Positions 1-64,000 of a DNA stretch of 64,000 bases are shown piece by piece. Each line of letters opens with the position of its first letter. The stretch's first letter is position 1. The translations under genes were made by a program, and so were the position numbers. The DNA lies in NCBI GenBank assembly GCA_013360915.1, contig JABWAT010000003.1, positions 1-64,000 on the forward strand, in the 5' to 3' direction. Below the pieces are notes generated by a model. The model was not told where the DNA came from. It made no database searches and saw nothing but the letters and a program-made list of their open reading frames with translations. The stretch comes from Bacteroidota bacterium. GTDB lineage: Bacteria > Bacteroidota > JABWAT01.

Positions 1-226
1 ATCATGAGAGCGTTGTGCTCTTCACATACAAAGGTCCGGACTTTGGTACAACCGGTCTTTTCAGGATGGTATCGGTCTGTAACAGGTTGTAACGGGGAGA
101 GAGGGAGACGGGCTGGTAATTTTCGCTTTTCATACCAAGCGAAGATGGGTTTCTTTATTCTCTTTTTCTACTTACCCCCCAAGACCTGGGCGATGTGCAT
201 CTGGGTTTCTGCTTAAATGAGCATAT
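1..226. other. Left flank of the cassette array, no gene seen
   Basis: No convincing gene is seen. The first 110 bases resemble host intergenic DNA, while 110-226 is mixed. A 7-base perfect inverted repeat (TTCGCTT and AAGCGAA, 8-base loop) lies near 121-142, without a clear T tract. It could be the host flank, or a further cassette remnant extending past the window edge. Confidence 0.4.
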
Positions 227-361
227 AATTAACGGTTTGCATATATGTGCAATAACAGATTAGAATTACGTACCTTATCGCTTAGCATAAGGTCTTTTAG
301 AGGCACCGACATTCGATTTACCACTTCACTTGCAATTGAAACATAAACGCTGTTGTAAGCC
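227..361 (-). repeat. attC-like site at the end of cassette C (degenerate)
   Basis: This lies just downstream of the helicase stop. Its R'' half is GGCTTAC-AACAGC (minus strand, 355-361 inward), sharing AACAGC with the attC at 5247-5381. The other half, near 227-243, reads TTAACGGTTTGCA on the plus strand, close to CTAACGTTTTGCA of that same site. The core-to-core distance of about 120 bases equals that of the other two long sites. The arms are only partly complementary. A perfect 7-base hairpin (272-278 with 287-293) sits in the middle. The R'' half is well supported by its match to the 5' end of cassette C; the outer half is inferred. Confidence 0.55.
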
Positions 362-368
362 GTACTTC

Positions 369-3323
369 TCATTCCACGTCACTGAAACTTCTAACTCCAA
401 TCCTTGTTGTCCCATTAGTTTCTGGTATATGTATTGGACTTGGAACTTCAGTCGAGTTGAACTCTTGTTTCTGTTTCGAGCAGATTTTTCTAAAGTCGCA
501 TTCCTCACATTTACCATTACTTGGTCTCATAGGAAATTCTCCGTCAAGAATTCGATTAACAGCCCACTCTATATTTTGAATAGCAGATTCAATAGCTTCA
601 TCTGTAATCGGAACATTTACTCTATTTGGTACCTCTTCCGTATTTGGTGCTTTTAGTAAATGAACCGAACCTGTTTTCGCATTCTCTCCTAAAACTATGT
701 CTGCTGCATAAGCATAAAGCTGAACTTGCAATGAGAGATTTATCCAGAAAAAGGGATTTAACTGTCCCTCAGGAAAATCCATTGACTTGAAATCTATTAC
801 TCTTGCTTCTAAAATATTTCCATCATTATCCTCTCGTAATAGTAAATCGATTGAACCTGTAATTAATGCTTTATCAGCTTTTAACTCAAAACGCTGCTCT
901 AATGATCGGCTTTGCACAAAATCTTCTGGATAACCTTCTGCATAATTACCTACTAAAAGTTTTGAGGCATTTCTGGCTCTTTCATAAGGTCCTTCTCTTT
1001 CAGGATCTCTTGATGGAAACACATGTTTTAAATGAAAAACATCCTCAGCAATTTCTTCAGCTTCTTCTCGTGTCGGTGCAGTATTTGAAAAAAGTTGATG
1101 AGTCCTATTAATAGCAGTATGAGTAGTTAATCCATAACCAAATAACTCAGGTACAGCAGGACTGTAGCCGTAAATTTTACGAAATTTATACTTCATCGGA
1201 CACTCTAAATAGTCCTTAATTTCTGTAAAACTTGTAGGCATTGACTCTTCGTCTATACGAGGGCGTTGTTCTACTCTCTCTATATTATCGGGTAAATTGT
1301 TTAAGTCAGTAACTATTGCAGGGTTATTAAGTCCTTGGATTCTCAGCTTATACGGACTAGGTCTTTTTTCGGTGGTTAGACCTGGTTGAATTTTACTGCC
1401 AGTTATATATAAAAATCTTTCTGCTCTAGTCAATGCGGTGTAAAATAATCTTGCTTCACCTGAATTATTGCTCTGATACAAGCCTCTGTTCAAGGCATTT
1501 TGAATTAGGTTAATCGGTAACCAGCCTCGATAACCTCGGTTGTCTCCTGGGAATCTTCTATTAACAACATCAATAATAAATACCACTGGGAATTCAAGCC
1601 CTTTCATTTTATGGACTGTCGAAATTGTAACCGCATCAGGTCTCGACATAAGCTCTACTTGGGTTGTATCATATCCAGATTCGGCTACATTTTCGAGAAA
1701 ATTTAACACACTTTGGTATCTATGGCCAGTATCAATACTTACAAACACCTTTTCAACATCCAAAATAATTCCACTGAACACACCCAAATCACGCATTACT
1801 TGTTCTTGATTCTGAAACTGTGTAGTTGAAACTCTAAATGCTTCTAATAATTCATGAACTAATAATTGAGGATAGACCTTTCTTCTAGCTCCGCCAATTG
1901 GTCTATGAATTTGGTTATTCCAATCAGCTAAAATTTCTAAAAATCGATTTAAATCAGCATTTGGGAAGACGGGTAATATATTCGAATTGAAAAAATTTAT
2001 TGCTTCTCTTCGTGGATATCCGGGAGACCTTAAAAGCCCCATTGAATCTCTAAGTGTTCTTGCATGAAGTCTTTCAAAAATTGACCCTTCTGCTTCGATT
2101 AGGTAATTAATATCAGCATCTGTAAGCGCATTAGTGTATTCTCGATGATATGGTGCACCACCATTTCGAGTACCACCTTGCACTGAACGCATCAATATTG
2201 CAATGTCAGATTTAGAAAGACCTCTTTCTGACCCGTCAGTTTCTATGTATTTAGTTCCAAGCAATTGATTTATTCGGTTAGCAATCCACTCAGCTTCATC
2301 TTGCTTAGTGTCAAACCAAAGGTTTCCGAAGTGCTGAATATTCCCATCGGAGTTTGAAACTGGTGCTTTATCAATTCTTGCAGTACTTAGTTCAAGCTGA
2401 ATAAATCTGTCTGATGTGGAGACTATAGTACTTGTGCTTCTAAAGTTTGTAGATAGGGTATGGGTAGAGCAATTTGGGTATCTCTGGTCAAAATCAATTA
2501 TGTTTCGAACATCTGCACCTCTCCAACCATAAATGGATTGATCATCGTCACCTACTACAAATAAAGAATTGAGGCGGCTGTATAATCCCCTGATTAAACG
2601 TTCTTGGGAAATATTAACATCTTGATACTCATCAACCATTAGATGCATGGCATTTTCCAGTGCTGCATTTATTTCTGGATTATTATTTTCTAGTGCTTCA
2701 ACAACCAATCGAATCATTAAAGAGAAGTCAATGTATTGGTCAGAGTTTAATCTATTACCTATATTTTTAAGGCAAGAACCCAATGAGACATCTTCTAATT
2801 CAATTTCATCAAGAGATAACATTTCATCATTAGCCATCTTCCAAGCATTCGAGACTTCAGCAATGGTCTGGAACATTCTAGCATTTCTAGTATCTGCTAA
2901 AATGTTCAATCCTAATTCATAATATCTTGACAGCAAAAACAACTTCAATCGGTTCTCATCAAGTACTTCATATTGCCGATATTTCGCATTCATGGAGCCT
3001 AAAAGATTTTGGCAAAAAGCATGTATTGTTCCTATGTACATTGCTCCAACTAAAGCCACAGGTAGTCCAGCTTTTTCAAGGGCAGATGCAACTCGTCTTT
3101 TTATAGATTCAGCGGCTTTTTCTGTAAAAGTAAACGCAATTACGCTCTCTGGCTTTGCACCTTCATGAATTAGTCTGGCGATTCTGAAGGACAGAGTCCT
3201 TGATTTTCCTGATCCAGCACAAGCCAAACATAAAATTTCATTTGTGTCATCAATAACAGCATTGTATTGGTCATCAGTTAATGATAAATCAATAGCGGAA
3301 TAAGTGTCTCTGAAAAGTGGCAT
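369..3323 (-). CDS. UvrD/AddA-like helicase with C-terminal PD-(D/E)XK iron-sulfur nuclease
   Basis: This is a superfamily 1A helicase-nuclease of 984 residues. Helicase motifs run in order: Q motif near 15-23, Walker A AGSGKS 36-41, DEYQD 231-235, GDDDQSIYGWRGA 258-270, VHKMKGLEF 570-578 and YTALTRAERFLYIT 628-641. The last 290 residues form a RecB/Cas4-type nuclease with GSID (D826), IDFK (D844, K846) and QLYAY near 868. Four cysteines, C708 and C939/C942/C948, are placed as in the iron-sulfur clusters of AddB and Cas4. It should unwind and cut DNA. Its ATG directly follows the methyltransferase stop (TAAATG), so the two are translationally coupled. No AddB partner is nearby, unlike housekeeping AddAB. 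Inference: it is the restriction effector or partner of the adjacent methylase, within an integron cassette. A DNA repair role is the alternative. Confidence 0.85.
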   Translation of the reverse strand: MPLFRDTYSAIDLSLTDDQYNAVIDDTNEILCLACAGSGKSRTLSFRIARLIHEGAKPESVIAFTFTEKAAESIKRRVASALEKAGLPVALVGAMYIGTIHAFCQNLLGSMNAKYRQYEVLDENRLKLFLLSRYYELGLNILADTRNARMFQTIAEVSNAWKMANDEMLSLDEIELEDVSLGSCLKNIGNRLNSDQYIDFSLMIRLVVEALENNNPEINAALENAMHLMVDEYQDVNISQERLIRGLYSRLNSLFVVGDDDQSIYGWRGADVRNIIDFDQRYPNCSTHTLSTNFRSTSTIVSTSDRFIQLELSTARIDKAPVSNSDGNIQHFGNLWFDTKQDEAEWIANRINQLLGTKYIETDGSERGLSKSDIAILMRSVQGGTRNGGAPYHREYTNALTDADINYLIEAEGSIFERLHARTLRDSMGLLRSPGYPRREAINFFNSNILPVFPNADLNRFLEILADWNNQIHRPIGGARRKVYPQLLVHELLEAFRVSTTQFQNQEQVMRDLGVFSGIILDVEKVFVSIDTGHRYQSVLNFLENVAESGYDTTQVELMSRPDAVTISTVHKMKGLEFPVVFIIDVVNRRFPGDNRGYRGWLPINLIQNALNRGLYQSNNSGEARLFYTALTRAERFLYITGSKIQPGLTTEKRPSPYKLRIQGLNNPAIVTDLNNLPDNIERVEQRPRIDEESMPTSFTEIKDYLECPMKYKFRKIYGYSPAVPELFGYGLTTHTAINRTHQLFSNTAPTREEAEEIAEDVFHLKHVFPSRDPEREGPYERARNASKLLVGNYAEGYPEDFVQSRSLEQRFELKADKALITGSIDLLLREDNDGNILEARVIDFKSMDFPEGQLNPFFWINLSLQVQLYAYAADIVLGENAKTGSVHLLKAPNTEEVPNRVNVPITDEAIESAIQNIEWAVNRILDGEFPMRPSNGKCEECDFRKICSKQKQEFNSTEVPSPIHIPETNGTTRIGVRSFSDVE

Positions 3324-4361
3324 TTAAAAATTCTTTTGTTGAAGGTGAGTCAGAATGTGTGATTTGATATTCTCAGCTTGGATTTTACTGAACTCAGGTG
3401 GTAATGCATTCCCAATCATCAATGCAATTTTTGTCCTCGGAGCATCAATTGGAAACTTATATGTCTTTGGGAATGATTGAAGCATGGAAGCTTCTCTGGC
3501 TGAAATACATCTATCTTGCTCTGGATGAAGAAAGCGACCTTTGGAAGGGTTTAAACAACCACCCGTGATTGTTGTCGAAAAATCATCCCATCTCAACCGA
3601 CCATATACGTCATTAAAACCTACATTTTCTTTTTGATGACATTTTAATTGCCGGTCTTTACCTAAATCTTTCCTACTCCCACCATTTTTGGGAATATCTT
3701 TAATCAAATTCAATATTTCATCTGAGTGATTAGGAAAAATCTGATGTAATGGGTCTTTTGAGTTCTCAGGTTTTGGGAGTTTACCTATAACTTGCCTAAC
3801 AGTTTTTTTCTTTTTTGTTGGTTCTGCAATTTTTAACGGTGCTAATCTAGAACCAACTAATACCAATCTTTTTCTGCTTTGAGGCACACCGTAGTCTTTA
3901 ATGTTAACTATTTTCCAATCTGGTTTATAGTATCCTGCTTTTTCTAATTCTTTGAGTGCGGATTTAAATGATTTGTCAAGTGCTAAACCGGGCACATTTT
4001 CCATCATGAAAGTGTAAGGTTTTAATTCTTTCACAAATCGTACAAACTCATTAATTAGCTGATTTCTTTCGTCTTCAACAGGTTCTGGCTTATTAAGCCT
4101 TCGTATTGAACTGAATCCCTGACAAGGTGGGCAACCAGCAAGTAAATGAATCGTTTTGTTGCCAAGTTCTTTCTTAACATTCTTAGTTGAAATGTTTCTA
4201 ATATCGTCAGTAATGACTTTGGTCTTTTTATGATTCAGTTTATAAGCCTTTGATGCAAGCTCATCAATTTCAAAAGCAAGCTGTGTCTGGAAACCAGCCT
4301 TGTGAAGTCCTTCGGTCAGTCCTCCAACTCCACTAAATAAATCTATTGATATCAATTTCAT
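3324..4361 (-). CDS. DNA (cytosine-5-)-methyltransferase
   Basis: This is a C5-methyltransferase of 345 residues that transfers a methyl group from S-adenosylmethionine to cytosine in DNA. The family motifs are complete and in order: I, DLFSGVGG at 7-14; IV, GCPPCQGFS with catalytic C80; VI, ENV at 121-123; VIII, QSRKR at 161-165; IX, REASMLQSFP; and X, GNALPP near the C-terminus. The target recognition region between VIII and IX is of ordinary length, so one short target site is likely, but which one cannot be read. It opens cassette C, about 32 bases after the crossover point, and is joined without a gap to the helicase-nuclease gene. That pairing suggests self-protection of host DNA in a restriction-like system rather than an orphan regulatory methylase. 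Confidence 0.93.
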   Translation of the reverse strand: MKLISIDLFSGVGGLTEGLHKAGFQTQLAFEIDELASKAYKLNHKKTKVITDDIRNISTKNVKKELGNKTIHLLAGCPPCQGFSSIRRLNKPEPVEDERNQLINEFVRFVKELKPYTFMMENVPGLALDKSFKSALKELEKAGYYKPDWKIVNIKDYGVPQSRKRLVLVGSRLAPLKIAEPTKKKKTVRQVIGKLPKPENSKDPLHQIFPNHSDEILNLIKDIPKNGGSRKDLGKDRQLKCHQKENVGFNDVYGRLRWDDFSTTITGGCLNPSKGRFLHPEQDRCISAREASMLQSFPKTYKFPIDAPRTKIALMIGNALPPEFSKIQAENIKSHILTHLQQKNF

Positions 4362-4387
4362 ATGTCGAATATCGGTTTTTCTAATAT

Positions 4388-4522
4388 GGCTTACGTTTTA
4401 CGTATTGGCGATGGTGGGGCATTTGGAAAACGTCAGCCCAACACTTGCACAAATACCCAATTGAAATACAAATGTTGAATGTGCAACTGTCAGCCCCACT
4501 ATTGCCAATACGATGTTAGCAC
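4388..4522 (-). repeat. attC site between cassettes B and C
   Basis: This 135-base imperfect palindrome has a left arm (plus strand) CGTATTGGCGATGGTGGGGC at 4401-4420 and a right arm GCCCCACTATTGCCAATACG at 4493-4512. The two arms match at all but two positions. A second, inner pair TTGCACA/TGTGCAA lies in the loop. On the minus strand it starts with R'' GTGCTAAC (4515-4522) and ends with AAAACG|TAAGCC. The R' core reads GTAAGCC where GTTRRRY is expected, so one T is missing. GTGCTAAC pairs perfectly with the first bases of cassette B. Confidence 0.85.
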
Positions 4523-4531
4523 TTGTTTTTA

Positions 4532-4990
4532 TCATTTTGTTTCTGGATACCACCAGCCTTCGTGTTTACGTTTATATTCTTTCCCTCGGTCGTCGATAAT
4601 TACAATCTCACAGACAAAAGGACTTTCCAAATAGTCTGCATTTCCTAAATGTGGTCTTGTTTGTTTTAAATCAAATTCTTTTGTCATTGTCGCTGAACTC
4701 ACAAAGTCCATTGTCGAGCCGCTATTTTCAACTAATGTTGGAAACCATTTATTCCAATGCTCTATAGATTGCTTGATTTGGTTAGTTAAAAGTTCAGTTG
4801 GTTCGGCTATGTTCTTTAAAATGTCAACTGTCAATTTACAGCAATTAGTCTTGCGAGCCTGTTTTAATAAGTGTCCCATAAAATAGTCTTCATTTATGTA
4901 GTTCATTAAACTAATAAATGAATGTCCGAAGTTGTGAGAAACACTTTTTAAAGGTTTATGACTTGTCATTTCGTGATTTTTTATGGCCAA
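4532..4990 (-). CDS. Hypothetical protein, second gene of cassette B
   Basis: The protein has 152 residues and matches no family I recognise. It has no signal peptide or membrane segment. It begins with a polar stretch holding a second possible start (MTSHK, residue 8), then a helical, hydrophobic middle and an acidic-basic C-terminus ending in GWWYPETK. The first ATG overlaps the stop of the upstream 79-residue gene (ATGGCCATAA), so the two are probably co-translated. Both sit in one integron cassette beside defence genes. A toxin-antitoxin or anti-phage role is possible but rests on context only. Confidence 0.7.
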   Translation of the reverse strand: MAIKNHEMTSHKPLKSVSHNFGHSFISLMNYINEDYFMGHLLKQARKTNCCKLTVDILKNIAEPTELLTNQIKQSIEHWNKWFPTLVENSGSTMDFVSSATMTKEFDLKQTRPHLGNADYLESPFVCEIVIIDDRGKEYKRKHEGWWYPETK

Positions 4991-5220
4991 ATAAATTCTT
5001 TCGCTTTTGGACTTTCTGGGTCAAACCATTCATCAGCAATTTCTTGAAAAATTGGTTGTCCTTTTTTGTCGGTTCTTGTTTGAATTAAATCCCCGACAGG
5101 TGCACCGTGTAAATATCTCAGTCGTCCAGTTGAGTCGAACTTAATCTTTCCGTCATTAAGCAACGCATCAAATTTTGGCCAATTCTTGATATTGTCTTTC
5201 GTTATTCTAATTCTGTCCAT
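4981..5220 (-). CDS. Hypothetical small protein, first gene of cassette B
   Basis: This charged, soluble protein of 79 residues has no recognised domain. Visible features are a stretch DGKIKFDSTGRLRYLHGAPVG and an acidic, proline-containing tail. The start lies about 33 bases after the cassette crossover (TTAGCAC), the spacing seen for the other cassettes. There is no strong ribosome-binding site, which is normal for cassette genes. It overlaps the following 152-residue gene by 10 bases. A small first gene overlapping a larger second one is a common toxin-antitoxin layout, but nothing in the sequence proves that here. Confidence 0.7.
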   Translation of the reverse strand: MDRIRITKDNIKNWPKFDALLNDGKIKFDSTGRLRYLHGAPVGDLIQTRTDKKGQPIFQEIADEWFDPESPKAKEFIWP

Positions 5221-5246
5221 TGTTTATTGGTGTCGCTCTAAAATTG

Positions 5247-5381
5247 GTGCTAACGTTTTGCAGCTACCCGAAGGGCGGGACTATTACCACAAAACTTGAT
5301 TTGAAAAACTAATGTTTGATTAACCACAAAACTGTCTTTGGAACACGAAACCCCGCCTTTTGGGTAGGTGCTGTTATGCCT
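5247..5381 (-). repeat. attC site between cassettes A and B
   Basis: This 135-base imperfect palindrome has plus-strand arms CAGCTACCCGAAGGGCGGG (5261-5279) and CCCGCCTTTTGGGTAGGTGCTG (about 5352-5373, broken by two unpaired bases). Such extrahelical bases are normal for attC sites. On the minus strand it begins with R'' AGGCATAAC and ends with AAAACG|TTAGCAC. The R'' pairs over 9 bases with GTTATGCCT, the first bases of cassette A. Confidence 0.88.
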
Positions 5382-5388
5382 AGTTATT

Positions 5389-5730
5389 TTATAGTTCATT
5401 GTACTTTTTGTTCGACCCTTTGCTTTTGTCTACTAGGTATTTTAAATCATTCTTATTCACTTTATTTTTTACAGCACTTTCAATGTCTATTCCAAATTCG
5501 TCACTGATATATGTGAGAAAAATAAAAATGTCGGCTATTTCGTCAGCGATTTTTTCTTTTGGAATTAGATTTATTTCTTGTTCATTTTTCCATAAAAACA
5601 ATTCATTAAGTTCAGCAACTTCAATACCTAGTCCTAACAATAGGTCTTTTATTTTATGAAACTGTTTCCAATCTCTTTTTTGCCTAAATTCTATAATCAA
5701 GGCTTTTAACTCATTAATATTATTACTCAT
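5389..5730 (-). CDS. MazG-like nucleotide pyrophosphohydrolase
   Basis: This all-alpha NTP pyrophosphohydrolase has 113 residues from the chosen start. The metal-binding pattern EVAELNE followed by DEIADIFIF (ExxE...ExxD type) is present. The tail, KSKGSNKKYNEL, resembles that of the short dCTPase/RS21-C6 branch. Members hydrolyse (d)NTPs to the monophosphate and pyrophosphate. The start is set at the ATG of ATGAGTAA, where it overlaps the stop of the EVE-HNH gene by 8 bases. An ATG 12 bases further upstream is also possible. As the second gene of cassette A, it may clear modified nucleotides or deplete nucleotides during phage infection. That is inference from context. Confidence 0.85.
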   Translation of the reverse strand: MSNNINELKALIIEFRQKRDWKQFHKIKDLLLGLGIEVAELNELFLWKNEQEINLIPKEKIADEIADIFIFLTYISDEFGIDIESAVKNKVNKNDLKYLVDKSKGSNKKYNEL

Positions 5731-6619
5731 TTCTAAATTCAAATTTTTTAGACTTTAGCGCTTCTTTTGAAGGGTGTAGATTAATATTTTCTGGTAAACG
5801 AATTGTTGTCCCATTAAGTTTTTGATAGTATTCAGATTTTACTTCTGGGCTAATGTGAATTTTAAATGACTCATCAATATACAACAATCCATTGTCGTAT
5901 AATTTATGTAAATCTACTCTAAGTAATAAACCATTTTTAACGTGATTTGAATTTTCGTCAAAATATGGTTGAATATGAGCCGCTTCAAGTAATTCAGGTG
6001 TTGTTTCATTTGTAATGCAGCATTTGTTTGAATATGCAGTTGTTATAATTGCTCTGAAATTTCCTTGACCCTTTCGTTCAGTTACAAGTCTTGATTTTTT
6101 TAGTTTTTCTAGTGTGGTCGGTAAAAGTTCAAATTCTTTTACCATTGATTCTGTAGCAATTTCAAGTGGATCATTTTCATTGTAGTACTTTATTTTTACA
6201 ATGAATCTTGAAAAATCAATCTCATAGTTGTCTAAATCCAAAAATTTGTCATCATCATAATAGACAGCATTTGTTAATACTATACAACCAATTTCGGAAT
6301 CTGTTACACTTCTTTCGTCTGAACTGTTGGAGGCTTTATACTTATCTAATCGGTCAATTAAATCCTGTTTACTTGTACAACCATTTTTGAAGCCGTATTT
6401 ATTCCAAGCGTCATTAACAGACATATTTTTATACTCAACAAATTGACCATAACCACCAATTTTTCTTATTGGTGATTTCAACATAAAGTACAATTTGTCG
6501 CCACTAGCAAGGCGAGAAACATTCCATGGTGTTGGTGTCCAAAAATTAATTTCCGAATTCAATCCTTCGGTTCGGAGGAACTTAAACCATTCTATATCAG
6601 TCGGTGAAATTGCAAACAT
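5723..6619 (-). CDS. EVE-like domain HNH endonuclease
   Basis: The protein has 298 residues. Residues 1 to about 130 look like an EVE/PUA-like fold (WFKF...FWTPTPWNVSRLASGDKLYFMLKSP...GGYGQF), the type of module that reads modified bases in DNA. The C-terminal half is an HNH_2-type nuclease: Y/C..C at 196-201, AAHI with H215, N229-G-LLLR, and DLHKLYD with H238, so the beta-beta-alpha metal catalytic set is intact. Known EVE-HNH enzymes restrict phage DNA carrying modified cytosines (type IV-like restriction). It opens cassette A, 26 bases after the crossover, and is followed by an overlapping MazG-like gene. The substrate is inferred. The assignment of the N-terminal fold rests on pattern recognition. 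Confidence 0.82.
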   Translation of the reverse strand: MFAISPTDIEWFKFLRTEGLNSEINFWTPTPWNVSRLASGDKLYFMLKSPIRKIGGYGQFVEYKNMSVNDAWNKYGFKNGCTSKQDLIDRLDKYKASNSSDERSVTDSEIGCIVLTNAVYYDDDKFLDLDNYEIDFSRFIVKIKYYNENDPLEIATESMVKEFELLPTTLEKLKKSRLVTERKGQGNFRAIITTAYSNKCCITNETTPELLEAAHIQPYFDENSNHVKNGLLLRVDLHKLYDNGLLYIDESFKIHISPEVKSEYYQKLNGTTIRLPENINLHPSKEALKSKKFEFRNE

Positions 6620-6636
6620 TGTCGTTTTTTATAATT

Positions 6637-6712
6637 AGGCATAACTCGTTTATAGCTCTCTAAAACATTCCCCAATCCGACTAATTTAGATGGCTATGGG
6701 AATGTTTAAGCC
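6637..6712 (-). repeat. Short attC (or attI-adjacent) site upstream of cassette A
   Basis: This 76-base site has a perfect 10-base inverted repeat, AAACATTCCC at 6663-6672 and GGGAATGTTT at 6698-6707. On the minus strand it begins GGCTTAAAC and ends CGAG|TTATGCC, supplying the crossover in front of cassette A. It is shorter than the other three sites (about 135 bases). No gene lies upstream of it before host sequence, so it may be the attC of a lost cassette. Confidence 0.65.
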
Positions 6713-6930
6713 GTTCACTCACAGTAGATCAGTTTTTTCCAGAAGCCTACGAAATGAATGTCTATCCTCATGGATCGTCTGTCAAACGTATTTGTCTTTC
6801 CCGGGCATCTCATTAACTCATTTTTAACCAACCGTTAAAGTAACAGACCCTGTTCACTTTTTCAAGAGGGTTTGCAACGTGCGTCGTTTGGTAACAAACC
6901 GGTAACAGGCGGGCAGGAAAGGAAGGGGAA
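6713..6930. other. Non-coding stretch between array and host operon
   Basis: No gene is seen in about 220 bases here. On the minus strand, facing the cassettes, a TTGACA (6780-6785) with a poor -10 (TAGACA, 6759-6764, only 15 bases apart) could be a weak promoter for the array. There is no open frame resembling an integrase, and no clear attI site. Confidence 0.3.
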
Positions 6931-6999
6931 CCGGTGAGAGTAAGAACCCTCACCGGGTGGGTAAGTGATCAGCGGCCGGAAGTGAGGCTCCCTTCCGGC
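6931..6999 (-). terminator. Possible terminator, two hairpins after the GH13 gene
   Basis: Two perfect 8-base stems follow the GH13 stop codon: GCCGGAAG/CTTCCGGC (6975-6982, 6992-6999) and CCGGTGAG/CTCACCGG (6931-6938, 6949-6956). The second runs into a pyrimidine-rich but not T-pure tail, so termination efficiency is uncertain. Confidence 0.4.
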
Positions 7000-7011
7000 T
7001 GGCAGAAGGGG

Positions 7012-8841
7012 TTACCGAAGCTGGTAAATTCGGGTCGAGGTGCCCGGTATTTTAATTTTCATGTTTCCGGGCAGGGTTTCTTCCCCGCCGTTCATGAGGT
7101 CGAACAGACTGGCAAAGGGGGCGGTGTCTGGTTTAATCATGGACAGATCGAGCTCCTTCGAGAGAAAGGCCGTGTTCACCACCACCAGAATCCGGTCATT
7201 GCCCGATTCCCGTAAGTACCAGTACAGATCGCCCTTCGGCGGATACTGAACGGTTTTGCCTTTGGTCAGCGCCGGGTGGTTCTTGCGCAGACTGATCAGC
7301 TTTTGGGTGTAATTGAAGATCCGGTTTTCCTGCTCGGTCCGTCCGGAGGCCGAAAAAGCATTTCGTTTATCCGACTTCCATCCACCGGGGAAATCCTCCC
7401 GGATGGTTCCGTGATCGGGTCCGCCATACAGCCCCAGTTCGGTTCCGTAGTAAATCGAGGGAACACCGCGCACGGTGAACAGAACCGACAGCGCCATCAG
7501 GAATTTATCCACATCCTTATCGGCCTGATACATGAGACGTTCCACATCGTGATTATCGAGAAACGTGAGCAGACGGTTCGGCTCGGGGTACAAAAAGTCC
7601 TGGGTGAGGGCATGGTACAGCGGCTTGGGACTTTTTTCATACGCCACCAGCCGTTTGGCCGCTCCGTAAAAGCCGAAATCGGTAACCGATTCCATGTGGG
7701 TGTCGATGGGAGACAGCGGATTTCCACCCTGGAAGACCGATACATAAACGGGATTTTCAATCCAGACTTCACCCACGATGGTGAGAGTGGGATACTCACG
7801 CTTCATGGCCTGATTCCACGCCGATTGATAGTCGAGGTAGGCATACGGATAGGTGTCTTCCCGGATGCCGTGCAGACCGGCAAACTCCACCCACCAGATG
7901 GTGTTCTGAATCAGGTAGTTGGCCATGAACGGATTCCGCTGATTCATGTCGGGCATGTAGGGAGAAAACCATCCCTGCTGTTCCACATTCCGTGACTGAA
8001 CGTCGCCGTAACGGTCCACCAGATTTTCCTTCTGATGGATGGGTTTCAGATAACCCGCCTTTGAACCGTGAATCCAATCCTTAAACGGCAGATCATTCAT
8101 CCACCAGTGTTCAATCCCGATGTGATTGTTCACGTGATCCACAATGATTTTCATATCCCGTTTACGGGCTTCATCGACCAGTTGCCGGTACTGGTCATTG
8201 GTTCCGTAGCGCGGGTCGATTTTATAAAAGTCGGTGGCGGCATACCCGTGATAGCTGATTTTTCCGCGGTTTTCCACCAGCGGATTGATCCAGACGGCGG
8301 TGACGCCAAGTTCCTTCATGTAATCCAGGTTGTTGATAATCCCCTGAATGTCTCCGCCATGGCGTCCGAAAGGATCTTTCCGGTCCACGCCTTCCAGCAG
8401 ACCTTCCACCTGATCGTTGGAAGGATCGCCGTTGGCAAACCGGTCGGGGGTGATCAGATACACCACATCTTCACTGTTAAAGCCGGTGTAGCGCTTTTCG
8501 GGGCTTTCCCGTTTCCACAGTTCATAGTCGATGGTCACCGGTTTCTGACCCGGCTTGGTGATTTTGAACTGATACGTGCCGGGTTTAAGCGAATCGGCAA
8601 TGCCGATATCGACAAACAGGTAGTTCGGGCTGTCGGCCGGGTGCACCTTCTGAACCGTCAGTCCGGGATGTGAGCTGGTTACCTCACTGCCTGCCAGGTC
8701 TTTTCCGTGAATGAGCAGCTGCAGCGGAGCCCATTTCATCCCGACCCACCAGTTCAGCGGCTCCACGCGCGAAACCGATGGTTGATTCGCCAGCAGGGAA
8801 GTGGCTGTCAGCAGTGCAAAAAGGAGAGAGGTGGTTTTCAC
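7012..8841 (-). CDS. GH13 neopullulanase/cyclomaltodextrinase-like enzyme, exported
   Basis: This alpha-amylase family enzyme hydrolyses cyclodextrins, pullulan or maltodextrins. The chosen start is a GTG preceded by AAGGAAGGA. It gives 609 residues beginning with a signal peptide (VKTTSLLFALLTATSLLA), whereas the upstream ATG would lie inside argS and prepend a polar tail. An N-terminal cyclomaltodextrinase_N-like domain (NWWVGMKWAPLQLLIHG) precedes the barrel. The four GH13 motifs are intact: IIVDHVNNH, GIREDTYPY (nucleophile D), IVGEVW (acid/base E) and FLDNHD. SusA-type periplasmic enzymes of Bacteroidota look like this. It follows argS by 25 bases, the last gene of the minus-strand operon. 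Confidence 0.9.
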   Translation of the reverse strand: MKTTSLLFALLTATSLLANQPSVSRVEPLNWWVGMKWAPLQLLIHGKDLAGSEVTSSHPGLTVQKVHPADSPNYLFVDIGIADSLKPGTYQFKITKPGQKPVTIDYELWKRESPEKRYTGFNSEDVVYLITPDRFANGDPSNDQVEGLLEGVDRKDPFGRHGGDIQGIINNLDYMKELGVTAVWINPLVENRGKISYHGYAATDFYKIDPRYGTNDQYRQLVDEARKRDMKIIVDHVNNHIGIEHWWMNDLPFKDWIHGSKAGYLKPIHQKENLVDRYGDVQSRNVEQQGWFSPYMPDMNQRNPFMANYLIQNTIWWVEFAGLHGIREDTYPYAYLDYQSAWNQAMKREYPTLTIVGEVWIENPVYVSVFQGGNPLSPIDTHMESVTDFGFYGAAKRLVAYEKSPKPLYHALTQDFLYPEPNRLLTFLDNHDVERLMYQADKDVDKFLMALSVLFTVRGVPSIYYGTELGLYGGPDHGTIREDFPGGWKSDKRNAFSASGRTEQENRIFNYTQKLISLRKNHPALTKGKTVQYPPKGDLYWYLRESGNDRILVVVNTAFLSKELDLSMIKPDTAPFASLFDLMNGGEETLPGNMKIKIPGTSTRIYQLR

Positions 8842-8866
8842 GTGTGGTCCTTCCTTACAAAGGGGT

Positions 8867-10504
8867 TTACATCCGTTCGGGTGCCTGAATGCCCAGAATC
8901 CTGAATCCGTTGGCCAGCACAATCCGGGTGGCTTCGCACAATGCTAACCGTGCATCGGACAGATCCGGTTCCACCCCGATCACATAGTTCGAATGATAGA
9001 ACTTATGGAATTGGGTGGCCACATCGTTCAGATAGGTGATGAGACGGTGCGGTTCGCCCGAGGTGGCGGTCATGAGAACGGTATCGGGAAACTGAAGCAG
9101 CAAACGAATCAGATCCAGTTCATCCGCATTTCCGAGCGGTGACAACTCCCGGCCGGTTTCCCAGCGGTGAAGACCGGCTTCGGCCGCCTTCCGGATAATG
9201 CCCGAAATACGGGCGTGTGCATACTGCAGGTAGAAAACCGGATTTTCGTCGGTCTCTTTCCTGGCCAGTTCCAGATCGAAATTCAGGTGCGAGCCCATGC
9301 TGCGCATCAGGAAGAAGAACCGCACCACATCGGGACCCACTTCATCGGTGAGCCAGTCGAGCGTGATAAAATTGGCCTTCCGTGTGCTCATTTTGATGAT
9401 TTCATCTCCCTGAGTCACGGTAACAAACTGGTGGATCAATACCCGGATCCGGTCGGCATCGTAGCCGAGAATTTTCAGCGCCAGCAGCACATCGGGGTAG
9501 GTGGCAATGTGATCCGATCCGAACAGATCGATGACCAGATCAAATCCCCGTTCAAATTTCTGAATGTGGTAGGCGATGTCAGGCAGCCGGTAGGTGGGTT
9601 CGCCGGTGCTTTTCACCAGCACTTTATCCTGCTCGTTCCCGAAATCGGTGGTTTTAAACCAGACCGCCCCATCCTTGTCGTAAATGACGCCCTTGTCGCG
9701 CAGGCGCTGAAGGGTGGAATCGACATGACCGTTCTCGTACAGCGAATTTTCGTTGTAGTACACATCATGACCGATCCCGAGACGGGTGCATGAATTCCGG
9801 ATGTCTTCAAAAATGACTTTTTCAGCCCGGTCTTTAAACGGGGTCACATCGTCTGATGACCGCAGACTGTCGCCATGATCCTGAATTATTCCGGCCGCAA
9901 TGTCTTTGATGTACTCACCCTGGTAGTAATCGTCGGGGAAGGAAATGGTTTCACCCAGCAGTTCCAGGTAGCGCAGGCGGACCGAATCACCCAGCACCCG
10001 CATCTGGCGGCCGGCGTTGTTAAAATAATATTCACGGATGACTTCATAGCCAATCCACTGCATCAGGTTGGCAAGGGTATCTCCCAGCACCGCCTGGCGG
10101 CCGTGTCCGATGGTGAGCGGTCCGGTCGGGTTGGCCGATACAAACTCGACCATCGCCTTTTTACCGGCACCCACGTTGTGACGGCCATAGGCGTTCCCTG
10201 CCTGTAGCAAGTCGTTTAATTGGCGGAAATAAAAGGCAGGTTTCAGGCGGAAATTGATAAAACCAGGTCCGGCAATCTCGGGCTGATCCAATTCAGCAGA
10301 CGGAATCTCCATGGCGGCGACCATTTCACGAGCCACCAGTTGCGGATTCTTCTTCTCTCTTTTTGCAATGGTAAACGCACAATTGGTCGACCAGTCGCCG
10401 TGTGCCGGGTTGTTCGGCACTTCAAAATGGACATCTCCCGGCTGATAGGCATAGCCGGTCTTCTTCAGCGCCGCCGTGACCAGATCGGACAGAAATGCTT
10501 TCAC
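8867..10504 (-). CDS. argS: Arginine--tRNA ligase
   Basis: This class I aminoacyl-tRNA synthetase of 545 residues charges tRNA-Arg. An N-terminal Add1-type domain is followed by ANPTGPLTIGHGR, which carries the HIGH-type signature. The KMSK-type loop is KMSTRKANFITLDWL, and a DALR anticodon-binding domain ends the protein (FHKFYHSNYVIG...EATRIVLANGFRILGI). The start is a GTG that overlaps the rsfS stop by 4 bases (GTGA). Confidence 0.97.
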   Translation of the reverse strand: MKAFLSDLVTAALKKTGYAYQPGDVHFEVPNNPAHGDWSTNCAFTIAKREKKNPQLVAREMVAAMEIPSAELDQPEIAGPGFINFRLKPAFYFRQLNDLLQAGNAYGRHNVGAGKKAMVEFVSANPTGPLTIGHGRQAVLGDTLANLMQWIGYEVIREYYFNNAGRQMRVLGDSVRLRYLELLGETISFPDDYYQGEYIKDIAAGIIQDHGDSLRSSDDVTPFKDRAEKVIFEDIRNSCTRLGIGHDVYYNENSLYENGHVDSTLQRLRDKGVIYDKDGAVWFKTTDFGNEQDKVLVKSTGEPTYRLPDIAYHIQKFERGFDLVIDLFGSDHIATYPDVLLALKILGYDADRIRVLIHQFVTVTQGDEIIKMSTRKANFITLDWLTDEVGPDVVRFFFLMRSMGSHLNFDLELARKETDENPVFYLQYAHARISGIIRKAAEAGLHRWETGRELSPLGNADELDLIRLLLQFPDTVLMTATSGEPHRLITYLNDVATQFHKFYHSNYVIGVEPDLSDARLALCEATRIVLANGFRILGIQAPERM

Positions 10505-10929
10505 GACTGGCTCCCGGATGGAGTGATCTTAATACCCGATACCGTGTCCTCCACGCGTTCATAAGGGGCATCGGCCCATAACCGGTCCAGACCGTAGAAA
10601 TCACGCGCATCCTTATAAAACACGTGAACCACCACATCGACATAGTCGAGAAGAACCCACTTCAGATTGGAATACCCTTCGGTGTGCCACGGTTCCCATC
10701 CGGCTGCCGTCAGGCTGGCATCCACCGAATCGGCAATGGCTTTCACCTGCGGATCGGATCCGGCGGTGCAAACCACAAAAAAATCGGTGATATCGGTAAG
10801 GCCTTTCAGGTGGATGATTTTTACATCTTCGGCCTTTTTATCCAGCGCAGCGGTGGCTGCTTTCAGGGCAAATTCATGGGCAACCGATACACTATCGGTT
10901 CTTTTTTGTTTCTTACTGGTTTTGATCAT
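10501..10929 (-). CDS. rsfS: Ribosomal silencing factor RsfS
   Basis: This RsfS/Iojap/YbeB family protein has 142 residues. Family members bind ribosomal protein uL14 and block 50S-30S joining in starvation. The motif DITDFFVVCTAGSDPQVKAIAD and the C-terminal KDARDFYGLDRLWADAP are diagnostic. The basic N-terminal extension of about 20 residues is less conserved. It lies between the LytR_C gene (2-base gap) and argS (4-base overlap), within one operon. Confidence 0.95.
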   Translation of the reverse strand: MIKTSKKQKRTDSVSVAHEFALKAATAALDKKAEDVKIIHLKGLTDITDFFVVCTAGSDPQVKAIADSVDASLTAAGWEPWHTEGYSNLKWVLLDYVDVVVHVFYKDARDFYGLDRLWADAPYERVEDTVSGIKITPSGSQS

Positions 10930-10931
10930 TC

Positions 10932-11435
10932 TTACTTTTTATTAAATGGGGTGAGCGACTTGAAGTCTTTGCCGATGACCACGGTCAGGTCGGCATAATA
11001 TTCCCAGCTGACCTGGGTGAGTATACGGGCGGCCGGCAGTCCGAGACCATCGGCCAGCTTTTTAGCAGCAGCTTTATCGCCGATCCGGTCAATCACCACC
11101 GATTCAGCCACGTTGAACGAGGAATAATTCCCCTTATCAATCACATCGAATCCCTGCTGGCGTAAAAACGCCACCACCTGATCGGTTACCTTCGGAACCC
11201 CGTTGCCATTGAGCACCTGAATCTGAATGACCAGTTTCGGATCGATTTTTTCGGGATCCAGATCGGATGGCTGAGGAGGCTGGGTACTGAAATTCACGAT
11301 CAGCATGATGATAAAAATCAGCGACAGGCTTCCCAGCACGCCGATAATGATCATCAGGGATTTGGATTGAGGTGGTTCAGGAAGAAGCGGTTCGTTCCCG
11401 GTTGGGTTCTGAATGGAGTCGTCTGGTCCGGTCAT
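10932..11435 (-). CDS. LytR C-terminal domain membrane protein
   Basis: The protein has 167 residues: a short cytoplasmic proline-rich segment, one transmembrane helix (about 27-48), then a LytR_C domain (IQVLNGNGVPKVTDQVVAFLRQQGFDVIDKGNYSSFNVAESVVIDR...AAKKLADGLG). This domain occurs alone in many FCB bacteria, usually next to rsfS, and is predicted to be extracytoplasmic. Its function is unsettled, possibly envelope related. The start ATG shares one base with the stop of the upstream exported gene (TAATG). Confidence 0.88.
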   Translation of the reverse strand: MTGPDDSIQNPTGNEPLLPEPPQSKSLMIIIGVLGSLSLIFIIMLIVNFSTQPPQPSDLDPEKIDPKLVIQIQVLNGNGVPKVTDQVVAFLRQQGFDVIDKGNYSSFNVAESVVIDRIGDKAAAKKLADGLGLPAARILTQVSWEYYADLTVVIGKDFKSLTPFNKK

Positions 11436-11929
11436 TAAAACCCATTCCAGGGAGAGTCATGCAGCCAGGAGGAGCCAAATCGGCTGTATCCGAACGGGCG
11501 GTCCCACCAGCCGGCATATCCGGCAGGAATCTGGTGATATCCAAATTGAACCGTGGTCGAAGCAGAAGGTTTCCAGGTCAGCGAGAGATTTTTGAGATAC
11601 ACCTGTGCGACTGAACCGGAGTAGGCGGCCGCCTGTGAACCAAACGGATCATGCATCACGCCGACATCCATTCTGAGCCAGACAGGTGAGTTGAACTGAT
11701 ACAGCATGGTTCCGGTGTATTCACCACCCGATACGGACCGTCCGCCACCCGACATCCACGACAGACTGTAAGAATGGTGCAGATCGAGGCGGGAGAGATC
11801 GATCACCGGCGGGCGCGATGCCTGGCTGAACAGCGACGGTCCGGTCATCACCGGGGCCGGTCTGGCCATCTGCGCAGAGACCACCGGGGCCATCAGCAGA
11901 AGTGAAATCAGAAATACCGGAATTTTCAT
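11435..11929 (-). CDS. Exported protein of unknown function
   Basis: The protein has 164 residues with a clear signal peptide (MKIPVFLISLLLMAPVVSA-Q). The mature part is rich in Ser, Gly, Trp and Tyr, with alternating patterns (YSLSWMSGGGRSVSGGEYTGTMLYQF, VQFGYHQIPAGYAGWW) that suggest antiparallel beta strands, perhaps a small outer-membrane or surface protein. I recognise no family. It sits between the anti-sigma factor gene and the LytR_C gene in the same operon, so it may be under the ECF sigma factor. Confidence 0.75.
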   Translation of the reverse strand: MKIPVFLISLLLMAPVVSAQMARPAPVMTGPSLFSQASRPPVIDLSRLDLHHSYSLSWMSGGGRSVSGGEYTGTMLYQFNSPVWLRMDVGVMHDPFGSQAAAYSGSVAQVYLKNLSLTWKPSASTTVQFGYHQIPAGYAGWWDRPFGYSRFGSSWLHDSPWNGF

Positions 11930-11985
11930 AGATGGAATTTACGAATCAGGTCCCCGTTTTTCAATTTGCCGACCGGGGAACCGAC

Positions 11986-13242
11986 TCAGGGCTTGCCGAA
12001 GTTCACCACCCGGAAGTGGAAGCGGTCCTGCTGACGTTCATCATCGAGACGGTATTTTCTCAGCTCGGGATGCGTGGCCAGAAATTTCCTGAATCCGGCA
12101 TCCTTCGAGGCTTTCACTGCCAGCAGGGAATCGACGGGAACGCCGGCCCGGATGGCGAACAGATATTGATTGGCCTCGGCCAGCGTCATGATGTCGGCCG
12201 GTTCCTTCACCTGAATCACCTGATCGGGTACGGTGGGATGCCACATGCGGCTCTGTGTCTGAACCACCCGGTAATCCATGGCCTTTCCGGTTTCAGGGCC
12301 TGTGGCCGTCAGCACCGGTAAACCGGGGAAAATCAGACGAACCCCACGGACGGTCAGCTCATCCACCGGGACCAGCGCATACACCGGCAATTCCCTGCTC
12401 ACCTGAACGCGGTCGGTAAACTCGGGTAAGGTGATCACCATGGTGGCTGTTGCACGATCGTCGGGACGGCTGAACATCGCAGCCAGGTCCGATTTCAGTT
12501 CGGCAGTCTTCTTTGCTCCCAGCCGGGAAACCACCCATTCCTCCATCAGTTCGCGCATCCGGAATACATCCGGATCGAGAAGCAGACGACCATCCTGATC
12601 GATCAGCAGGGCCCGGGCCAGAACCGCGGTGACTGAATCCACCTGGCTGAGACCGGCCGCATCCAGACCGGCGCGGCTCAGTCTGTCCTCCATTTTTGAT
12701 GAAGTGATGGCGGGGATGGCGGGTGAACTGTAGAGAACCATGGAGGGTTCGCCCTGTTCACTGATAAAAAATCCGATCTGTTCGGTGGCCGATCCCAGGA
12801 CCGGGGCTTTTCCCGTAGACCAGAATTCCCACAAACCGGCATGAGTCGGTTCGCCGGGTAAAAAGCGATTGGCGGGGACCGGGTGTACAGCCACCGGTTC
12901 GGGAACCGGCGCTTTTGTGCCACCGGCAAACCAGATCAGTCCGGCGGTTACCAGAACGGTGGCGGCGGCAGCCCAGCCCAGGGTAGTCCGGTTGCTTCCG
13001 GCGCGCTGTCTTCTTTCCAGTTTGTCGCTGATCTGGCTGTAGAGATAGGGGTTTTTCGGCAACCGCGAGGCCGGACCGTCCTTGACACCCAGACGGACCG
13101 TTTCAATAAAAGTCACGTAGTCCCGGCACGCACGGCAGGTTTCCAGATGAGCAGTCAGATCGGGGTCCGGCCGGGAACCCTGACCATCGGCCAGTGAGCC
13201 GAGACGCTCGGCATACGATTTACAGGGAATCATCTTCTTCAT
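11986..13242 (-). CDS. Zinc-finger anti-sigma factor with large periplasmic domain
   Basis: The protein has 418 residues. The N-terminus holds the anti-sigma zinc motif HLETCRACRDY (H-x3-C-x2-C) near 32-39, which clamps ECF sigma factors. One transmembrane helix follows near 89-106 (WAAAATVLVTAGLIWFAGG), then about 300 residues outside the cytoplasm. That outer domain is unusually large for an anti-sigma factor and has no family I recognise; it may sense an envelope signal. The gene starts inside the end of the sigma factor gene (23-base overlap), the classic arrangement for such a pair. A second ATG 9 bases downstream is possible. Confidence 0.88.
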   Translation of the reverse strand: MKKMIPCKSYAERLGSLADGQGSRPDPDLTAHLETCRACRDYVTFIETVRLGVKDGPASRLPKNPYLYSQISDKLERRQRAGSNRTTLGWAAAATVLVTAGLIWFAGGTKAPVPEPVAVHPVPANRFLPGEPTHAGLWEFWSTGKAPVLGSATEQIGFFISEQGEPSMVLYSSPAIPAITSSKMEDRLSRAGLDAAGLSQVDSVTAVLARALLIDQDGRLLLDPDVFRMRELMEEWVVSRLGAKKTAELKSDLAAMFSRPDDRATATMVITLPEFTDRVQVSRELPVYALVPVDELTVRGVRLIFPGLPVLTATGPETGKAMDYRVVQTQSRMWHPTVPDQVIQVKEPADIMTLAEANQYLFAIRAGVPVDSLLAVKASKDAGFRKFLATHPELRKYRLDDERQQDRFHFRVVNFGKP

Positions 13243-13843
13243 GATCGGCCGGTGACCAATAAGGTGCCAGAATGTCTTTCAGGGCCAGTCGTGCACGGTT
13301 CAGCCGTGATTTGACAGTCCCCAGTTCCAGATTTAGGACCTGAGCAATTTCCTCATAGGACAGGTCATCAAAATCGCGCAGGATGATAATGGTCCGGTGT
13401 TTTTCCGGCAGGCGCGAGAGGCCCCACTGGACCAGCTTTGTCCGTTCGCCGGCAATCACCGCCGAATCGGTTTTCAATTCGGGGTTGATCGGATCCAGTT
13501 CCATTTTTTCAAGGCTGAAAAACCGGCGGATCCGGCGTTTTCTGATTTCATCGCGGCAATGATTCACGGCAATGCGGTAAATCCAGGTTCCCAGATTCGA
13601 CCGGTGTTCAAAGTGCCGGATGGAGGAATACACTTTAATAAAGATATCCTGAACCACATCATCGAGTGTATCGGGATCTGACAGAATGGAATAGACCAAT
13701 CCCCGTACTTTTTCCTGGTATTGTTTCACCAGTCGCTGAAAAGCAAGGCGGTCGCCAGACTGACAGGCAATGGCCAGTTCGTAGTCCGGGGTGGCTGTCA
13801 TGATCACCGGTGGTTCCAGTGCAGCCGCTCTCGTGTTGCTCAT
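13220..13843 (-). CDS. ECF-family RNA polymerase sigma factor (RpoE-like)
   Basis: Region 2 (LVYSILSDPDTLDDVVQDIFIKVYSSIRHFEHRSNLGTWIYRIAVNHCRDEIRKRR) and region 4 (LPEKHRTIIILRDFDDLSYEEIAQVLNLELGTVKSRLNRAR) are both complete, with no region 3, so this is an ECF (group 4) sigma factor. I choose the ATG with an AGGAG 9 bases upstream (207 residues). An in-frame ATG at 13888 would add 15 residues but falls in the likely promoter. It overlaps its cognate anti-sigma gene and heads the operon to rsfS, argS and the GH13 gene. Confidence 0.93.
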   Translation of the reverse strand: MSNTRAAALEPPVIMTATPDYELAIACQSGDRLAFQRLVKQYQEKVRGLVYSILSDPDTLDDVVQDIFIKVYSSIRHFEHRSNLGTWIYRIAVNHCRDEIRKRRIRRFFSLEKMELDPINPELKTDSAVIAGERTKLVQWGLSRLPEKHRTIIILRDFDDLSYEEIAQVLNLELGTVKSRLNRARLALKDILAPYWSPADHEEDDSL

Positions 13844-13880
13844 TTCATCGGTCTCCTGACTGTTCAAGTCTGCTCCTTCT

Positions 13881-13905
13881 GACGTCATGGATGGTTGACA
13901 GTTCC
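13881..13905 (-). promoter_or_regulatory. Candidate ECF-type autoregulatory promoter
   Basis: On the minus strand GGAAC (13905-13901) is followed after 17 bases by GTC (13883-13881). This is the spacing of the classical RpoE-type GGAACTT-N15-GTC promoter. Transcription from it would start just before the Shine-Dalgarno of the sigma gene, which supports the later start codon. Confidence 0.5.
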
Positions 13906-13938
13906 AGGGGTTATACCGGATTTCATGAGAAAGGTTTC

Positions 13939-14847
13939 TTAAGCAGGTTGTTTGAGCAGGTCACGCAGGGCGGGTTCCAGAGAACTGAATCTGAATGAAT
14001 AGCCGGTTCCGAGGGCTTTTGCCGGTCTTACCCGCTGACTGGCGGTCAGAATCACAGCGGCCTCGCCCAGCAGAATCCGCAGGGCAAAGGCGGGCACGGG
14101 AAGCCAGGAGGGACGGCCAAGCACCCGGCCGAGGACCGAGGCAAATTCCTTAAACGGGACCGGTTCCGGGGCGGCAGCATTCAGCGGACCCGACACAGAG
14201 GGATTGTCAATGGCGTGAAAGATCAATCCGGTTTCATCTTCGACATGAATCCACGGAACATACTGCGTTCCCGGCAGAACCGGTCCGCCTGCAAAGAGTC
14301 TGAAAGGAGTCAGCAAGCTGGCCAACGCACCCGAGGCGGTATCCAGCACCACTCCCGTCCGCAAAACCACAGTCCTGATTCCGGACTTTTCGGCCGTCAT
14401 GGCCAGCGATTCCCAGGCACCCGCCAATCCCGCCAGAAAGTCCTTCCCAGCCGGAGCTTCCTCATCGAGCCACAGAGGCCCCTGATCGCCATAAATCCCA
14501 ACCGCCGATCCATTGATAAAGACGGCTGGTTTACTTTTCGCCAGTTTCATGGCCTCGACCAGCACCGAAGTGGTTTTCAGGCGGCTCTCAAGCAATTCCT
14601 TCTTATATGAAGGGCTCCAGCGTTTTCCAATCACCGAGGCACCGGTCAGATTAATCACGGCCGCGGCGCCCTCTATCTCCTGCGCCCAGGCATCCTTTGC
14701 CGACAGGGTCCAGGTTACCCACCTGACTTTTCCGGAAGGCCGGGGAGTGCGGCTGAGGCCAACAACTTCATATCCCAACCCGACCGCCTGCGCAGCCAAC
14801 GCAGACCCGATGGCACCCGAGGCACCGGCGATCACCAGTTTTTTCAA
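13939..14847 (-). CDS. TIGR01777-family epimerase (SDR superfamily)
   Basis: This NAD(P)-binding extended SDR of about 302 residues has the nucleotide loop GASGAIGSALA, the family stretch GKRWSPSYKKELLESRLKTTSVLVEAM and a C-terminal DUF1731-like end (SQRVRPAKALGTGYSFRFSSLEPALRDLL). Homologues are called YfcH or cell-division inhibitor SulA-type; the reaction is unknown. The start is a TTG placed 7 bases after AAGGAG; the in-frame GTG 15 bases upstream overlaps that Shine-Dalgarno, so it is unlikely. It stands alone between the sigma factor gene and a small plus-strand frame. Confidence 0.88.
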   Translation of the reverse strand: MKKLVIAGASGAIGSALAAQAVGLGYEVVGLSRTPRPSGKVRWVTWTLSAKDAWAQEIEGAAAVINLTGASVIGKRWSPSYKKELLESRLKTTSVLVEAMKLAKSKPAVFINGSAVGIYGDQGPLWLDEEAPAGKDFLAGLAGAWESLAMTAEKSGIRTVVLRTGVVLDTASGALASLLTPFRLFAGGPVLPGTQYVPWIHVEDETGLIFHAIDNPSVSGPLNAAAPEPVPFKEFASVLGRVLGRPSWLPVPAFALRILLGEAAVILTASQRVRPAKALGTGYSFRFSSLEPALRDLLKQPA

Positions 14848-14990
14848 TGTGCGCTCCTTCACTTATTAAGGCTGGAATTTAATGTTACACCCATTTATCG
14901 TGGGTTGAATCACAAACGGCTTCAGAAAATATCCCGACTTTTGTTCCCTGAATCCCCAACGTCCCCGGGAAATAAAAACTGGATAAGACC

Positions 14991-15134
14991 ATGCGAGATC
15001 TCATTGTTTCTGCCATCTTCTTTCTGTTCTCGGCCATTCTGCTTGTGGCCTATGATTCCTCTGAAAAGAAATCTTCAACCGATTCTTCCCGGTCGGTGGC
15101 TCAATCCACTAAAGAAAACAGACTTTCCAACTGA
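14991..15134 (+). CDS. Possible small single-pass membrane protein
   Basis: A frame of 47 residues reads MRDLIVSAIFFLFSAILLVAY, followed by a polar Ser/Lys-rich tail. One transmembrane helix of about 16-18 residues and a short cytoplasmic or periplasmic tail are evident. It fills the gap between the divergent epimerase gene and the convergent queE. Upstream GGATAAG is a weak ribosome-binding site. It is plausible as a real gene because of its hydrophobic profile and position, but no family is recognised. Confidence 0.45.
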   Translation: MRDLIVSAIFFLFSAILLVAYDSSEKKSSTDSSRSVAQSTKENRLSN

Positions 15135-15145
15135 TTGATTCCGGT

Positions 15146-15781
15146 TCAGACTCCCCGATCGGAGTGTGGCCACAGTATTTTGTGCAGCTGAAGCTGAAAC
15201 CGGACCGGAATTCCGCTCTCAGCCACCCAGCCGGCCAGTTCAGCCGGATCCTGTTCTCCAAAGACCGGTGAAACCAGTACCGTCCATCGGGTCAGGTTCA
15301 GCGCTGAAACCCGTTCCAGGATCCAGTCGAAATCGGGTCGCCCGCTCACCACAAATTTAATTTCATCCCACGGAGCCAGATCCTGCACCAGTAAGTAGTC
15401 GTTGTGTTTCATCATGCCGCTGGAAGGCGTTTTAAAATCGACAATCTTGCGCACTTCACGCGGAACCCGGTTAATGGGCAGACTTCCCGAGGTTTCCAGC
15501 AGGACTTCATACCCTTTTTCGAGCAGAACCGTCATTAACCGGTACACCCCATCCTGCAGAAGGGGCTCGCCGCCGGTGATTTCGACCAGCTGGCAGGGAA
15601 AGGCCGCTATCTGATCCAGAATCTGGTCCAGTGACCGGTCATCGCCTTCATAAAAAGCATACTCCGTGTCACAGTAGGTGCACCGCAAGTGGCATTCCGT
15701 GAGCCGGATAAAAATACAGGGGCGGCCCACATGGGTGCTCTCGCCCTGAATGCTGTAATAAATTTCGTTTACTTTGAGCAC
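15146..15781 (-). CDS. queE: 7-carboxy-7-deazaguanine synthase
   Basis: This radical SAM enzyme of queuosine/7-deazaguanine biosynthesis converts 6-carboxytetrahydropterin to 7-carboxy-7-deazaguanine. The 211 residues begin with YYSIQGESTHVGRPCIFIRL, then CHLRCTYCD (C-x3-C-x2-C cluster motif) and EITGGEPLLQ. The short length fits the QueE family. The start is GTG, one base after the AsmA gene stop, so the two are probably co-transcribed. No other que gene is nearby; it could serve tRNA queuosine or DNA modification. Confidence 0.93.
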   Translation of the reverse strand: MLKVNEIYYSIQGESTHVGRPCIFIRLTECHLRCTYCDTEYAFYEGDDRSLDQILDQIAAFPCQLVEITGGEPLLQDGVYRLMTVLLEKGYEVLLETSGSLPINRVPREVRKIVDFKTPSSGMMKHNDYLLVQDLAPWDEIKFVVSGRPDFDWILERVSALNLTRWTVLVSPVFGEQDPAELAGWVAESGIPVRFQLQLHKILWPHSDRGV

Positions 15782-15782
15782 G

Positions 15783-18368
15783 TCACGGCCACCGGATTTT
15801 CAGTTTACGTTTGGCTTCTTCCGCTGCTTTCTTTGCCGCTTCTTCTGCCTGTTTTTTGGCTGCTTCGGTGGCAGTATCGACCTGCTTCTGAACTTCCTGC
15901 TTCACTTCTTCGGTCTTTTTGGTAATTTCCTCATTGATTTTCTGACCGACGGCTTTGGCAGCCCGCAAGGCGGTCTTTTTCGGATCCGGTTTGATGGTCG
16001 GACTCAGGAACGTTCCTCCCACCAGCAGATCCACAATCACGCGGTTCTTGCTGTCAGTCACCGACTGATTGACCAGTTTGCCATATTCCGACCCGTTCAG
16101 GCCATCAGACATGCCGGGCGGAAGGAACAAGGTGACCTCATAATTGATGCTCTGATCCAAAGCCTGCCAGCCAGAGGCCTGAATTTCGGTGGAACCGGCG
16201 GTGGTATTCAGTCCATTCACGAACAGTTTTCCTTCCTTAATCTCCAGCCCGGTCTGGAAATTGGCGAGTTCCAGACGGTTCAGTTCAGGCGACTGAAGAA
16301 AGGTGGCGATGGCCGATTGAATTGGGTGCCCGGCCAGCACACCGGTCGGGATCCCGGCCGTTCCAAGAGCCGTCACCGAATTCAGCACCGGCGCAAGGGA
16401 ATCGTTCAGGGCACCCTTTACGCCTAAATCACCCGACAGCGTCCCATCGAGGTAAGGACTCAATTTAACATAGGATTCAATAACCGGGAACGTGGTCAGG
16501 GCTTCATCGCTGTTCAGCCGGTCAACCCGGAAGGAAAAATCATAATCGGCGCCCATGGGTGCCTTTAATCCGATCAATCCTTCCAGAGAAATGGTTCCGC
16601 CCATAAAGGTGGCGCGGGTTCCGCTCAGCCGGATGGTCTGATCCCGGATGGTCAGCGTGGAGGTAATGCCGGTTGCCTTGATATCGAGATACCTGAACTC
16701 CCCGATTTTTGCAGAGAAGGTCGCCACAAACGCTGGCAGGACCGGCACCCTGAGTCTGGCTGTATCGGCCGGAACCGGCTGAACCTCTTCGGCCGGGGCT
16801 GCCGACAGATCGACAAAGTCACCCACCACCAGTTTTTCAGACACCAGAGATCCGTTCAGGGTTGGAATCAGCGGCTGACCTTCCGGTTTCAGAACAAATC
16901 CCAAATAGTTTTCCACCTTTGAATTCAGCAACACATCACTTTCCCCGATCCGGACCTGAAAGTTCTTCAGTTCTGCCACCGACTTGTTGATATCGAACCG
17001 TCCGTTCAGTTCACGGATGGCGCCGGGCAGATACCCCTTCTGATCAATTTTCAGATTGTTAAAAATCACCGATCCCGAGCCGTTCAGTTTTTTGGGATCC
17101 AGGGCCGGGCCTTCTATCTGAAACGACGATTGAATGGTTCCGGCCAGATCCAGTGAATCGCCCAGCGGATAAAAGGATTTGATGTCGGCGGTGTTGAGGT
17201 TTGCATTCACCCCGATTTTCACAACCGGTTCGGTAAAATTTTTCACCGAGGCATTCACGTCAAAGCGGCTGCCCGCCACGGCCCCAAGTACCTTCAGGGT
17301 GTCGAGGTTGTTTTCGGTTCCGGCCAGCAGCACATTCAGACCAGACAGGGAAGCCGGAAAGCCGGCATACTGAATGCTTCCATTCCTGAGATCAAGCCGG
17401 TAAGTGACCTGCGGAATGGCTGACCCACCGGCCAGTCCGTTCACGGTTGCCCGGAAGGAAAACGAACCACCGGCCGTCACCGAAGCGGCTTCCTTCACCA
17501 GACTGACGGGAACCAGCGAAAGCAGGGGTTTCAGTCCGATTTCTCCGGTTTCAACCACCAGATCCGTCATCCAGGTGGAATCACTCACCGATCTGACTGA
17601 TCCGCTCAGATTCACATCCATGTCGTTTAACCGGAAGGCCGACCGGGAAATGGTCACCGACTTGCCATCGAGGGTTGCAGTGAGATCCTGATCCAGGGTC
17701 AGCGAAATCTGATCGGCCACCGTACCGGCTGCCAGTGAGGCGGAAAGGGATCCGACCGACAGCAGGTGTGCCAGATGAATGGCCTCCTCTTTCAGATCCA
17801 GCGACAGATCATAATCGAGGTGTTTCACCGTTACCGAGGTTTTTTCTTTCAGGTCCTCATAGACCAGACGAGCGTTTCTGATCTGCACCGATTCCAGACG
17901 GATGGCCGGAGGGGCCGCTTTCACGGTATCGGCCGGAACTGGTTCCGGAGCCACCGAGTCGGCTGCAGCGGGAATCATGGATGAGAAGTTGAACTGACCA
18001 TCGGGATGACGGATAACCTGAACGGTGAGCCCTTCCAGAAGCAGTTCCTCGACCACCACCTCACCCGAAATCAGCGCCCAGACATCGACATTCACCCGGA
18101 ATTCGTTCAGAGAAACAAACGGACCGGCTCCAAAGACCGGATCTTCTGAAAGTGACACTTCCTTTAAAACCACTTCAACGGTTGGGAAGACATCCAGCCC
18201 TGCTTTTCCGACCGACAAGGTTCTTCCGGTTTGTTCTTCCACCACAGGAACCACGGCTGTGCGGATTGCTTCCTCGGTCACCATCAGTTTCAGGGCTCCC
18301 AGCAACAGAGCCACCAAAACCACCGGGATCGCAACCAGTATCAGGATCCATTTTATTACAGGTTTCAT
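15783..18368 (-). CDS. AsmA-like envelope protein
   Basis: This large inner-membrane-anchored protein has 861 residues. One N-terminal helix (MKPVIKWILILVAIPVVLVALLLGALKLMV) is followed by a long beta-rich periplasmic body with AsmA features: DVFPTVEVVLKEVSLSEDP near the start and TGLEIKEGKLFVNGLNTTAGSTEIQASGWQALDQSINYEV near the end. AsmA-like proteins are believed to bridge lipid transport between membranes. The last 70 residues are a highly charged Ala/Lys/Glu coiled coil (KKQAEEAAKKAAEEAKRK), which is not typical. The gene diverges from phhA across about 150 bases. Confidence 0.88.
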   Translation of the reverse strand: MKPVIKWILILVAIPVVLVALLLGALKLMVTEEAIRTAVVPVVEEQTGRTLSVGKAGLDVFPTVEVVLKEVSLSEDPVFGAGPFVSLNEFRVNVDVWALISGEVVVEELLLEGLTVQVIRHPDGQFNFSSMIPAAADSVAPEPVPADTVKAAPPAIRLESVQIRNARLVYEDLKEKTSVTVKHLDYDLSLDLKEEAIHLAHLLSVGSLSASLAAGTVADQISLTLDQDLTATLDGKSVTISRSAFRLNDMDVNLSGSVRSVSDSTWMTDLVVETGEIGLKPLLSLVPVSLVKEAASVTAGGSFSFRATVNGLAGGSAIPQVTYRLDLRNGSIQYAGFPASLSGLNVLLAGTENNLDTLKVLGAVAGSRFDVNASVKNFTEPVVKIGVNANLNTADIKSFYPLGDSLDLAGTIQSSFQIEGPALDPKKLNGSGSVIFNNLKIDQKGYLPGAIRELNGRFDINKSVAELKNFQVRIGESDVLLNSKVENYLGFVLKPEGQPLIPTLNGSLVSEKLVVGDFVDLSAAPAEEVQPVPADTARLRVPVLPAFVATFSAKIGEFRYLDIKATGITSTLTIRDQTIRLSGTRATFMGGTISLEGLIGLKAPMGADYDFSFRVDRLNSDEALTTFPVIESYVKLSPYLDGTLSGDLGVKGALNDSLAPVLNSVTALGTAGIPTGVLAGHPIQSAIATFLQSPELNRLELANFQTGLEIKEGKLFVNGLNTTAGSTEIQASGWQALDQSINYEVTLFLPPGMSDGLNGSEYGKLVNQSVTDSKNRVIVDLLVGGTFLSPTIKPDPKKTALRAAKAVGQKINEEITKKTEEVKQEVQKQVDTATEAAKKQAEEAAKKAAEEAKRKLKIRWP

Positions 18369-18517
18369 TGATCAACTTCTCCCTATTCAGGTAAAAAACA
18401 AAAATACCCGATTCCCGTCTTCTTTTCCCGTTTTAAACTCACAATCCAACGGGCATCCGCGCCTGATTTGGAAGAAATGGAACCGGTGTAGTAACTTGCT
18501 TCCACAAAAAGACCCTC

Positions 18518-19255
18518 ATGATGATACAGGACTATTCCCGTTACACACCAGATGACCAACTGGTGTGGACCACGCTTTACAACCGGCAACTGGCTCAGCT
18601 GCCAGGCCTGGCCTCTTCAGCCTTTCTCAACGGAATCCGCTCCATCGGATTTGAATCCGACGTGATTCCACGTTTTTCTCACATCAATGACGCTCTGGGG
18701 TCATCCACCGGATGGAAGATCTATGCAGTTCCCGGGCTGATTCCGAACAAGGAATTTTTTGAAGCCCTGCTGGAGTGCCGGTTTCCTGCAACCACGTGGT
18801 TCCGCCGGCCCGACCAGTTGAATTATCTTGAAGAACCCGACATGTTCCACGATGTGTTTGGTCATGTTCCGTTGTTAACCAACCACGATTTCTGCCGGTT
18901 CCTCTCGGGCCTGGCTCAAATCGCCCTGCGGCACATTGACGACGACCTGGCCATTGAACTGATTTCGAGGCTGTATTGGTACACGGTGGAATTCGGGCTG
19001 ATTATGGAAGGATCCGAACTGAAAATTTACGGTTCGGGTATCTTATCATCGGCCGGAGAAAGTCAGTATTGTGTGGGACCGGTTCCGGTGCGCGTTCCTT
19101 TCGGGGTGCGGGAGATCATGGAAACCCCCTACATCAAGGACCGGTATCAGGAAAAGTATTGGGTGATTCAGTCCTATGCCCAGCTTTATGAATCCGTTCC
19201 TCTGGTCGAGCGGGAACTCGAAAACCTGCTCGCCCACCAACAGACGGCCAGGTAA
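18518..19255 (+). CDS. phhA: Phenylalanine 4-monooxygenase
   Basis: This tetrahydropterin- and iron-dependent aromatic amino acid hydroxylase has 245 residues, the size of bacterial single-domain enzymes, and converts phenylalanine to tyrosine. EEPDMFHDVFGHVPLL supplies the two histidine iron ligands and YTVEFGLI the glutamate. GIRSIGFESDVIPRF and SGILSSAGE are also family features. Two adjacent ATG codons make the start ambiguous by one residue. It has no partner pterin carbinolamine dehydratase nearby. Confidence 0.95.
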   Translation: MMIQDYSRYTPDDQLVWTTLYNRQLAQLPGLASSAFLNGIRSIGFESDVIPRFSHINDALGSSTGWKIYAVPGLIPNKEFFEALLECRFPATTWFRRPDQLNYLEEPDMFHDVFGHVPLLTNHDFCRFLSGLAQIALRHIDDDLAIELISRLYWYTVEFGLIMEGSELKIYGSGILSSAGESQYCVGPVPVRVPFGVREIMETPYIKDRYQEKYWVIQSYAQLYESVPLVERELENLLAHQQTAR

Positions 19256-19280
19256 CAGGTTTCATTCCGTCAGAAAAAAA

Positions 19281-20585
19281 TCAGGGCTTTTCGAGAACGG
19301 ATCCGTTGGCCTTGTCTGCTTTGAGCAGCAGGATCGAAAAGACCAGCCCGAGAACTCCCAGACTTGCAAACATCAGCATGCTGGCTGTGTAGCTATGTGT
19401 GGAATCGCGTAAGTAGCCGTTGAGAAACGGAAACAGGGCCAGACCAATATTCTGAATGAATGTGGTGATTCCGAAGGCGGTGCCGGTGTAATCGCGTTTC
19501 ACAATCAACGCAATGGATGGCCACATGGCCGCCGGAACCAGTACAAAGGCTCCTCCCAGCAGCACCATGGGAAAAACCGGATTCATATCAGTCAGCGCAA
19601 GCAACAGGTAAGCAGGAATCATCAGCAAGCTTCCCACAATCATGATGCTGGCGCGTTTCCCCACCCGGTCCAGAATGGTTCCCGCAAAGGGAGCAAAGAC
19701 CATCGAGGCAAAAATGATCAGGGACGACATGCCGCCAGCCGTTGAGAACATGTGGAAGAAGGAACTGAAGACCTGTGAAATGAAGGAACCGTCGGTATCG
19801 GCCACCCTCGGATATCCGTATTTATCCACAAAGAAATCGGTTGAAAGGGCGGTGAAGGGAAAAACCGCCGAGTAAAACAGCACACAGAGAATGGCGATGT
19901 ACCAGAAGGAAGATCCAAAGTGTTTCACTTCGCTGATGACGATTTTATCACCGGCCCCTTCTTCTTTCAGATTCAGGACTTTTTCGGCCCGGGCATCCAT
20001 GAACATGTAGATCAGGTTCGATACCAATGACATCACACAGAACAAGGCTGCAGCAAACAGGGCAAAGTACGCGCCGCCAAATTCACTGGCGATCAGTTCA
20101 CCGGTGTTAAAAGAAAACATGGTTCCCAGCCGGCTGATGGTCAGGGCCACCCCGAAGGAAAGCGCCAGTTCCTTGCCTTTGAACCAGCGGGCCAGCATGG
20201 CACTTTGCACCACCACCAATGGTTCAGCTCCTGCGCCAAACACCAACCGGCCGGCAATCAGGCCGGTGACCGAATCGGAAAGGGCAATGATCACACTTCC
20301 CAGCACCACAATGGCCGAAAAGATGAGGCTGGCTTTTCGTGTCCCGAGGTAATCGATCACGAATCCTGAAATGAGAACGGCGATGATCGCCGAGATGCTG
20401 TAAGCGGTGTAGAAGAACCCGACGGTGCTGCGGTCGGCACCCATCTCTTCAATCAGGCGGGGGGCAATGGCACCGATGATGTCATAGGCAAAATAACTGC
20501 CAAAGGTGATGGCAGAAATGAAAATCAGTCCGATGAAACGATACGAATTCCCGGCTGGATTTAAAAATCCGGTGGTGGATGTCAT
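19281..20585 (-). CDS. MFS transporter
   Basis: This major facilitator of about 434 residues has about 12 membrane segments. The N-terminal half shows GSYFAYDIIGAIAPRLIEEMG, and DYLGTRKASLIF sits at the loop 2-3 position. The start is the ATG preceded by AGGAGGGC; an upstream in-frame start adds an arginine-rich stretch without support. The loop after helix 6 is charged. The substrate cannot be told; it loosely resembles the MFSD1-like group of MFS proteins. It converges with phhA. Confidence 0.85.
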   Translation of the reverse strand: MTSTTGFLNPAGNSYRFIGLIFISAITFGSYFAYDIIGAIAPRLIEEMGADRSTVGFFYTAYSISAIIAVLISGFVIDYLGTRKASLIFSAIVVLGSVIIALSDSVTGLIAGRLVFGAGAEPLVVVQSAMLARWFKGKELALSFGVALTISRLGTMFSFNTGELIASEFGGAYFALFAAALFCVMSLVSNLIYMFMDARAEKVLNLKEEGAGDKIVISEVKHFGSSFWYIAILCVLFYSAVFPFTALSTDFFVDKYGYPRVADTDGSFISQVFSSFFHMFSTAGGMSSLIIFASMVFAPFAGTILDRVGKRASIMIVGSLLMIPAYLLLALTDMNPVFPMVLLGGAFVLVPAAMWPSIALIVKRDYTGTAFGITTFIQNIGLALFPFLNGYLRDSTHSYTASMLMFASLGVLGLVFSILLLKADKANGSVLEKP

Positions 20586-20685
20586 GCCTGTTGCCCTCCT
20601 GAAGAAGCGGTCAAAGATAACGGCCCCAGCCGGAGGGCGCAATGCAGGTCACCCGATCATCGCCACAGACCATCCGGACCAGGAG

Positions 20686-21549
20686 TTACCGGGTGTGGTG
20701 AACCAGAACGGGAAGATGAATCTGCCGGATGATTGATTCGGTGGTGCTCCCCAGCAGAACCTTGCTTAATCCGGCCCGGCCATGAGTCGTCATGGCAACC
20801 AGTTCGGGTTTCAGATCCTGAATCGCCTGAAGAATTCCTTCAACCGGATCGGTGGCCCTTGTTTCAATCCACTGAACCGTCGAACCGGTTCCGGCCAGTT
20901 CGCTTAACCAGCGGTTTTTAACATCGGGATCGGGTGCATCAAGGAATCCGGCCTCCAGCGAATCCACCGCCAGAATGGTCGTTTCGGAAGGAAAAGCCTC
21001 TGTCACCGCCTTCACCAAGGGAAAGACCAGAAACGAAGCCGGACTGTAATCGGTGGTGACCAGAATACGGGAAGGCGGAAAATGAGGGACACTGTCCGGA
21101 TCCCGCATGACAATCATGGGAACCTGGGTAATCCGGATCAATCGTTCCATGGTGGAGCCCAGGAAAAATTTCTCGACCACCCCGTGGGTATGGGCCGCCA
21201 GAATGATCAGGTCGGTGCCATTTTCATTTGCCTCGCGTGCAATCTGATCGGCTGCCTTGCCTGCACGAAGACGGAAGGTGAGTTTTTTCCGCTGATCACT
21301 GGTGAGGGTCCCTGCAATTTTTTCGAATTCGGCCTGAGCCCAGTCGTTGATTTCCTTTTCCAGTTCAGGAAAGGTCACCACGCCAAAGGGATAGGAGGAA
21401 CTGCCGAAGGGAAGACTGGTCAGTTCATTCACATACAGGACCGTCAGTGAGGCACCGGGTTGTGCGGCGACGGAGAGGGCGTACCGGATGACCGGCGCTG
21501 ATTGGGATGAAAAATCGACCGGAACCAGCAATTTATTGATTGATTTCAT
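20686..21549 (-). CDS. Tandem universal stress protein
   Basis: Two UspA domains lie in tandem (about 1-145 and 150-287). Each begins with a beta strand (KLLVPVDFS, RILVTTDYS) and ends in a G-x2-G-x9-G-S/T type nucleotide loop. The second, TTHGRAGLSKVLLGSTTESIIRQI, is canonical. The first, AAHTHGVVEKFFLGSTMERLIRI, is partly changed. The start ATG follows GGAGGAAAC; the longer frame adds 18 residues without a ribosome-binding site. It is probably a stress-related ATP-binding protein and stands alone. Confidence 0.92.
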   Translation of the reverse strand: MKSINKLLVPVDFSSQSAPVIRYALSVAAQPGASLTVLYVNELTSLPFGSSSYPFGVVTFPELEKEINDWAQAEFEKIAGTLTSDQRKKLTFRLRAGKAADQIAREANENGTDLIILAAHTHGVVEKFFLGSTMERLIRITQVPMIVMRDPDSVPHFPPSRILVTTDYSPASFLVFPLVKAVTEAFPSETTILAVDSLEAGFLDAPDPDVKNRWLSELAGTGSTVQWIETRATDPVEGILQAIQDLKPELVAMTTHGRAGLSKVLLGSTTESIIRQIHLPVLVHHTR

Positions 21550-21701
21550 GTTTCCTCCGTATTTTTTCGGTCCGGGAGCTTTCCACCTTTCCGGGTGATA
21601 CACTCAGGCTCCGGAATGACTGCAATTCTTACTGCCTCAATTTATACAAACCACCGGTCACAGACCATTAATAAATCGTTATTTTTCAGGAATCCATCAA
21701 C

Positions 21702-22013
21702 ATGAGTACACAGGATAAGCCCCAGAATTCCCTCAACATTGAATTGGGAGAAAAAGAAGCAGAAGGAATCTATTCCAATCTGGCCATTATCAGTCATTCA
21801 CCGGCTGAATTTGTCATCGATTTCACACGGGTGGTTCCGGGGGTTCCGAAAGCAAAAGTTTACTCCCGTATCATCATGACTCCGTCTCATGCAAAAATGC
21901 TTCTCAATGCCCTGCGGGAAAATATCGGAAAGTACGAACAGGTGTTCGGTGATATTCCCGTTCATGGCGCCCCCGATCCTGTCTCTGGCTCACACGGACG
22001 CTGGCAGGCCTGA
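21702..22013 (+). CDS. DUF3467 domain protein
   Basis: This small soluble protein has 103 residues. The pattern EGIYSNLAIISHSPAEFVIDFTRVVPGVPKAKVYSRIIMTPSHAKMLLNALRENIGKYE is that of DUF3467, a widespread bacterial family of unknown function. An AGGA lies upstream of the ATG. It is followed by about 170 non-coding bases and then the large lipoprotein gene. Confidence 0.9.
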   Translation: MSTQDKPQNSLNIELGEKEAEGIYSNLAIISHSPAEFVIDFTRVVPGVPKAKVYSRIIMTPSHAKMLLNALRENIGKYEQVFGDIPVHGAPDPVSGSHGRWQA

Positions 22014-22216
22014 TCAGGTGAAGACCATCACACCGGCCTGAGGGAAACTCTCCCTGGTTTCGGTCTGTCGGGCTCAGTCTGTATATTGCGACCTGATGGA
22101 GGATATGGCTTCTTTTTTGCTCAGATCCCGGATCATCCAATGAACATTTTTTCGGAGATTGTTTTCTGTTCACTTTTAATGAAATAAAAAAGCCCATCCG
22201 CTGGATCGGTATTCTG

Positions 22217-24232
22217 GTGGCAGGCTCGGTCAGCCTTGCCTGTGACCTGAAGGAACCGGTGGGACCTACCTGGACGCTGAAAGGGGCTGCGCCTCTTTTC
22301 AACGGTGAATTCGGTGTGGCCGAAATGCTTGAATCGGCCGATTCCTCTATCCGCACAGAAAATCAGCGGATATTCTGGGTGAAATCCCTCGACCTCAATC
22401 GCACCGAACTATCCGATTCAGTTAAAGTGGATGACCGGTCCATCCGTGGCACTCAACTGCTGGATTCACTATCGCTCGATCAGTTCAAATCTGACACTCT
22501 TTCACTCAAAGGAACCGACCTGAACGCCAACCTCCAGCCGGGTACCATCAACCTGTCAACTCAGGTCACCTTTTCGAAGAACAACCTGGGTTTTTCCGGT
22601 CTGGATAATTTCGAGTATGGCATTTTCAATCCGGATCAGTCTATTTCTTTTTTTATCCGGAATACGTTCCCTTTCAACATTATTCTGACGTCGCTGACCC
22701 TTTCAAACGGCAGCGGACCCAATCCCACGTTTTTCTCCCGCACCGATACCCTCAGAATCCTGCCCGGCAGAACCCGTCAACTGTCCATTGCCATTGGCGG
22801 AAAGCGGATACAGAGCAATCTTAAGCTTGATATTGCCGGCCGGACCAATGCTCCCGGTGTGGTAACCATCGATCCCGAGGACGGATTGGAATTTTTCATC
22901 AATGGTGATGATCTCTATGTCACCGAGGCCCGCGGACGTTTCAAAACGCCCGAGTATAAATCGGAAAGAGTAACCGATGTGGGAATGGAAGATTTTCAGC
23001 CTTCTCTAATCCGGGTAGGTGCCGGTCGGATGAAGTACCGGATCAATAATCAATCTGCCATTACCGGTACCATTTTCATTACCATACCCGAAATGAAAAA
23101 AGGAACCACTGCTTTTACCGAATCCATCAATTTTCCCGGAAATGCGGTTGATACCGGCAGTTTTGTTCTCACTGGTTTTGACATCCGTCCCGATGGGTTT
23201 CCGCTCACCCCTGTCATCAGGACCCAGATCACCTATCAATTAAATACCGGTACTTCCTTCGTCACCCTGAAGGAAACCGACAGCATCGGCTATCAGTTTA
23301 CCATCAGTGGCATTGAACCGGTGTATCTGGAAGGAAACTTCAATGAGAGGGCCACTTTTTCCGGATTTGATACCACGACCATCAAATGGCCACAGGATCT
23401 GAGGGATATTTCGCTTGAATTTGATGAAGCCTCTATTGTCGCGTCCATAAACAACAGCATTGGTCTGAAAGCGGAAGTGACGCCCCGGATTATCTTCACC
23501 CGTCCCTCGGGTCAGGATGATAGTCTCATGTTTTCCTCTGGTACCTTCCCGATTAAGATTGATGCGGCCACACCAGGAATACGGGTTCAGAAAACAGTGA
23601 AGTCTCTTGAACTGGCCGATGTATTGAATTTTAACCAGGTTCTGAATGCCAAACCAACACAGGTCCGGTATGGCGTGGATGCTGTGGGTGCCAGGGGAAG
23701 TAATCAGTCTGGATTTTTATATGACACCAGTTCTGTCAGCGGAAGCCTGAAAATAAAAATGCCCCTCCGCTTCAAATCGACCACCGGTTATGAAAAGGAC
23801 ACGCTGGCGGCTCTTGATATCCATTCAGTGAAGGGATTGCAGGAAGCCCTTCTGAGAACCGAATACAAGAACCGTCTTCCTTACAGCGTTTCCTACTCTC
23901 TTACTTTTACAGATAAGGATACGATTCCTCTGTTCAGACTTCCTGACGACAATACAGCCAATTCCTTTGTTCTCGGAGCCGCCCCTGTTGCGGCTGACAG
24001 TCCGACCCAAAAGGGAGGATATGCCATTGGGTACACCCAATCGGTATTACCAACCTCTCTTACTCATGAGCAGATACAGAAAATGGAACAGGCTGCCTTT
24101 GTCAGAATCGTTCTGAGACTGACCACCACAGCCGAAAGTGGTCCATCGGCCGGATACAGTGAAGTGCGGGAGGATGATCATTTGATTTTACGGGTTTCCG
24201 GACAGATGAAGTATAAGGTGAACGACGAATGA
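22217..24232 (+). CDS. Large lipoprotein of unknown function, start uncertain
   Basis: The frame encodes about 671 residues after a lipobox (SVSLAC). The body is rich in beta strands, with repeated Thr/Asp/Ser-rich segments and no family I recognise. The only canonical in-frame start, GTG at 22217, would leave a signal peptide with no basic N-region. Upstream, the same frame reads IKKPIRWIGI, an ideal n-region. An ATG AAA at 22179-22184 runs into TAA one base out of frame. One extra A there would give MKIKKPIRWIGILVAGSVSLAC. So the gene probably carries a 1-base deletion or a sequencing error, or uses a rare start. It overlaps the following barrel gene by 4 bases, suggesting a surface lipoprotein/barrel pair. 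Confidence 0.75.
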   Translation: MAGSVSLACDLKEPVGPTWTLKGAAPLFNGEFGVAEMLESADSSIRTENQRIFWVKSLDLNRTELSDSVKVDDRSIRGTQLLDSLSLDQFKSDTLSLKGTDLNANLQPGTINLSTQVTFSKNNLGFSGLDNFEYGIFNPDQSISFFIRNTFPFNIILTSLTLSNGSGPNPTFFSRTDTLRILPGRTRQLSIAIGGKRIQSNLKLDIAGRTNAPGVVTIDPEDGLEFFINGDDLYVTEARGRFKTPEYKSERVTDVGMEDFQPSLIRVGAGRMKYRINNQSAITGTIFITIPEMKKGTTAFTESINFPGNAVDTGSFVLTGFDIRPDGFPLTPVIRTQITYQLNTGTSFVTLKETDSIGYQFTISGIEPVYLEGNFNERATFSGFDTTTIKWPQDLRDISLEFDEASIVASINNSIGLKAEVTPRIIFTRPSGQDDSLMFSSGTFPIKIDAATPGIRVQKTVKSLELADVLNFNQVLNAKPTQVRYGVDAVGARGSNQSGFLYDTSSVSGSLKIKMPLRFKSTTGYEKDTLAALDIHSVKGLQEALLRTEYKNRLPYSVSYSLTFTDKDTIPLFRLPDDNTANSFVLGAAPVAADSPTQKGGYAIGYTQSVLPTSLTHEQIQKMEQAAFVRIVLRLTTTAESGPSAGYSEVREDDHLILRVSGQMKYKVNDE

Positions 24233-25677
24233 AACGAATTCTCATTGCTCTTTCCGTGGTCGTCGCCGTTCCGGTTTTTGCTCAAACCGGCATGCATCCT
24301 GTCTCTGCACGAAACATGGCACTCGCCGGCAGTGCCGGTATTACCATGAAGGGATGGGAAGCCGTCGGTATTAATCCCGCAGCCCTTGGACAGTATGAAG
24401 CCAGTCGTTATGTGATCGGGATTGCCCCGGCCGGAGGAATGGTCGGCAACACCAACCTGAACATTGATTTTTACAACACCTACTTTACCGGAGAGACCGT
24501 CAACGGGAAAAAGGTCCGGTATGATCTGGACAAGGGAAGCCGGAAAAAGGAGTTCCTTTCCAATTTCGACCCGGATAACACTGTTTTTGCCTCGGGAGCC
24601 GTGCAGGTTCTCGCTTTTTCGATGGATTATGCGCCCTGGGGATCCTTTGCCGTTACCTGGGGATACAAGGGAGAGGGTCACGCCCTGCTGACTCGCGGAC
24701 TTTTTGACCGGATGCTGAATGGCGTGGAACCAGGCGGATCCTATGATCTGAGTGGCATGGGAGGCGAGGCGCAGATCCGTTCTGAATTTGCACTCAATTA
24801 CAGCCGCTCTGTTGACGAGTGGGTAAAAATTCCCTACCTGAGCAAGCTATCTGCAGGTGCTGCGCTAAAGATTGAAAACGGGGTTACGTATCTGTCCGTT
24901 GAGAACGCCAGTCACTCCCTTTCTGTGGATCCTGAAACCAGCGAATACACCCATTCCTTTGTCTACGAAATCCGTGGAGCAGGGAATAATGATTTTTCGC
25001 GTCTGATCGATCAGACATTGGTGGATGATGAGATGCTTCCTTTCATTTCGCCCAATGCCGGATTCGGTCTGGGACTCGACCTGGGAGTCGCGGGCGAGGT
25101 GGCCGGGTGGCCGGTTTTTCTGTCTGTGACCGATATCGGCTACATCGATTGGGATAAAAACGCCACCCTGCTGACCGATAAAGAAACCATTGTTTTCACC
25201 CCGGGCTACACCAACGATGACGGAAACACCGGCAGTACTTTCGAAGTAGACACGCTGAAATCCACTTACGAGCCCATCCGGCGCAAAACATCCTTTACGT
25301 CCTACCTTCCCACGACTTTACGGATGGGAACCCGTGTGTCTCTGAACCAGTTTGCCCTGATCACAGAATACCAGAAGCAATGGAACATACCGGGTGAATT
25401 TATTGCCTACGCCGGGTATCAGCAGGGATTGAATGAAGGACCTGGAAACTCGTACATTCCACAGCTTTCTCTTGGTCTGGAATGGACGTTAAAGGGATGG
25501 TATGCCCGGCTCGGACAAGCCTTTGGGGCACGGGACGGCTATAACTTCGGACTCGGCGGTGGTTACAGTCATCCCCGGTTCAGGATCGATGCCGGAAGCG
25601 CCTATTTTCATCACCTGTTCACCGGCGACAGCCGTACCCGGCTGAGTGCCGCGATTACCAGCCAGATCTTCTTCTGA
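24229..25677 (+). CDS. Outer-membrane beta-barrel protein (DUF5723/PorV-like)
   Basis: The protein has 482 residues with a signal peptide (MKRILIALSVVVAVPVFAQ). The mature start, HPVSARNMALAGSAGITMKGWEAVGINPAALG, is typical of FadL/PorV-like and DUF5723 barrels of the FCB group. Alternating strands run through the protein, and the end, SRTRLSAAITSQIFF, finishes in an aromatic residue, as expected for a barrel. It may be a transporter or secretion-associated barrel. ATGA overlap with the lipoprotein gene suggests joint function. Its stop abuts the convergent lptG stop. Confidence 0.8.
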   Translation: MKRILIALSVVVAVPVFAQTGMHPVSARNMALAGSAGITMKGWEAVGINPAALGQYEASRYVIGIAPAGGMVGNTNLNIDFYNTYFTGETVNGKKVRYDLDKGSRKKEFLSNFDPDNTVFASGAVQVLAFSMDYAPWGSFAVTWGYKGEGHALLTRGLFDRMLNGVEPGGSYDLSGMGGEAQIRSEFALNYSRSVDEWVKIPYLSKLSAGAALKIENGVTYLSVENASHSLSVDPETSEYTHSFVYEIRGAGNNDFSRLIDQTLVDDEMLPFISPNAGFGLGLDLGVAGEVAGWPVFLSVTDIGYIDWDKNATLLTDKETIVFTPGYTNDDGNTGSTFEVDTLKSTYEPIRRKTSFTSYLPTTLRMGTRVSLNQFALITEYQKQWNIPGEFIAYAGYQQGLNEGPGNSYIPQLSLGLEWTLKGWYARLGQAFGARDGYNFGLGGGYSHPRFRIDAGSAYFHHLFTGDSRTRLSAAITSQIFF

Positions 25678-26736
25678 TCAGGTCCGGTCCACGGCCCAAA
25701 GCATGTAAAGACCAAACAGGAAAAAGGTCACGTTGGCCACCCAGGCTGCAACCAATGGCGGGAAATCGCCGGCATAACCCATGGTTTCTGCCACCTTCGA
25801 CAAAGCCAGGTAGACAAAGCAGATCAGCAGAGCCAGACCGAATTCAATGGCCAGACCCCCACGTTTCTTTCTGGAACTGAGCGGAACGCCAAACAGGACC
25901 ACCACCAGGCAGGCAAACGGAAAACTGATTTTTGAATAATAGGTCACCAGATATTTATCCAGTTCGGTGAACCCCGCCCGTTTCTGCGACTCTATGTAAT
26001 CATCCAGATCGGTAAAGGTCATCAGACTCAGGTTCCGGTAGTCATTCAACAGGTCACGCGGCTTGAAATTCAGGGCCAGATTGGTGACCAGCAAAAAGGA
26101 TGAATCCCTCTCTCCTTTACTGAAATCCCTGAAAATTCCATTCTCGAGCACCCATTTCCGGGTGGTGTCATTCCAGATCAGTGAGCGCGCATCCCACCGG
26201 CGAAGCAGCTGAGGGCCGTCAAAATCCAGAATGGAAACTGTGTATCCCCGGTTCAGCGACCCATCATACCACCCGATACTGATCATCCGGTTTTCTGAGT
26301 CCTGGCGGATCAGATTGGCTGTCTGCCCCGAGGTGGTGTACTTTCCCAACTCCTGTGTTTCGAACTCGGCTTTCAGTTTATTGGCGCGCGGCACAATCCA
26401 ACCGGAAAACCAGATCTGAAACAACATCACCGTCAGAGCAGTGACCATAAACGGCATGAGAATGCGGAGGGTTGAAATCCCCCCTGCCTTCATGGCGGTG
26501 ATTTCCATCAGTCCCGTCAATCTGCCAACGGTAAAAAGAGAGGCGAGCAGCAGGGCAACCGGAATCATCAGACTGACGATTTCGGGCAGGAAATACAGAT
26601 AGTACGTGGCGATCTTTCCCGCTGAAATATTGAAATCGACAAACTTGCCCAGATTTTCAATCAGGTCGATGATGATAAAAATGACCGCAAAGGCCAGAAG
26701 CGAAAACAGAATGGCCAGTAAAAACTGGCGGATCAT
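25678..26736 (-). CDS. lptG: LPS export permease, LptG-like
   Basis: This YjgP/YjgQ-family permease has 352 residues. Three N-terminal membrane segments carry the conserved LTGLMEITAMKAGGISTLRILMPF. A periplasmic jellyroll domain follows, and three C-terminal segments begin near FACLVVVLFGVPLSSRKKRGGLAIEFG. It moves lipopolysaccharide out of the inner membrane with LptB2F. The ATG used gives a slightly short N-terminus (MIRQFLL). The same frame extends upstream as IRLLDSY, and an AAGGAG sits 6 bases before a CTG at 26760-26758, which would restore the normal family start. It is the last gene of the lgt-lptF-lptG cluster. Confidence 0.88.
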   Translation of the reverse strand: MIRQFLLAILFSLLAFAVIFIIIDLIENLGKFVDFNISAGKIATYYLYFLPEIVSLMIPVALLLASLFTVGRLTGLMEITAMKAGGISTLRILMPFMVTALTVMLFQIWFSGWIVPRANKLKAEFETQELGKYTTSGQTANLIRQDSENRMISIGWYDGSLNRGYTVSILDFDGPQLLRRWDARSLIWNDTTRKWVLENGIFRDFSKGERDSSFLLVTNLALNFKPRDLLNDYRNLSLMTFTDLDDYIESQKRAGFTELDKYLVTYYSKISFPFACLVVVLFGVPLSSRKKRGGLAIEFGLALLICFVYLALSKVAETMGYAGDFPPLVAAWVANVTFFLFGLYMLWAVDRT

Positions 26737-26743
26737 ATAGGAA

Positions 26744-28249
26744 TCAAGCAGCCGGATCAGAAGAAACTCCTTTCCGCCGGGTTATCAAGGCCTTCAGACC
26801 AGCCCCGACCGCCTTCCAGTCGGGAAGACGCACCAGTTCAGACTCTGCAATCATGGCACGGATCAGCCAGATACCGATCAGAAGGGTGATCACATTGGCG
26901 CTCCACATGGCCACCACGGGAGGAACCACGCCACGATCGGCCAGTTTCTCGCCGCCGAGCAGGAAGATCCAGTAAATGAGGAAAAAGGCGAGACTGAGTC
27001 CGGCCCCTGCACCCACCCCTCCGCGTTTGGCCTGAATGCCCAGCGGAACCCCCACGAAGACAAACACCAGACAGGCAAGCGGAAGTGAGTACTTTTTATG
27101 GATCTCCACCAGATAATTATTGATGTCCTCGAGCAGCGATTCGCGGGTAACGGCTTCGGAATCGATATAATTCTGTAAGCGGTTTTGAACATTCAGGGCC
27201 TGATAGGTGGACACGCGGCGCTCGGCCAGGGAGAGACCAGCAAAGACCACCGACGTGGTGTCAGTTTCAATTAACCGGAACGTACCGGCCGAATCGGGCC
27301 GGATGGTGTACGGAGCACCGGAAGGTCCGGGACGGTTTCCGGGAAGAATGCCCGGTCCAGCCACTGTTTCTCCTGAAATCAGCAAGCTGGCCTGATCAAT
27401 GATGCGCTGCCGGCTTTTCTCGAGCAGAACCCCCAGCGAATCGGTAACCTGGCGCATGGTGGCAATGGACATTTCTCGGTTACCCCGTGAATAACTTCCC
27501 TCGGTGGATCGCTCGAATCCGAATCCGGTTGCATCGAACAGCACTTTCTGCACACGAAATTCGACAACCCGGTAATCACCGAAGCTGACATAGTCAATTT
27601 CGTTCGACTCTCCGTTGTGCAGGGTCATGATCATGTTCCGCATGTCTTCAGAATAAGTGAAATACGCCCATTCGGCGGTGATGGTCTGCTGACGGATGGA
27701 ACTGGTATAATCAAAAATGGTGACATCGTAAAGAAGGCCGGTTTCCTGGTTCACCCGGCGGGCATGGATGGAATAACCGGCAATCAGATCGGAAAACCGG
27801 CCTGGTTCAATTTCGAAAATGGGCTTTTTATTCCGGATGTCTCTGAACAGGGTTTTTGCTTTGTAATTGGCATCGGGCAGAATGGAGTCATTGAACCAGA
27901 ACATCACGCCCGAAACCAGCCCGCCCAGAATCAGAACGGGAAGCATCAGCCGGAGGGGATGAACGCCGGCCGCTTTCAGTGCGGTGATTTCATGGTCCCC
28001 CGACATTTTCCCGAAAACCATCAGAATGGCAATCAGAACAGCCATTGGAACGGCCAGGACCAGCATCCATGCCAGATTCAGACCTATCAGTTCGACCAGA
28101 ACAGAAAAACCGAGTCCCTTCCCAACCAGGCGGTCGAGGTATTTCATCAGGAACTGAAGCAGGAAAATGAACATGATGGTCAGGACCGAAAAGAAAAACG
28201 GTCCTGCCAGCCTGCTCATGATATGCCGGTAAATCCGAAGACCGGTCAC
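26744..28249 (-). CDS. lptF: LPS export permease, LptF-like
   Basis: This YjgP/YjgQ-family permease has 501 residues, longer than the usual 360-400 because the periplasmic part holds an insert rich in Gly, Pro and Ser (near 300-340). The N-terminal segment has KMSGDHEITALKAAGVHPLRLMLPV and the C-terminal one LACLVFVFVGVPLGIQAKRGG. It pairs with LptG in the LptB2FG exporter. The start GTG overlaps the lgt stop (GTGA). The gap to lptG is 7 bases. Which of the two is F and which is G is inferred from order and form. Confidence 0.85.
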   Translation of the reverse strand: MTGLRIYRHIMSRLAGPFFFSVLTIMFIFLLQFLMKYLDRLVGKGLGFSVLVELIGLNLAWMLVLAVPMAVLIAILMVFGKMSGDHEITALKAAGVHPLRLMLPVLILGGLVSGVMFWFNDSILPDANYKAKTLFRDIRNKKPIFEIEPGRFSDLIAGYSIHARRVNQETGLLYDVTIFDYTSSIRQQTITAEWAYFTYSEDMRNMIMTLHNGESNEIDYVSFGDYRVVEFRVQKVLFDATGFGFERSTEGSYSRGNREMSIATMRQVTDSLGVLLEKSRQRIIDQASLLISGETVAGPGILPGNRPGPSGAPYTIRPDSAGTFRLIETDTTSVVFAGLSLAERRVSTYQALNVQNRLQNYIDSEAVTRESLLEDINNYLVEIHKKYSLPLACLVFVFVGVPLGIQAKRGGVGAGAGLSLAFFLIYWIFLLGGEKLADRGVVPPVVAMWSANVITLLIGIWLIRAMIAESELVRLPDWKAVGAGLKALITRRKGVSSDPAA

Positions 28250-29025
28250 CGCTGTGGTATCTCCTTAACCGGACGAAGCAGCAACCAGAGTCCGGTCAGA
28301 ATAAACGGAACCGAAAGCCATTGACCCAGGGTAAGCCAGTCGGCCGTGAAGGCGGCCTGTTCAGGTTTAAAGGATTCAAGTACCAGACGGGCGCCGAAAA
28401 CGGTGACCAGAAACCATCCGAATAAGCGGCCCGGAAGGCGGCCGACCGAGGTTCGGTAATACGCCAGTATCAGTCCGGCAAAAATGATGAGGTAAGCAAA
28501 CGCTTCATACAACTGAACCGGATGTCTCGGAATGGAATCCACCCTGAGGAAAATGACTCCGAATGATCCATCGGTCGGGTGTCCGTAAATTTCGCTGTTG
28601 AAAAAGTTACCCATCCGGATGAAGAATCCGGCAAGGGCGACCACAATCACCACCCTGTCCACCAGCCAGAGAAAGGTGATCCCCGGTGTGCGGCGGGCAA
28701 ACCACCACAGACCAAGCAGGATACCAATGGCAGCGCCATGGCTGGCCAGACCGCCTTCCCAAACCTTCAGAATCTCGATGGGGTGTGACAGATAATATCC
28801 CGGATCGTAAAAAAGGGTATGTCCCAGCCGGGCGCCTACGATGGTTGAAATCATCAGAACCAGCAGAATGGGGTCCATGATGCTTTCTGGTTTCTTTTCT
28901 GAAACCACCATGTTTTTCAGAAGATAAAAGCCAATTCCGAAGGACAGAACAAACATGAGACTGTACCACCGGATATCGAAGGGACCGATGGAAACCAGAA
29001 CCGGAGACGCAGACCATTCAAACAT
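28246..29025 (-). CDS. lgt: Prolipoprotein diacylglyceryl transferase
   Basis: This seven-helix membrane enzyme has 259 residues and adds diacylglycerol from phosphatidylglycerol to the lipobox cysteine of lipoproteins. Diagnostic stretches are WEGGLASHGAAIGILLG, GFFIRMGNFFNSEIYGHPT and the HPVQLYEAFAYL signature. It lies between PAP2 and lptF in an envelope-assembly cluster. The many lipoproteins in this window are its expected substrates. Confidence 0.96.
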   Translation of the reverse strand: MFEWSASPVLVSIGPFDIRWYSLMFVLSFGIGFYLLKNMVVSEKKPESIMDPILLVLMISTIVGARLGHTLFYDPGYYLSHPIEILKVWEGGLASHGAAIGILLGLWWFARRTPGITFLWLVDRVVIVVALAGFFIRMGNFFNSEIYGHPTDGSFGVIFLRVDSIPRHPVQLYEAFAYLIIFAGLILAYYRTSVGRLPGRLFGWFLVTVFGARLVLESFKPEQAAFTADWLTLGQWLSVPFILTGLWLLLRPVKEIPQR

Positions 29026-29033
29026 GCAGAAAC

Positions 29034-29612
29034 CTATTTAATAATGATGGAAGGCCAGTTAAAGCGTTTTTCGAGAACACGGTAGCCGGCAATGACTGTC
29101 ACTGCTGCGGCAACACCCAGCACGGCCCCTCCCAGAAGATCACCGGGATAGTGGACCCCGACATAGGTCCGGGATAAACTGACTGTCATGGCAATCAGGA
29201 AATAAAAAATCCAACCGCGGGGAACCAGCCAGGTGAAAAAGGCTGCTGCCGCAAAGAAGTTGGTGGCGTGGGAGGATGGAAAGGAGTAGGACTTGGTACG
29301 GGGAACCAGCAGATTCACGTCTTCAAGAGCATTGGATGGACGGATTCTTTCCACGGTCGGTTTAATCAGAGACGAACTGACCTGATCACCGGCCGTGATA
29401 ATCACCGCAATCAGCAGCAAACTCCAGAGTCCATGATACAGCTTTTGCCGCACGTAAACCACCACCAGCGCAACCACCACCAGCGCCCAAACCGGAAACC
29501 AGGTGGTCCGGTCGGTGATCAGTGGCATCAGCCAGTCGAAGAACGGATTGCTCATGCCATGATTGATGGCATAAAACATCCACGTATCTGCAGATTGAAA
29601 AAAGTCGGTCAT
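29034..29612 (-). CDS. PAP2-family membrane phosphatase
   Basis: This membrane phosphatase has 192 residues and about five or six helices. The three catalytic PAP2 motifs are present: KPTVERIRPS, SYSFPSSHATNFF and SRTYVGVHYPGDLLGG. Likely substrates are undecaprenyl pyrophosphate or phospholipid intermediates. The start is the ATG following GGGAG; an in-frame upstream start would add MPPGSPF. It lies 8 bases upstream of lgt. Confidence 0.9.
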   Translation of the reverse strand: MTDFFQSADTWMFYAINHGMSNPFFDWLMPLITDRTTWFPVWALVVVALVVVYVRQKLYHGLWSLLLIAVIITAGDQVSSSLIKPTVERIRPSNALEDVNLLVPRTKSYSFPSSHATNFFAAAAFFTWLVPRGWIFYFLIAMTVSLSRTYVGVHYPGDLLGGAVLGVAAAVTVIAGYRVLEKRFNWPSIIIK

Positions 29613-29690
29613 GAAAGGACTCCCGGGGGGCAAAGGTAACAGTCACCGGTCATAAAATCATATGTGGTCCGGCAGGGTTCCGTTTGGGTT

Positions 29691-29725
29691 AAAAAAAAAC
29701 AGTCCGCCGGAGACCCGACGGACTG
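29691..29725 (-). terminator. Intrinsic terminator of the DUF2934 gene
   Basis: On the minus strand CAGTCCG and CGGACTG form a strong stem (29700-29706 with 29719-29725), followed by nine T residues. It lies downstream of the DUF2934 gene and upstream of PAP2-lgt-lptFG, so it separates the two transcripts. Confidence 0.85.
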
Positions 29726-29768
29726 CAATCGCAATCAAACGGAAGGAAGTAATCGAGGCAGGAAAGAG

Positions 29769-30047
29769 TTATTTGGAAGACTTGAGTTCTTTTTCAGCCT
29801 GCAGCCAGTCGGATACTTCATCTCCGGGTTGGCCGCCGCGACTGAGGAAAATTTCATACGCCCGTTCTGCAATCTGCGCGGCCGTCACGGTTTTTTTTGC
29901 GGCCGGTTTCTTTACTGTTGCGGTGGCTTTTGCCGCAGCTGGCTTTTTTTCAGCCGCTGGCTTGGTTGCAGCAGATTTGTTGGTTGCAGTCTTTTTCGGT
30001 TCAGCTTTAACCGGTTTTTCGGCCGGTGTTGTTTTTGCTTTTGCCAT
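29769..30047 (-). CDS. DUF2934 protein with histone-H1-like Lys/Ala/Pro tail
   Basis: The first 55-60 residues are low-complexity Ala/Lys/Pro repeats (KPAAEKKPAAAK and similar), as in histone H1-like bacterial proteins. The last 35 residues form DUF2934 (IAERAYEIFLSRGGQPGDEVSDWLQAEKEL). The second ATG is chosen because AAGGGG sits 9 bases before it. The basic part may bind DNA or RNA; the role of DUF2934 is unknown. It is transcribed alone, with its own terminator. Confidence 0.82.
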   Translation of the reverse strand: MAKAKTTPAEKPVKAEPKKTATNKSAATKPAAEKKPAAAKATATVKKPAAKKTVTAAQIAERAYEIFLSRGGQPGDEVSDWLQAEKELKSSK

Positions 30048-30213
30048 TTTTGCCATTCCCCTTGTGCTTAAATGGAAGCGTTTCTACTAACAAAAGTCGT
30101 GATATCTGGCTGTTTTGTCAACTCTTTTTTGTAAAATTCGTGTTAAGAAGTGGAAAGGCTTTTATTGAAGCCCATTGCAAGGACAGATCGGAAGGGGGTT
30201 TTTGGGGGTCCGG

Positions 30214-30669
30214 TTAACTGTTGATGATGTGCCGGTTAACCGAATGGGCAACCAGAATACAATAATCCTGAATAACATGAATGCCTTCCCGGGTGAGGGT
30301 TTCGGCCACCGCATCATTCCGGATTCCCTGCTGAAACCACACCACCGGTGGCCGTGGTGTCATGGACAGAAGATCGGGAACATGGCCCGGCAGGTGTGCC
30401 GGTGCACGAAAGATATCCACGATATCGACCGGATGAGGAATGTCGGCAAGGGTCGCATACACCGGTCTTCCCTGAATGCGGGTACCGGCCACCCGCGGAT
30501 TCACGCCAACCACCTGGTAGCCCTTATCCATCAGAAACCGGAAAATCTCATTTGAAACTTCATCCGGGTCGGGTTTCACTCCCAGAACGGCGATGGTTCT
30601 GGCTGTTTTCAGTATGGTTCCTTCGTTGGTCAGATCTATCATCATGGAATCCGGACTTGGTATCATCAT
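30214..30669 (-). CDS. CoA-binding domain protein (YccU-like)
   Basis: This Rossmann-type CoA_binding_2 protein has 151 residues (143 if the later ATG is used). Typical features are TIAVLGVKPDPDEVSNEIFRFLMDKGYQVVGVNP, HPVDIVDIFR, VWFQQGI and the terminal QDYCILVAHSV. The family binds CoA or acyl-CoA; its physiological role is unclear. Two start codons 24 bases apart both lack a clear ribosome-binding site. Confidence 0.85.
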   Translation of the reverse strand: MMIPSPDSMMIDLTNEGTILKTARTIAVLGVKPDPDEVSNEIFRFLMDKGYQVVGVNPRVAGTRIQGRPVYATLADIPHPVDIVDIFRAPAHLPGHVPDLLSMTPRPPVVWFQQGIRNDAVAETLTREGIHVIQDYCILVAHSVNRHIINS

Positions 30670-30696
30670 AAAAAGGTTTCGCGTCTGAAAAGCGTG

Positions 30697-32073
30697 TCAG
30701 ACCAGATGATACAACGAAGTAAGACGGATGGGAATTCCCTCGAGCACTTTCAGCTCCATGCCGGTCCGGTCGAGCGGATCGAGACGATGGACAAATTCCA
30801 CTTCCGGGATGACGTGGCGGGCCTGCCGGGCAAAATCGAGCAGGCCCGTGAAAGAGACGCCCTCTTCCTTCAGTCTCATCAGAACCTGATAGTCCGATGG
30901 AGTCAGCGTTGGCAGAATAACCGAAAGACGATCCACCAGACCCGTAAGGTCATCCAGAAAATTCCGGTCATGAAGAAGAAATCCGTGCCCGTTGGTAACC
31001 ACGCGGACGGGCAAACCCTGTTCTCTGAAAAGACGTGCCAGGGTCATCAGGTCGTGAAGCCGGATAAAGGGTTCACCAGGTCCGGCAAATACCACTTCGG
31101 ACAGGCCGGTCAGATCGGGAAGGGCCGCCAGTACCTCACTGACCGATGGTTCGTGATCCAGCCGGGTTTCATACCCATGAAGAATGGTGTCGGAGGACCG
31201 GTCACAGAAAATGCAGTTAGCTGTGCAGCGATTGGTCAGGTTGATATACAGGCGTTTCCCGATGGTAAAGGCAATCGCGGGTTTGGGCCCCGTTCCGATA
31301 CCGAACAGGGAATGAACCGAGGTTCCCACGTTCCGGTTAATGTCACCCGGGGTTAAATCAAGAACCGAGGCCATGTGTTCAATGGTTGCGGTAATCATGG
31401 CTGGTTCGTTCCGCTTTCCCCGGTAGGGAACCGGGGCCAGAAAAGGTGCATCGGTTTCTGTCAGAAGCCGGTTGATGGGAATCAGCGGCAACAGGTGGCG
31501 CAGGGTCGAGTTTTTATACGTGACATTTCCGGCAAAGCTGATGTAAAAACCCGGATTCGCCAGCGCTTCCCTCAGAACGGCCTCATTGCCGCTGAAGCAA
31601 TGGAAAATGCCCCTCAGTCCCGAACCTCGGTAGTCGCGGATGATATCAAGAAGGTCTTCGTCAGATTGCCGGTTGTGAAGAATAACCGGTTTGTTCAGTT
31701 CCAGAGCCAGCTGAATCTGCTGATGCAGCAGACGCTTCTGCTTTTCTTTATAGGTGATGTCCCAGTAATAATCCAGACCGATTTCACCAACGGCAACCAT
31801 GGAAGGGTGATCCAGCAGGTGCCTCAGGTTTTCTGAAAGCGTTTCCTCGTCGATTTCGGCCACATCGGTCGGATGGATTCCCGCAGCGCCATACACGCCG
31901 GCATGTTCCCCGACCAGATCACGCACCTTTAAACTGGTCTCCAGATTGGTTCCCGGAACGATTATGGTTTCCACTCCGGCCAGCCGCGCACGTTCAAGAA
32001 GATCGGGAACCGGTTCGGCAAAATCTTCCCAGTACAGGTGGGCATGGGTGTCGGTGGCAGGCCAGGTGCTCAT
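30697..32073 (-). CDS. TatD-family hydrolase fused to a radical SAM domain
   Basis: The protein has 458 residues. Residues 1 to about 258 are a TatD-type metal-dependent hydrolase: TDTHAHL, GIHPTDV, GEIGLDYYWD, KPVILHNRQSDED, GIFHCFSG and LTETDAPFLAP. From about 268 a radical SAM domain follows, with the cluster motif CTANCIFC and the SAM-binding AGPGEPF. Stand-alone radical SAM proteins linked to TatD are a known family, and a fusion strengthens the functional tie. TatD proteins are 3'-5' nucleases or D-aminoacyl-tRNA-related hydrolases; the combined reaction is unknown. The gene diverges from carB across the DnaA-box region. Confidence 0.88.
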   Translation of the reverse strand: MSTWPATDTHAHLYWEDFAEPVPDLLERARLAGVETIIVPGTNLETSLKVRDLVGEHAGVYGAAGIHPTDVAEIDEETLSENLRHLLDHPSMVAVGEIGLDYYWDITYKEKQKRLLHQQIQLALELNKPVILHNRQSDEDLLDIIRDYRGSGLRGIFHCFSGNEAVLREALANPGFYISFAGNVTYKNSTLRHLLPLIPINRLLTETDAPFLAPVPYRGKRNEPAMITATIEHMASVLDLTPGDINRNVGTSVHSLFGIGTGPKPAIAFTIGKRLYINLTNRCTANCIFCDRSSDTILHGYETRLDHEPSVSEVLAALPDLTGLSEVVFAGPGEPFIRLHDLMTLARLFREQGLPVRVVTNGHGFLLHDRNFLDDLTGLVDRLSVILPTLTPSDYQVLMRLKEEGVSFTGLLDFARQARHVIPEVEFVHRLDPLDRTGMELKVLEGIPIRLTSLYHLV

Positions 32074-32481
32074 GGGGTTGAAAATACACCTTTCCCATCA
32101 GGAACCCTACCAGAACCCTGTTCTGGCCACCCTGCTATCCACAGCCATGAATAACCTGTGGATAACTTGTGACGAAAATCGACCCGGGTAACAATCCTGC
32201 TGGTATCTCATTGAAGATCAATGGAATTATGAACCCGGCATGAACCACAGGTTAAATCGTAAGTCTATTATTTACAACAACTTATCTCCCGCTCACCTAA
32301 AAGAGTCCTTTTAGTTGCTTTTTACAGGAAGCCTTCTTCAGTCCCGGCACCTGCCGGTTGGAAAATTGTGGATAACCCGGCTTGTTCCACAGTTGCTTCC
32401 ATTTTTTTACGGACTGAAAAATCGAAAAGCAGGGGACAAATCCGTTATATTTGCCTGATTTTTTAAAAACGGGGAACGCCA
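32074..32481. other. Intergenic region with DnaA boxes (candidate origin)
   Basis: This 408-base gap lies between divergent genes. It holds two perfect TGTGGATAA (TTATCCACA) boxes at 32157-32165 and 32367-32375, a CTATCCACA at 32135-32143 and a weaker TGTTCCACA at 32383-32391. An AT-rich middle (about 32250-32285) separates them. Genes to the left are mainly on the minus strand and those just to the right on the plus strand, as around a replication origin. There is no dnaA, dnaN or rnpA nearby, so a DnaA-titrating or DnaA-regulated site is equally possible. Confidence 0.45.
32446..32453 (+). promoter_or_regulatory. Candidate -7 element of the carB N-section gene
   Basis: TATATTTG matches the Bacteroidota-type TAnnTTTG element and lies 29 bases before the GTG start of the first carB gene. 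No clear -33 TTG is seen at the usual distance. Confidence 0.4.
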
Positions 32482-33969
32482 GTGCCCAGACGTACCGATC
32501 TCACCTCAATATTACTCCTTGGAAGCGGCCCGATTGTTATTGGTCAGGGCTGCGAATTTGATTACTCGGGCACCCAGGCCTGTACCGTTCTGAAGCGGGA
32601 AGGATTCCGGGTGATTCTGGTGAACAGCAATCCGGCCACCATCATGACCGATCCCGAATTTGCCGATGCCACTTATATTGAACCTCTGACTGCCGATTTT
32701 GTCGAAAAAATCATCGAAAAGGAACGGCCTTCAGCCATACTTCCCACGATGGGGGGGCAGACCGCCCTTAATCTGGCTGTGGAACTGGCCGAGTCGGGTG
32801 TTCTTGACCGTTACGGTGTTCAATTGATCGGTGCCAACCTGAAGGCCATCAAGAAGGCCGAAAACCGGTCAGAGTTCACCCGCGCCATGGCCAATTGCGG
32901 GGTGGAAACCATTCGTGGAAAATTTGCTTACACCATGGCTGAGGCCCTTCAGATTGTCGAGGAAATCGGATTTCCGACCATTATCCGCCCCTCCTTCACA
33001 CTCGGCGGAAGCGGCGGCGGCATTGCCTACAACATGGAGGAATTCCAGGAAATCGTTCACCGGGGACTTACACTGTCACCTACCTCGGAAGTGCTGATTG
33101 AAGAATCAGTCATCGGCTGGAAGGAATACGAACTCGAGGTCATGCGTGACCGCCGGGACAATGTTGTGATCGTCTGTTCCATCGAAAATGTCGATCCCAT
33201 GGGAGTTCACACCGGTGATTCCATTACAGTTGCCCCGGCCCAGACCCTTACCGACAAGGAATATGAAGTGCTCCGCGATTATTCCATCCGGATCATCCGT
33301 GAAATCGGAGTGGAAACCGGCGGGTCCAACATCCAGTTCGCCGTGAATCCGGCCAATGGAGCCGTCAGGGTCATCGAAATGAATCCGCGGGTTTCCCGGT
33401 CCTCGGCTCTGGCTTCTAAGGCGACCGGTTTTCCCATCGCGAAAATTGCTGCCCGTCTGGCGGTGGGTTATACCCTCGATGAAATCCTGAATGACATCAC
33501 CCGGAAAACACCCGCCTGTTTTGAGCCCACCATCGATTACACCGTGGTGAAAATTCCACGGTGGGATTTCGAAAAATTCAAATCGGTACGGCAACGGCTG
33601 GGAATCCAGATGCAATCGGTCGGAGAAGTCATGTCCTTCGGACGGACGTTTAAAGAGGCGCTTCAGAAGGCGCTCCGTTCCCTCGAAACCGGACGCCATG
33701 GTCTGGGTGCCGATGGCAAAGATGTGGTGGATATTCTGTCGCTGACGGCCCGTGAAAAGGATTTGTTCCTGAATGAACTGAAGGAAAAACTGTCGGTTCC
33801 CAACCCGCAGCGTTTGTTCTACGTTCGTTATGCACTGCTGCTTGATTTTTCCATTGCCGACATCCACCGCATAACCGGGATTGACCCCTGGTTCTTACAT
33901 CAGATGTCTGAAATCGTTGAAGTTGAAAAGGCCCTTCTGTCGCTGAGCACCGGGAACCCTGCCCGCTGA
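32482..33969 (+). CDS. carB: Carbamoyl phosphate synthase large subunit, N-terminal section
   Basis: The protein has 495 residues and equals the first half of CarB: the carboxyphosphate ATP-grasp domain ([62 protein letters not shown]) plus the start of the oligomerisation domain, ending at [17 protein letters not shown]. It makes the carboxyphosphate/carbamate intermediate for arginine and pyrimidine synthesis. It starts with GTG after GGGGA. The usual single gene of about 1070 residues is split here; the second half begins 1.4 kb downstream. Both halves keep intact active-site motifs, so this is a working split gene rather than a pseudogene. Confidence 0.95.
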
Positions 33970-34001
33970 AACCGGTACAACCGGAAAACCAAGGAGCACA
34001 C

Positions 34002-35408
34002 ATGAAACACGCACTTGTCCTGATCACCCTCATCAGTCTGCCGCTGACTGCGCCAGCCCAGCAGGCTGTTTCCACCGATAAAGACCGGCAGTCGGTATCG
34101 GTTACCATCTATAATAACCATATGGGAGTGGTTCGCGAAAACCGAACCCTGAACCTGCCAAAGGGAATATCTAACCTTCGGTATGAGGATGTGGCGAGCG
34201 GTATTGTCCCTCAGACCGTACGTGTGAAATCCACCGATTCAAAAGCCCCATTGTTGGTTTTCGAACAGAATTATGAGTTTGATCTCATTTCCTCCTCCCG
34301 GCTGATGGATAAATACATCGGGAAAAAGGTGAAGGTTTTCCGTCAGACAGGTGATGGAAAGGAGGAACTTGTCGACGCAACCCTGATCGCCAACAACGAT
34401 GGCCCCGTATACCAGATCGGTAATGAAATTTCCCTCGGCCTTCCCGGCCGGGTGGTAGTTTCAACCATACCCGATAATTTGTATTCGAAACCCACGCTGA
34501 TATGGAAATTGAATACCGAGTCAGCCGGTAAAGTGCCGGTGGAAGTTTCCTATCAGACCAACGGTATGAGCTGGTCTGCCGATTATGTACTGGTTTTAAC
34601 CCAGGATGAAAAAAAACTGGACATGACCAGCTGGGTAACGCTTACTAACGAGTCGGGTACCCGTTTCGATAACGTCACCCTGCAGTTGGTAGCCGGTGAA
34701 GTGAAACGGGCAACACGCTCTTATAATCGTAGGAATGAAACGGCTTATGTGATGAAGGACGGTCTTGTAGTTTCAGCCCCTGCTTTTGAACAGGAAAATC
34801 TTTCCGATTACTATCTGTACACCCTCGATCAGCCCACCGATCTGGGGATGAATCAGACCAAACAGGTCCAGTTGTTTTCGGCAGATGGCATGGAGGTGAC
34901 CAAGCGGTTCATTGTGCGGGACCTGAATCTGTACAGCGGCACCGACAGTCCCACCACACCGGCCATGGTTTCCTATGAATTTGACAACACCAGTAAGAAT
35001 CAACTGGGCCGGCCGCTCCCGCAGGGAACGTTGCGCCTGTTCAAGGCAGACAGTAAAGGGCGCCAGCAATTGCTGGGCGAAGATATCATCCGGCATACAC
35101 CCGATAAAGAAACCGTGAAATTTTCGGTAGGAAGTGCCTTCGATGTGGTTGCTTCTGGCAGGCAGATCAGCGTCGAAAACTTCCGGATTGGAAGCGGTCA
35201 GGTTGCTTCTTATGAAGTGTCCCTCCGTAACCGCAAAACAGAACCCGTGACCATCCGGTATTACGCACCGGTGGGAGGTGACTGGAAAATCACCAATTCC
35301 TCACACAAGTTTACCCGCGAAAGTTCTTCTGCCGCCTGGACCGATGTGCCGGTCGCTGCGGGTGAGGAAGTCACCGTCACCTTTTCAGTAGAAATTAAAT
35401 ATCAGTGA
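34002..35408 (+). CDS. DUF4139-like exported protein, inserted between the carB halves
   Basis: The protein has 468 residues with a signal peptide (MKHALVLITLISLPLTAPA). The body resembles DUF4139 proteins: SVTIYNNHMGVVRENRTLNLPKG at the start, VPVEVSYQTNGMSWSADYVLVL in the middle, and a beta-rich C-terminus (ITNSSHKFTRESSSAAWTDVPVAAGEEVTVTFSVEIKYQ). Its function is unknown, and it should be periplasmic or at the surface. It has an AAGGAG before the ATG, lies 33 bases after the first carB section and overlaps the start of the second by 4 bases. Confidence 0.8.
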   Translation: MKHALVLITLISLPLTAPAQQAVSTDKDRQSVSVTIYNNHMGVVRENRTLNLPKGISNLRYEDVASGIVPQTVRVKSTDSKAPLLVFEQNYEFDLISSSRLMDKYIGKKVKVFRQTGDGKEELVDATLIANNDGPVYQIGNEISLGLPGRVVVSTIPDNLYSKPTLIWKLNTESAGKVPVEVSYQTNGMSWSADYVLVLTQDEKKLDMTSWVTLTNESGTRFDNVTLQLVAGEVKRATRSYNRRNETAYVMKDGLVVSAPAFEQENLSDYYLYTLDQPTDLGMNQTKQVQLFSADGMEVTKRFIVRDLNLYSGTDSPTTPAMVSYEFDNTSKNQLGRPLPQGTLRLFKADSKGRQQLLGEDIIRHTPDKETVKFSVGSAFDVVASGRQISVENFRIGSGQVASYEVSLRNRKTEPVTIRYYAPVGGDWKITNSSHKFTRESSSAAWTDVPVAAGEEVTVTFSVEIKYQ

Positions 35409-37195
35409 GCATGATCAGCAAAGACCTTCTTCAGAAAGCCAAGGCCTACGGATTCAGCGACAAGCAGATTGCTGTCCTGACCGGAAAAACCGAACTCGCC
35501 ATCCGGGATGAACGGAAACAACACGGTATCATCCCCGGTTTCAAGTCGGTGGATACCTGTGCGGCCGAATTTGAGGCGCAGACTCCCTATTTCTATTCGA
35601 CCTACGATGGAAACAATGAGCCGACCGCCAGTAAGAAAAAGAAGGTGATCATTCTGGGTGGCGGTCCGAACCGGATCGGACAGGGTATCGAGTTTGACTA
35701 TTGCTGTGTTCACGCCGTCTTCGCCCTGAAGGAAAAAGGGTACGAAGCCATCATGATCAATTGCAACCCTGAAACGGTCTCGACCGATTATGACACCACC
35801 GACCGGTTGTACTTCGAGCCTCTCACCTTCGAGGATGTCATGAACATCATCGATTTCGAAAAGCCCGATGGAGTGATTGTAACGTTTGGCGGTCAGACAC
35901 CGCTGAAACTGGCCCAGCGGCTTTATGATGCCGGAACGCCGATACTTGGGACCACCCCTGCCGGGATTGCGCTTGCGGAAGACCGCCAGCAATTCGGTGA
36001 CCTGATCGACCGGCTGGGCATTCCTGTTCCAGCCTGGGGTACCGCCTTTTCCTTTGCCGAAGCCTCAGTTATTGCTGAACGGATCGGATATCCCGTTCTG
36101 GTGCGGCCTTCCTTCGTTCTTGGCGGACGGGCCATGCAGATTGTCCACTCGACCAATGAACTCGAAAATTACATGAAAATGGCCATCGAGGTCAGCGGTG
36201 AGCATCCGGTACTGATCGACCGGTTTCTCGAAAATGCCATCGAGTTCGATGTGGATGCTGTCTGTGATGGAGAAACCGTTTATATCGGCGGAATACTTGA
36301 ACACATCGAGGAAGCCGGCATTCACTCGGGAGATTCCACTTCGGTACTACCGCCGCAGTTTGCCACTCAGAAACTGGATGTCATCCGGGATTACACCGAA
36401 CGGATTGCCAAAGCCCTTCAGGTGGTGGGTCCGCTTAACATTCAGTTTGCCCAGCAGGGTGATCAGGTCTTCATTCTTGAAGTGAATCCGCGTGCCAGCC
36501 GTACGGTCCCGTTTGTATCGAAATCGACCGGGGTTCCTCTTGCAAAAGTGTCAGCGCGGGTCATGACCGGGGAAAAACTGAAGGACATGAAACTGCCTCC
36601 CTTCACCTACCGGGGATATGTGTCGGTGAAATCATCGGTGTTCCCGTTCAGCAAGTTTCCCAATGCCGGTGTGTTTTTAGGACCCGAGATGAGATCAACC
36701 GGTGAAGTCATGGGTATTTCGCCCAACTTTGGCGGGGCTTTTGCCAAATCTCAGCTGAGTGCCGGAAACCGGCTTCCCAAAAAAGGAAACGTGTTTATTT
36801 CGGTGAACAACCGCGACAAGGGTGACCGGCTTCTGCAGGCCATTGATGGTCTGGCCCGGTTCGGATTCAATCTGAAAGCCACAGCGGGCACCGCCAATTA
36901 TCTGCGTTCACATGGGTACGAGGTGGAAACGGTTTATAAAGTGAATGAAGGCCGTCCCGACATTGTGGACATGATTAAAAACGGGGAGATTGCCATGGTG
37001 ATCAATACCCCCCTCGGTGCCTCCTCCCGTTTTGATGAAAACGCCATCGGGTCTGCAGCCATTCTGCACAAAGTGCCGGTGATCACCACCATCAGCGGAG
37101 CGCAGGCCGCCGTGAAGGGAATCTACCGGACCCTCGAGGAAAACTGGGTGGTTCGTTCCATTCAGGATTATTACAGGGACTTTCAATCCGTATAA
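35405..37195 (+). CDS. carB: Carbamoyl phosphate synthase large subunit, C-terminal section
   Basis: The protein has 596 residues. It begins inside the oligomerisation domain (KAKAYGFSDKQIAVLTGKTELAIRDERKQHGIIPGFKSVDTCAAEFEAQTPYFYSTYD), then carries the second ATP-grasp (carbamoyl phosphate) domain (ILGGGPNRIGQGIEFDYCCVHA, RPSFVLGGRAMQIV, LEVNPRASRTVPFVSKSTGVPLAKVSARVMTGE). It ends with the MGS-like allosteric domain (GNVFISVNNRDKGD... to YYRDFQSV). The start is GTG overlapping the DUF4139 stop, or the ATG 6 bases on. The two sections of about 495 and 596 residues divide CarB much as the split genes of some thermophiles do. Confidence 0.95.
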   Translation: MSMISKDLLQKAKAYGFSDKQIAVLTGKTELAIRDERKQHGIIPGFKSVDTCAAEFEAQTPYFYSTYDGNNEPTASKKKKVIILGGGPNRIGQGIEFDYCCVHAVFALKEKGYEAIMINCNPETVSTDYDTTDRLYFEPLTFEDVMNIIDFEKPDGVIVTFGGQTPLKLAQRLYDAGTPILGTTPAGIALAEDRQQFGDLIDRLGIPVPAWGTAFSFAEASVIAERIGYPVLVRPSFVLGGRAMQIVHSTNELENYMKMAIEVSGEHPVLIDRFLENAIEFDVDAVCDGETVYIGGILEHIEEAGIHSGDSTSVLPPQFATQKLDVIRDYTERIAKALQVVGPLNIQFAQQGDQVFILEVNPRASRTVPFVSKSTGVPLAKVSARVMTGEKLKDMKLPPFTYRGYVSVKSSVFPFSKFPNAGVFLGPEMRSTGEVMGISPNFGGAFAKSQLSAGNRLPKKGNVFISVNNRDKGDRLLQAIDGLARFGFNLKATAGTANYLRSHGYEVETVYKVNEGRPDIVDMIKNGEIAMVINTPLGASSRFDENAIGSAAILHKVPVITTISGAQAAVKGIYRTLEENWVVRSIQDYYRDFQSV

Positions 37196-37260
37196 ACTGA
37201 ATTGAAAAAAATCCGGAAAAACTCTACTTTTCGGATGTCCTGAGGTCATTGAGGTTTTCT

Positions 37261-37869
37261 ATGAAACTCCTTTTCCGCTTACTGGTTCTGTTTCCGGCCT
37301 TTCTGTATTTATCCTGCACAGAGGAAACCTTACTCAGAGACGATGATGACGTCATCATTACCCGGCAGGATTCCCCGTTACCACTCAGACCCGGGAATGG
37401 AATCGCGGTCATGGCCTTATCGGTTCTGTCTCCGGGAAGCGATTCAATTCAGTTTCTGAGCGGGAATTTTTCGTCGTATAACGATCCTGGTTTTAAAGAA
37501 ATCCACACCGTTTACTCACCCGGAACCTACACGTTTAGTTATAACAGGGAGACCCAGATACCATCCAGTCAGCTGTCCAGGCTGGAACAAATCAGTTTCA
37601 CACTCAGAAACGTAACGGTAGGGGAACACACTCTGCCCGTCCCAAATTACCAAATCCAATTTGGGGTGTTTATCCGCAACAAGGGCGTTATTCAGACTTA
37701 TCGATATGCCAGAATTTATTCTGGTTCCACCATAACCATTTACGAGCACAATCAGGCTGAGCGATATATAAAAGCCTCGTTCGAAATCCGCTGCGGTGAG
37801 GTATTTCCGGGGGAAACATTACCCCGCCAGTATCACTTGCGCTCAGGTGTATTTAAGCTCTTCTTCTGA
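37261..37869 (+). CDS. Lipoprotein of unknown function
   Basis: A lipoprotein signal (MKLLFRLLVLFPAFLYLSC) is followed by an acidic linker (TLLRDDDDV) and a beta-rich domain of about 160 residues ending in KLFF. The ATG is chosen because GAGG lies 6 bases upstream; an earlier in-frame start lacks this. I recognise no family. It begins a run of four small lipoprotein genes after carB. Confidence 0.75.
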   Translation: MKLLFRLLVLFPAFLYLSCTEETLLRDDDDVIITRQDSPLPLRPGNGIAVMALSVLSPGSDSIQFLSGNFSSYNDPGFKEIHTVYSPGTYTFSYNRETQIPSSQLSRLEQISFTLRNVTVGEHTLPVPNYQIQFGVFIRNKGVIQTYRYARIYSGSTITIYEHNQAERYIKASFEIRCGEVFPGETLPRQYHLRSGVFKLFF

Positions 37870-37965
37870 TAACACACCGGCCTTTCCTGGTCTTACCTCT
37901 CAGAAAACTTTTCACTACCTTCAGTCTGGAGCCATAAATGATGGTTTTAGAGCTGGTGGAGAGTG

Positions 37966-38538
37966 ATGCGAACAATCTGTGTTTTTCTCGGCTTACTGGG
38001 TATGTTTTTCCTGACGGCCTGCTCTCAGAATCTGTCGCTCGATGACCGGGAGGAAAACGGAACGGTCAGCGGTGTTCCTGCCACCCGTACCGGGGAAGGA
38101 ACCATGGGAGCCGTTGTGGACGGGAAACGCTGGGTGGCCGGATTCTACTCACCACTTGCCAATTATGCTGCTTCTGCATCATCCACTTCTGCGGGACTGA
38201 CAGTCACCGGAATCAGAGAGACCATCCTTCAGAATGGAACACAGATCATCGAAACCATCCGGTTGTATGTGAATCCGCAGGGACCGGGCACCTGGCCGAT
38301 CACCACCGGGGCTGCCTCCTTTAACCGGGTTGAAACGGTTCCGGGATCAAACGGATCTTCTACCAATACAACCTTCCTGGTTCCGGATGGCCAATCAGGT
38401 ACCCTGACCATTACCCGGTATGATCCTCAGTTGAAGATACTGTCGGGAAGCTTCCAATTTACTGCCTCACATGTTTTCAACGGACAGATCAGCACCATTG
38501 ACGTGGACCACGGAATTTTTGATGTGATGATCAGATAA
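37966..38538 (+). CDS. DUF6252-like lipoprotein
   Basis: A signal peptide with lipobox FFLTAC is followed by a Ser/Thr-rich domain opening with GTMGAVVDGKRWVAGF, the hallmark of DUF6252-like small lipoproteins of Bacteroidota. It ends in a strand (VDHGIFDVMIR) equivalent to that in the next two genes. The ATG after GGAGAGTG is used; a GTG lies one codon upstream. Its function is unknown. Confidence 0.75.
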   Translation: MRTICVFLGLLGMFFLTACSQNLSLDDREENGTVSGVPATRTGEGTMGAVVDGKRWVAGFYSPLANYAASASSTSAGLTVTGIRETILQNGTQIIETIRLYVNPQGPGTWPITTGAASFNRVETVPGSNGSSTNTTFLVPDGQSGTLTITRYDPQLKILSGSFQFTASHVFNGQISTIDVDHGIFDVMIR

Positions 38539-38650
38539 CCCCGGAAGAAGCCGTCCTTCCCATTTTTATCCACTTGCGAACATCGGGACCAATTCGTACT
38601 TTTTTTTGGTCGGAACAAAATCTCTGACTCATCGTATGCCCGGGATACTT

Positions 38651-39208
38651 ATGAAAACACTACACCTTTTCTCAATCCTGTTAATCTGCGTTCCTTTGGT
38701 TTCCTGTGACGAAGGGTCTTCATTCGGGTCGTCTGAACCAACCAAGCGAGCCATCGGATCGGGAACCTTCAAGGCCACCATCGGGTCAGAGGCCTGGTCT
38801 TCCGAGGCCGGATCTCCCTATATCTACGGCGCACTCGCCAATGACTGGCTGCTCCTCTCGGGTCAATCGGCTGATACAGTCGGTTCAGTGATTACCAAAA
38901 AGAAAATTTCCCTGTACATCCGCTTCCCAAAGACCGGAGCCTTAACGGTCGGACCGGAAACCAGTAATGTTTATGCATTGGTGACCATCTCGGAGGGATC
39001 TTCCACCCGGTATTATATGTCTGCCAGCACCAATTCAGGAACGATCACACTTACCAAGCTGGATTCCAATATCCGGTCAGCCATCGGGACCTTTTCGATT
39101 GTGGTCGTAGCAGATGGCAATCTCAGCGGGGAAAAACTCACCATCACCAATGGGTCTTTCGACATGGCCTTTCAACCCTATGCCAGTAAACTGGCGCCCA
39201 TTGAATAA
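38651..39208 (+). CDS. DUF6252-like lipoprotein, paralogue 2
   Basis: The lipobox is LVSC. The mature part reads SGTFKATIGSEAWSSEAGSPYIYGALANDWLLLSGQS... and ends ITNGSFDMAF. It is clearly homologous to the gene at 39434 (for example SAKIGSESWTSNSGASYAYAAYNNEWLVIYGQS). The earlier in-frame start at 38606 adds 15 residues before the true signal peptide and is rejected. Its function is unknown. Confidence 0.78.
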   Translation: MKTLHLFSILLICVPLVSCDEGSSFGSSEPTKRAIGSGTFKATIGSEAWSSEAGSPYIYGALANDWLLLSGQSADTVGSVITKKKISLYIRFPKTGALTVGPETSNVYALVTISEGSSTRYYMSASTNSGTITLTKLDSNIRSAIGTFSIVVVADGNLSGEKLTITNGSFDMAFQPYASKLAPIE

Positions 39209-39376
39209 CCCCTTCTGATGCTTTCTGAGCTCCGGACGCCAATCAGCACCTGAACAAGCCGGATTGCTCCGACCGAAACATAATCCATTTCTCTGAACTT
39301 TCCGGTGCCTTCTGACGGATTGGGATTTGATTTACTTCACAAAAACAACAAAGCACATGAAGATCTGTTAATCCTG

Positions 39377-39408
39377 TTTTTTGTTTTTACCAGACATGAA
39401 TATCTTTA
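39377..39408 (+). promoter_or_regulatory. Candidate Bacteroidota-type promoter
   Basis: TTTTTTG (39377-39383) and TATCTTTA (39401-39408) are 17 bases apart, resembling the TTTG / TAnnTTTG consensus. They precede the ATG of the third DUF6252-like lipoprotein gene by about 25 bases and lie in an otherwise empty 225-base gap. Confidence 0.5.
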
Positions 39409-39433
39409 ACCACCTAACCAACCGGAGAGAACT

Positions 39434-39982
39434 ATGAAAAAATTACTTTGGCTTCCAATTTTGTTACTCAGCTTTGGTCTGACATCCTGCGAAGAATCAA
39501 CCTCCTCGGACGATGACAACGGCGGAGGCGGAGGAACACAAATCGGAGCAGGGGTAGTTTCGGCCAAAATCGGGTCGGAAAGCTGGACATCTAACTCTGG
39601 CGCCTCCTATGCCTATGCTGCTTACAACAACGAATGGCTTGTCATTTATGGTCAATCCTACAAGGTCGAAGGGACCACCGTAAAGCAGAAACAGATATCC
39701 CTGTCCATCTATCAGCCCAAGACCGGAACTCGCTCCGTTGGGGTTGAAACCGGGACTGTGTATGCCACCTTAACCGTCACCGAAGGATCCAACACGAAAA
39801 TCTATGTTTCTTATAAGGAAAATTCGGGTACCATCAACATGACCAAATGGGATACTTCCGGAAAAATCGCTTCGGGTACCTTCTCATTTGACGCCACCGA
39901 AGGCGGCGATCCGAACGGAACGGTCATCAGCGTAACCAACGGGTCTTTCGACGTCAAATACAATCAGTTCACCAAGAAATAA
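39434..39982 (+). CDS. DUF6252-like lipoprotein, paralogue 3
   Basis: The signal peptide and lipobox are MKKLLWLPILLLSFGLTSC. An acidic/Gly linker (SSDDDNGGGGG) and a domain homologous to the preceding gene follow. GGAGAG lies just before the ATG. It has its own candidate promoter and a strong terminator, so it is probably expressed as a single gene. Its function is unknown; it is likely surface- or outer-membrane-attached. Confidence 0.82.
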   Translation: MKKLLWLPILLLSFGLTSCEESTSSDDDNGGGGGTQIGAGVVSAKIGSESWTSNSGASYAYAAYNNEWLVIYGQSYKVEGTTVKQKQISLSIYQPKTGTRSVGVETGTVYATLTVTEGSNTKIYVSYKENSGTINMTKWDTSGKIASGTFSFDATEGGDPNGTVISVTNGSFDVKYNQFTKK

Positions 39983-39989
39983 CCTTTCG

Positions 39990-40013
39990 GAGGCCGGTTC
40001 GCCGGCCTCTTTC
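39990..40013 (+). terminator. Intrinsic terminator
   Basis: A perfect 8-base stem GAGGCCGG/CCGGCCTC with a TTCG tetraloop is followed by TTTC. It lies 8 bases after the lipoprotein stop at 39982. Confidence 0.8.
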
Positions 40014-40097
40014 ATTATTCCCCCTTTTCCCGAGAACGGATAGCCTGTTTCCCGTGTTTGATGAATAAACTTCTTCATTAACAGGAATTCATTGCTT

Positions 40098-40886
40098 ATG
40101 AACACATCAAAAACAGCCCTGATCACGGGTGCCTCCGGCGGCATCGGGCTTGAACTCGCCCGGGTCCATGCCTCCAAGGGTGACCATCTGGTTCTGGTGG
40201 CACGCAGTGCCGACCGTCTTTCGGCCCTTAAATCGGAACTTGAACAAAGATGGAAGGTCAGGGTGACCTTTTTTGCAACCGATCTGTCTTTACCAGATGC
40301 GGCCCGGACGATTTATAATGAACTAAAAAATCAATCCATTTCTGTTGATTATCTGATCAACAATGCCGGTTTTGGAGAGTTTGGGTTTTTCCATGAAACC
40401 AATTGGGAACGGGAGGAAAAGATGATTCAGCTGAACATCACCACACTCACCCAGTTCACCAAGCTATTTTTAAAAGACATGGTGGCCCGCGGATCGGGAC
40501 GGATTATGAATGTGGCCTCCACAGCTGCGTTTCAGCCGGGACCGACCATGGCGGTGTATTATGCCACCAAGGCCTATGTGCTCCACTTTTCAGAGGCGGT
40601 GAATAATGAGGTCCGCGACAAGGGAGTAACCGTCACTGCGCTCTGCCCGGGTCCGACAGAAAGCGGGTTCCAGGAGGCAGCCTCATTGAAGGGAAGCCGT
40701 CTGGTCAGCCTGCGTCGGTTTCCATCGTCGGAATCGGTTGCAAAGTATGGTTATAAAGCCATGATGAAAGGCAAAGCCGTTGCCATACATGGCGGACTGA
40801 ATGTCCTGCTTACCTTCACGGTCCGGTTAACTCCGCGCTGGCTGATTGTCAGGCTGATCCGTTTTGTACAAGGCAAATCCACCTGA
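40098..40886 (+). CDS. Short-chain dehydrogenase/reductase
   Basis: This classical SDR has 262 residues: TGASGGIGLELA (cofactor loop), NNAGFGEFG, catalytic S near NVASTAA and YYATKAY (Y-x3-K). The relatives are DltE-like oxidoreductases; the substrate is unknown. CAGGAA lies upstream of the ATG; a TTG two codons earlier is less likely. It follows a terminator and precedes radA. Confidence 0.9.
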   Translation: MNTSKTALITGASGGIGLELARVHASKGDHLVLVARSADRLSALKSELEQRWKVRVTFFATDLSLPDAARTIYNELKNQSISVDYLINNAGFGEFGFFHETNWEREEKMIQLNITTLTQFTKLFLKDMVARGSGRIMNVASTAAFQPGPTMAVYYATKAYVLHFSEAVNNEVRDKGVTVTALCPGPTESGFQEAASLKGSRLVSLRRFPSSESVAKYGYKAMMKGKAVAIHGGLNVLLTFTVRLTPRWLIVRLIRFVQGKST

Positions 40887-40941
40887 GCTCCGGACCCTGG
40901 CTTTTCCTTTGCTTTCATAAACGATTTCGCCATTTTCGGTC

Positions 40942-42324
40942 ATGGCCCGTTTAATCTCTCAATATGTCTGTCAGTCCTGTGGGTCGGTGACCCCGAAATG
41001 GATGGGAAAATGCCCCGATTGCGGGGAATGGAACACCCTGCTTGAAGAGGTGGTCGAATCCGGCACGAAGAAGAAAACCGATTCCGCTCACCTTCATCGC
41101 CAGCCAGCCACTGCATCGGGTGGCCCGCAGCCACTGAAGTCCATCCGGTCGGTGGAAGGTGATCGCGTCCAAACCCATTTCGCCGAGTTTAACCGCGTCA
41201 TGGGCGGCGGCATCATGTCGGGAAGCCTCAATCTCATCGGAGGCGATCCCGGAATCGGTAAATCCACTCTAATGATGCAAATGACCGGCTCCCTTCCCGG
41301 GGGCACAGGTCCGGTGTTGTATGTATCTGCTGAAGAGTCGGTTTTTCAGATCAAAAACCGTGCTGAACGGCTTGGTGTTGATCCCGACAACCTGTTTTTA
41401 CTGGCCGAAACCAACTTGTCCCAGATTCTGGATCAATGCCGCAAACTGAATCCCGCCCTTCTGATCATCGATTCCATTCAAACTGTTTACCTGCCCGATC
41501 TGGCCAGTGCACCGGGGAGTGTTTCACAGGTGCGGGAGTGTGCTGCTGCCATCCTGACCATGGCCAAATCGGCAGGAATCACCACGTTTCTGACGGGTCA
41601 TGTCACCAAGGATGGAAATCTGGCCGGACCCCGGGTACTCGAACATCTGGTCGATACGGTCCTCCAGTTCGAAGGAGACCGGAACCATCAGTTCCGGATT
41701 CTGCGTGCCCTTAAAAACCGGTATGGAAGCACCAATGAAATCGGGGTGTTTGATATGGGTCCCCGCGGTCTCACCGAAATACCCAATCCGGCCTCCTGGT
41801 TTATCTCGGAATTCAGCCGGGGAATTCCCGGGTCGGTTATCGGTGTGACCATGGAAGGCACGCGACCTCTTCTTGTGGAAATTCAATCATTGGTTACCCC
41901 CTGCAATTATGGCTTTGCGCAGCGAAACGCCAACGGTCTCGATTCCCGCCGGCTGACGATGCTGATTGCAGTCCTTGAAAAACGTCTGGGCATTCCGCTT
42001 GGAACCCAGGATATCTTCCTGAATGTGGCCAGCGGATTCCGTCTGGAAGATCCCGGTGTTGATCTGGCCGTCTGTGCAGCCATCCTGTCCTCGTTCCGCG
42101 AGTGGCCGGTGGCGCGTCAGGTCTGTCTGATTGGGGAAGTCGGTCTGGGCGGAGAGATACGGCCGGTGGCGAATCTGGATCAGCGTCTTCAGGAGGCGAG
42201 AAAGCTGGGATTCAGGCATTTGCTCACTTCACCGGGCCACTCACAAACCGAGGGTGTGGTAACCATTCATTCCATCAACGATTTATACCAGTCGCTGGAT
42301 GGTTTCCTGGAACCCCTGATCTGA
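40942..42324 (+). CDS. radA: DNA repair protein RadA
   Basis: RadA/Sms, 460 residues, takes part in branch migration during recombination. The zinc finger (YVCQSCGSVTPKWMGKCPDCGEWN), Walker A GGDPGIGKSTL, the RadA-specific KNRYGSTNEIGVF and the C-terminal Lon-protease-like domain (GIPLGTQDIFLNVASGFRLEDPGVDLAV...GEVGLGGEIRPV) are all present. It is followed by an alcohol dehydrogenase gene after 7 bases. Confidence 0.96.
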   Translation: MARLISQYVCQSCGSVTPKWMGKCPDCGEWNTLLEEVVESGTKKKTDSAHLHRQPATASGGPQPLKSIRSVEGDRVQTHFAEFNRVMGGGIMSGSLNLIGGDPGIGKSTLMMQMTGSLPGGTGPVLYVSAEESVFQIKNRAERLGVDPDNLFLLAETNLSQILDQCRKLNPALLIIDSIQTVYLPDLASAPGSVSQVRECAAAILTMAKSAGITTFLTGHVTKDGNLAGPRVLEHLVDTVLQFEGDRNHQFRILRALKNRYGSTNEIGVFDMGPRGLTEIPNPASWFISEFSRGIPGSVIGVTMEGTRPLLVEIQSLVTPCNYGFAQRNANGLDSRRLTMLIAVLEKRLGIPLGTQDIFLNVASGFRLEDPGVDLAVCAAILSSFREWPVARQVCLIGEVGLGGEIRPVANLDQRLQEARKLGFRHLLTSPGHSQTEGVVTIHSINDLYQSLDGFLEPLI

Positions 42325-42331
42325 GAGGAAT

Positions 42332-43354
42332 ATGAAACAGATTGTCATTTCCGCTCCCGGAGGCCCCGAAGTCATTCAGTTGACGGATGCACCGGTTCCG
42401 CTTGCGGGTCCGGGTGAGGTCATGATTAAAGTCAAAGCCTCTTCCATCAATCATCTCGATATCTGGGTCCGGAAAGGCCTTCCCAGAACTCCATACCCGA
42501 TTGTCCCGGGATGTGATGCTGCTGGTGTGGTGGAGGCAGTGGGTCCGGGAATCACTCATTTCAAATCGGGGGATCGTGTTTTCATTTCTCCCGGGACCAG
42601 TTGCGGCGTCTGTGAGTCCTGCAGGAACGGGATGGACAACTACTGCCGGCAGTACCACATCAGGGGAGAATCCACCCAGGGTGCTCACCGGGAGTATCTG
42701 ACCGCACCGGTTCAGGATGTCTATCCGCTTCCCGACACCGTCTCTTTCGAGGAAGCAGCGGCTGCCACGCTGACCTATCTGACCGCTTGGCAAATGCTGG
42801 TCAGAAAGGGCCAGATTCAACCGGGTCAAACCTTGTTTGTCTGGGGAGCCGGGTCGGGAGTGGGAACGGCCGCCATCCAGCTGGCGAAACTCTACGGGGC
42901 CCGGGTGCTTGCAGTTGCTGCAACCGACGGGAAACGACAACGCGCTCTGGGCATTGGCGCCGATGCCGTTTATGATTCACGGGCCAGCGATATCGTTCAA
43001 TGGGTAAAATCCCAGACCGGTAAATCGGGCGTGGATCTGGTTTTTGAACACACGGGAAAAATCACCCTTCCCGACAGCATTGCCATGACCCGATATGGCG
43101 GGACCATCGTTACCTGTGGAGCCACAACGGGATGGGATGCCGCAATCGATCTGAGACACATTTTCTTTCGCCAGCTTTCTCTGCTCGGTTCCACCATGGG
43201 TCCCAAGGCCGTCCTTCCCGACCTTGTTCAGCTCATCGCCGAACGGAAACTGAATCCGTGCATCGATTCAATTTACCCGCTGAGTCAGGTTCGCGAGGCC
43301 CAGGAACGAGCCGATTCCGGCCAGCAATTCGGGAAAGTGGTGATTCAGATCTGA
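42332..43354 (+). CDS. Zinc-binding alcohol dehydrogenase (MDR family)
   Basis: This medium-chain dehydrogenase/reductase has 340 residues. The structural zinc loop CGVCESCRNGMDNYC is intact, GCDAAGVVEAVG marks the catalytic domain, and GAGSGVGTAAIQLAK is the nucleotide loop. The catalytic zinc ligands are only partly of the classical type (NHLDIW in place of C-H). It thus lies between alcohol dehydrogenases and quinone reductases. Its last 10 bases overlap the convergent phosphatase gene. Confidence 0.9.
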   Translation: MKQIVISAPGGPEVIQLTDAPVPLAGPGEVMIKVKASSINHLDIWVRKGLPRTPYPIVPGCDAAGVVEAVGPGITHFKSGDRVFISPGTSCGVCESCRNGMDNYCRQYHIRGESTQGAHREYLTAPVQDVYPLPDTVSFEEAAAATLTYLTAWQMLVRKGQIQPGQTLFVWGAGSGVGTAAIQLAKLYGARVLAVAATDGKRQRALGIGADAVYDSRASDIVQWVKSQTGKSGVDLVFEHTGKITLPDSIAMTRYGGTIVTCGATTGWDAAIDLRHIFFRQLSLLGSTMGPKAVLPDLVQLIAERKLNPCIDSIYPLSQVREAQERADSGQQFGKVVIQI

Positions 43355-45876
43355 GGGGACGGGCCAATTCTGAATACCACCATGGTGCAGTCATCACCCG
43401 GCGGATGACCTTCGCAATGACTGCTCAGGGCACCAATAATCCGTAGACAAAGATCCGATGCCGACAGTTGCCGCGTCGCCTCGCGGTGAAGCACCGATTC
43501 CACTCCCTGCAATCCAAACTCGGGTCCGTTCAGGGGTGCCGCATCGGTAATCCCATCGGAAACCAGAACCCAGTAATCACCCGGTTCGGCTGGTTCTGAC
43601 AATGTTTCCAGCAATTCTTCAAACCGATCGGATCCGGCCATTCCAAGCGCCAGTCCCGACGGAATGTAGCGGTGAATGGTCTGATCGGATGCTTTCCAGC
43701 GCAGAATAGGTAAATGACCTGCTCTGCAGGCCTCTATCTGACCGGTGGATGGTTTATACTGAAGCGCTGCCAGTGTGATGAAGGATTTGCGGTTATCGGT
43801 AAAGGACAGCCGGTTGGCCTGGCAGAACAGGTCCTTCAGTGACAAGCCCGGCAGAGATACCGAGGCTGACAGAATTCCCTGGAGCCGGGTCATGATCAGA
43901 CCAGCAGACACCCCTTTTCCAGCCACATCACCGAGCAAACCGATCAGGGAGTCGTTTTCAGGAACTGGTCTCAGGAAGTCATAATAATCACCGCCAACGG
44001 TACTGGCAGGCAGATAAAAACCGGCTACATCCAGACCAGGAACCACGGGAACGTGGTCGGGTAAAAGTGCCTGCTGAATATCCCGTGCCAGATCCAGTTC
44101 CCGCCTGAGCTGTTCACCCTGTATGGTTTCCTCGGTCAACCGTGCGTTTTCAATGGCCACAGCAGCAGTCCGGCCCAGCGATTCAGCAAACTCGATGTCA
44201 GCTGCATTCAGCCAGGCTTCCGAGCGTTTCTCTCCCAATGCGGCCAATCCAATCAACCGGTCTTTTACAATCAGGGGAACCAATAAATGTACCGACGAGG
44301 GGAACCATTGCCTGCCACCGGCCACCTGAACGGGAGCGACAGGGTGGCGGATGGGTTCCCTGCCAACCAGCAAATCATTGGGACTGAGCATCCCGGCAGG
44401 GATATCAGCTGACTGACCGCTTTTTGCTGCCAGCTGAAGCAGATCACCCCGAAGAATGTAAAGGCAGGCCGATTTTACCCTGAGAACATTTACATAATCT
44501 TCGGTCACAATCGAAGCCAGCCTGTCCACCTGCAACTGACCGGTAATCCGAGCCGAAAAGTCGTTAAATGCCTGGTTATAATTGATTTCATCTTTAAAAA
44601 ACCAGCGGGCCATCTGCCCCCTGATCAGCTTTCCCGCCCACCAGACCACCAGGAAAATGACCACACCGCCCAGAATGAAAAATGGTCTTTCCGAAAAACC
44701 AGGTCTCGGCTGCGGATCAAACCGGATTTCCAACGTGGTAGGGGACCATCTGAAGGACATTCCATTCAGCTCAACATTGGTCACGAGATGTGCCAGCGTA
44801 TAAAAACCAATAATCAGCCCGATCACGATGACCGTCATTAAAAGATAGTACTGGATGTTCCTCCGAAGAATCCGGTCAATACCAAACACACGTCCGCGAA
44901 CAATGAGAATGGCGTATGTTAAGGGTACTGCAGCAGTCAGGAACAAGGCAAAAAAGACCGGTGCCCCAAACGGACCGCCCGCCAGAAAAATAAATGTCAG
45001 AACCAGTCCGAAGAGTGACCAGGCCACGGCCATCATCCGGCTGGTGAATTTGTCCATTGCCGTCGCAGAAAGGACCGAATTAAACACAATGTAGCTGATC
45101 ACCACGGCCACAAAGAGGATTCTGACTGTCAGATCCACCGACTGAAAGCTGAACAGGATCATGCTGATTACCGATAACGAGATTCCGATCAGGTAATTGA
45201 TCCGGTGAACACGCTTGAATTTTTTATCAGGAACCATCCACAGTTCAGCATGAACCAGCATGGGCAATCCGGTGAAAAGCAGGACGATGGACCACTGTCC
45301 CGGCAGAGGAGTATTCAGGGTAAAAGCGGCGCTGATCGAAAAAGAAAGGAGGATAAAACCCCCCGAAAACAACACAGCTCCCAAATGCGCAGGTGCCTGA
45401 TAAATCACAAACAGACCAACCATCAGACAAAGGACAAACGTGATGGATACCGCCACCAGCTGAATGGGAATGCCGAAACTGACCGCCTTTACATACAAAG
45501 TCATCGGGATTCCATTACGGAGTACCCCATACTCCATAACGGTTCCTGGTGGATTTGATTTGAGGATCCGGTCTGCTTCCTGGGAGTTTCTGAAGGTTTT
45601 TCCGTTGATGCTCACAAGAACATCGCCCACCTTCATGCCGGCACGGTCACTGGCTCCGTTTTTAAATACAGCAATGACCACCACCCGGCCTTTGTCATCG
45701 CGGAAGAGATTTTCGTCGGTGCCGGTCTGGGCAATATTCCCAACCTCCAGTCCAAGCATGTTGAAAAGGAAAAAGGCCAGAACCGACAGCAGCACCGGAA
45801 AGAACCAACGGAACCTGCCGGTCAGCCAGGAGAACCAGGCAGGTGTCTGCATCGGTTCATCTGCAAGCGATCTCAC
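43345..45876 (-). CDS. PDZ - membrane - GAF - PP2C (SpoIIE/RsbU-type) phosphatase
   Basis: The protein has 843 residues. An N-terminal helix is followed by a PDZ domain (VVVIAVFKNGASDRAGMKVGDVLVSINGKTF, near 69-100), then about eight or nine membrane segments up to about 415. A GAF domain (LYILRG...LVPLIVKDRLIGLAALG...AVAIENARL) and a PP2C/SpoIIE phosphatase (AGFYLPASTVGGDYYDFL, GDVAGKGVSAGLIM, CRAGHLPILRW, DGITDA) end the protein. It would dephosphorylate an anti-anti-sigma factor or a similar partner in response to an envelope signal. The start (GTG) overlaps the amylase stop by 4 bases, so the two are translationally coupled. A later ATG (residue 9) is possible. Confidence 0.88.
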   Translation of the reverse strand: MRSLADEPMQTPAWFSWLTGRFRWFFPVLLSVLAFFLFNMLGLEVGNIAQTGTDENLFRDDKGRVVVIAVFKNGASDRAGMKVGDVLVSINGKTFRNSQEADRILKSNPPGTVMEYGVLRNGIPMTLYVKAVSFGIPIQLVAVSITFVLCLMVGLFVIYQAPAHLGAVLFSGGFILLSFSISAAFTLNTPLPGQWSIVLLFTGLPMLVHAELWMVPDKKFKRVHRINYLIGISLSVISMILFSFQSVDLTVRILFVAVVISYIVFNSVLSATAMDKFTSRMMAVAWSLFGLVLTFIFLAGGPFGAPVFFALFLTAAVPLTYAILIVRGRVFGIDRILRRNIQYYLLMTVIVIGLIIGFYTLAHLVTNVELNGMSFRWSPTTLEIRFDPQPRPGFSERPFFILGGVVIFLVVWWAGKLIRGQMARWFFKDEINYNQAFNDFSARITGQLQVDRLASIVTEDYVNVLRVKSACLYILRGDLLQLAAKSGQSADIPAGMLSPNDLLVGREPIRHPVAPVQVAGGRQWFPSSVHLLVPLIVKDRLIGLAALGEKRSEAWLNAADIEFAESLGRTAAVAIENARLTEETIQGEQLRRELDLARDIQQALLPDHVPVVPGLDVAGFYLPASTVGGDYYDFLRPVPENDSLIGLLGDVAGKGVSAGLIMTRLQGILSASVSLPGLSLKDLFCQANRLSFTDNRKSFITLAALQYKPSTGQIEACRAGHLPILRWKASDQTIHRYIPSGLALGMAGSDRFEELLETLSEPAEPGDYWVLVSDGITDAAPLNGPEFGLQGVESVLHREATRQLSASDLCLRIIGALSSHCEGHPPGDDCTMVVFRIGPSPQI

Positions 45877-48800
45877 TTAACAAACACCACTTTCTGTACC
45901 AGTGAACGGTTTCCGGCAGTGACTCTGATCCAGTACAACCCTGAGGACAATCCATCACCGGGAATGGTCATGGATGACCACCCGGCAGGCACTACTCCCG
46001 CATCGCGTTGCCAGACCACCCGCCCAAGAACATCGGTTAATGAGACGGTCACCTGCGAGGCCATTGGCAGACCGATTGGCAACACCGTTGCCGGATTGAA
46101 CGGATTCGGGTAAGCGGGTTTCAGCATAAACTGCGTGGGGCGGCTATCCTCATCAGCGGATACCCAGGCTGTCACTGTTAATTCGATCGGAATTCTCACT
46201 TCCGGATTATTTTCTGAGTTGTTCACAATGACCAGCGTATCGTAGATGACGGGATAAGATCCTCCCACTTTTTCGACCTGAGAGGCATCGGCAGTCAGAG
46301 TCAGTTCAAGATTTCCGCCAAAGGGAATTTCGGCCGGGAATGCCGGTTCGACTGAGAAGGCCGGATGGGTAAGGGTGGCGGATGAAATCACCATCTTGTT
46401 CCGACCCGCCTCAGAAATAATCAGCTTGCGCTCACGAATGGTTGTTTCGGGTATTTCAATCAACAATGAATCCTTGTTTACCGAAATCAACGGTCCGGAA
46501 GTGAAGACGCAATCATCATCAAACTCACCAGTTTCAATATCAATCGGGCATGAACGATACGGTCCCCCGGCGAGTGTCGAGAAATCCGGATTGAATCCCA
46601 GATTTTTATAGGTATCGGCCGTGCCGACCACAAAGCCAGGGACAGACACATTTGAGAAATAGGCATTGGCCGACAGGATGAAAGCAAAGGCAGAAACCAG
46701 CCCCGGATCGGACGGACCCAAAACCGATCGACTGATGGCGATCTCAACCCCCTTCTTTTTTACACCTGCATTGTTAAAGGCATAACGGAAGGACCGATCG
46801 GGGATGGAGGCATGTGCTACGGGACCCGCAACAGCCACCGATCCATCAAGCGGAGCCCCATTGGCAGCCAGCGCCAGAATGCCGCCAACCGGGGTGTTGG
46901 TTCCCTGATAGCTTGCGAACGTAATCACCGCCTTTTGTGAGACGGCCAGAATGGAAAAGGCCAGGTCGGTTTCCATGTCCATCTTATATTTTTCGGAAGT
47001 GGCAGACAGAGTTGAATCACCCACTTGCAAAAAATGGCCGGCCCCTTTCACGTTGCCGATCTGGGTTCCTGCCGGCGCGCCCTCCCAGGCCTCTGTATTC
47101 AGAATCAGCCCCATTCCATCTCCGTTTGGATTGGATGGATCCAACACTCCTTCTATGCCGATATAGAGAGAATCATCCGTCCAGCCGAGATACAGGGCCC
47201 TCACATCTTTCCCAGGACCAAAGCCAGCGTTTTCATTCTGTTTATTGGCTATCAACCGGTACCAGGGCTCAGAGAAATCGCCATCCACCGTGAAGGATGC
47301 AATAACAGGACGCTTTTCGATGGTAAATGGCACTTCCATCAGGTTGTCCGCGGGCTGAGCATCTCCCGCAACAGTTACCGAAACCACGGCTGTATAACTT
47401 CCTTCGGTCAGCCCCTTGACGGCAGAAAACCGCACAGACCGGAAATCCTCACCAGGCACCTTGCTCAGCACAACCTGCTCCTGCCGGACCTGAGTACCTG
47501 ATTTTTTAATCGTCAGGGTGACGGGCAGATTGGTGGCTGTAAAAGTCCCCTGGTTTTCAATGCGTGCAGACACCAAAACGGAATCATCTTCGAAAAAGGA
47601 CTTATTCAATCCCTCCACCGATAACACAGCCGCGTCGGTCACAAAGGGTTTTTCAAAGTCGGTGGGCACCCAGATGTGGTAACTGTTGGCCTTGGTCTTG
47701 ATCAGCACGCGGTTGTCATTATAGACCTGCAGGGTATCGGATGAATTTCCGGTAATATCATAAAGCTTTTTATTACCCCAGTCAAAGGCGGTAACCCATA
47801 CTTCAATCGGCCATTGGCTTGAATTATTCATGGCGAAAATGACACCGGTTTTCCCGCCGATTCCATATCGCCGCATCACATACACCCGTTTGGGATCTTC
47901 TGTTGAATTCCCCGGCCAGTAAACATCGTTGCGTGCCGTCAGAATTTCATGCGAACCCGATACATAGGTTTTGCGGATGGCCATGAGTTTATTGATTTCA
48001 TCCCGCAGACCATACCAGTAATAGTCCCTCCACCAGACACAGGCGTAACCCGGATGAGTGAGCAGGTGTGAGTAAATCATGGGTTTGTGACCAATCACCG
48101 GTGAATGTCCGTCTCCGGTCGGATTTCCCTGATAGTCCAGACGGTCGAAATCGTGGTTATCGACAAAAGTCACGACTCTGGTTCCCGATACACCCTGATT
48201 AACCAGGCCCCGGCCATTCAGATTTCTGACATCATAATTGTGTCCTGCATCGGACCACTCCTTATATCCGAACCTCAGATTAAAATCAAAAACCGATGCA
48301 GAGGCCTGTGAACCGGTCATTTTACTCAACCAATCTTTCAGCCGGCCTGCATCGCCATCATACAATTCGCCCACCGAAAATTTGCCCTTCATGGATCCAT
48401 AATCCAGCCATTTCTTCAGGTAGTCCCAGTGAATTCCCTTTACGAAATCGAACCGGTAGCCATCCAGTCCAAGCCGTTGGGTCAGCCAATCTCCCCAGAC
48501 CATCAGACTGTCACCCATCGGAAGCGGATTTCCGTGCCAGTCGTGAAGGGCATTGTCATACGCAAACGTGTTCCGGTAAAACTCGAAATAACCCCACTGA
48601 GACCCGAAAAAGTCGAAGGTATTATCCGGATTGATGGATCCGTTCGGAAACACATACTGGGCCCCCTGCCCCTTCTGACTGGAAACCCGTCCCGAGCCAT
48701 TGCTCAGCGGAAAGGCGGTGAAGGTGACCCGCTGTGGCGGATTCAGGGTGCTATCCATGAAGGAATACAACGATCCGTCCCATCCGGCCGGATAGTAATT

Positions 48801-49229
48801 GATATAGGGATTGATTTCTGAACTTCCTCCCGACCGGTGGTTCAGTACGATGTCTGCATACACTTCAACGCCATTTTCATGCAGTCGGTCTACCGCATTT
48901 TTTAGCTGGGTGTAGCTCCCGTACCGGGTTGGTATGTAGGCCCCGAATCCCGAGGTCTGATCACCTCCGCGGGAATCAAATTCACCCAGGTCATAATAAT
49001 CGTAAGGAGTGTAACCCACATCGGCACTGCCGGCATTTCCCTTGCTTAAGGGAGGTAACCAAACCGATTTGATGCCGGCCCGGGCCATTTGCGGAGCGCG
49101 CAAGGCTAGGGAGTCATACCAGGTTCCGCCGGGATAGGTATTCCAGTAGAAACCCTGCAACATGGTCGGATCCTGTGCAAATACAGGTGAGGCGATCAGT
49201 AAACTGATCAGTAGCGATTTGATCTTCAT
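45873..49229 (-). CDS. Secreted multidomain alpha-amylase with type IX sorting domain
   Basis: The protein has about 1118 residues from an ATG preceded by AGAGGG. A signal peptide (MKIKSLLISLLIASPVFA) is followed by a GH13 barrel with EVYADIVLNH, GYRFDFVKG (nucleophile D), FSVGELYD (acid/base E) and VTFVDNHDFD. Then comes a C-terminal amylase beta domain, a CARDB-like domain (ARIENQGTFTATNLPVTLTI), a CBM-like segment (FTVDGDFSEPWYRL...LYLGWTDDSLYIGIEG) and an Ig-like region. The end, FMLKPAYPNPFNPATVLPIGL...GLYWIRVTAGNRSLVQKVVFVK, is a type IX secretion (Por) sorting domain, so the enzyme is exported to the surface or medium. It degrades starch-like glucans outside the cell. Confidence 0.92.
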   Translation of the reverse strand: MKIKSLLISLLIASPVFAQDPTMLQGFYWNTYPGGTWYDSLALRAPQMARAGIKSVWLPPLSKGNAGSADVGYTPYDYYDLGEFDSRGGDQTSGFGAYIPTRYGSYTQLKNAVDRLHENGVEVYADIVLNHRSGGSSEINPYINYYPAGWDGSLYSFMDSTLNPPQRVTFTAFPLSNGSGRVSSQKGQGAQYVFPNGSINPDNTFDFFGSQWGYFEFYRNTFAYDNALHDWHGNPLPMGDSLMVWGDWLTQRLGLDGYRFDFVKGIHWDYLKKWLDYGSMKGKFSVGELYDGDAGRLKDWLSKMTGSQASASVFDFNLRFGYKEWSDAGHNYDVRNLNGRGLVNQGVSGTRVVTFVDNHDFDRLDYQGNPTGDGHSPVIGHKPMIYSHLLTHPGYACVWWRDYYWYGLRDEINKLMAIRKTYVSGSHEILTARNDVYWPGNSTEDPKRVYVMRRYGIGGKTGVIFAMNNSSQWPIEVWVTAFDWGNKKLYDITGNSSDTLQVYNDNRVLIKTKANSYHIWVPTDFEKPFVTDAAVLSVEGLNKSFFEDDSVLVSARIENQGTFTATNLPVTLTIKKSGTQVRQEQVVLSKVPGEDFRSVRFSAVKGLTEGSYTAVVSVTVAGDAQPADNLMEVPFTIEKRPVIASFTVDGDFSEPWYRLIANKQNENAGFGPGKDVRALYLGWTDDSLYIGIEGVLDPSNPNGDGMGLILNTEAWEGAPAGTQIGNVKGAGHFLQVGDSTLSATSEKYKMDMETDLAFSILAVSQKAVITFASYQGTNTPVGGILALAANGAPLDGSVAVAGPVAHASIPDRSFRYAFNNAGVKKKGVEIAISRSVLGPSDPGLVSAFAFILSANAYFSNVSVPGFVVGTADTYKNLGFNPDFSTLAGGPYRSCPIDIETGEFDDDCVFTSGPLISVNKDSLLIEIPETTIRERKLIISEAGRNKMVISSATLTHPAFSVEPAFPAEIPFGGNLELTLTADASQVEKVGGSYPVIYDTLVIVNNSENNPEVRIPIELTVTAWVSADEDSRPTQFMLKPAYPNPFNPATVLPIGLPMASQVTVSLTDVLGRVVWQRDAGVVPAGWSSMTIPGDGLSSGLYWIRVTAGNRSLVQKVVFVK

Positions 49230-49547
49230 GGGAATTACCCTCTTCATCAGGCTGTTTAAGTTAATAATAGGAAACACCATTGTCTATAAAAACAAGACTC
49301 TGCCTTATTTCCGGTCCGTTTTGTTTATCAACGGAAGAATACCGACCCGGCCAAAGAAGACTTCATGCGTTCCTGTTCCGACCGGACAAAAGGTGGTGTC
49401 GGTGTTAAATGTCAGTGTATTATTCGGTCGGAAGCCCTTCCTTCTGCCGTAACAACGAATGAATGGTTCCTGTTTTTCGTTGACACCAAACTATCTTCGG
49501 ACCTATTTTTGTATCACCATAGCGGATTTCCGCCAGAAAGAGACCAG

Positions 49548-49964
49548 ATGAACATTACCCTGAAACGATTGAATGACCATTACCTGATGGAGGCAACCAA
49601 TGAAACCGGTAACTCCATCCAGATGGATGCCGGACCGGGAATCGGTGGACAGGGTCTGGCTCCGCGACCGATGGAAGTGATGATCATGGCCATGGGCGGT
49701 TGCAGCACCATCGACATTGTCAGCATTCTGAAAAAAGGCCGTCAGCCGGTCGGTCAGGTGGAAGTCCGGTTAAATGCTGAAAGGGAAGCGGGCAAGGAAC
49801 CGTCTCTTTTTCAAACCATTCACGCACATTATGTCATTCATGGGGCCGTGGATCCGGCTCAGGCAAAGCGTGCGGTGGACCTGTCACTGGAAAAATATTG
49901 TTCGGTGGCCAAGACTCTCGAGAAAACGGCCACAATCACCTGGTCCTTCGAAGTGGTAGCCTGA
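49548..49964 (+). CDS. OsmC/Ohr-family protein
   Basis: This OsmC-like protein has 138 residues. The chosen ATG starts MNITLKRLNDHYL; longer frames reach into unsupported upstream sequence. The two conserved cysteines occur in AMGGCSTID and EKYCSVAK. The family reduces organic hydroperoxides or acts in related redox chemistry. Its stop overlaps the metZ ATG by one base (TGATG), so they form one operon. Confidence 0.92.
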   Translation: MNITLKRLNDHYLMEATNETGNSIQMDAGPGIGGQGLAPRPMEVMIMAMGGCSTIDIVSILKKGRQPVGQVEVRLNAEREAGKEPSLFQTIHAHYVIHGAVDPAQAKRAVDLSLEKYCSVAKTLEKTATITWSFEVVA

Positions 49965-51145
49965 TGAAACCACATTTTGAAACACGCGCCATCCGGCAGC
50001 AGACAGAACGCAGCTCCAACCGGGAACATTCAGTACCCGTTTACATGACCTCCTCGTTTGTGTTTGAAGATGCCGAACAAGCACGTGCGCTGTTTGCTGA
50101 AGAAGTTCAGGGAAACATTTATACGCGTTTTTCTAATCCGAATAACACCGAACTGATTTCAAAAATCTGCGAACTGGAACAGGCCGAGGACGGTTTGGCT
50201 GTGGCCTCGGGTATGTCGGCCATATTCACCACTCTCGGCGCTCTCCTGAAGCAGGGAGACCATATTCTGGCCTCAAAAGCCCTGTTCGGTTCCTCTCATC
50301 AGATTCTGAATCAGCTGCTTCCCAAATGGGGAATAACCACCACGTATGTGTCGCTGACCGAACCGGACAGCTGGTCTGCAGCCCTGACCCCTTCCAGCCG
50401 GCTGTTTCTTGTGGAAACGCCATCGAATCCCGGACTTGAACTGGTCGATCTGGAAAAACTCGCCACCTTCTGCAAATCCAATGCGCTGATCTCGGTGGTG
50501 GATAATTGCTTTGCAACACCATACCTGCAGCAACCGATTACCCTTGGAATTGATCTGGTCACCCATTCTGCCACCAAATTCATTGATGGTCAGGGACGTG
50601 CCATTGGCGGTCTGATTGCCGGAAGAGCCGATCTTATGAAAGACATCCGGTTCTTTGCCAGGCACACAGGGCCTTCCCTGTCTCCCTTTAATGCGTGGTT
50701 GTTTTCGAAAAGTCTCGAGACCCTGGCCATCAGAATGGACCGTCATTGCCAGTCGGCCATGACCATTGCCCGGCAACTCGAATTGGACCGGTCTGTTGAG
50801 CGTGTGATCTATCCCTTTCTCGATTCGCACCCCCAGAGCGACCTGGCCAGACGGCAGATGAAACTCGGGGGCGGAATTGTTTCTTTCATTCTCCGGGGCG
50901 GCTTACCAGCCGGACAGCAGTTTCTGAATCATCTGAAGATGATATCCCATACTGCCAATCTGGGTGATACACGAACCACCGCCACCCATCCGGCCTCCAC
51001 CACTCATTCCAAACTTTCAGAAGCCGACCGTCTGGCCGTGGGCATTACTCCCGGTCTCATCAGAATTTCGGTCGGACTTGAACACCCGGATGATATTGCC
51101 GCTGATCTGTTTCAGGCACTCGGATCAATTGATCCATCATTATAA
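49964..51145 (+). CDS. metZ: O-succinylhomoserine sulfhydrylase (trans-sulfuration PLP enzyme)
   Basis: This Cys/Met-metabolism PLP enzyme has 393 residues. ASGMSAIFTTLGALLKQGDHIL holds the phosphate-binding turn, and VTHSATKFIDGQGR contains the PLP-binding lysine. The sequence resembles MetZ (DGQGRAIGG) rather than cystathionine synthase. It converts O-succinyl- or O-acetylhomoserine and sulfide to homocysteine. The start overlaps the OsmC stop; the longer in-frame extension is rejected. Confidence 0.88.
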   Translation: MKPHFETRAIRQQTERSSNREHSVPVYMTSSFVFEDAEQARALFAEEVQGNIYTRFSNPNNTELISKICELEQAEDGLAVASGMSAIFTTLGALLKQGDHILASKALFGSSHQILNQLLPKWGITTTYVSLTEPDSWSAALTPSSRLFLVETPSNPGLELVDLEKLATFCKSNALISVVDNCFATPYLQQPITLGIDLVTHSATKFIDGQGRAIGGLIAGRADLMKDIRFFARHTGPSLSPFNAWLFSKSLETLAIRMDRHCQSAMTIARQLELDRSVERVIYPFLDSHPQSDLARRQMKLGGGIVSFILRGGLPAGQQFLNHLKMISHTANLGDTRTTATHPASTTHSKLSEADRLAVGITPGLIRISVGLEHPDDIAADLFQALGSIDPSL

Positions 51146-51171
51146 AACGCACACTCATTTGAGAGGTTATC

Positions 51172-51639
51172 ATGGCTCCTTCCTGCCCAGTCGATCTTAA
51201 AACAGTCAATCAGACGGTGGTCCGCCTGAACGCACTCCAGATTTCAGTGATTACCATCGCCGGCCTGATTTCCGGGTGGTACGCACTTTTTCTTTTTCTT
51301 GCTGCCGATTTCGCCCTCCGCATTTCCGGTTGGAATCAGTGGTCTCCCGTGAGGTGGATCAGCTATCAGCTGGTTAACCGGCTTCAATTGCCCGACCAAC
51401 CCGTGGACCGGGCCCCCAAACGGTTTGCCGCTTCGGTTGGCCTGCTCTTCTCGATCAGCATCGGTCTGACTGGTCTGGCTGGCTTGGAATGGACGGCTCT
51501 GGTACTTGGAATAGTCCTTTTGGTCTGTGCCTTGCTGGAAGCGCTTGTCAATTTTTGTGTGGGCTGCTGGGTCTATATGATGCTTATCCGGCTGCGTTTG
51601 ATCCGGAATGTCACCAATCGGTCACCGGAGCCTGCCTGA
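51172..51639 (+). CDS. DUF4395 membrane protein
   Basis: The protein has 155 residues with about four membrane segments. CPVDLKTVNQTVVRLNALQ at the start and NFCVGCWVYMMLIRL at the end are DUF4395 features, including the paired cysteines of the C-V-G-C motif. Family members are often found with thiol/redox or sulfur genes, fitting the neighbouring OsmC-metZ. GAGAGG precedes the ATG. The function is not established. Confidence 0.85.
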   Translation: MAPSCPVDLKTVNQTVVRLNALQISVITIAGLISGWYALFLFLAADFALRISGWNQWSPVRWISYQLVNRLQLPDQPVDRAPKRFAASVGLLFSISIGLTGLAGLEWTALVLGIVLLVCALLEALVNFCVGCWVYMMLIRLRLIRNVTNRSPEPA

Positions 51640-51647
51640 GCTCTGAA

Positions 51648-51679
51648 GGGGTCTTCTGATGACCCGCTTTTTTTCTTTT
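51648..51679 (+). terminator. Intrinsic terminator
   Basis: GGGTC (51649-51653) pairs with GACCC (51661-51665), followed by GC and a T-rich tail (TTTTTTTCTTTT). It closes the osmC-metZ-DUF4395 transcript. Confidence 0.7.
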
Positions 51680-51856
51680 GCCAAACCCGCGATCCCGGTT
51701 TTCTAAGTGAGGTTTTTCTTTCTCGGTGCATGTAAATTCTTATTAAAACGCGATAACAGCCATGCTTGTCCGTTTTTGTGATTTATCTAACACCGGAGTG
51801 GAATTGTAAAAAGAATTTTGTATTTTCGCGTACCGGGTCGAACTATGTGGTGAAAT

Positions 51857-52405
51857 ATGAAATATTTTTTAAGAATTCTTCCGATCTGTCTGGCCTTTGC
51901 CGGATGTGATTACGACATCGAAAAGTCCATTGCCGAATTGCAGGAGCAGAACGTCCGGTTTTATCCAACGATTATCCGGTCAGACAACCAGTTGCTGGTC
52001 GACAATACTTCTGCAAAGAGCCATATTGAAACCCTTCGGGAAAAGTACAAAATCTACGCAGTTCTTGATCAATCTTACTGGACCTGGGATGTTATGCCCG
52101 AGGCCAATCAGGAACAGACCTTTGCTGCCGGCAAGAAATTTCTTTCCAGTGTGATTAAAGCCGATAACATCGGTGAAGGACAAGCCGTCCTGCTCGAAAT
52201 CCTGGTTAAATCCCATGATCACAAGGTAAAGGTTAACGGGATTAACGTGTACCGTATTAACAAGGACGGCTCCGATGCCGGATCAGTGGCCCTGTCTCCC
52301 AAGCACCCGCTTCTGAGCACCGCCAACCTGGTCGAACCAACCGACACTCCCGAATCGCGCAAGCGACTCGCTGTTAAAGCGGTTGATCTGCTTTTCAGCC
52401 TTTAA
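51857..52405 (+). CDS. Lipoprotein of unknown function
   Basis: The protein has 182 residues with a lipobox (MKYFLRILPICLAFAGC). The mature part begins with a helical acidic stretch (DIEKSIAELQEQNVRFYPTII) and continues as a mixed domain with the aromatic motif DQSYWTWDVMPEANQEQ. No family is recognised. It is a single gene with its own terminator after about 220 non-coding bases. Confidence 0.78.
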   Translation: MKYFLRILPICLAFAGCDYDIEKSIAELQEQNVRFYPTIIRSDNQLLVDNTSAKSHIETLREKYKIYAVLDQSYWTWDVMPEANQEQTFAAGKKFLSSVIKADNIGEGQAVLLEILVKSHDHKVKVNGINVYRINKDGSDAGSVALSPKHPLLSTANLVEPTDTPESRKRLAVKAVDLLFSL

Positions 52406-52428
52406 CCACAGCCCCTTTTTAAAACAGA

Positions 52429-52460
52429 AGCCGGAAGCAGCCCTTCCGGCTTTTTTATTT
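52429..52460 (+). terminator. Intrinsic terminator
   Basis: AGCCGGAA (52429-52436) pairs with TTCCGGCT (52444-52451), followed by TTTTTATTTT. It lies 23 bases after the lipoprotein stop. Confidence 0.85.
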
Positions 52461-52545
52461 TCTCCAAATCGGATGGAGGATCAGGTCTCCTTTTTGAATA
52501 AAATCGCCCCGATCAATACCTTTGCAGGTTATTTATGGGACGGGA

Positions 52546-53889
52546 ATGAAGGACGAAATGAAAGGCCGGGTCTATTTCGAGACCTATGGCTGTCAGATGA
52601 ATTTTAATGACACCGAGCTGGTGGCTGGTATTCTGGCCAAAGACCAGTATGAGGTAACCGCCGACATCAATGATGCCGACCTGATTTTTATCAATACCTG
52701 TTCGATCAGGGAACATGCCGAGCAGCGCGTGTTTTCCCGTCTGGCCAATATGCGCACGCTGAAACGTCAAAAGGGAAAAGAGTTGGTTATCGGTGTGATG
52801 GGCTGCATGGCAGAACGTCTTAAAAAACGACTGATTGAACAGGAAAAGCTGGTCGATGTGGTCGTTGGTCCGGATGCCTACCGTGATGTTCCCCGTCTGA
52901 TTGAAATGGCGAAACTGGGTGAAAAGGCCATCAACACCCTTCTCTCTCTCGAGGAAACCTACGAAGACCTGACTCCGCTGAGAAGCGAAGGGGTTTCTGC
53001 CTGGCTCACCGTAATGCGTGGCTGTGATAACTTCTGCACTTTTTGTGTCGTCCCTTATACCCGCGGCCGCGAACGAAGCCGGTCCATCGAATCGGTGGTT
53101 TCCGAAATCAAGGCCATTTCTCAGGAAGGATTGATCAGGGACATCACGCTCCTTGGCCAGAACGTGAATTCATACAATGATAACGGTCGACCTTTTGCCG
53201 ATCTTCTGGTTGCGGCCGCTTCGGTGGATCCGGCCATCAGAATCCGGTTTGCCACTTCCCATCCCAAGGATTTTTCCGATGAAGTGCTGACGGCGATCAG
53301 GGATCACCACAACCTGTGCAATTACATTCACATTCCGTTTCAGGCCGGATCCGACTCGATTCTGTCTGCTATGAACCGCACCTATACCCGGACGGAGTAT
53401 CTTGAACTGATCGATAAGATGAAAAGCATCATTCCGGGTGTCTCTCTTTCCACCGACGTGATGGTTGGATTTCCCGGCGAAACCGATGCGGACTATGAGG
53501 ACACGCTCGACATCATGAGAAAAGTCCGGTTCGATACTGCCTTTATGTTCAAGTACTCTCCGCGCGAGGGAACCAAGGCCTGGAAATTTGGCGACACGGT
53601 TCCAGAGGAAGTGAAGGCAGAGCGTCTGCAGAATCTGATTGACTTGCAGGAGCGGATCAGTTATGAAAACAACCAGGCTCGGATTGGCGGCAACGAAGAG
53701 GTCCTGGTTGAAGGTCCTGCCCCACGTGGCGAAGGGTTTCTCAGGGGAAAGACCGACACCAACATTAAATGTGTTTTTCCCGGCGAGCCTGGTATGAAAC
53801 CGGGAGATTACGTCCGCGTCAGAATTACATCCGGATCGGGGCACACCCTGAAGGGAGAAGTCATCCGGGAAGAACTAATACATGCGTAA
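52546..53889 (+). CDS. miaB: tRNA-2-methylthio-N6-dimethylallyladenosine synthase
   Basis: This methylthiotransferase has 447 residues. The N-terminal UPF0004 domain carries three cluster cysteines (TYGCQMNFND, NTCSIREHA, VMGCMAER), the radical SAM domain CDNFCTFC, and the end a TRAM domain. It adds a methylthio group to i6A37 in tRNA. The ATG is chosen after GGGA; another ATG four codons on is possible. It overlaps the following SPOR gene by 8 bases. Confidence 0.95.
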   Translation: MKDEMKGRVYFETYGCQMNFNDTELVAGILAKDQYEVTADINDADLIFINTCSIREHAEQRVFSRLANMRTLKRQKGKELVIGVMGCMAERLKKRLIEQEKLVDVVVGPDAYRDVPRLIEMAKLGEKAINTLLSLEETYEDLTPLRSEGVSAWLTVMRGCDNFCTFCVVPYTRGRERSRSIESVVSEIKAISQEGLIRDITLLGQNVNSYNDNGRPFADLLVAAASVDPAIRIRFATSHPKDFSDEVLTAIRDHHNLCNYIHIPFQAGSDSILSAMNRTYTRTEYLELIDKMKSIIPGVSLSTDVMVGFPGETDADYEDTLDIMRKVRFDTAFMFKYSPREGTKAWKFGDTVPEEVKAERLQNLIDLQERISYENNQARIGGNEEVLVEGPAPRGEGFLRGKTDTNIKCVFPGEPGMKPGDYVRVRITSGSGHTLKGEVIREELIHA

Positions 53890-54670
53890 CACACCGTTTT
53901 TTCCGGTTTATCTTCTGGCGGTCTTCCTTGCATTACCTGCCTTTACCGGTTTTACCCAAACCGACACGGTTCACATTCGTCCACTGGTTGAATTGATCGA
54001 TCTGGGTCGTTCCGGTGAAGTGAAAGTGATTCTTCCAACCCTGACGGCCGATCATCCGGCCGACCCGGGAATCCGGTTTCTGAATGCGGTTTTCGATCCC
54101 GATGCAGACCGTGCTGTCCAGGTTTTCAGGGAGGTGGTCCGTGATTTTCCATCTACCTATGCTGGCGAAGCTTCCGCCCGGCGGCTGGTCTTATACTATA
54201 CCATTACCGGAAATCAGACTGAACAAAACCGTTACCGAGAATACTTGAAGAGCAGAGGATTGCCCGCCGAGGCAACCGCAGTCCGTCCCGTCAGTGTGGC
54301 AACCCCGGCACCGGCCAAGGCAAAGACCCCAGTCAAGGGTAAGGATCCGGTACCTGTAAAAGCTGATCCGGTACCCCCTCCCGTTGTTTCTGCACCGCCC
54401 GCCGAAAAATCAGACCCGCTCCCCACTGTGAATCCAAAGGGACATTTCTTTATTCAGGTGGGAGCATTTGCTCTTCAGAACCAGGCCAACAAGGGCCTGA
54501 AAGATGCTGAAAAGGCTGGTTTTAAGGGGAAGGTGAAAAAGGAAATCACCAACAATCGCATTTACTATAAAGTCAGGCTCGGCCCGTATGATACACAGGC
54601 CGCTGCCCGTCAAGTCTTACCCGCCATATCCAAAAAACTTGGATTAAACGGATTTGTCGTAGAAGAATAG
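53882..54670 (+). CDS. SPOR-domain protein
   Basis: The protein has 262 residues. A signal peptide (MRNTPFFPVYLLAVFLALPAFTGF) is followed by a short helical region resembling tetratricopeptide-type repeats, a Pro/Ala/Lys-rich linker (about 140-175) and a C-terminal SPOR domain (HFFIQVGAFALQNQANKGLKDAEKAGFKG... to FVVEE) that binds denuded peptidoglycan. It is probably at the septum or in the periplasm. Its ATG overlaps the miaB stop (ATGCGTAA). Confidence 0.88.
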   Translation: MRNTPFFPVYLLAVFLALPAFTGFTQTDTVHIRPLVELIDLGRSGEVKVILPTLTADHPADPGIRFLNAVFDPDADRAVQVFREVVRDFPSTYAGEASARRLVLYYTITGNQTEQNRYREYLKSRGLPAEATAVRPVSVATPAPAKAKTPVKGKDPVPVKADPVPPPVVSAPPAEKSDPLPTVNPKGHFFIQVGAFALQNQANKGLKDAEKAGFKGKVKKEITNNRIYYKVRLGPYDTQAAARQVLPAISKKLGLNGFVVEE

Positions 54671-54716
54671 CAGCCGGGATTCCGGTTACCATTCTTCCCG
54701 ACATGGAAAGGTTCTT

Positions 54717-55937
54717 ATGATCTCGGTTGACGAAATCAAAGCCCGGTTCGATATCATCGGGCAATCTGCAAAACTGCACGACATTCTGAAAGTGATCCCC
54801 CAGGTGGCGCGCACCGATATTTCGGTTCTGGTCACAGGTGAGAGCGGCACCGGTAAGGAAGTGATCGCCCATGCCATTCATGGACTCTCGGGCCGGGCCA
54901 GTGAAAAGCTGCTGATTGTCAATTGCGGCGCCATTCCTGAGGGCATCCTTGAATCTGAACTGTTCGGGCATGAAAAGGGTGCCTTTACCGGGGCAATCGA
55001 AGCTCGGAAGGGTTATTTCGAACTTGCGAACAACGGAACCCTTTTCCTCGATGAAATCGGTGACATGCCTTTGGGTGTTCAGGTAAAAATTCTCAGGGTC
55101 CTCGAAAGTGGTGAGTATATGCGGGTGGGCGGGGCGTCTGTCAAGCGAACCGATGTACGCATCATTGCTGCCACAAACAAAGACCTGCTTCACGAAGTAC
55201 AATCCCGACGGTTCCGCGAGGACCTTTATTACCGGCTGAAGGCCGTTCAGCTGCATCTGCCGGCCCTTCATGAACGCCGCGAGGACATTCCCCTGTTATT
55301 CCGGTCTTTCTGGCAGGAGTTTGCCAGACGGTATAATATCACGCCCGCCGGAATCACCCCAGAGGCCGTCACTCTGCTGGTGAATTATCATTGGCCGGGA
55401 AACATCAGGGAATTACGGAATCTGACCGAAAGCCTTCTGGTGCTCGATGGCAGCCGTCCTGTGGACGAGACCGTGATCAGACGTTACCTGACCACTCAAT
55501 CTGCACCTTCCATGTCGCGGCTTCCGGTGGTCACCGACCGGCATCAGCCAGAAAAAATCGAAATTGAATATCTGTACCGGATGATGGCCGACCTGAAAAC
55601 CGAATTGATGGATATCAAAAACCTTCTCAGGCATCTTACCCTTACCGCACAGGCTCCCGCACCGGTTGGGACTCCCCTGATGGTGGATCCGTTTCCGGGG
55701 AAATTGTTACCTGCGTCGGCCTCATCGGGAGGCTTCGCTGATTACCAGCTGGAACGGGACCATGACCAGGCCGATGACAAGGAGGATCCGACCCTTTCCC
55801 TTTCTGATCTGGAGCGGCGTGCCGTTGAGGATGCGTTAAACCGGCATCAGGGAAACCGGCGGAAGGCAGCAGAGGAGCTTCAGATTTCTGAACGGACGCT
55901 GTACCGAAAAATCAAGGAATACGGTCTGGACCACTGA
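54717..55937 (+). CDS. Sigma-54-dependent transcriptional activator
   Basis: The protein has 406 residues. The sequence starts directly with the AAA+ domain: GESGTGKEVIAHAIHG (Walker A), FGHEKGAFTGA (the sigma-54 contact loop) and GTLFLDEIGDMPLG (Walker B). A Fis-type helix-turn-helix ends it (ALNRHQGNRRKAAEELQISERTLYRKIKEYGL). There is no N-terminal receiver or sensor domain, as in PspF-like constitutive activators, so regulation must come from elsewhere. Its partner RpoN is not in the window. Confidence 0.93.
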   Translation: MISVDEIKARFDIIGQSAKLHDILKVIPQVARTDISVLVTGESGTGKEVIAHAIHGLSGRASEKLLIVNCGAIPEGILESELFGHEKGAFTGAIEARKGYFELANNGTLFLDEIGDMPLGVQVKILRVLESGEYMRVGGASVKRTDVRIIAATNKDLLHEVQSRRFREDLYYRLKAVQLHLPALHERREDIPLLFRSFWQEFARRYNITPAGITPEAVTLLVNYHWPGNIRELRNLTESLLVLDGSRPVDETVIRRYLTTQSAPSMSRLPVVTDRHQPEKIEIEYLYRMMADLKTELMDIKNLLRHLTLTAQAPAPVGTPLMVDPFPGKLLPASASSGGFADYQLERDHDQADDKEDPTLSLSDLERRAVEDALNRHQGNRRKAAEELQISERTLYRKIKEYGLDH

Positions 55938-55940
55938 GGT

Positions 55941-55974
55941 AAAAAAAAATCCCGGTCTGGCCGGGATTTTTTTT
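55941..55974. terminator. Bidirectional terminator between the activator and nuoN
   Basis: Stem TCCCGG/CCGGGA with a short TCTGG-type loop is flanked by nine A residues on one side and eight T residues on the other. It therefore works for both convergent genes. The nuoN stop codon lies inside its T tail. Confidence 0.88.
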
Positions 55975-57484
55975 ACATCCACATTCTGATCGATGCCAGC
56001 GACCACTGATACAGAGGTTGCCAGTACAACCCGAGCAGGATGGTGGGGACTGCAAGGGCCAGGGTAAGAACAAGTGCGGGCAACGGAATGGACACCGGCT
56101 GATCATTGTTTTCAAGCGGTGCCTTCAGGAACATCATCTTAGCAATTTTGAAATAATAAAAGGCCGATATCACCGAGTTCACTACTGCAACAATGGCCAG
56201 CCAGAAGTACAGATTTCCCTCCTGAAGAACGGCCACAAACAGCAGGAATTTCCCTGCAAAGCCAACCGTGCCGGGAATTCCAACCAGAGAGGCCAGAAAA
56301 ATCACCATGGATACACCAAGTACCGGATTCCGGTAACCGAATCCCTTCCAATCCTCCATGTCATAGGATCCGACCGAATCTCCGATGAGCATGGCCACAT
56401 AGAAAACGCCCAGGTTCATGATCATGTAATAGGCCAGGTAGAATAACATGGCCGCCTGACCCGAGTCGGTCAGCAGGATGACACCCATGAGAATGTAACC
56501 GGCGTGGGCAATGGACGAATAGGCCAGAAGGCGTTTTACATTGAGCTGCCACAAGGCAGTAAGGTTTCCAAGGGACATGGTCAGAACAGCCATGGAACCC
56601 AGAATGGTGACCCAATCAACTGTCAGAATGGCGGTGTAACCATCCTCGGTATCATATCCGAAAAAGGCGGTCTTAAAAAACCGGAGGAGCAGGGCAAATC
56701 CGGCCGCTTTGGGAGCCACCGACAGAAAGGCGGCCACTGGCGTCGGTGCCCCTTCATAGGCATCGGGGGACCAGAAGTGGAAAGGAACCGCAGCAATTTT
56801 GAAGCCCAATCCGGCCAGAATCATCAGGGCAGCCAGGGTAAGGGTTACGGGATCAATTATTGATTCGGGACTCCGGAAATAATCATTGATTCCGGTAAAG
56901 GACAACGTTCCGGTCATGCCATAGAACAGAGAAATCCCATACAGCATAATCCCGCTGGAAACAGCGCCATAGATGACGTATTTAAGTCCCGCTTCATTGG
57001 AGGCCCGGTTTTCCTTCAGGTAAGAAACCAGCACGTAGGAAGACAGGGAAACCAATTCCATGGAAACAACCATCATCAGCAGGTTGGTTGCCCCGGACAT
57101 AAGCATCAGACCCAGAACGAGGCCGATCAGAACCATCATGAATTCGCCGATACGGCGATTGTTTCGTTCCAGCTCGGCTGAATGGAGGGTTGCATAGGCT
57201 GTGATAATACCGGCGATCAGGAAAATGGCCTTGAAAAAGACCGCATACTCATCCACCGCAATCATATCAGCAAAAACCGGCATGGGGAACAGAGCCTGTG
57301 CCGGAAGCAGGACCAGGGCAGCCAGAAAAACGAGAATGGTTGCCCAGACCGTCACCTTATGGCTGTTGCGAGGAAGAACCACATCGAGGACCAGGACCAG
57401 CATGAGACCAACCGCCACCGTCAGTTCAGGACGAAGTACCAGGGTGTGGGAAACGAGTGTCTGAATCAGCGCATCAATTGACAT
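55973..57484 (-). CDS. nuoN: NADH-quinone oxidoreductase subunit N
   Basis: This proton-pumping membrane subunit has 503 residues and about 14 helices, and is related to antiporter subunits. Conserved stretches include MMVVSMELVSLSSYVLVSYLKENRASNEAGLKYVIYGAVSSGIMLYG and FKIAAVPFHFWSPDAYEGAPTPV. It is the last gene of the complex I operon. Confidence 0.96.
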   Translation of the reverse strand: MSIDALIQTLVSHTLVLRPELTVAVGLMLVLVLDVVLPRNSHKVTVWATILVFLAALVLLPAQALFPMPVFADMIAVDEYAVFFKAIFLIAGIITAYATLHSAELERNNRRIGEFMMVLIGLVLGLMLMSGATNLLMMVVSMELVSLSSYVLVSYLKENRASNEAGLKYVIYGAVSSGIMLYGISLFYGMTGTLSFTGINDYFRSPESIIDPVTLTLAALMILAGLGFKIAAVPFHFWSPDAYEGAPTPVAAFLSVAPKAAGFALLLRFFKTAFFGYDTEDGYTAILTVDWVTILGSMAVLTMSLGNLTALWQLNVKRLLAYSSIAHAGYILMGVILLTDSGQAAMLFYLAYYMIMNLGVFYVAMLIGDSVGSYDMEDWKGFGYRNPVLGVSMVIFLASLVGIPGTVGFAGKFLLFVAVLQEGNLYFWLAIVAVVNSVISAFYYFKIAKMMFLKAPLENNDQPVSIPLPALVLTLALAVPTILLGLYWQPLYQWSLASIRMWM

Positions 57485-57499
57485 AAATGGTAAGATCCC

Positions 57500-59074
57500 T
57501 TACAGTTTGGTCATGGAAGATCCAGCCGACCGAACCCAATCATTGAGTTGATTGACCGAAGCCGACATCAGATCGGTGACGAAGGAAGGCCAGACGCCAA
57601 CCAGCAATATTGCAACAGCCAGCGTGACCAGCATGGTGGTTTCACGTGAGGACAAGTCCGAAAAGCCTGCATAGTCTTCTTTTACCGGACCTGTGTAGAC
57701 ACGCTGATAAGCCCACAGATAATAAATAGCGGTGATCAGCATCCCCAGGGTGGAGACCATGGCCAGATTCCGTGTTACGGGATCGCTGTAGCTGCCCATA
57801 AAGACCAGCGCCTCTGCCACAAATCCGCTGAGGGCCGGCAGTCCGAGTGAGGCCATAAAGGCAAACAAGGCGAAGCCGGTGTAACGGGGCATTGGTTTTC
57901 CAAGACCACCAAATCCATCAATATCGCGGTGATGAGCGCGATCATAAACCACACCAACCACCAGGAAGAGCATGGCGGAAATCAGTCCATGTGAAAACAT
58001 TTGCAAAACCGCGCCTGTCATCCCCTCGGTGGTCAGGGAAGCCATTCCGAGCAGAACAAAACCCATGTGGGAAACCGAGGAATATGCAATCAGCTTTTTC
58101 AGATCGGTCTGTCCCATGGCAGCCAGGGCACCGTACAAAATGTTGATCACGCCGAGAAATCCGATGGTCCAGGCATACATCACCACCTGATCGGGAAAAA
58201 ACGGAAAGGCCACGCGGGCAAGTCCGTAGGTTCCCATTTTAAGCAGAATACCAGCCAGAATCACAGAAATCGGAGTCGGGGCTTCCACGTGGGCATCGGG
58301 AAGCCAGGTGTGAAACGGAACCATTGGTATTTTGACGGCAAAACCGATAAACATGAGAACGAATGCGGCTGTCCTCCAGGATTCCACCGTCAGCAGGCTG
58401 CCGGGAAGAAGGTTGGCCGGATCCATCATGGTGATCATGTTGAATGTGTGAATCTGAAGGGATGGATGGGCATCGGGGTTAACCGCTGTACCGAAGTAGA
58501 ACAGAATCACCACAAGAAGCATGAGCAGGGAACCGATGAAGGTGTACAGGAAAAACTTGATGGCGGCATATTCCCGGCGGGGACCTCCCCAGATTCCGAT
58601 GAGGAAGTACATGGGGATGAGCATCATTTCCCAGAACAGGTAGAACAGAAAGAAGTCGAGAGCAACAAAAACCCCTGTCATGGCGGCTACCAGGATCAGG
58701 TAGGAAATAAAGTATCCCTTGATGTGTTTGGTAATCGACCAGGATGAAATCACACCAACAAATCCGATCAGGGCCGACATTATCAGCAGGGTAACGGAAA
58801 GTCCGTCGATGCCAAGGGTATAATTGATCTGAAGGAACCCGTAACTTCCGGCATAAACCGAAATCCACTGATAATTCTCCACAAACTGATAGGTGGAGGC
58901 ATCATTCACCCCAACCCGGGTCAGGTCAAAGCCAGCCAGAATCCAGCCAACCAGAATCAATTGAAGACCGGTAGCGACCAGAGAGGTCCACCGGAACACG
59001 GCCACCTGGGTTTTCGGAATGAAAACCAGCAGAAGGGCTACAATGAGCGGAATAAAAATGAGCAGACTAAGCAT
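57500..59074 (-). CDS. nuoM: NADH-quinone oxidoreductase subunit M
   Basis: This antiporter-like proton channel has 524 residues. Features are FFLFYLFWEMMLIPMYFLIGIWGG, KIPMVPFHTWLPDAHVEAPTPISVILAGILLKMG and DLKKLIAYSSVSHMGFVLLG. It lies between nuoL and nuoN with about 15-base gaps. Confidence 0.96.
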   Translation of the reverse strand: MLSLLIFIPLIVALLLVFIPKTQVAVFRWTSLVATGLQLILVGWILAGFDLTRVGVNDASTYQFVENYQWISVYAGSYGFLQINYTLGIDGLSVTLLIMSALIGFVGVISSWSITKHIKGYFISYLILVAAMTGVFVALDFFLFYLFWEMMLIPMYFLIGIWGGPRREYAAIKFFLYTFIGSLLMLLVVILFYFGTAVNPDAHPSLQIHTFNMITMMDPANLLPGSLLTVESWRTAAFVLMFIGFAVKIPMVPFHTWLPDAHVEAPTPISVILAGILLKMGTYGLARVAFPFFPDQVVMYAWTIGFLGVINILYGALAAMGQTDLKKLIAYSSVSHMGFVLLGMASLTTEGMTGAVLQMFSHGLISAMLFLVVGVVYDRAHHRDIDGFGGLGKPMPRYTGFALFAFMASLGLPALSGFVAEALVFMGSYSDPVTRNLAMVSTLGMLITAIYYLWAYQRVYTGPVKEDYAGFSDLSSRETTMLVTLAVAILLVGVWPSFVTDLMSASVNQLNDWVRSAGSSMTKL

Positions 59075-59089
59075 GTAAAATCCGGCGTC

Positions 59090-61045
59090 TTATGACAAAA
59101 TACCCTTCATGACAAAAAAGATGACCAGACCCGTCAGGGCCAGGGCCACGTAGGTCTGAACACGGCCCGACTGGAACTTCCGGGTTACCAGGCCAGCAAA
59201 ACCGGCCACTATACCCGCCAGGTTAACCAGCATATCAATGACGAACGTATCGAAGAAGGCAGAAACCTTGGCCAACAGAATGTTTCCCCGGATGACGGTT
59301 ACTTCATACACTTCATCAAAGTACCATTTGTTCAGGGAAAAGCGGTATAACGGGCCCAGTTTATCAGCCAGTTTATCTGGATCCACTGCCTTTTTCATAT
59401 ACATCAGCCAGGCAATCACCAGTCCGGTCAGGGCCAGGAGAACAGAGGAAATAACGGTGGTCCAGTGAACATGATGAGTGGCCTCCTGCAGCTGAGCCAG
59501 CCAACCAGTCCCATCCACAGCGGGAACCACCGAAACAGGCGTTACGATGAGGGACATGAACCAGCCGGTTGCCCCGTCAAGCGGATTCAGGCTGAAAACC
59601 GGGAAAAGCGACATGACAGAGAGAACCACAAGAGGAATCCACATAACCGGTGGCACCTCATGAGCATGATCATACAATTTCTGGTTCCTGGGTTCACCAA
59701 AAAAGACCATGAAAACCTGACGACCCATGTAAAAGGCAGTGAGCAGAGCCGCTGCAAGACCAAAACCGGGGACGATAAATGCCCACGAACCCGTCAGTTC
59801 CGCCCAGGCCAGTCCACCGGCCAGAATCGCATCTTTGGAAAGAAATCCGGTGAACAAAGGAAGGCCTGCCAGAGCTGCGGTGGCAACCAGATAGGTTGCA
59901 AAAGTGATGGGCAATTTTTTCCGGAGACCCCCCATCTGACGGATATCCTGCTCGTGATGGAGGGCATGAATGATGGCTCCCGATCCTAAAAAGAGACAGG
60001 CTTTGAAAAACGCATGAGTAAACAGGTGGAACAGAGCCGCGCTGTAGGCACCAACCCCCAGTCCCATGATCATGTAACCCAGCTGAGAAACCGTGGAGTA
60101 GGCCAGAATCCGTTTAATATCATTCTGGGTCAGCGCCATGGTTGCGGCCATAAAGGCAGTGAATCCGCCGACCACTGCAATGACGATCTGGGCATCCGGG
60201 GTCAGAATCGGGAATATTCTTCCGACAAAGTACACACCTGCAGCCACCATCGTTGCGGCGTGGATCAATGCAGAAACCGGCGTGGGGCCTTCCATGGCAT
60301 CTGGCAGCCAGACATGCAGAGGAAACTGAGCCGATTTGCCCACGGCACCCAGAAACAAAAGCACACCGCCGGCGGTCAGCCAGAACTCTCCGAGTCCGAA
60401 ACGACCAGCCTGAATGTTGGCAGCAATTTCTGAAAGGTTGACGGTTTGAAACTGGCTCCAGAGAATCAGAATCCCCAGCCACATACCGATATCGCCAATC
60501 CGGTTGGTAACAAAGGCCTTCGTTGAGGCCGCAGCAGCTTCGGGTTTTTTATACCAGAAACCAATGAGCAGGTAGGATGAAAGACCAACCAGTTCCCAGC
60601 TCATGTACATGGTGAAAAGATTATCGGAAAGAACAATTCCCAACATGGAAAAGGTAAACAGTCCCAGATAGGCGAAATAGGTTCCGTACCGTTCTTCCCC
60701 GTGCATGTATCCGATCGAATACAAGTGAACAAGGAAAGAGATAAGGGTTACCATGGTCAGGGTCAGCGCCGAGAGGTTATCGACCAGAACGCCGATGGAA
60801 AGTGACCACTCCGGACCCAGTGACAGCCAGGTAAAAGCGGCGGAATAAGAGAGGTCAGGATGTCCTTCTGAAAGGAAATGAACCGACACGGCCAGAGAAA
60901 GCAGAAAGGCGATACCCAGCAGGGCCGTGGACAGCCAGTCACCCTGACGTGGAAGCACCCGCTGACCGGCGATCAAAAGGCCATAACTTACCAGAGGCAG
61001 CACCAGAACCAGCAGTGAAAGGGACAGAATTATGGAGTCAGTCAT
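59090..61045 (-). CDS. nuoL: NADH-quinone oxidoreductase subunit L
   Basis: This subunit has 651 residues. LFTMYMSWELVGLSSYLLIGFWYKKP, KSAQFPLHVWLPDAMEGPTPVSALIHAATMV and NDIKRILAYSTVSQLGYMIMGLGVG are diagnostic. The long C-terminal part includes the amphipathic lateral helix region found in NuoL. The stop and start spacings fit one operon. Confidence 0.96.
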   Translation of the reverse strand: MTDSIILSLSLLVLVLPLVSYGLLIAGQRVLPRQGDWLSTALLGIAFLLSLAVSVHFLSEGHPDLSYSAAFTWLSLGPEWSLSIGVLVDNLSALTLTMVTLISFLVHLYSIGYMHGEERYGTYFAYLGLFTFSMLGIVLSDNLFTMYMSWELVGLSSYLLIGFWYKKPEAAAASTKAFVTNRIGDIGMWLGILILWSQFQTVNLSEIAANIQAGRFGLGEFWLTAGGVLLFLGAVGKSAQFPLHVWLPDAMEGPTPVSALIHAATMVAAGVYFVGRIFPILTPDAQIVIAVVGGFTAFMAATMALTQNDIKRILAYSTVSQLGYMIMGLGVGAYSAALFHLFTHAFFKACLFLGSGAIIHALHHEQDIRQMGGLRKKLPITFATYLVATAALAGLPLFTGFLSKDAILAGGLAWAELTGSWAFIVPGFGLAAALLTAFYMGRQVFMVFFGEPRNQKLYDHAHEVPPVMWIPLVVLSVMSLFPVFSLNPLDGATGWFMSLIVTPVSVVPAVDGTGWLAQLQEATHHVHWTTVISSVLLALTGLVIAWLMYMKKAVDPDKLADKLGPLYRFSLNKWYFDEVYEVTVIRGNILLAKVSAFFDTFVIDMLVNLAGIVAGFAGLVTRKFQSGRVQTYVALALTGLVIFFVMKGILS

Positions 61046-61049
61046 TCAG

Positions 61050-61358
61050 TTATTCCTTCAGCTGATCAATCTCGTCAAGGTTGACGGTACGGTAGTTGGC
61101 ATACACATTCAGAATAATAGCAAGGGCAATGGCGGCTTCTGCAGCAGCCAGCAGGATGATAAAGATGGCCATCATCTGCCCATCCAGATTCGAGTTAAAC
61201 CGGGAAAAGGCCACCAGATTAATGTTGGCCGCATTCAGAATCAGTTCGATTCCCATCAGGACCACCACCGTATTCCGGCGGGTCATCACTCCAAAAACAC
61301 CGAGGGAAAACAGCACGGCACTCAGAGTGAGAAAATGTTGTAAGGTAAGTGATTCCAT
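61050..61358 (-). CDS. nuoK: NADH-quinone oxidoreductase subunit K
   Basis: This subunit has 102 residues and three membrane helices. LMGIELILNAANINLVAFSRF carries the conserved glutamate of helix 2, and IILLAAAEAAIALAIILNVY the helix 3 glutamate. The stop lies 4 bases before the nuoL start. Confidence 0.95.
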   Translation of the reverse strand: MESLTLQHFLTLSAVLFSLGVFGVMTRRNTVVVLMGIELILNAANINLVAFSRFNSNLDGQMMAIFIILLAAAEAAIALAIILNVYANYRTVNLDEIDQLKE

Positions 61359-61364
61359 ACCGGT

Positions 61365-61874
61365 CTATTTTTCCTCCGTTTCAGGACGGTCTTTACGTGC
61401 AATGTAGGAGGCGCCGATAACCGCAATCAGCAGAACAATTGCAATCACCTCAAAAGGCAGAATGTAATCGGTGATTCCCAGGTAGCCCAGTCTTTCAACC
61501 GTGGTATTCCAGGCAGCGGGAGGAGCCTCGGTCCAGACGCCAGAGATCCACACCACATACAGCAGACTCAGAAGAACCACCAGGGCAACCAGCAATCCCG
61601 GAATAAAATTGAAGACATCTGTTTTCAGGCTCATCATGGTGATTTTATTGGTCAGCATCACCCCGAACAGCAGCAGTGTCAGGATTCCGCCCACATAGAC
61701 CATGATCTGGGTAACCGCCAGAAAGTCGGCATTCAGGATGACGTAAATTCCGGCCACCCCAAGGAAGGTCGCCAGCAGAGAAAAGGCGGAGTAAATGATA
61801 TTTTTCGAAAAAACAGTGGCGGTGGCGGAAACCACGATCAGGACGGCAAAAAACCAGAATATCGCGGTGATCAT
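61365..61874 (-). CDS. nuoJ: NADH-quinone oxidoreductase subunit J
   Basis: This subunit has 169 residues and five membrane segments. LLATFLGVAGIYVILNADFLAVTQIMVYVGGILTLLLFGVMLT is the conserved core. The C-terminal tail is basic and acidic (ARKDRPETEEK). Its ATG overlaps the nuoI stop by 4 bases. Confidence 0.94.
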   Translation of the reverse strand: MITAIFWFFAVLIVVSATATVFSKNIIYSAFSLLATFLGVAGIYVILNADFLAVTQIMVYVGGILTLLLFGVMLTNKITMMSLKTDVFNFIPGLLVALVVLLSLLYVVWISGVWTEAPPAAWNTTVERLGYLGITDYILPFEVIAIVLLIAVIGASYIARKDRPETEEK

Positions 61875-62446
61875 GCTTTTCCTCCTGCCGGGTCGGCCGG
61901 GGGGGCCGGTTTTGCTGCAGCAGCGGCCGCAGCAGCAGCCTTTTTGGCAGCCTGTTCTGCATTCCAGGCCTCGAGCTCGGCTTTCTTTTCTGCAATCTGT
62001 TCCGGTGTATGATTACTGAACTGATAGATGTGATCGCGGAAATCGTAGGCAGAGTAATCGTAAACCTTGGTCATCGTCAGACATTCGGTAGGGCACGGCC
62101 AGGTACAGAGTCCGCAAAACATACACTTCGACATATCAATGTCGAATTTCTCGACCCACAGACGTTTCTTCTGTGTTTCCTTAACCGTTTCCACATCCTT
62201 ATCAAGGCGTTTGAAGGACACGATTTCGATGCAGCTGACCGGACAGGCATTGGCACACTGGTTACATCCGATGCAATCATCGAAATGATTGTGAAGCCGG
62301 TACCGGCCGGTATCGGGTACCGGTATGGATTTCTTCGGATACTCGATGGTTACAATATGTCCGGGCTGAACCATTTCCTTTGCTGTCAGACCCAGTCCGA
62401 TCAGCGTGGTTTTCACTCCCCGTACGATATCAGAAAAATATCCCAT
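61871..62446 (-). CDS. nuoI: NADH-quinone oxidoreductase subunit I
   Basis: This subunit has 191 residues and two 4Fe-4S ferredoxin motifs (CIGCNQCANACPVSC and CMFCGLCTWPCPTEC), clusters N6a and N6b. The N-terminal helix lies on the membrane. The last 30 residues are a low-complexity Ala/Lys/Pro extension (KKAAAAAAAAAKPAPP) that is not usual in NuoI. Confidence 0.95.
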   Translation of the reverse strand: MGYFSDIVRGVKTTLIGLGLTAKEMVQPGHIVTIEYPKKSIPVPDTGRYRLHNHFDDCIGCNQCANACPVSCIEIVSFKRLDKDVETVKETQKKRLWVEKFDIDMSKCMFCGLCTWPCPTECLTMTKVYDYSAYDFRDHIYQFSNHTPEQIAEKKAELEAWNAEQAAKKAAAAAAAAAKPAPPADPAGGKA

Positions 62447-62460
62447 TCACCCCTCTTCTC

Positions 62461-63513
62461 TCAATTCAGAATAAAAATTTCCCAGGCTGCCTGACCAATC
62501 AGACAGGCAAAGGAAATGGGAATCAGTACCTTCCAGCACAGATACATGAGCTGATCCACCCGGAACCGCGGAAGGGTCCAGCGAAGCCAGATCTGCAGGA
62601 ATACAAAAAACAGCGATTTGGTAATCATCCAGAAAATGCCCCAGACCGGTCCCGGATTGGTTCCCCACGGGGTCAGCCAGCCGCCGAGGAACAGCGACAC
62701 TGCAATACCCGAAACAATAAACATGTTACCATACTCGGCCAGGAAAAACATGGCGAATTTCATTCCTGAGTATTCGGTATGATAACCGGCCACCAATTCC
62801 GATTCGGCCTCTGGCAAATCGAAGGGAGTCCGGTTCACTTCGGCAAGCGAGGCGATCAGATAAATGATGAACGCAACAAAAAGGAAAGGAGAGGACCAGA
62901 AATGACCAAACCACCACCCGGTCTGATCGGAAACAATGGTGGTCATATTCAGTGAACCCACAGCCACCACGGCGGTTAGGACGGCCAGTCCGGCGGGAAT
63001 TTCATAGGAAACAATCTGAGCCGTTGAACGGACTGCACCGTAAAGCGACCATTTGTTATTTGAGCCCCAGCCAGCCATCAGCAGACCGGCCACCACCAGC
63101 GAACTGATGGCCAGGATATAGAAAATGCCCACATTCAGGTCGGCCCCCACAAATCCATCGGACCAGGGAAGGGCTGCCAATGCAGAATATGTACCTACAA
63201 AAACCAGGATCGGCGCCACCACGAACAGTATTTTGTCGGCCGCTTTCGGGACAATGTCTTCTTTCTGAATCAGTTTCAGAATATCAGCCGTGGTCTGGAA
63301 CAGACCAAAAGGCCCTGTTTCAACCGGACCCATTCGATTCTGAATCACAGCCGAAATTTTCCGCTCGGCATAAACCGCCATCAGGGCAAAGACAATCAGA
63401 AACAAAAGAGGAAGCACGGCTGCCACAATGGGAATCAGCAGACTATCGGGCGCCAGCCCAAGCCACTCGTTCAGGGCCTGAAGATTCAGGGTATATTTAA
63501 CCAGATCATGCAT
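62461..63513 (-). CDS. nuoH: NADH-quinone oxidoreductase subunit H
   Basis: This subunit has 350 residues and eight membrane segments. [83 protein letters not shown] and [22 protein letters not shown] are all present. NuoH forms the quinone site with NuoD and NuoB. It follows nuoD directly. Confidence 0.96.
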
Positions 63514-63532
63514 AGAATAAATTGATTATCGG

Positions 63533-64000
63533 TTAGCGGTCCACTTCACCCAATACAATATCAATGGAACCAAGGATTGCCACGATATCGGACACCATGA
63601 TTCCCTTAGACAAGGCCGGCAGCACCGCCAGATTGACAAAACAGGGTGATTTTACTTTTACCCTGAATGGCTTGGTTCCCCCGTCGGAAATAATATAAAA
63701 ACCAAGCTCTCCTCTCGGATTTTCAGCCCGTACATAGACTTCGCCGACCGGTGGTTTAATTCGCCGGGGAACCGCTGCCTGCACATCGCTTGTATCGTCA
63801 ACAGGGAATTTGTCAATGGCCTGTTCAATGATTCTCAGCGACTGTTCAATTTCGAGGGCTCTGATGTGATACCGGTCCCAGCAATCGCCGACCTTCCCCA
63901 TTTCACCATGGCCAACGGGAATCTCGAATTCAAATTCGGGATAGATGGAATATGGATCGTTTTTCCGGAGATCCCACTTCACACCCGATCCGCGCAGAAC
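63533..64000 (-). CDS. nuoD: NADH-quinone oxidoreductase subunit D, C-terminal part (cut by window edge)
   Basis: The frame stays open to the window end ([12 protein letters not shown]...), so about 155 C-terminal residues of NuoD are seen. [59 protein letters not shown] is the characteristic C-terminus. The next gene is nuoH, so no E, F or G gene lies between them. Confidence 0.95.

Follow-up and report, generated by a model that had tools for sequence, protein, structure and literature searches.

The tyrosine recombinases XerC and XerD move pdif modules at short, double-strand sites of about 28 bp, and Xer resolves chromosome dimers at dif. Integron integrases (IntI) accept varied attCs. 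The additional domain of IntI is used as the defining mark of an integron integrase (PMC9668308, PMC7790495). Cassette capture is considered to require the I2 insert, which is also considered unique to IntI, and intermediates in its origin are reported to be lacking (PMC7790495). In one recombinase classification, conservation of the insert across the integron-like subgroup is described as incomplete, although the insert is still considered essential (PMC8138268). Published integron screens use the IntI domain as their selection criterion (PMC9668308). Integron surveys recognise the integrase from its I2 insert and would therefore miss I2-less systems. In Bacteroidetes, IntegronFinder surveys recorded hardly any integrons (PMC9024848). 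A limited literature search returned no earlier description of I2-less cassette arrays.

The window, meaning the whole 64-kb stretch analysed, opens contig C3 of a Bacteroidota genome and covers its first 64 kb; base 1 of the window is therefore a contig end. According to its ORF list, three pairs of minus-strand genes occupy 369–6619. The initial annotation had read this segment as an integron array, with four attC-like palindromes between the gene pairs, and had proposed a covariance search of the window and the flanking contig. We used R1, a covariance model built from 44 sites of other genomes and none of this genome. On the 64-kb window, R1 gave exactly three matches, all full length, on the minus strand and between gene pairs, and no match at the fourth palindrome (about 6640–6712). 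The segment contains the following features.

6633–6712, minus strand: left half of an attI-like site (the fourth palindrome), a hairpin plus GCTATAAACGAG|TTA, with a 24-mer common to contig C31
5254–6644, minus strand: cassette A, about 1.39 kb, two ORFs; its start GTTATGCCTA equals its own R'' over 10 nt
5723–6619, minus strand: HNH_2 endonuclease-like protein of cassette A, 298 aa (Pfam HNH_2, 9e-13; PADLOC HNH, 1e-20)
5389–5742, minus strand: MazG-like nucleotide pyrophosphohydrolase of cassette A, 117 aa (Pfam MazG-like, 6.7e-14)
5247–5380, minus strand: attC of cassette A (R1 83.3 bits, E 3.6e-18)
4394–5253, minus strand: cassette B, about 0.86 kb, with small ORFs of 79 and 152 aa; its start GTTAGCAC equals its own R'' over 8 nt
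4387–4522, minus strand: attC of cassette B (R1 73.3 bits, E 9.7e-16)
233–4393, minus strand: cassette C, about 4.16 kb, methyltransferase and helicase-nuclease; start and R'' match in GTAAGCC (7 nt)
3324–4361, minus strand: C5-cytosine DNA methyltransferase of cassette C, 345 aa (Pfam DNA_methylase, 1e-60; PADLOC MTase_II, 2.5e-91)
369–3323, minus strand: UvrD helicase with a C-terminal PD-(D/E)XK nuclease domain of cassette C, 984 aa (Pfam UvrD-helicase, 3.8e-55; PDDEXK_1, 1.9e-23)
226–359, minus strand: attC of cassette C, decayed (R1 48.8 bits, E 8.1e-10)
182–232, minus strand: right half of the attI-like site, beyond the other end of the array, 86% identical to C31:46-110

Several elements of the first description were borne out. 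The GC content is about 28–39% in the cassettes vs 50–60% in the host part, each cassette holds two minus-strand ORFs, and the match between cassette start and own R'', reported as 9, 8 and 7 bases, measured 10, 8 and 7 nt in A, B and C. The segment consists of circular-type, two-gene cassettes with partly defence-type content. The two ORFs of cassette B showed no match in Pfam, PADLOC or NCBIfam, and an Rfam search across the window found nothing. The attC of cassette A folds more stably on the bottom strand (−20.3 vs −13.7 kcal/mol). That of cassette B forms a stable hairpin on either strand (bottom, −26.4) and has a GTA boundary where GTT is expected, and that of cassette C has lost the long stem in the predicted fold. 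R1 yielded eight matches in this genome in total, including sites on C13, C10 and C31. The stem of attC A is 95–97% identical to the C13 and C10 sites, which end unrelated genes, and the C10 cassette has a start/R'' match of 10 nt. L180:2293-2926 (C10) and L179:4935-5810 (C13) are additional solo cassettes of the same type in this genome, one of which has a truncated leading attC next to a transposase gene.

The fourth palindrome had a different identity. The 24-mer TTTTAGAGAGCTATAAACGAGTTA occurs in the genome only at the left edge in the window and at C31:1147-1170, and it is absent from 30 relatives. Around it, the left half of the attI-like site is 81% identical to C31 over 89 nt, with the crossover between 6645 and 6644. 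The right-half sequence comes after the last attC in the window and on C31 alike. On C31, the order is the 3' end of a gene for a 363-aa tyrosine recombinase, ATAAACGAG|TTA, one nucleotidyltransferase-like cassette, and then ATGCTCATTTAAGNAGAAACCCAG. Since both array edges recur on C31, we assign the fourth palindrome to an attI-like site, as its left half; the right half lies at 182–232. The window array is an attI plus three cassettes, not four attCs, so that three of the four palindromes keep their initial assignment. The refuting outcome named in the initial annotation, no covariance match at any of the four sites, thus did not occur. No integrase gene is encoded in the window, and BLAST showed no remnant of one.

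At the contig end, positions 1–60 of the window repeat, in reverse complement, the first bases of contig C21 (G000:C21:1-60), which suggests an assembly overlap. Beyond the overlap, C21 encodes a small secreted-type protein and a response regulator. From this overlap and these genes, host DNA probably extends to the left of the array. An empty site was sought behind the amylase gene of relatives, and the C21-side genes were absent from the 1.5-kb flanks.

The genome also encodes a true IntI on contig C23 (TIGR02249, 414 bits). The window array might then be an ordinary CALIN, with cassettes handled by the cell's own IntI and inserted elsewhere at a secondary site; a complete IntI is at hand, and IntI is established to accept varied attCs. 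However, the C23 array is composed of single-gene cassettes with attCs of the form CCTAACTATCGTTTCAYGGCGACA...AAACTTGTTGTTAGG, and R1 gave zero matches there and none at eight other IntI loci, although it recognises the window sites. The window attCs are thus of another family than those of the resident IntI array. The edges of the window array match C31, not C23, and 118 genomes carry R1 sites without IntI. We consider the CALIN explanation very improbable. Two cassette systems coexist in this genome, and the window attCs are not of the C23 kind. Of the integron array proposed initially, the integron-like cassettes stand, but the ordinary IntI integron does not, given the C23 attC family, the C31 edges and the I2-less recombinase described below. 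The C23 array itself (G000:C23:30051-36252; L016, L017) has at least six self-similar attCs of about 160 nt and small single-gene cassettes, and the contig ends within it.

The recombinase on C31 differs from IntI in its defining region. In our alignment, the region of the IntI-specific insert I2 measured 13–14 aa in all array-linked recombinases vs 43 aa in all IntI. The C31 enzyme failed the IntI cut-off (TIGR02249, 206 bits vs 265) and narrowly passed NF040815, an XerA-type model (233 vs 220 bits), and in the tree it fell outside the clade of resident Xer proteins. An insert-free alignment of clean groups separated IntI (100/100), Xer (100/100) and the I2-less group (90/75). In a quick tree, IntI was nested in the I2-less group, and a wider tree gave a polytomy. 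The AU test of the wider tree (p = 5e-9) was set aside, as contigs ending short of the array had been scored as 'no array'. A fold search with the modelled N-terminal domain of the recombinase returned recombinase-core matches only. Just upstream of the recombinase gene, a short ORF (L042:2349-2640, minus strand) shows a weak HARP-like match (E 0.03, under the cut-off) and a PGRRW..W motif that resembles the N-terminal domain of the C31 recombinase itself; the weak match of this neighbour hints at a HARP-like reading of that domain. Plasmid records of Klebsiella, Acinetobacter and Aeromonas list a TnpF or tyrosine recombinase 53–56% identical to the C31 enzyme over 61% of its length.

We drew relatives of the C31 recombinase from 31 genomes and 80 named contigs, the closest of the latter being nearly all from Bacteroidota. 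These relatives carry arrays of hairpin sites. An inverted-repeat search alone was rejected for site finding as too unspecific, its top rank being the attI hairpin. A simple scan for AAC..GTT arm pairing detected only one window site, yet revealed the arrays in relatives. The model-free scan placed 50 sites on the downstream side of the recombinase and 13 on the upstream side. The site cores span 117–127 nt, mostly 123–125, and in an alignment of 44 sites AACA and CGTT are invariant. Double compensatory changes occur in 13 of the 14 stem pairs, and 94% of stem cells are paired. The covariation score was 0.884 vs 0.175 ± 0.018 for shuffled alignments, and a shift of the stem alignment by one column abolished the signal. 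An A–C mismatch at a fixed place, which becomes a G–T pair on the opposite strand, is present in 38 of 44 sites, and the bottom strand forms the more stable fold in 35 of 44 (p = 1e-4).

The cassette signature and the linkage to the recombinase were equally regular. A start/R'' match of at least 7 nt, usually 9–10, was found in 61 of 70 consecutive site pairs (random pairs, 4.3%). Over 100 loci, R1 gave 119 matches. Downstream of the recombinase, 102 lay on its strand and 0 on the opposite one; upstream, 1 shared its strand and 14 were arranged divergently as in classical integrons. The other two belong to a locus that had no recombinase coordinate for this tally. As the training sites of R1 were picked downstream of recombinases, this positional count is partly biased, and the model-free scan and the held-out genomes are free of the bias. 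The first cassette mostly starts 50–160 nt past the recombinase stop and has a 9–10 nt match to its own R''. One branch of recombinases (L078, L080, L081, L082, L122, L124, L126) has the array on the 5' side in a divergent, classical-integron-like arrangement, and the extra N-terminal domain is missing in most of its members. At L076 (G006:C44:1-760), an I2-less recombinase, whose placement near IntI changes from tree to tree, precedes two tiny cassettes without a clear gene; start/R'' matches are present there, and the attC is too divergent for R1.

These data allowed us to weigh two further explanations of the hairpins. As terminators or REP-like repeats, they would separate the genes of an ordinary defence island; hairpins between co-oriented genes are indeed common, and site C is degenerate. 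Yet the core is uniform at about 124 nt with an invariant AACA...CGTT, the 9–10 nt start/R'' signature recurs in chain after chain, the recombinase is linked to the arrays with attI at short distance, and cassette C has exact mobility boundaries, as described below. We find this explanation hardly credible. For the chemistry, the most serious competing view is that recombination at these sites is double-stranded: the I2-less recombinase would work like Xer and the palindromes would be ordinary paired binding sites. This view draws on the membership of the recombinase in the XerA-type model and on its lack of I2, the element tied to single-strand recombination (PMC7790495). The letters of the stem, however, vary while the pairing is kept, which a double-strand reader of base identity does not need, and the conserved mismatches favour one strand; we therefore regard this chemistry as unlikely. 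The covariation indicates that pairing matters; that the substrate is single-stranded in the cell does not follow from it. Together with the strand stability, the covariation is consistent with the folded bottom strand being the form on which the recombinase would act.

R1 sites were present in 153 of 297 genomes of the phylum and in 87 of 141 genera, in a sample with one genome per species. IntI was encoded in 84 of the 297 genomes; 35 had both, and 118 had R1 sites only. The arrays are therefore independent of IntI. The occurrence of R1 sites in more than half of the sampled genomes is to be set against the near absence of integrons in earlier surveys of these bacteria. Among the 117 intervals between sites, the median length was 990 nt, 10% exceeded 3.1 kb (the 90th percentile) and the longest measured 6.6 kb. 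At least two co-oriented ORFs are present in 40 of them; the two-gene and multi-kb cassettes, considered unusual in the initial annotation, are thus not exceptional for the I2-less system. Large cassettes carry type I restriction-modification (R-M) genes (L071, L077), a type IIG system (L098) and a type II methyltransferase (L093), and a HaeII-type endonuclease was found among the cassette genes scanned. R-M operons in 4–6 kb cassettes are a recurring minority. As the other cassettes hold mostly varied or unknown genes, defence is one cargo class and not the whole. Chryseobacterium plasmids also bear the I2-less cassette system. The array of one of them (L184, NZ_CP041688.1) is broken by IS110, a group II intron gene and other transposases.

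Cassette C allowed a direct comparison between genomes, of the kind proposed in the initial annotation. Over 4,056 aligned columns, its segment 345–4394 shares 90.3% identity with G136:C14; G136 belongs to another family. The homology breaks off where the cassette starts with G|T (4394) and at its R'' (345), and the flanks are unrelated. These exact boundaries show that cassette C has moved as a unit. The G136 copy has another attC stem, which is intact. The same cassette body occurs with a different stem, and the stem of site A follows unrelated genes elsewhere; bodies and stems are therefore separable at R''. This separation may reflect recombination at R'' or be part of cassette formation, and the data do not decide between the two. 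Two copies of one cassette with different attC stems offer a rare handle on cassette birth.

The methyltransferase and helicase-nuclease pair also exists outside arrays, at 48–49% identity (G060, G107). It had been argued that gene pairs found elsewhere without palindromes would speak against cassettes. The pair is indeed found in such a state, but in a free-standing form that leaves the cassette reading of the window intact. At these loci (L182 in G060, L183 in G107), the pair has no R1 sites and another gene orientation, which suggests a free-standing two-gene system. By the standard of type II R-M systems, cassette C has the methyltransferase, and its partner is a helicase with a nuclease domain, not a typical type II enzyme. 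Cassette C would be an R-M-like unit with a presumed role in defence.

Taken together, we propose that the window segment is an orphan array of an integron-like system run by an I2-less tyrosine recombinase, encoded in this genome on C31, and we give this reading a probability of roughly 0.8. It rests on the three matches of an independent model that is silent at the IntI array, and on the recurrence of both edges at C31 beside the recombinase. It also rests on the stem covariation, the strand stability, the circular-cassette signature, the downstream linkage and the short recombinase–attI distance. The absence of I2, the 118 of 153 genomes without IntI and the exact boundaries of cassette C elsewhere add to it. 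The decay of site C and the GTA boundary of site B count against it. The linked recombinase would be the catalyst, and from the common boundary sequences the C31 enzyme would act in trans on the window array. In the proposed mechanism, cassettes would move as circles, and at G|TT the recombinase would join the attC of a cassette either to attI or to a second attC. The attC of the cassette would be read as a folded strand, probably the bottom one, because pairing is kept while the sequence varies. Cassettes would be added beside attI in a single orientation and may leave again. As a cassette may span several kb, whole R-M-type operons could move in one step, and cassette C would be such a unit.

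Whether the arrays form a second, phylum-wide integron-like class, in which an I2-less recombinase captures cassettes through folded single-strand attC sites, is a more general proposal to which we give even odds. If true, I2 is not the sole route to single-strand cassette recombination, and I2-less recombinases, which lie close to IntI in the trees made here, could preserve a pre-I2 state. A natural cassette system driven by I2-less relatives makes the question of the origin of I2 testable, and an I2-less array could show how integrons capture genes and where integrons came from. One-step movement of whole R-M operons would be an added route for the spread of defence genes, on plasmids too.

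The I2-less system shares much with integrons, including chromosomal ones and CALINs: circular-type cassettes, the G|TT boundary, R''/R' boxes, hairpin attCs with strand bias, an attI, an array beside a tyrosine recombinase, and mostly promoterless-looking, co-oriented genes. It differs in a recombinase without the IntI-specific insert, in an attC family unlike that of the IntI array of the same genome, in an attI that mostly lies at the 3' end of the recombinase gene, and in cassettes that are often larger and multi-gene. Judged by the features that define an integron, the cassette array, attC hairpins and circular-form boundaries are present, and attI lies beside the recombinase gene at linked loci; in the window, the attI-like site stands without an integrase beside it. 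The IntI-specific domain (I2, patch III region) is absent. As this defining feature of the recombinase is lacking, we do not file the elements as integrons. Treponema-type integrons (PMC3607928) likewise have recombinase and cassettes in the same direction and attI after the 3' end of the gene, but they use IntI, whereas the recombinase here has no insert. XerA/Xer proteins (NF040815; PDB 5hxy, 4a8e) provide the closest curated model and solved structures by sequence and also have no I2 insert; they form a separate clade (100/100), whereas the I2-less system has arrays, attI and often an extra N-terminal domain. Like pdif modules, its cassettes are discrete gene modules that would be moved by I2-less tyrosine recombinases, but unlike the short pdif sites its sites are covarying hairpins of about 124 nt, served by a dedicated recombinase.

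Follow-up and report, generated by a model that had tools for sequence, protein, structure and literature searches.

The locus considered here raises the question of whether two overlapping genes, one of them for a putative nuclease with a modification-sensing type of domain and the other for a MazG-like nucleotide pyrophosphohydrolase, work together or are merely neighbors in a piece of mobile DNA. The genes are located within a 64,000-nucleotide stretch from a Bacteroidota bacterium (contig JABWAT010000003.1), which is referred to below as the window. Based upon the evidence presented here, we consider it reasonably probable that the two genes act against phages as a single unit, coupled in translation, and that this unit is a form of type IV (modification-dependent) restriction.

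The gene pair and its cassette context

The features of this locus, all of which are on the minus strand, are as follows.

5723..6619 (-): gene 1, for a predicted PUA-superfamily (EVE/ASCH-like)-HNH endonuclease, 298 aa, ATG start
Gene 1 product: putative sensor, approximately residues 1-147; flexible linker, 150-180; HNH domain, 180-298
5389..5730 (-): gene 2, for a predicted DCTPP1-like all-alpha NTP pyrophosphohydrolase (MazG-like), 113 aa from ATG
5723..5730 (-): 8 bases, ATGAGTAA, shared by the stop of gene 1 and the start of gene 2
6639..6645 (-): GTTATGC core just upstream of gene 1, read from the sequence and proposed as the 5' cassette boundary
5244..5384 (-): attC-like site closing the two-gene cassette, stem CTACCC...GGGTAG, z = -2.9, cores GCATAAC / GTTAGCA
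4380..4525 (-): second attC-like site, downstream of the next cassette, z = -4.2, 20-bp stem, 90% complementary

Both open reading frames, together with the 8-base overlap that had been described for them earlier, were found at these positions, and for gene 2 an alternative TTG start at 5742 is possible. The overlap ATGAGTAA is kept as ATGAATAA, likewise of 8 bases, in the Balneolaceae MAG MES10, and the arrangement suggests translational coupling of the two genes.

The proposal of the initial annotation that the pair resides in an integron cassette is supported by the attC-like hairpins at 5244-5384 and 4380-4525, which were folded as single-stranded DNA, and by the GTTATGC core. Upstream of gene 1, neither a full attC nor an attI site was recognised, and the core is followed by chromosomal sequence. 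The two window sites were also not called by a strict attC script, because both of their cores are imperfect. The cassette has a GC content of 30% in comparison to 52% for the chromosome, and the array as a whole is AT-rich. The matching cassette in MES10 (G091) starts GTTGTGGCTAATTATAAAAAAC and is preceded by an attC-like repeat with a 7/7 core match (L027 4111-4206). As no integron integrase was found beside the window array, the pair is best described as a cassette-like unit whose array has no integrase of its own. The integron integrase (IntI) of the same genome is located on another contig, C23, with different attC repeats, and due to this difference the possibility that the window array is a part of that integron was rejected. 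The C23 locus (30051-30989 onward; L037) consists of a complete integron integrase (414 bits) and about seven cassettes, two of which encode related small membrane proteins; its attC-like repeats are unlike those of the window and the array runs off the contig end.

Other parts of the window array were also noted. The interval between the two attC-like sites holds a pair of short ORFs, of 79 and 152 aa, which overlap each other (4532-5220, minus strand) and together make up a two-gene cassette; no significant Pfam or NCBIfam matches were obtained for them. A cytosine-5 DNA methyltransferase cassette (3324-4361, minus strand) belongs to the same array as the gene pair, and right after it there is a gene for a UvrD-like helicase with a C-terminal PD-(D/E)XK nuclease (369-3323, minus strand). 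The methyltransferase and helicase-nuclease (369-4361) look like another two-gene defence unit.

The predicted products of the two genes

The C terminus of the gene 1 product is, as judged from its sequence, a beta-beta-alpha-Me HNH nuclease with intact catalytic residues. The HNH_2 domain (PF13391) was identified well above the cut-off (9e-13, residues 200-249), and this domain can be aligned by sequence with that of VcaM4I (6yex), with H215, N229, H238 and D242 of gene 1 corresponding to H224, N241, D250 and D254, which have been probed by mutation in VcaM4I (PMC7897488). In an alignment of 20 homologues of gene 1, H215, N229 and H238 are invariant and D242 is conserved in most. For the first 150 residues, no match to any Pfam model, including that for EVE, was detected. 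An AlphaFold2 model of gene 1, built with 16 homologues, has a mean pLDDT of 76, with values mostly of 80-88 in the sensor and below 50 for linker residues 160-181. In Foldseek searches with this model against the PDB, VcaM4I was the top match (1.1e-6), followed by an ASCH protein of Zymomonas (TMt up to 0.66), AF2351 and TagI, with weaker matches to EVE and YTH entries. When the whole chain is compared with VcaM4I, the TM-score is low (0.31), which is likely due to a different placement of the two domains in the model. The Foldseek matches to EVE, ASCH and YTH structures indicate that the sensor is a PUA-superfamily domain. An EVE type is likely, but the sensor may instead be of the ASCH type; the best single-domain Foldseek matches of the sensor are to ASCH proteins, and its profile match to an EVE-like set is weak (hhalign probability 21%, E 0.001). 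In a profile comparison with another EVE-HNH family, the HNH part alone was aligned. Thus, of the earlier identification of gene 1 as EVE-HNH, the PUA-superfamily fold of the N-terminal region, for which a structure prediction had been proposed as the check, and the resemblance to VcaM4I were upheld, whereas the sensor may be of either the EVE or the ASCH type.

The homologues of gene 1 also share a conserved W27-x-P29, W72 and an aromatic residue at position 120. By inference from the sequences, these would recall the W22/P24, W82 and Y130 pocket of VcaM4I, a 5mC/5hmC-dependent nuclease which restricts the 5hmC phage T4gt (PMC7897488). A phosphorothioate-dependent SBD-HNH identity for gene 1 was considered and rejected, as the NCBIfam model for these proteins matches the HNH part only (41 bits vs. 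a cut-off of 180 bits) and ScoMcrA was matched in Foldseek with an E value of only 0.3.

For the gene 2 product, the MazG-like family (PF12643) was assigned well above the cut-off (6.4e-14), in agreement with the earlier MazG-like description, which can now be refined to specifically DCTPP1-like based upon phmmer and Foldseek. In a phmmer comparison, it matched mouse dCTP-pyrophosphatase-1 (DCTPP1; 6sqw) over its whole length (2.6e-17), and its structural model (pLDDT 89) matched 4qgp and 6sqw at TM 0.75-0.8. The Foldseek matches ranked 1-20 were all to AF1178 or DCTPP1/RS21-C6, including the mouse enzyme with 5-methyl-dCMP. By sequence and model, then, gene 2 is closest to DCTPP1 and not to MazG proper, iMazG or dUTPase. 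An assignment to the iMazG type was rejected, since 2q5z was matched only at E = 0.045, in comparison to 1.7e-5 for AF1178, and gene 2 therefore belongs to a different MazG subfamily. In an alignment of 21 relatives, residues E37, E40, E64, D67, W21, W47, K90 and N94 are invariant. From the DCTPP1 structures, we take E37, E40, E64 and D67 to be the acidic metal site and W21 and W47 to be aromatic base-binding residues. At the position that presumably corresponds to H38 of the mouse enzyme, gene 2 has an Ile and its base preference may therefore differ. No model in PADLOC-DB 2.0.0 matched gene 2. The mammalian DCTPP1/RS21-C6 enzymes hydrolyse dCTP as well as 5-methyl and 5-formyl dCTP (PMC7162842; PMC10742078), and it is this property of the family that makes a coupling with gene 1 chemically coherent. 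By analogy, the gene 2 product probably destroys dCTP or modified dCTP.

Recurrence of the pair and of related pairings

In a survey of 395 genomes from this phylum, relatives of gene 1 were found in 20 genomes and those of gene 2 in 26, and in one other genome, that of the Balneolaceae MAG MES10 (VEMX01000069), the two genes are present side by side. The MES10 pair, which shows 72% (gene 1) and 64% (gene 2) identity and has the identical order, is the third cassette-like unit when counted from a tyrosine recombinase; attC-like repeats precede it and a partial repeat follows. This recombinase scored over the cut-off of NF040815 (239 vs. 220) and under that of TIGR02249 (212 vs. 265). Between the window and MES10, dN is about 0.18 and dS about 2.2 for gene 1, and for gene 2 dN is about 0.29 and dS is saturated. 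As synonymous sites are saturated or nearly so at dN values of 0.18 and 0.29, both genes are under purifying selection. A more distant pair was observed in IMGVR_UViG_3300031825_000061, a GC-rich viral or mobile contig, where a member of the gene 1 family is followed by MazG with a 4-base overlap (31%/36% identity); since the pair recurs in overlapping form at these identities, the explanation that the genes are chance neighbors was rejected. For the other full-length gene 1 relatives that were checked (28-36% identity), a MazG neighbor was absent within the 1.5-3 kb available. Several of these adjoin restriction genes, for example a type ISP enzyme, and type I and McrC-like genes (judged by eye) are present beside some gene 1 relatives. 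As most EVE-HNH relatives of gene 1 are without a MazG neighbor, the nuclease does not require MazG. A narrow peptide-pattern scan of genome contigs with a single window protein gave no matches, and with a two-row alignment it retrieved only the Balneolaceae MAG; similar scans of viral contigs gave no matches for the window pair. With a broader MazG profile, 74 loci were identified in viral contigs.

The neighbors of the DCTPP1-like MazG relatives are strikingly non-random. In genomes, the gene immediately downstream of most of these relatives is for a Schlafen-group-3 helicase (PF09848), which may or may not carry a GIY-YIG domain. Further relatives are found beside several kinds of nucleases. 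In L053, the neighbor is a different EVE-HNH protein, the N-terminus of which matches PRK00809 (3.5e-4), which we take to be the UPF0310/EVE family, and also PH1033, weakly. A third EVE-like HNH family adjoins MazG in L060, L061 and a Streptomyces plasmid (L084, 35% identical to L060), and in a Vibrio prophage, within the interval from integrase to repressor, an EVE-like HNH gene overlaps that for MazG. Additional neighbors are an EVE-like/PD-(D/E)XK-like protein (L044; domains judged by eye), an MrcB_N-HNH protein (L077) and an McrB-like AAA protein (L102). Of the 74 viral loci, 39 have an EVE-like HNH gene of the L060, L084 or L086 type beside MazG, with a gap of 15-43 bp in tblastn alignments, and seven match the MrcB_N-HNH reference, one of them directly adjacent and the others further away. 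The window type of gene 1 is beside MazG in one of the 74. Thus, the association of the two genes that had been predicted for their homologues is seen in same-family pairs and in parallel pairings of other families, and the description of the pairing as unusual was not sustained, as it recurs in genomes, plasmids and prophages.

The strength of this association was examined by clustering MazG proteins at 70% identity and counting as partners those modification-sensing-type nucleases and Schlafen-group-3 helicases that are present within 250 bp on the same strand. A listed partner was present for 22 of the 28 genome clusters, where the references were picked partly from the same neighborhoods (about six of the 22 positive clusters contain a reference itself) and the p-values are therefore descriptive, and for 13 of the 34 viral clusters, a set nearly independent of the choice of references. 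In 30 control loci of housekeeping MazG (PF03819), no listed partner was found. In a tree of MazG sequences with limited overall support, the window and Balneolaceae pairs branched together (98/91), and the modification-sensing-type partners were scattered over several places, which indicates that the pairing probably arose more than once.

Some of these neighborhoods are of interest in their own right. The genome from which the window derives carries a DCTPP1-like MazG gene directly upstream of a Schlafen-group-3 helicase gene (C15:53362-53697; L065), and the same arrangement, often with an N-terminal GIY-YIG domain, is found in L041-L059, the sources of which are numerous genomes of this phylum together with one archaeal plasmid and one phage record. 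This combination is a candidate defence pair of its own. In the Vibrio phage 10N.286.55.A5_PE003 (L086, 1885-6636), the integrase-to-repressor region is a prophage defence hotspot, with two HNH genes, MazG, a HEPN-like gene and a restriction-like gene. In L145-L165, L169-L177 and other prophage-like viral contigs, MazG is followed 15-43 bp on by an EVE-like HNH protein, and that of L145 belongs to phrog_14240.

Proposed function and comparison with known systems

In the mechanism that we propose, gene 1 would recognise a base modification, the most likely target being a C5-modified cytosine that is flipped into its PUA-type pocket, and its HNH domain would then cut the modified phage DNA. Gene 2 would convert dCTP, preferentially in C5-modified form (5-methyl-, 5-hydroxymethyl-), into the monophosphate. 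This would both deny the precursor to a hypermodifying phage and prevent modified dCTP, whether made by the phage or recovered by salvage of its restricted DNA, from entering the host chromosome and there giving rise to sites that gene 1 could attack. Of these two roles, we slightly favor the self-protecting one, and sanitation of the pool by gene 2 appears at least as likely as its depletion. The substrate specificities, the functional coupling and the anti-phage activity of the pair are those that we infer. Since a methyltransferase cassette (3324-4361) is present in the array, a nuclease acting on any 5mC would attack the host unless it is protected by context or 5hmC specificity, and by this argument some 5mC would be left uncut by gene 1. 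Also weighing against the proposal are the observations that the MazG relatives in genomes pair most often with Schlafen-group-3 helicases and that most EVE-HNH relatives of gene 1 are without MazG.

Of the other explanations, the one put forward in the initial annotation is that gene 2 destroys bulk dCTP or several dNTPs upon infection, independently of modification, with gene 1 acting as a separate layer. DCTPP1 indeed also accepts plain dCTP (PMC7162842), MazG domains are predicted, unvalidated components of defence (PMC13092281), and pairing with Schlafen-group-3 helicases, which are not known to be modified-base sensors, fits with such a role. However, there is no sign of regulation that would spare the host from a constitutive dCTPase, DCTPP1-type enzymes are housekeepers in mammals, and the repeated occurrence of modification-sensing-type nuclease partners is left unexplained, so that generic depletion appears fairly unlikely.

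The base that is read could also be other than a C5-modified cytosine (N4-methylcytosine, 6-methyladenine, phosphorothioate or a uracil-type base), with gene 2 hydrolysing the matching or some other nucleotide. The position of the sensor between EVE, ASCH and YTH in Foldseek leaves room for this, as do the match of a phosphorothioate-dependent restriction model to the HNH part, far below cut-off, and the presence of dUTPases among MazG-fold enzymes. We regard it as rather improbable, in view of the fact that the best relatives, VcaM4I and DCTPP1, both indicate C5-modified cytosine and the putative pocket residues of gene 1 (W27-x-P29, W72, aromatic 120) would resemble those of VcaM4I. Quite improbable, in our opinion, is that MazG is a general cleaner of the nucleotide pool which hitch-hikes with mobile genes and is functionally untied to the nuclease. 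In its favor, numerous genes with no relation to one another travel in integron cassettes and prophages, iMazG (2q5z), a weak structural match to gene 2, is a known integron-cassette MazG, and a listed partner is missing in six of the 28 genome clusters and 21 of the 34 viral clusters; but a mere passenger would not account for the overlapping order conserved at 31%/36% identity, nor for parallel pairings with several nuclease families when the control MazG loci gave 0/30.

With the coupled restriction module as the preferred reading, the fact that the pairing recurs in prophages and in bacteria unrelated to one another suggests a defence module of two genes that has attracted little notice. 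More tentatively, and with somewhat less than even confidence, type IV nucleases may have enlisted, more than once, a DCTPP1-like enzyme dedicated to clearing modified dCTP from the pool. The base under attack by the nuclease would then be available neither for phage DNA nor for incorporation into that of the host, and protection of self would be achieved via the nucleotide pool and not via DNA methylation. Type IV enzymes have so far been treated as single proteins or McrBC-type complexes, and a recurrent coupled pyrophosphohydrolase would add to this kind of restriction a nucleotide-pool layer and would account for the tolerance of cells to nucleases acting on modified bases; it would also assign a role in bacteria to the DCTPP1 family, most knowledge of which comes from mammals.

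The EVE-HNH nucleases and the DCTPP1-like MazG proteins are each already known. Their pairing was not found described in the literature searched, and it may be covered by the earlier predictions of Burroughs et al. 2015, a work said to predict nucleotide-acting defence domains. MazG is not mentioned in a survey of EVE proteins (PMC7641849), and DefensePredictor lists it among predicted, unvalidated defence domains, citing an earlier bioinformatic study (PMC13092281).

Among known systems, VcaM4I and the other EVE-HNH endonucleases (6yex; PMC7897488; PMC7641849) share with gene 1 the order of PUA-type sensor, linker and HNH domain, and VcaM4I is also of similar length, has aligned HNH catalytic residues and is the best fold match. 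In contrast, the N-terminal sequences are without detectable likeness, the sensor of gene 1 may be EVE or ASCH, and gene 1 is paired with, and overlaps, a gene for MazG. The DCTPP1/RS21-C6/AF1178 dCTP pyrophosphatases resemble gene 2 in full-length sequence, fold and invariant metal-site and Trp residues, whereas gene 2, the activity of which is predicted, is bacterial, encoded with a nuclease and has Ile at the mouse H38 position. A precedent for MazG proteins in integron cassettes is provided by iMazG of Vibrio DAT722 (2q5z), likewise a MazG-fold enzyme but of another subfamily, and for which we know of no nuclease partner. The MazG and SLFN-g3 (DUF2075) helicase neighborhoods, a description of which was not found in the literature, contain the same DCTPP1-like MazG, often in overlapping genes, but their partner is a helicase or GIY-YIG protein and MazG is upstream and not downstream. 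Lastly, MutT homologues beside the SauUSI type IV enzymes of Streptococcus, mentioned only in the legend of Fig. 9 of one study (PMC7641849), are similar to the window pair in that the gene for a modified-DNA nuclease adjoins that of a nucleotide pyrophosphohydrolase, whereas both the hydrolase fold (Nudix) and the nuclease are unrelated to those encoded here.
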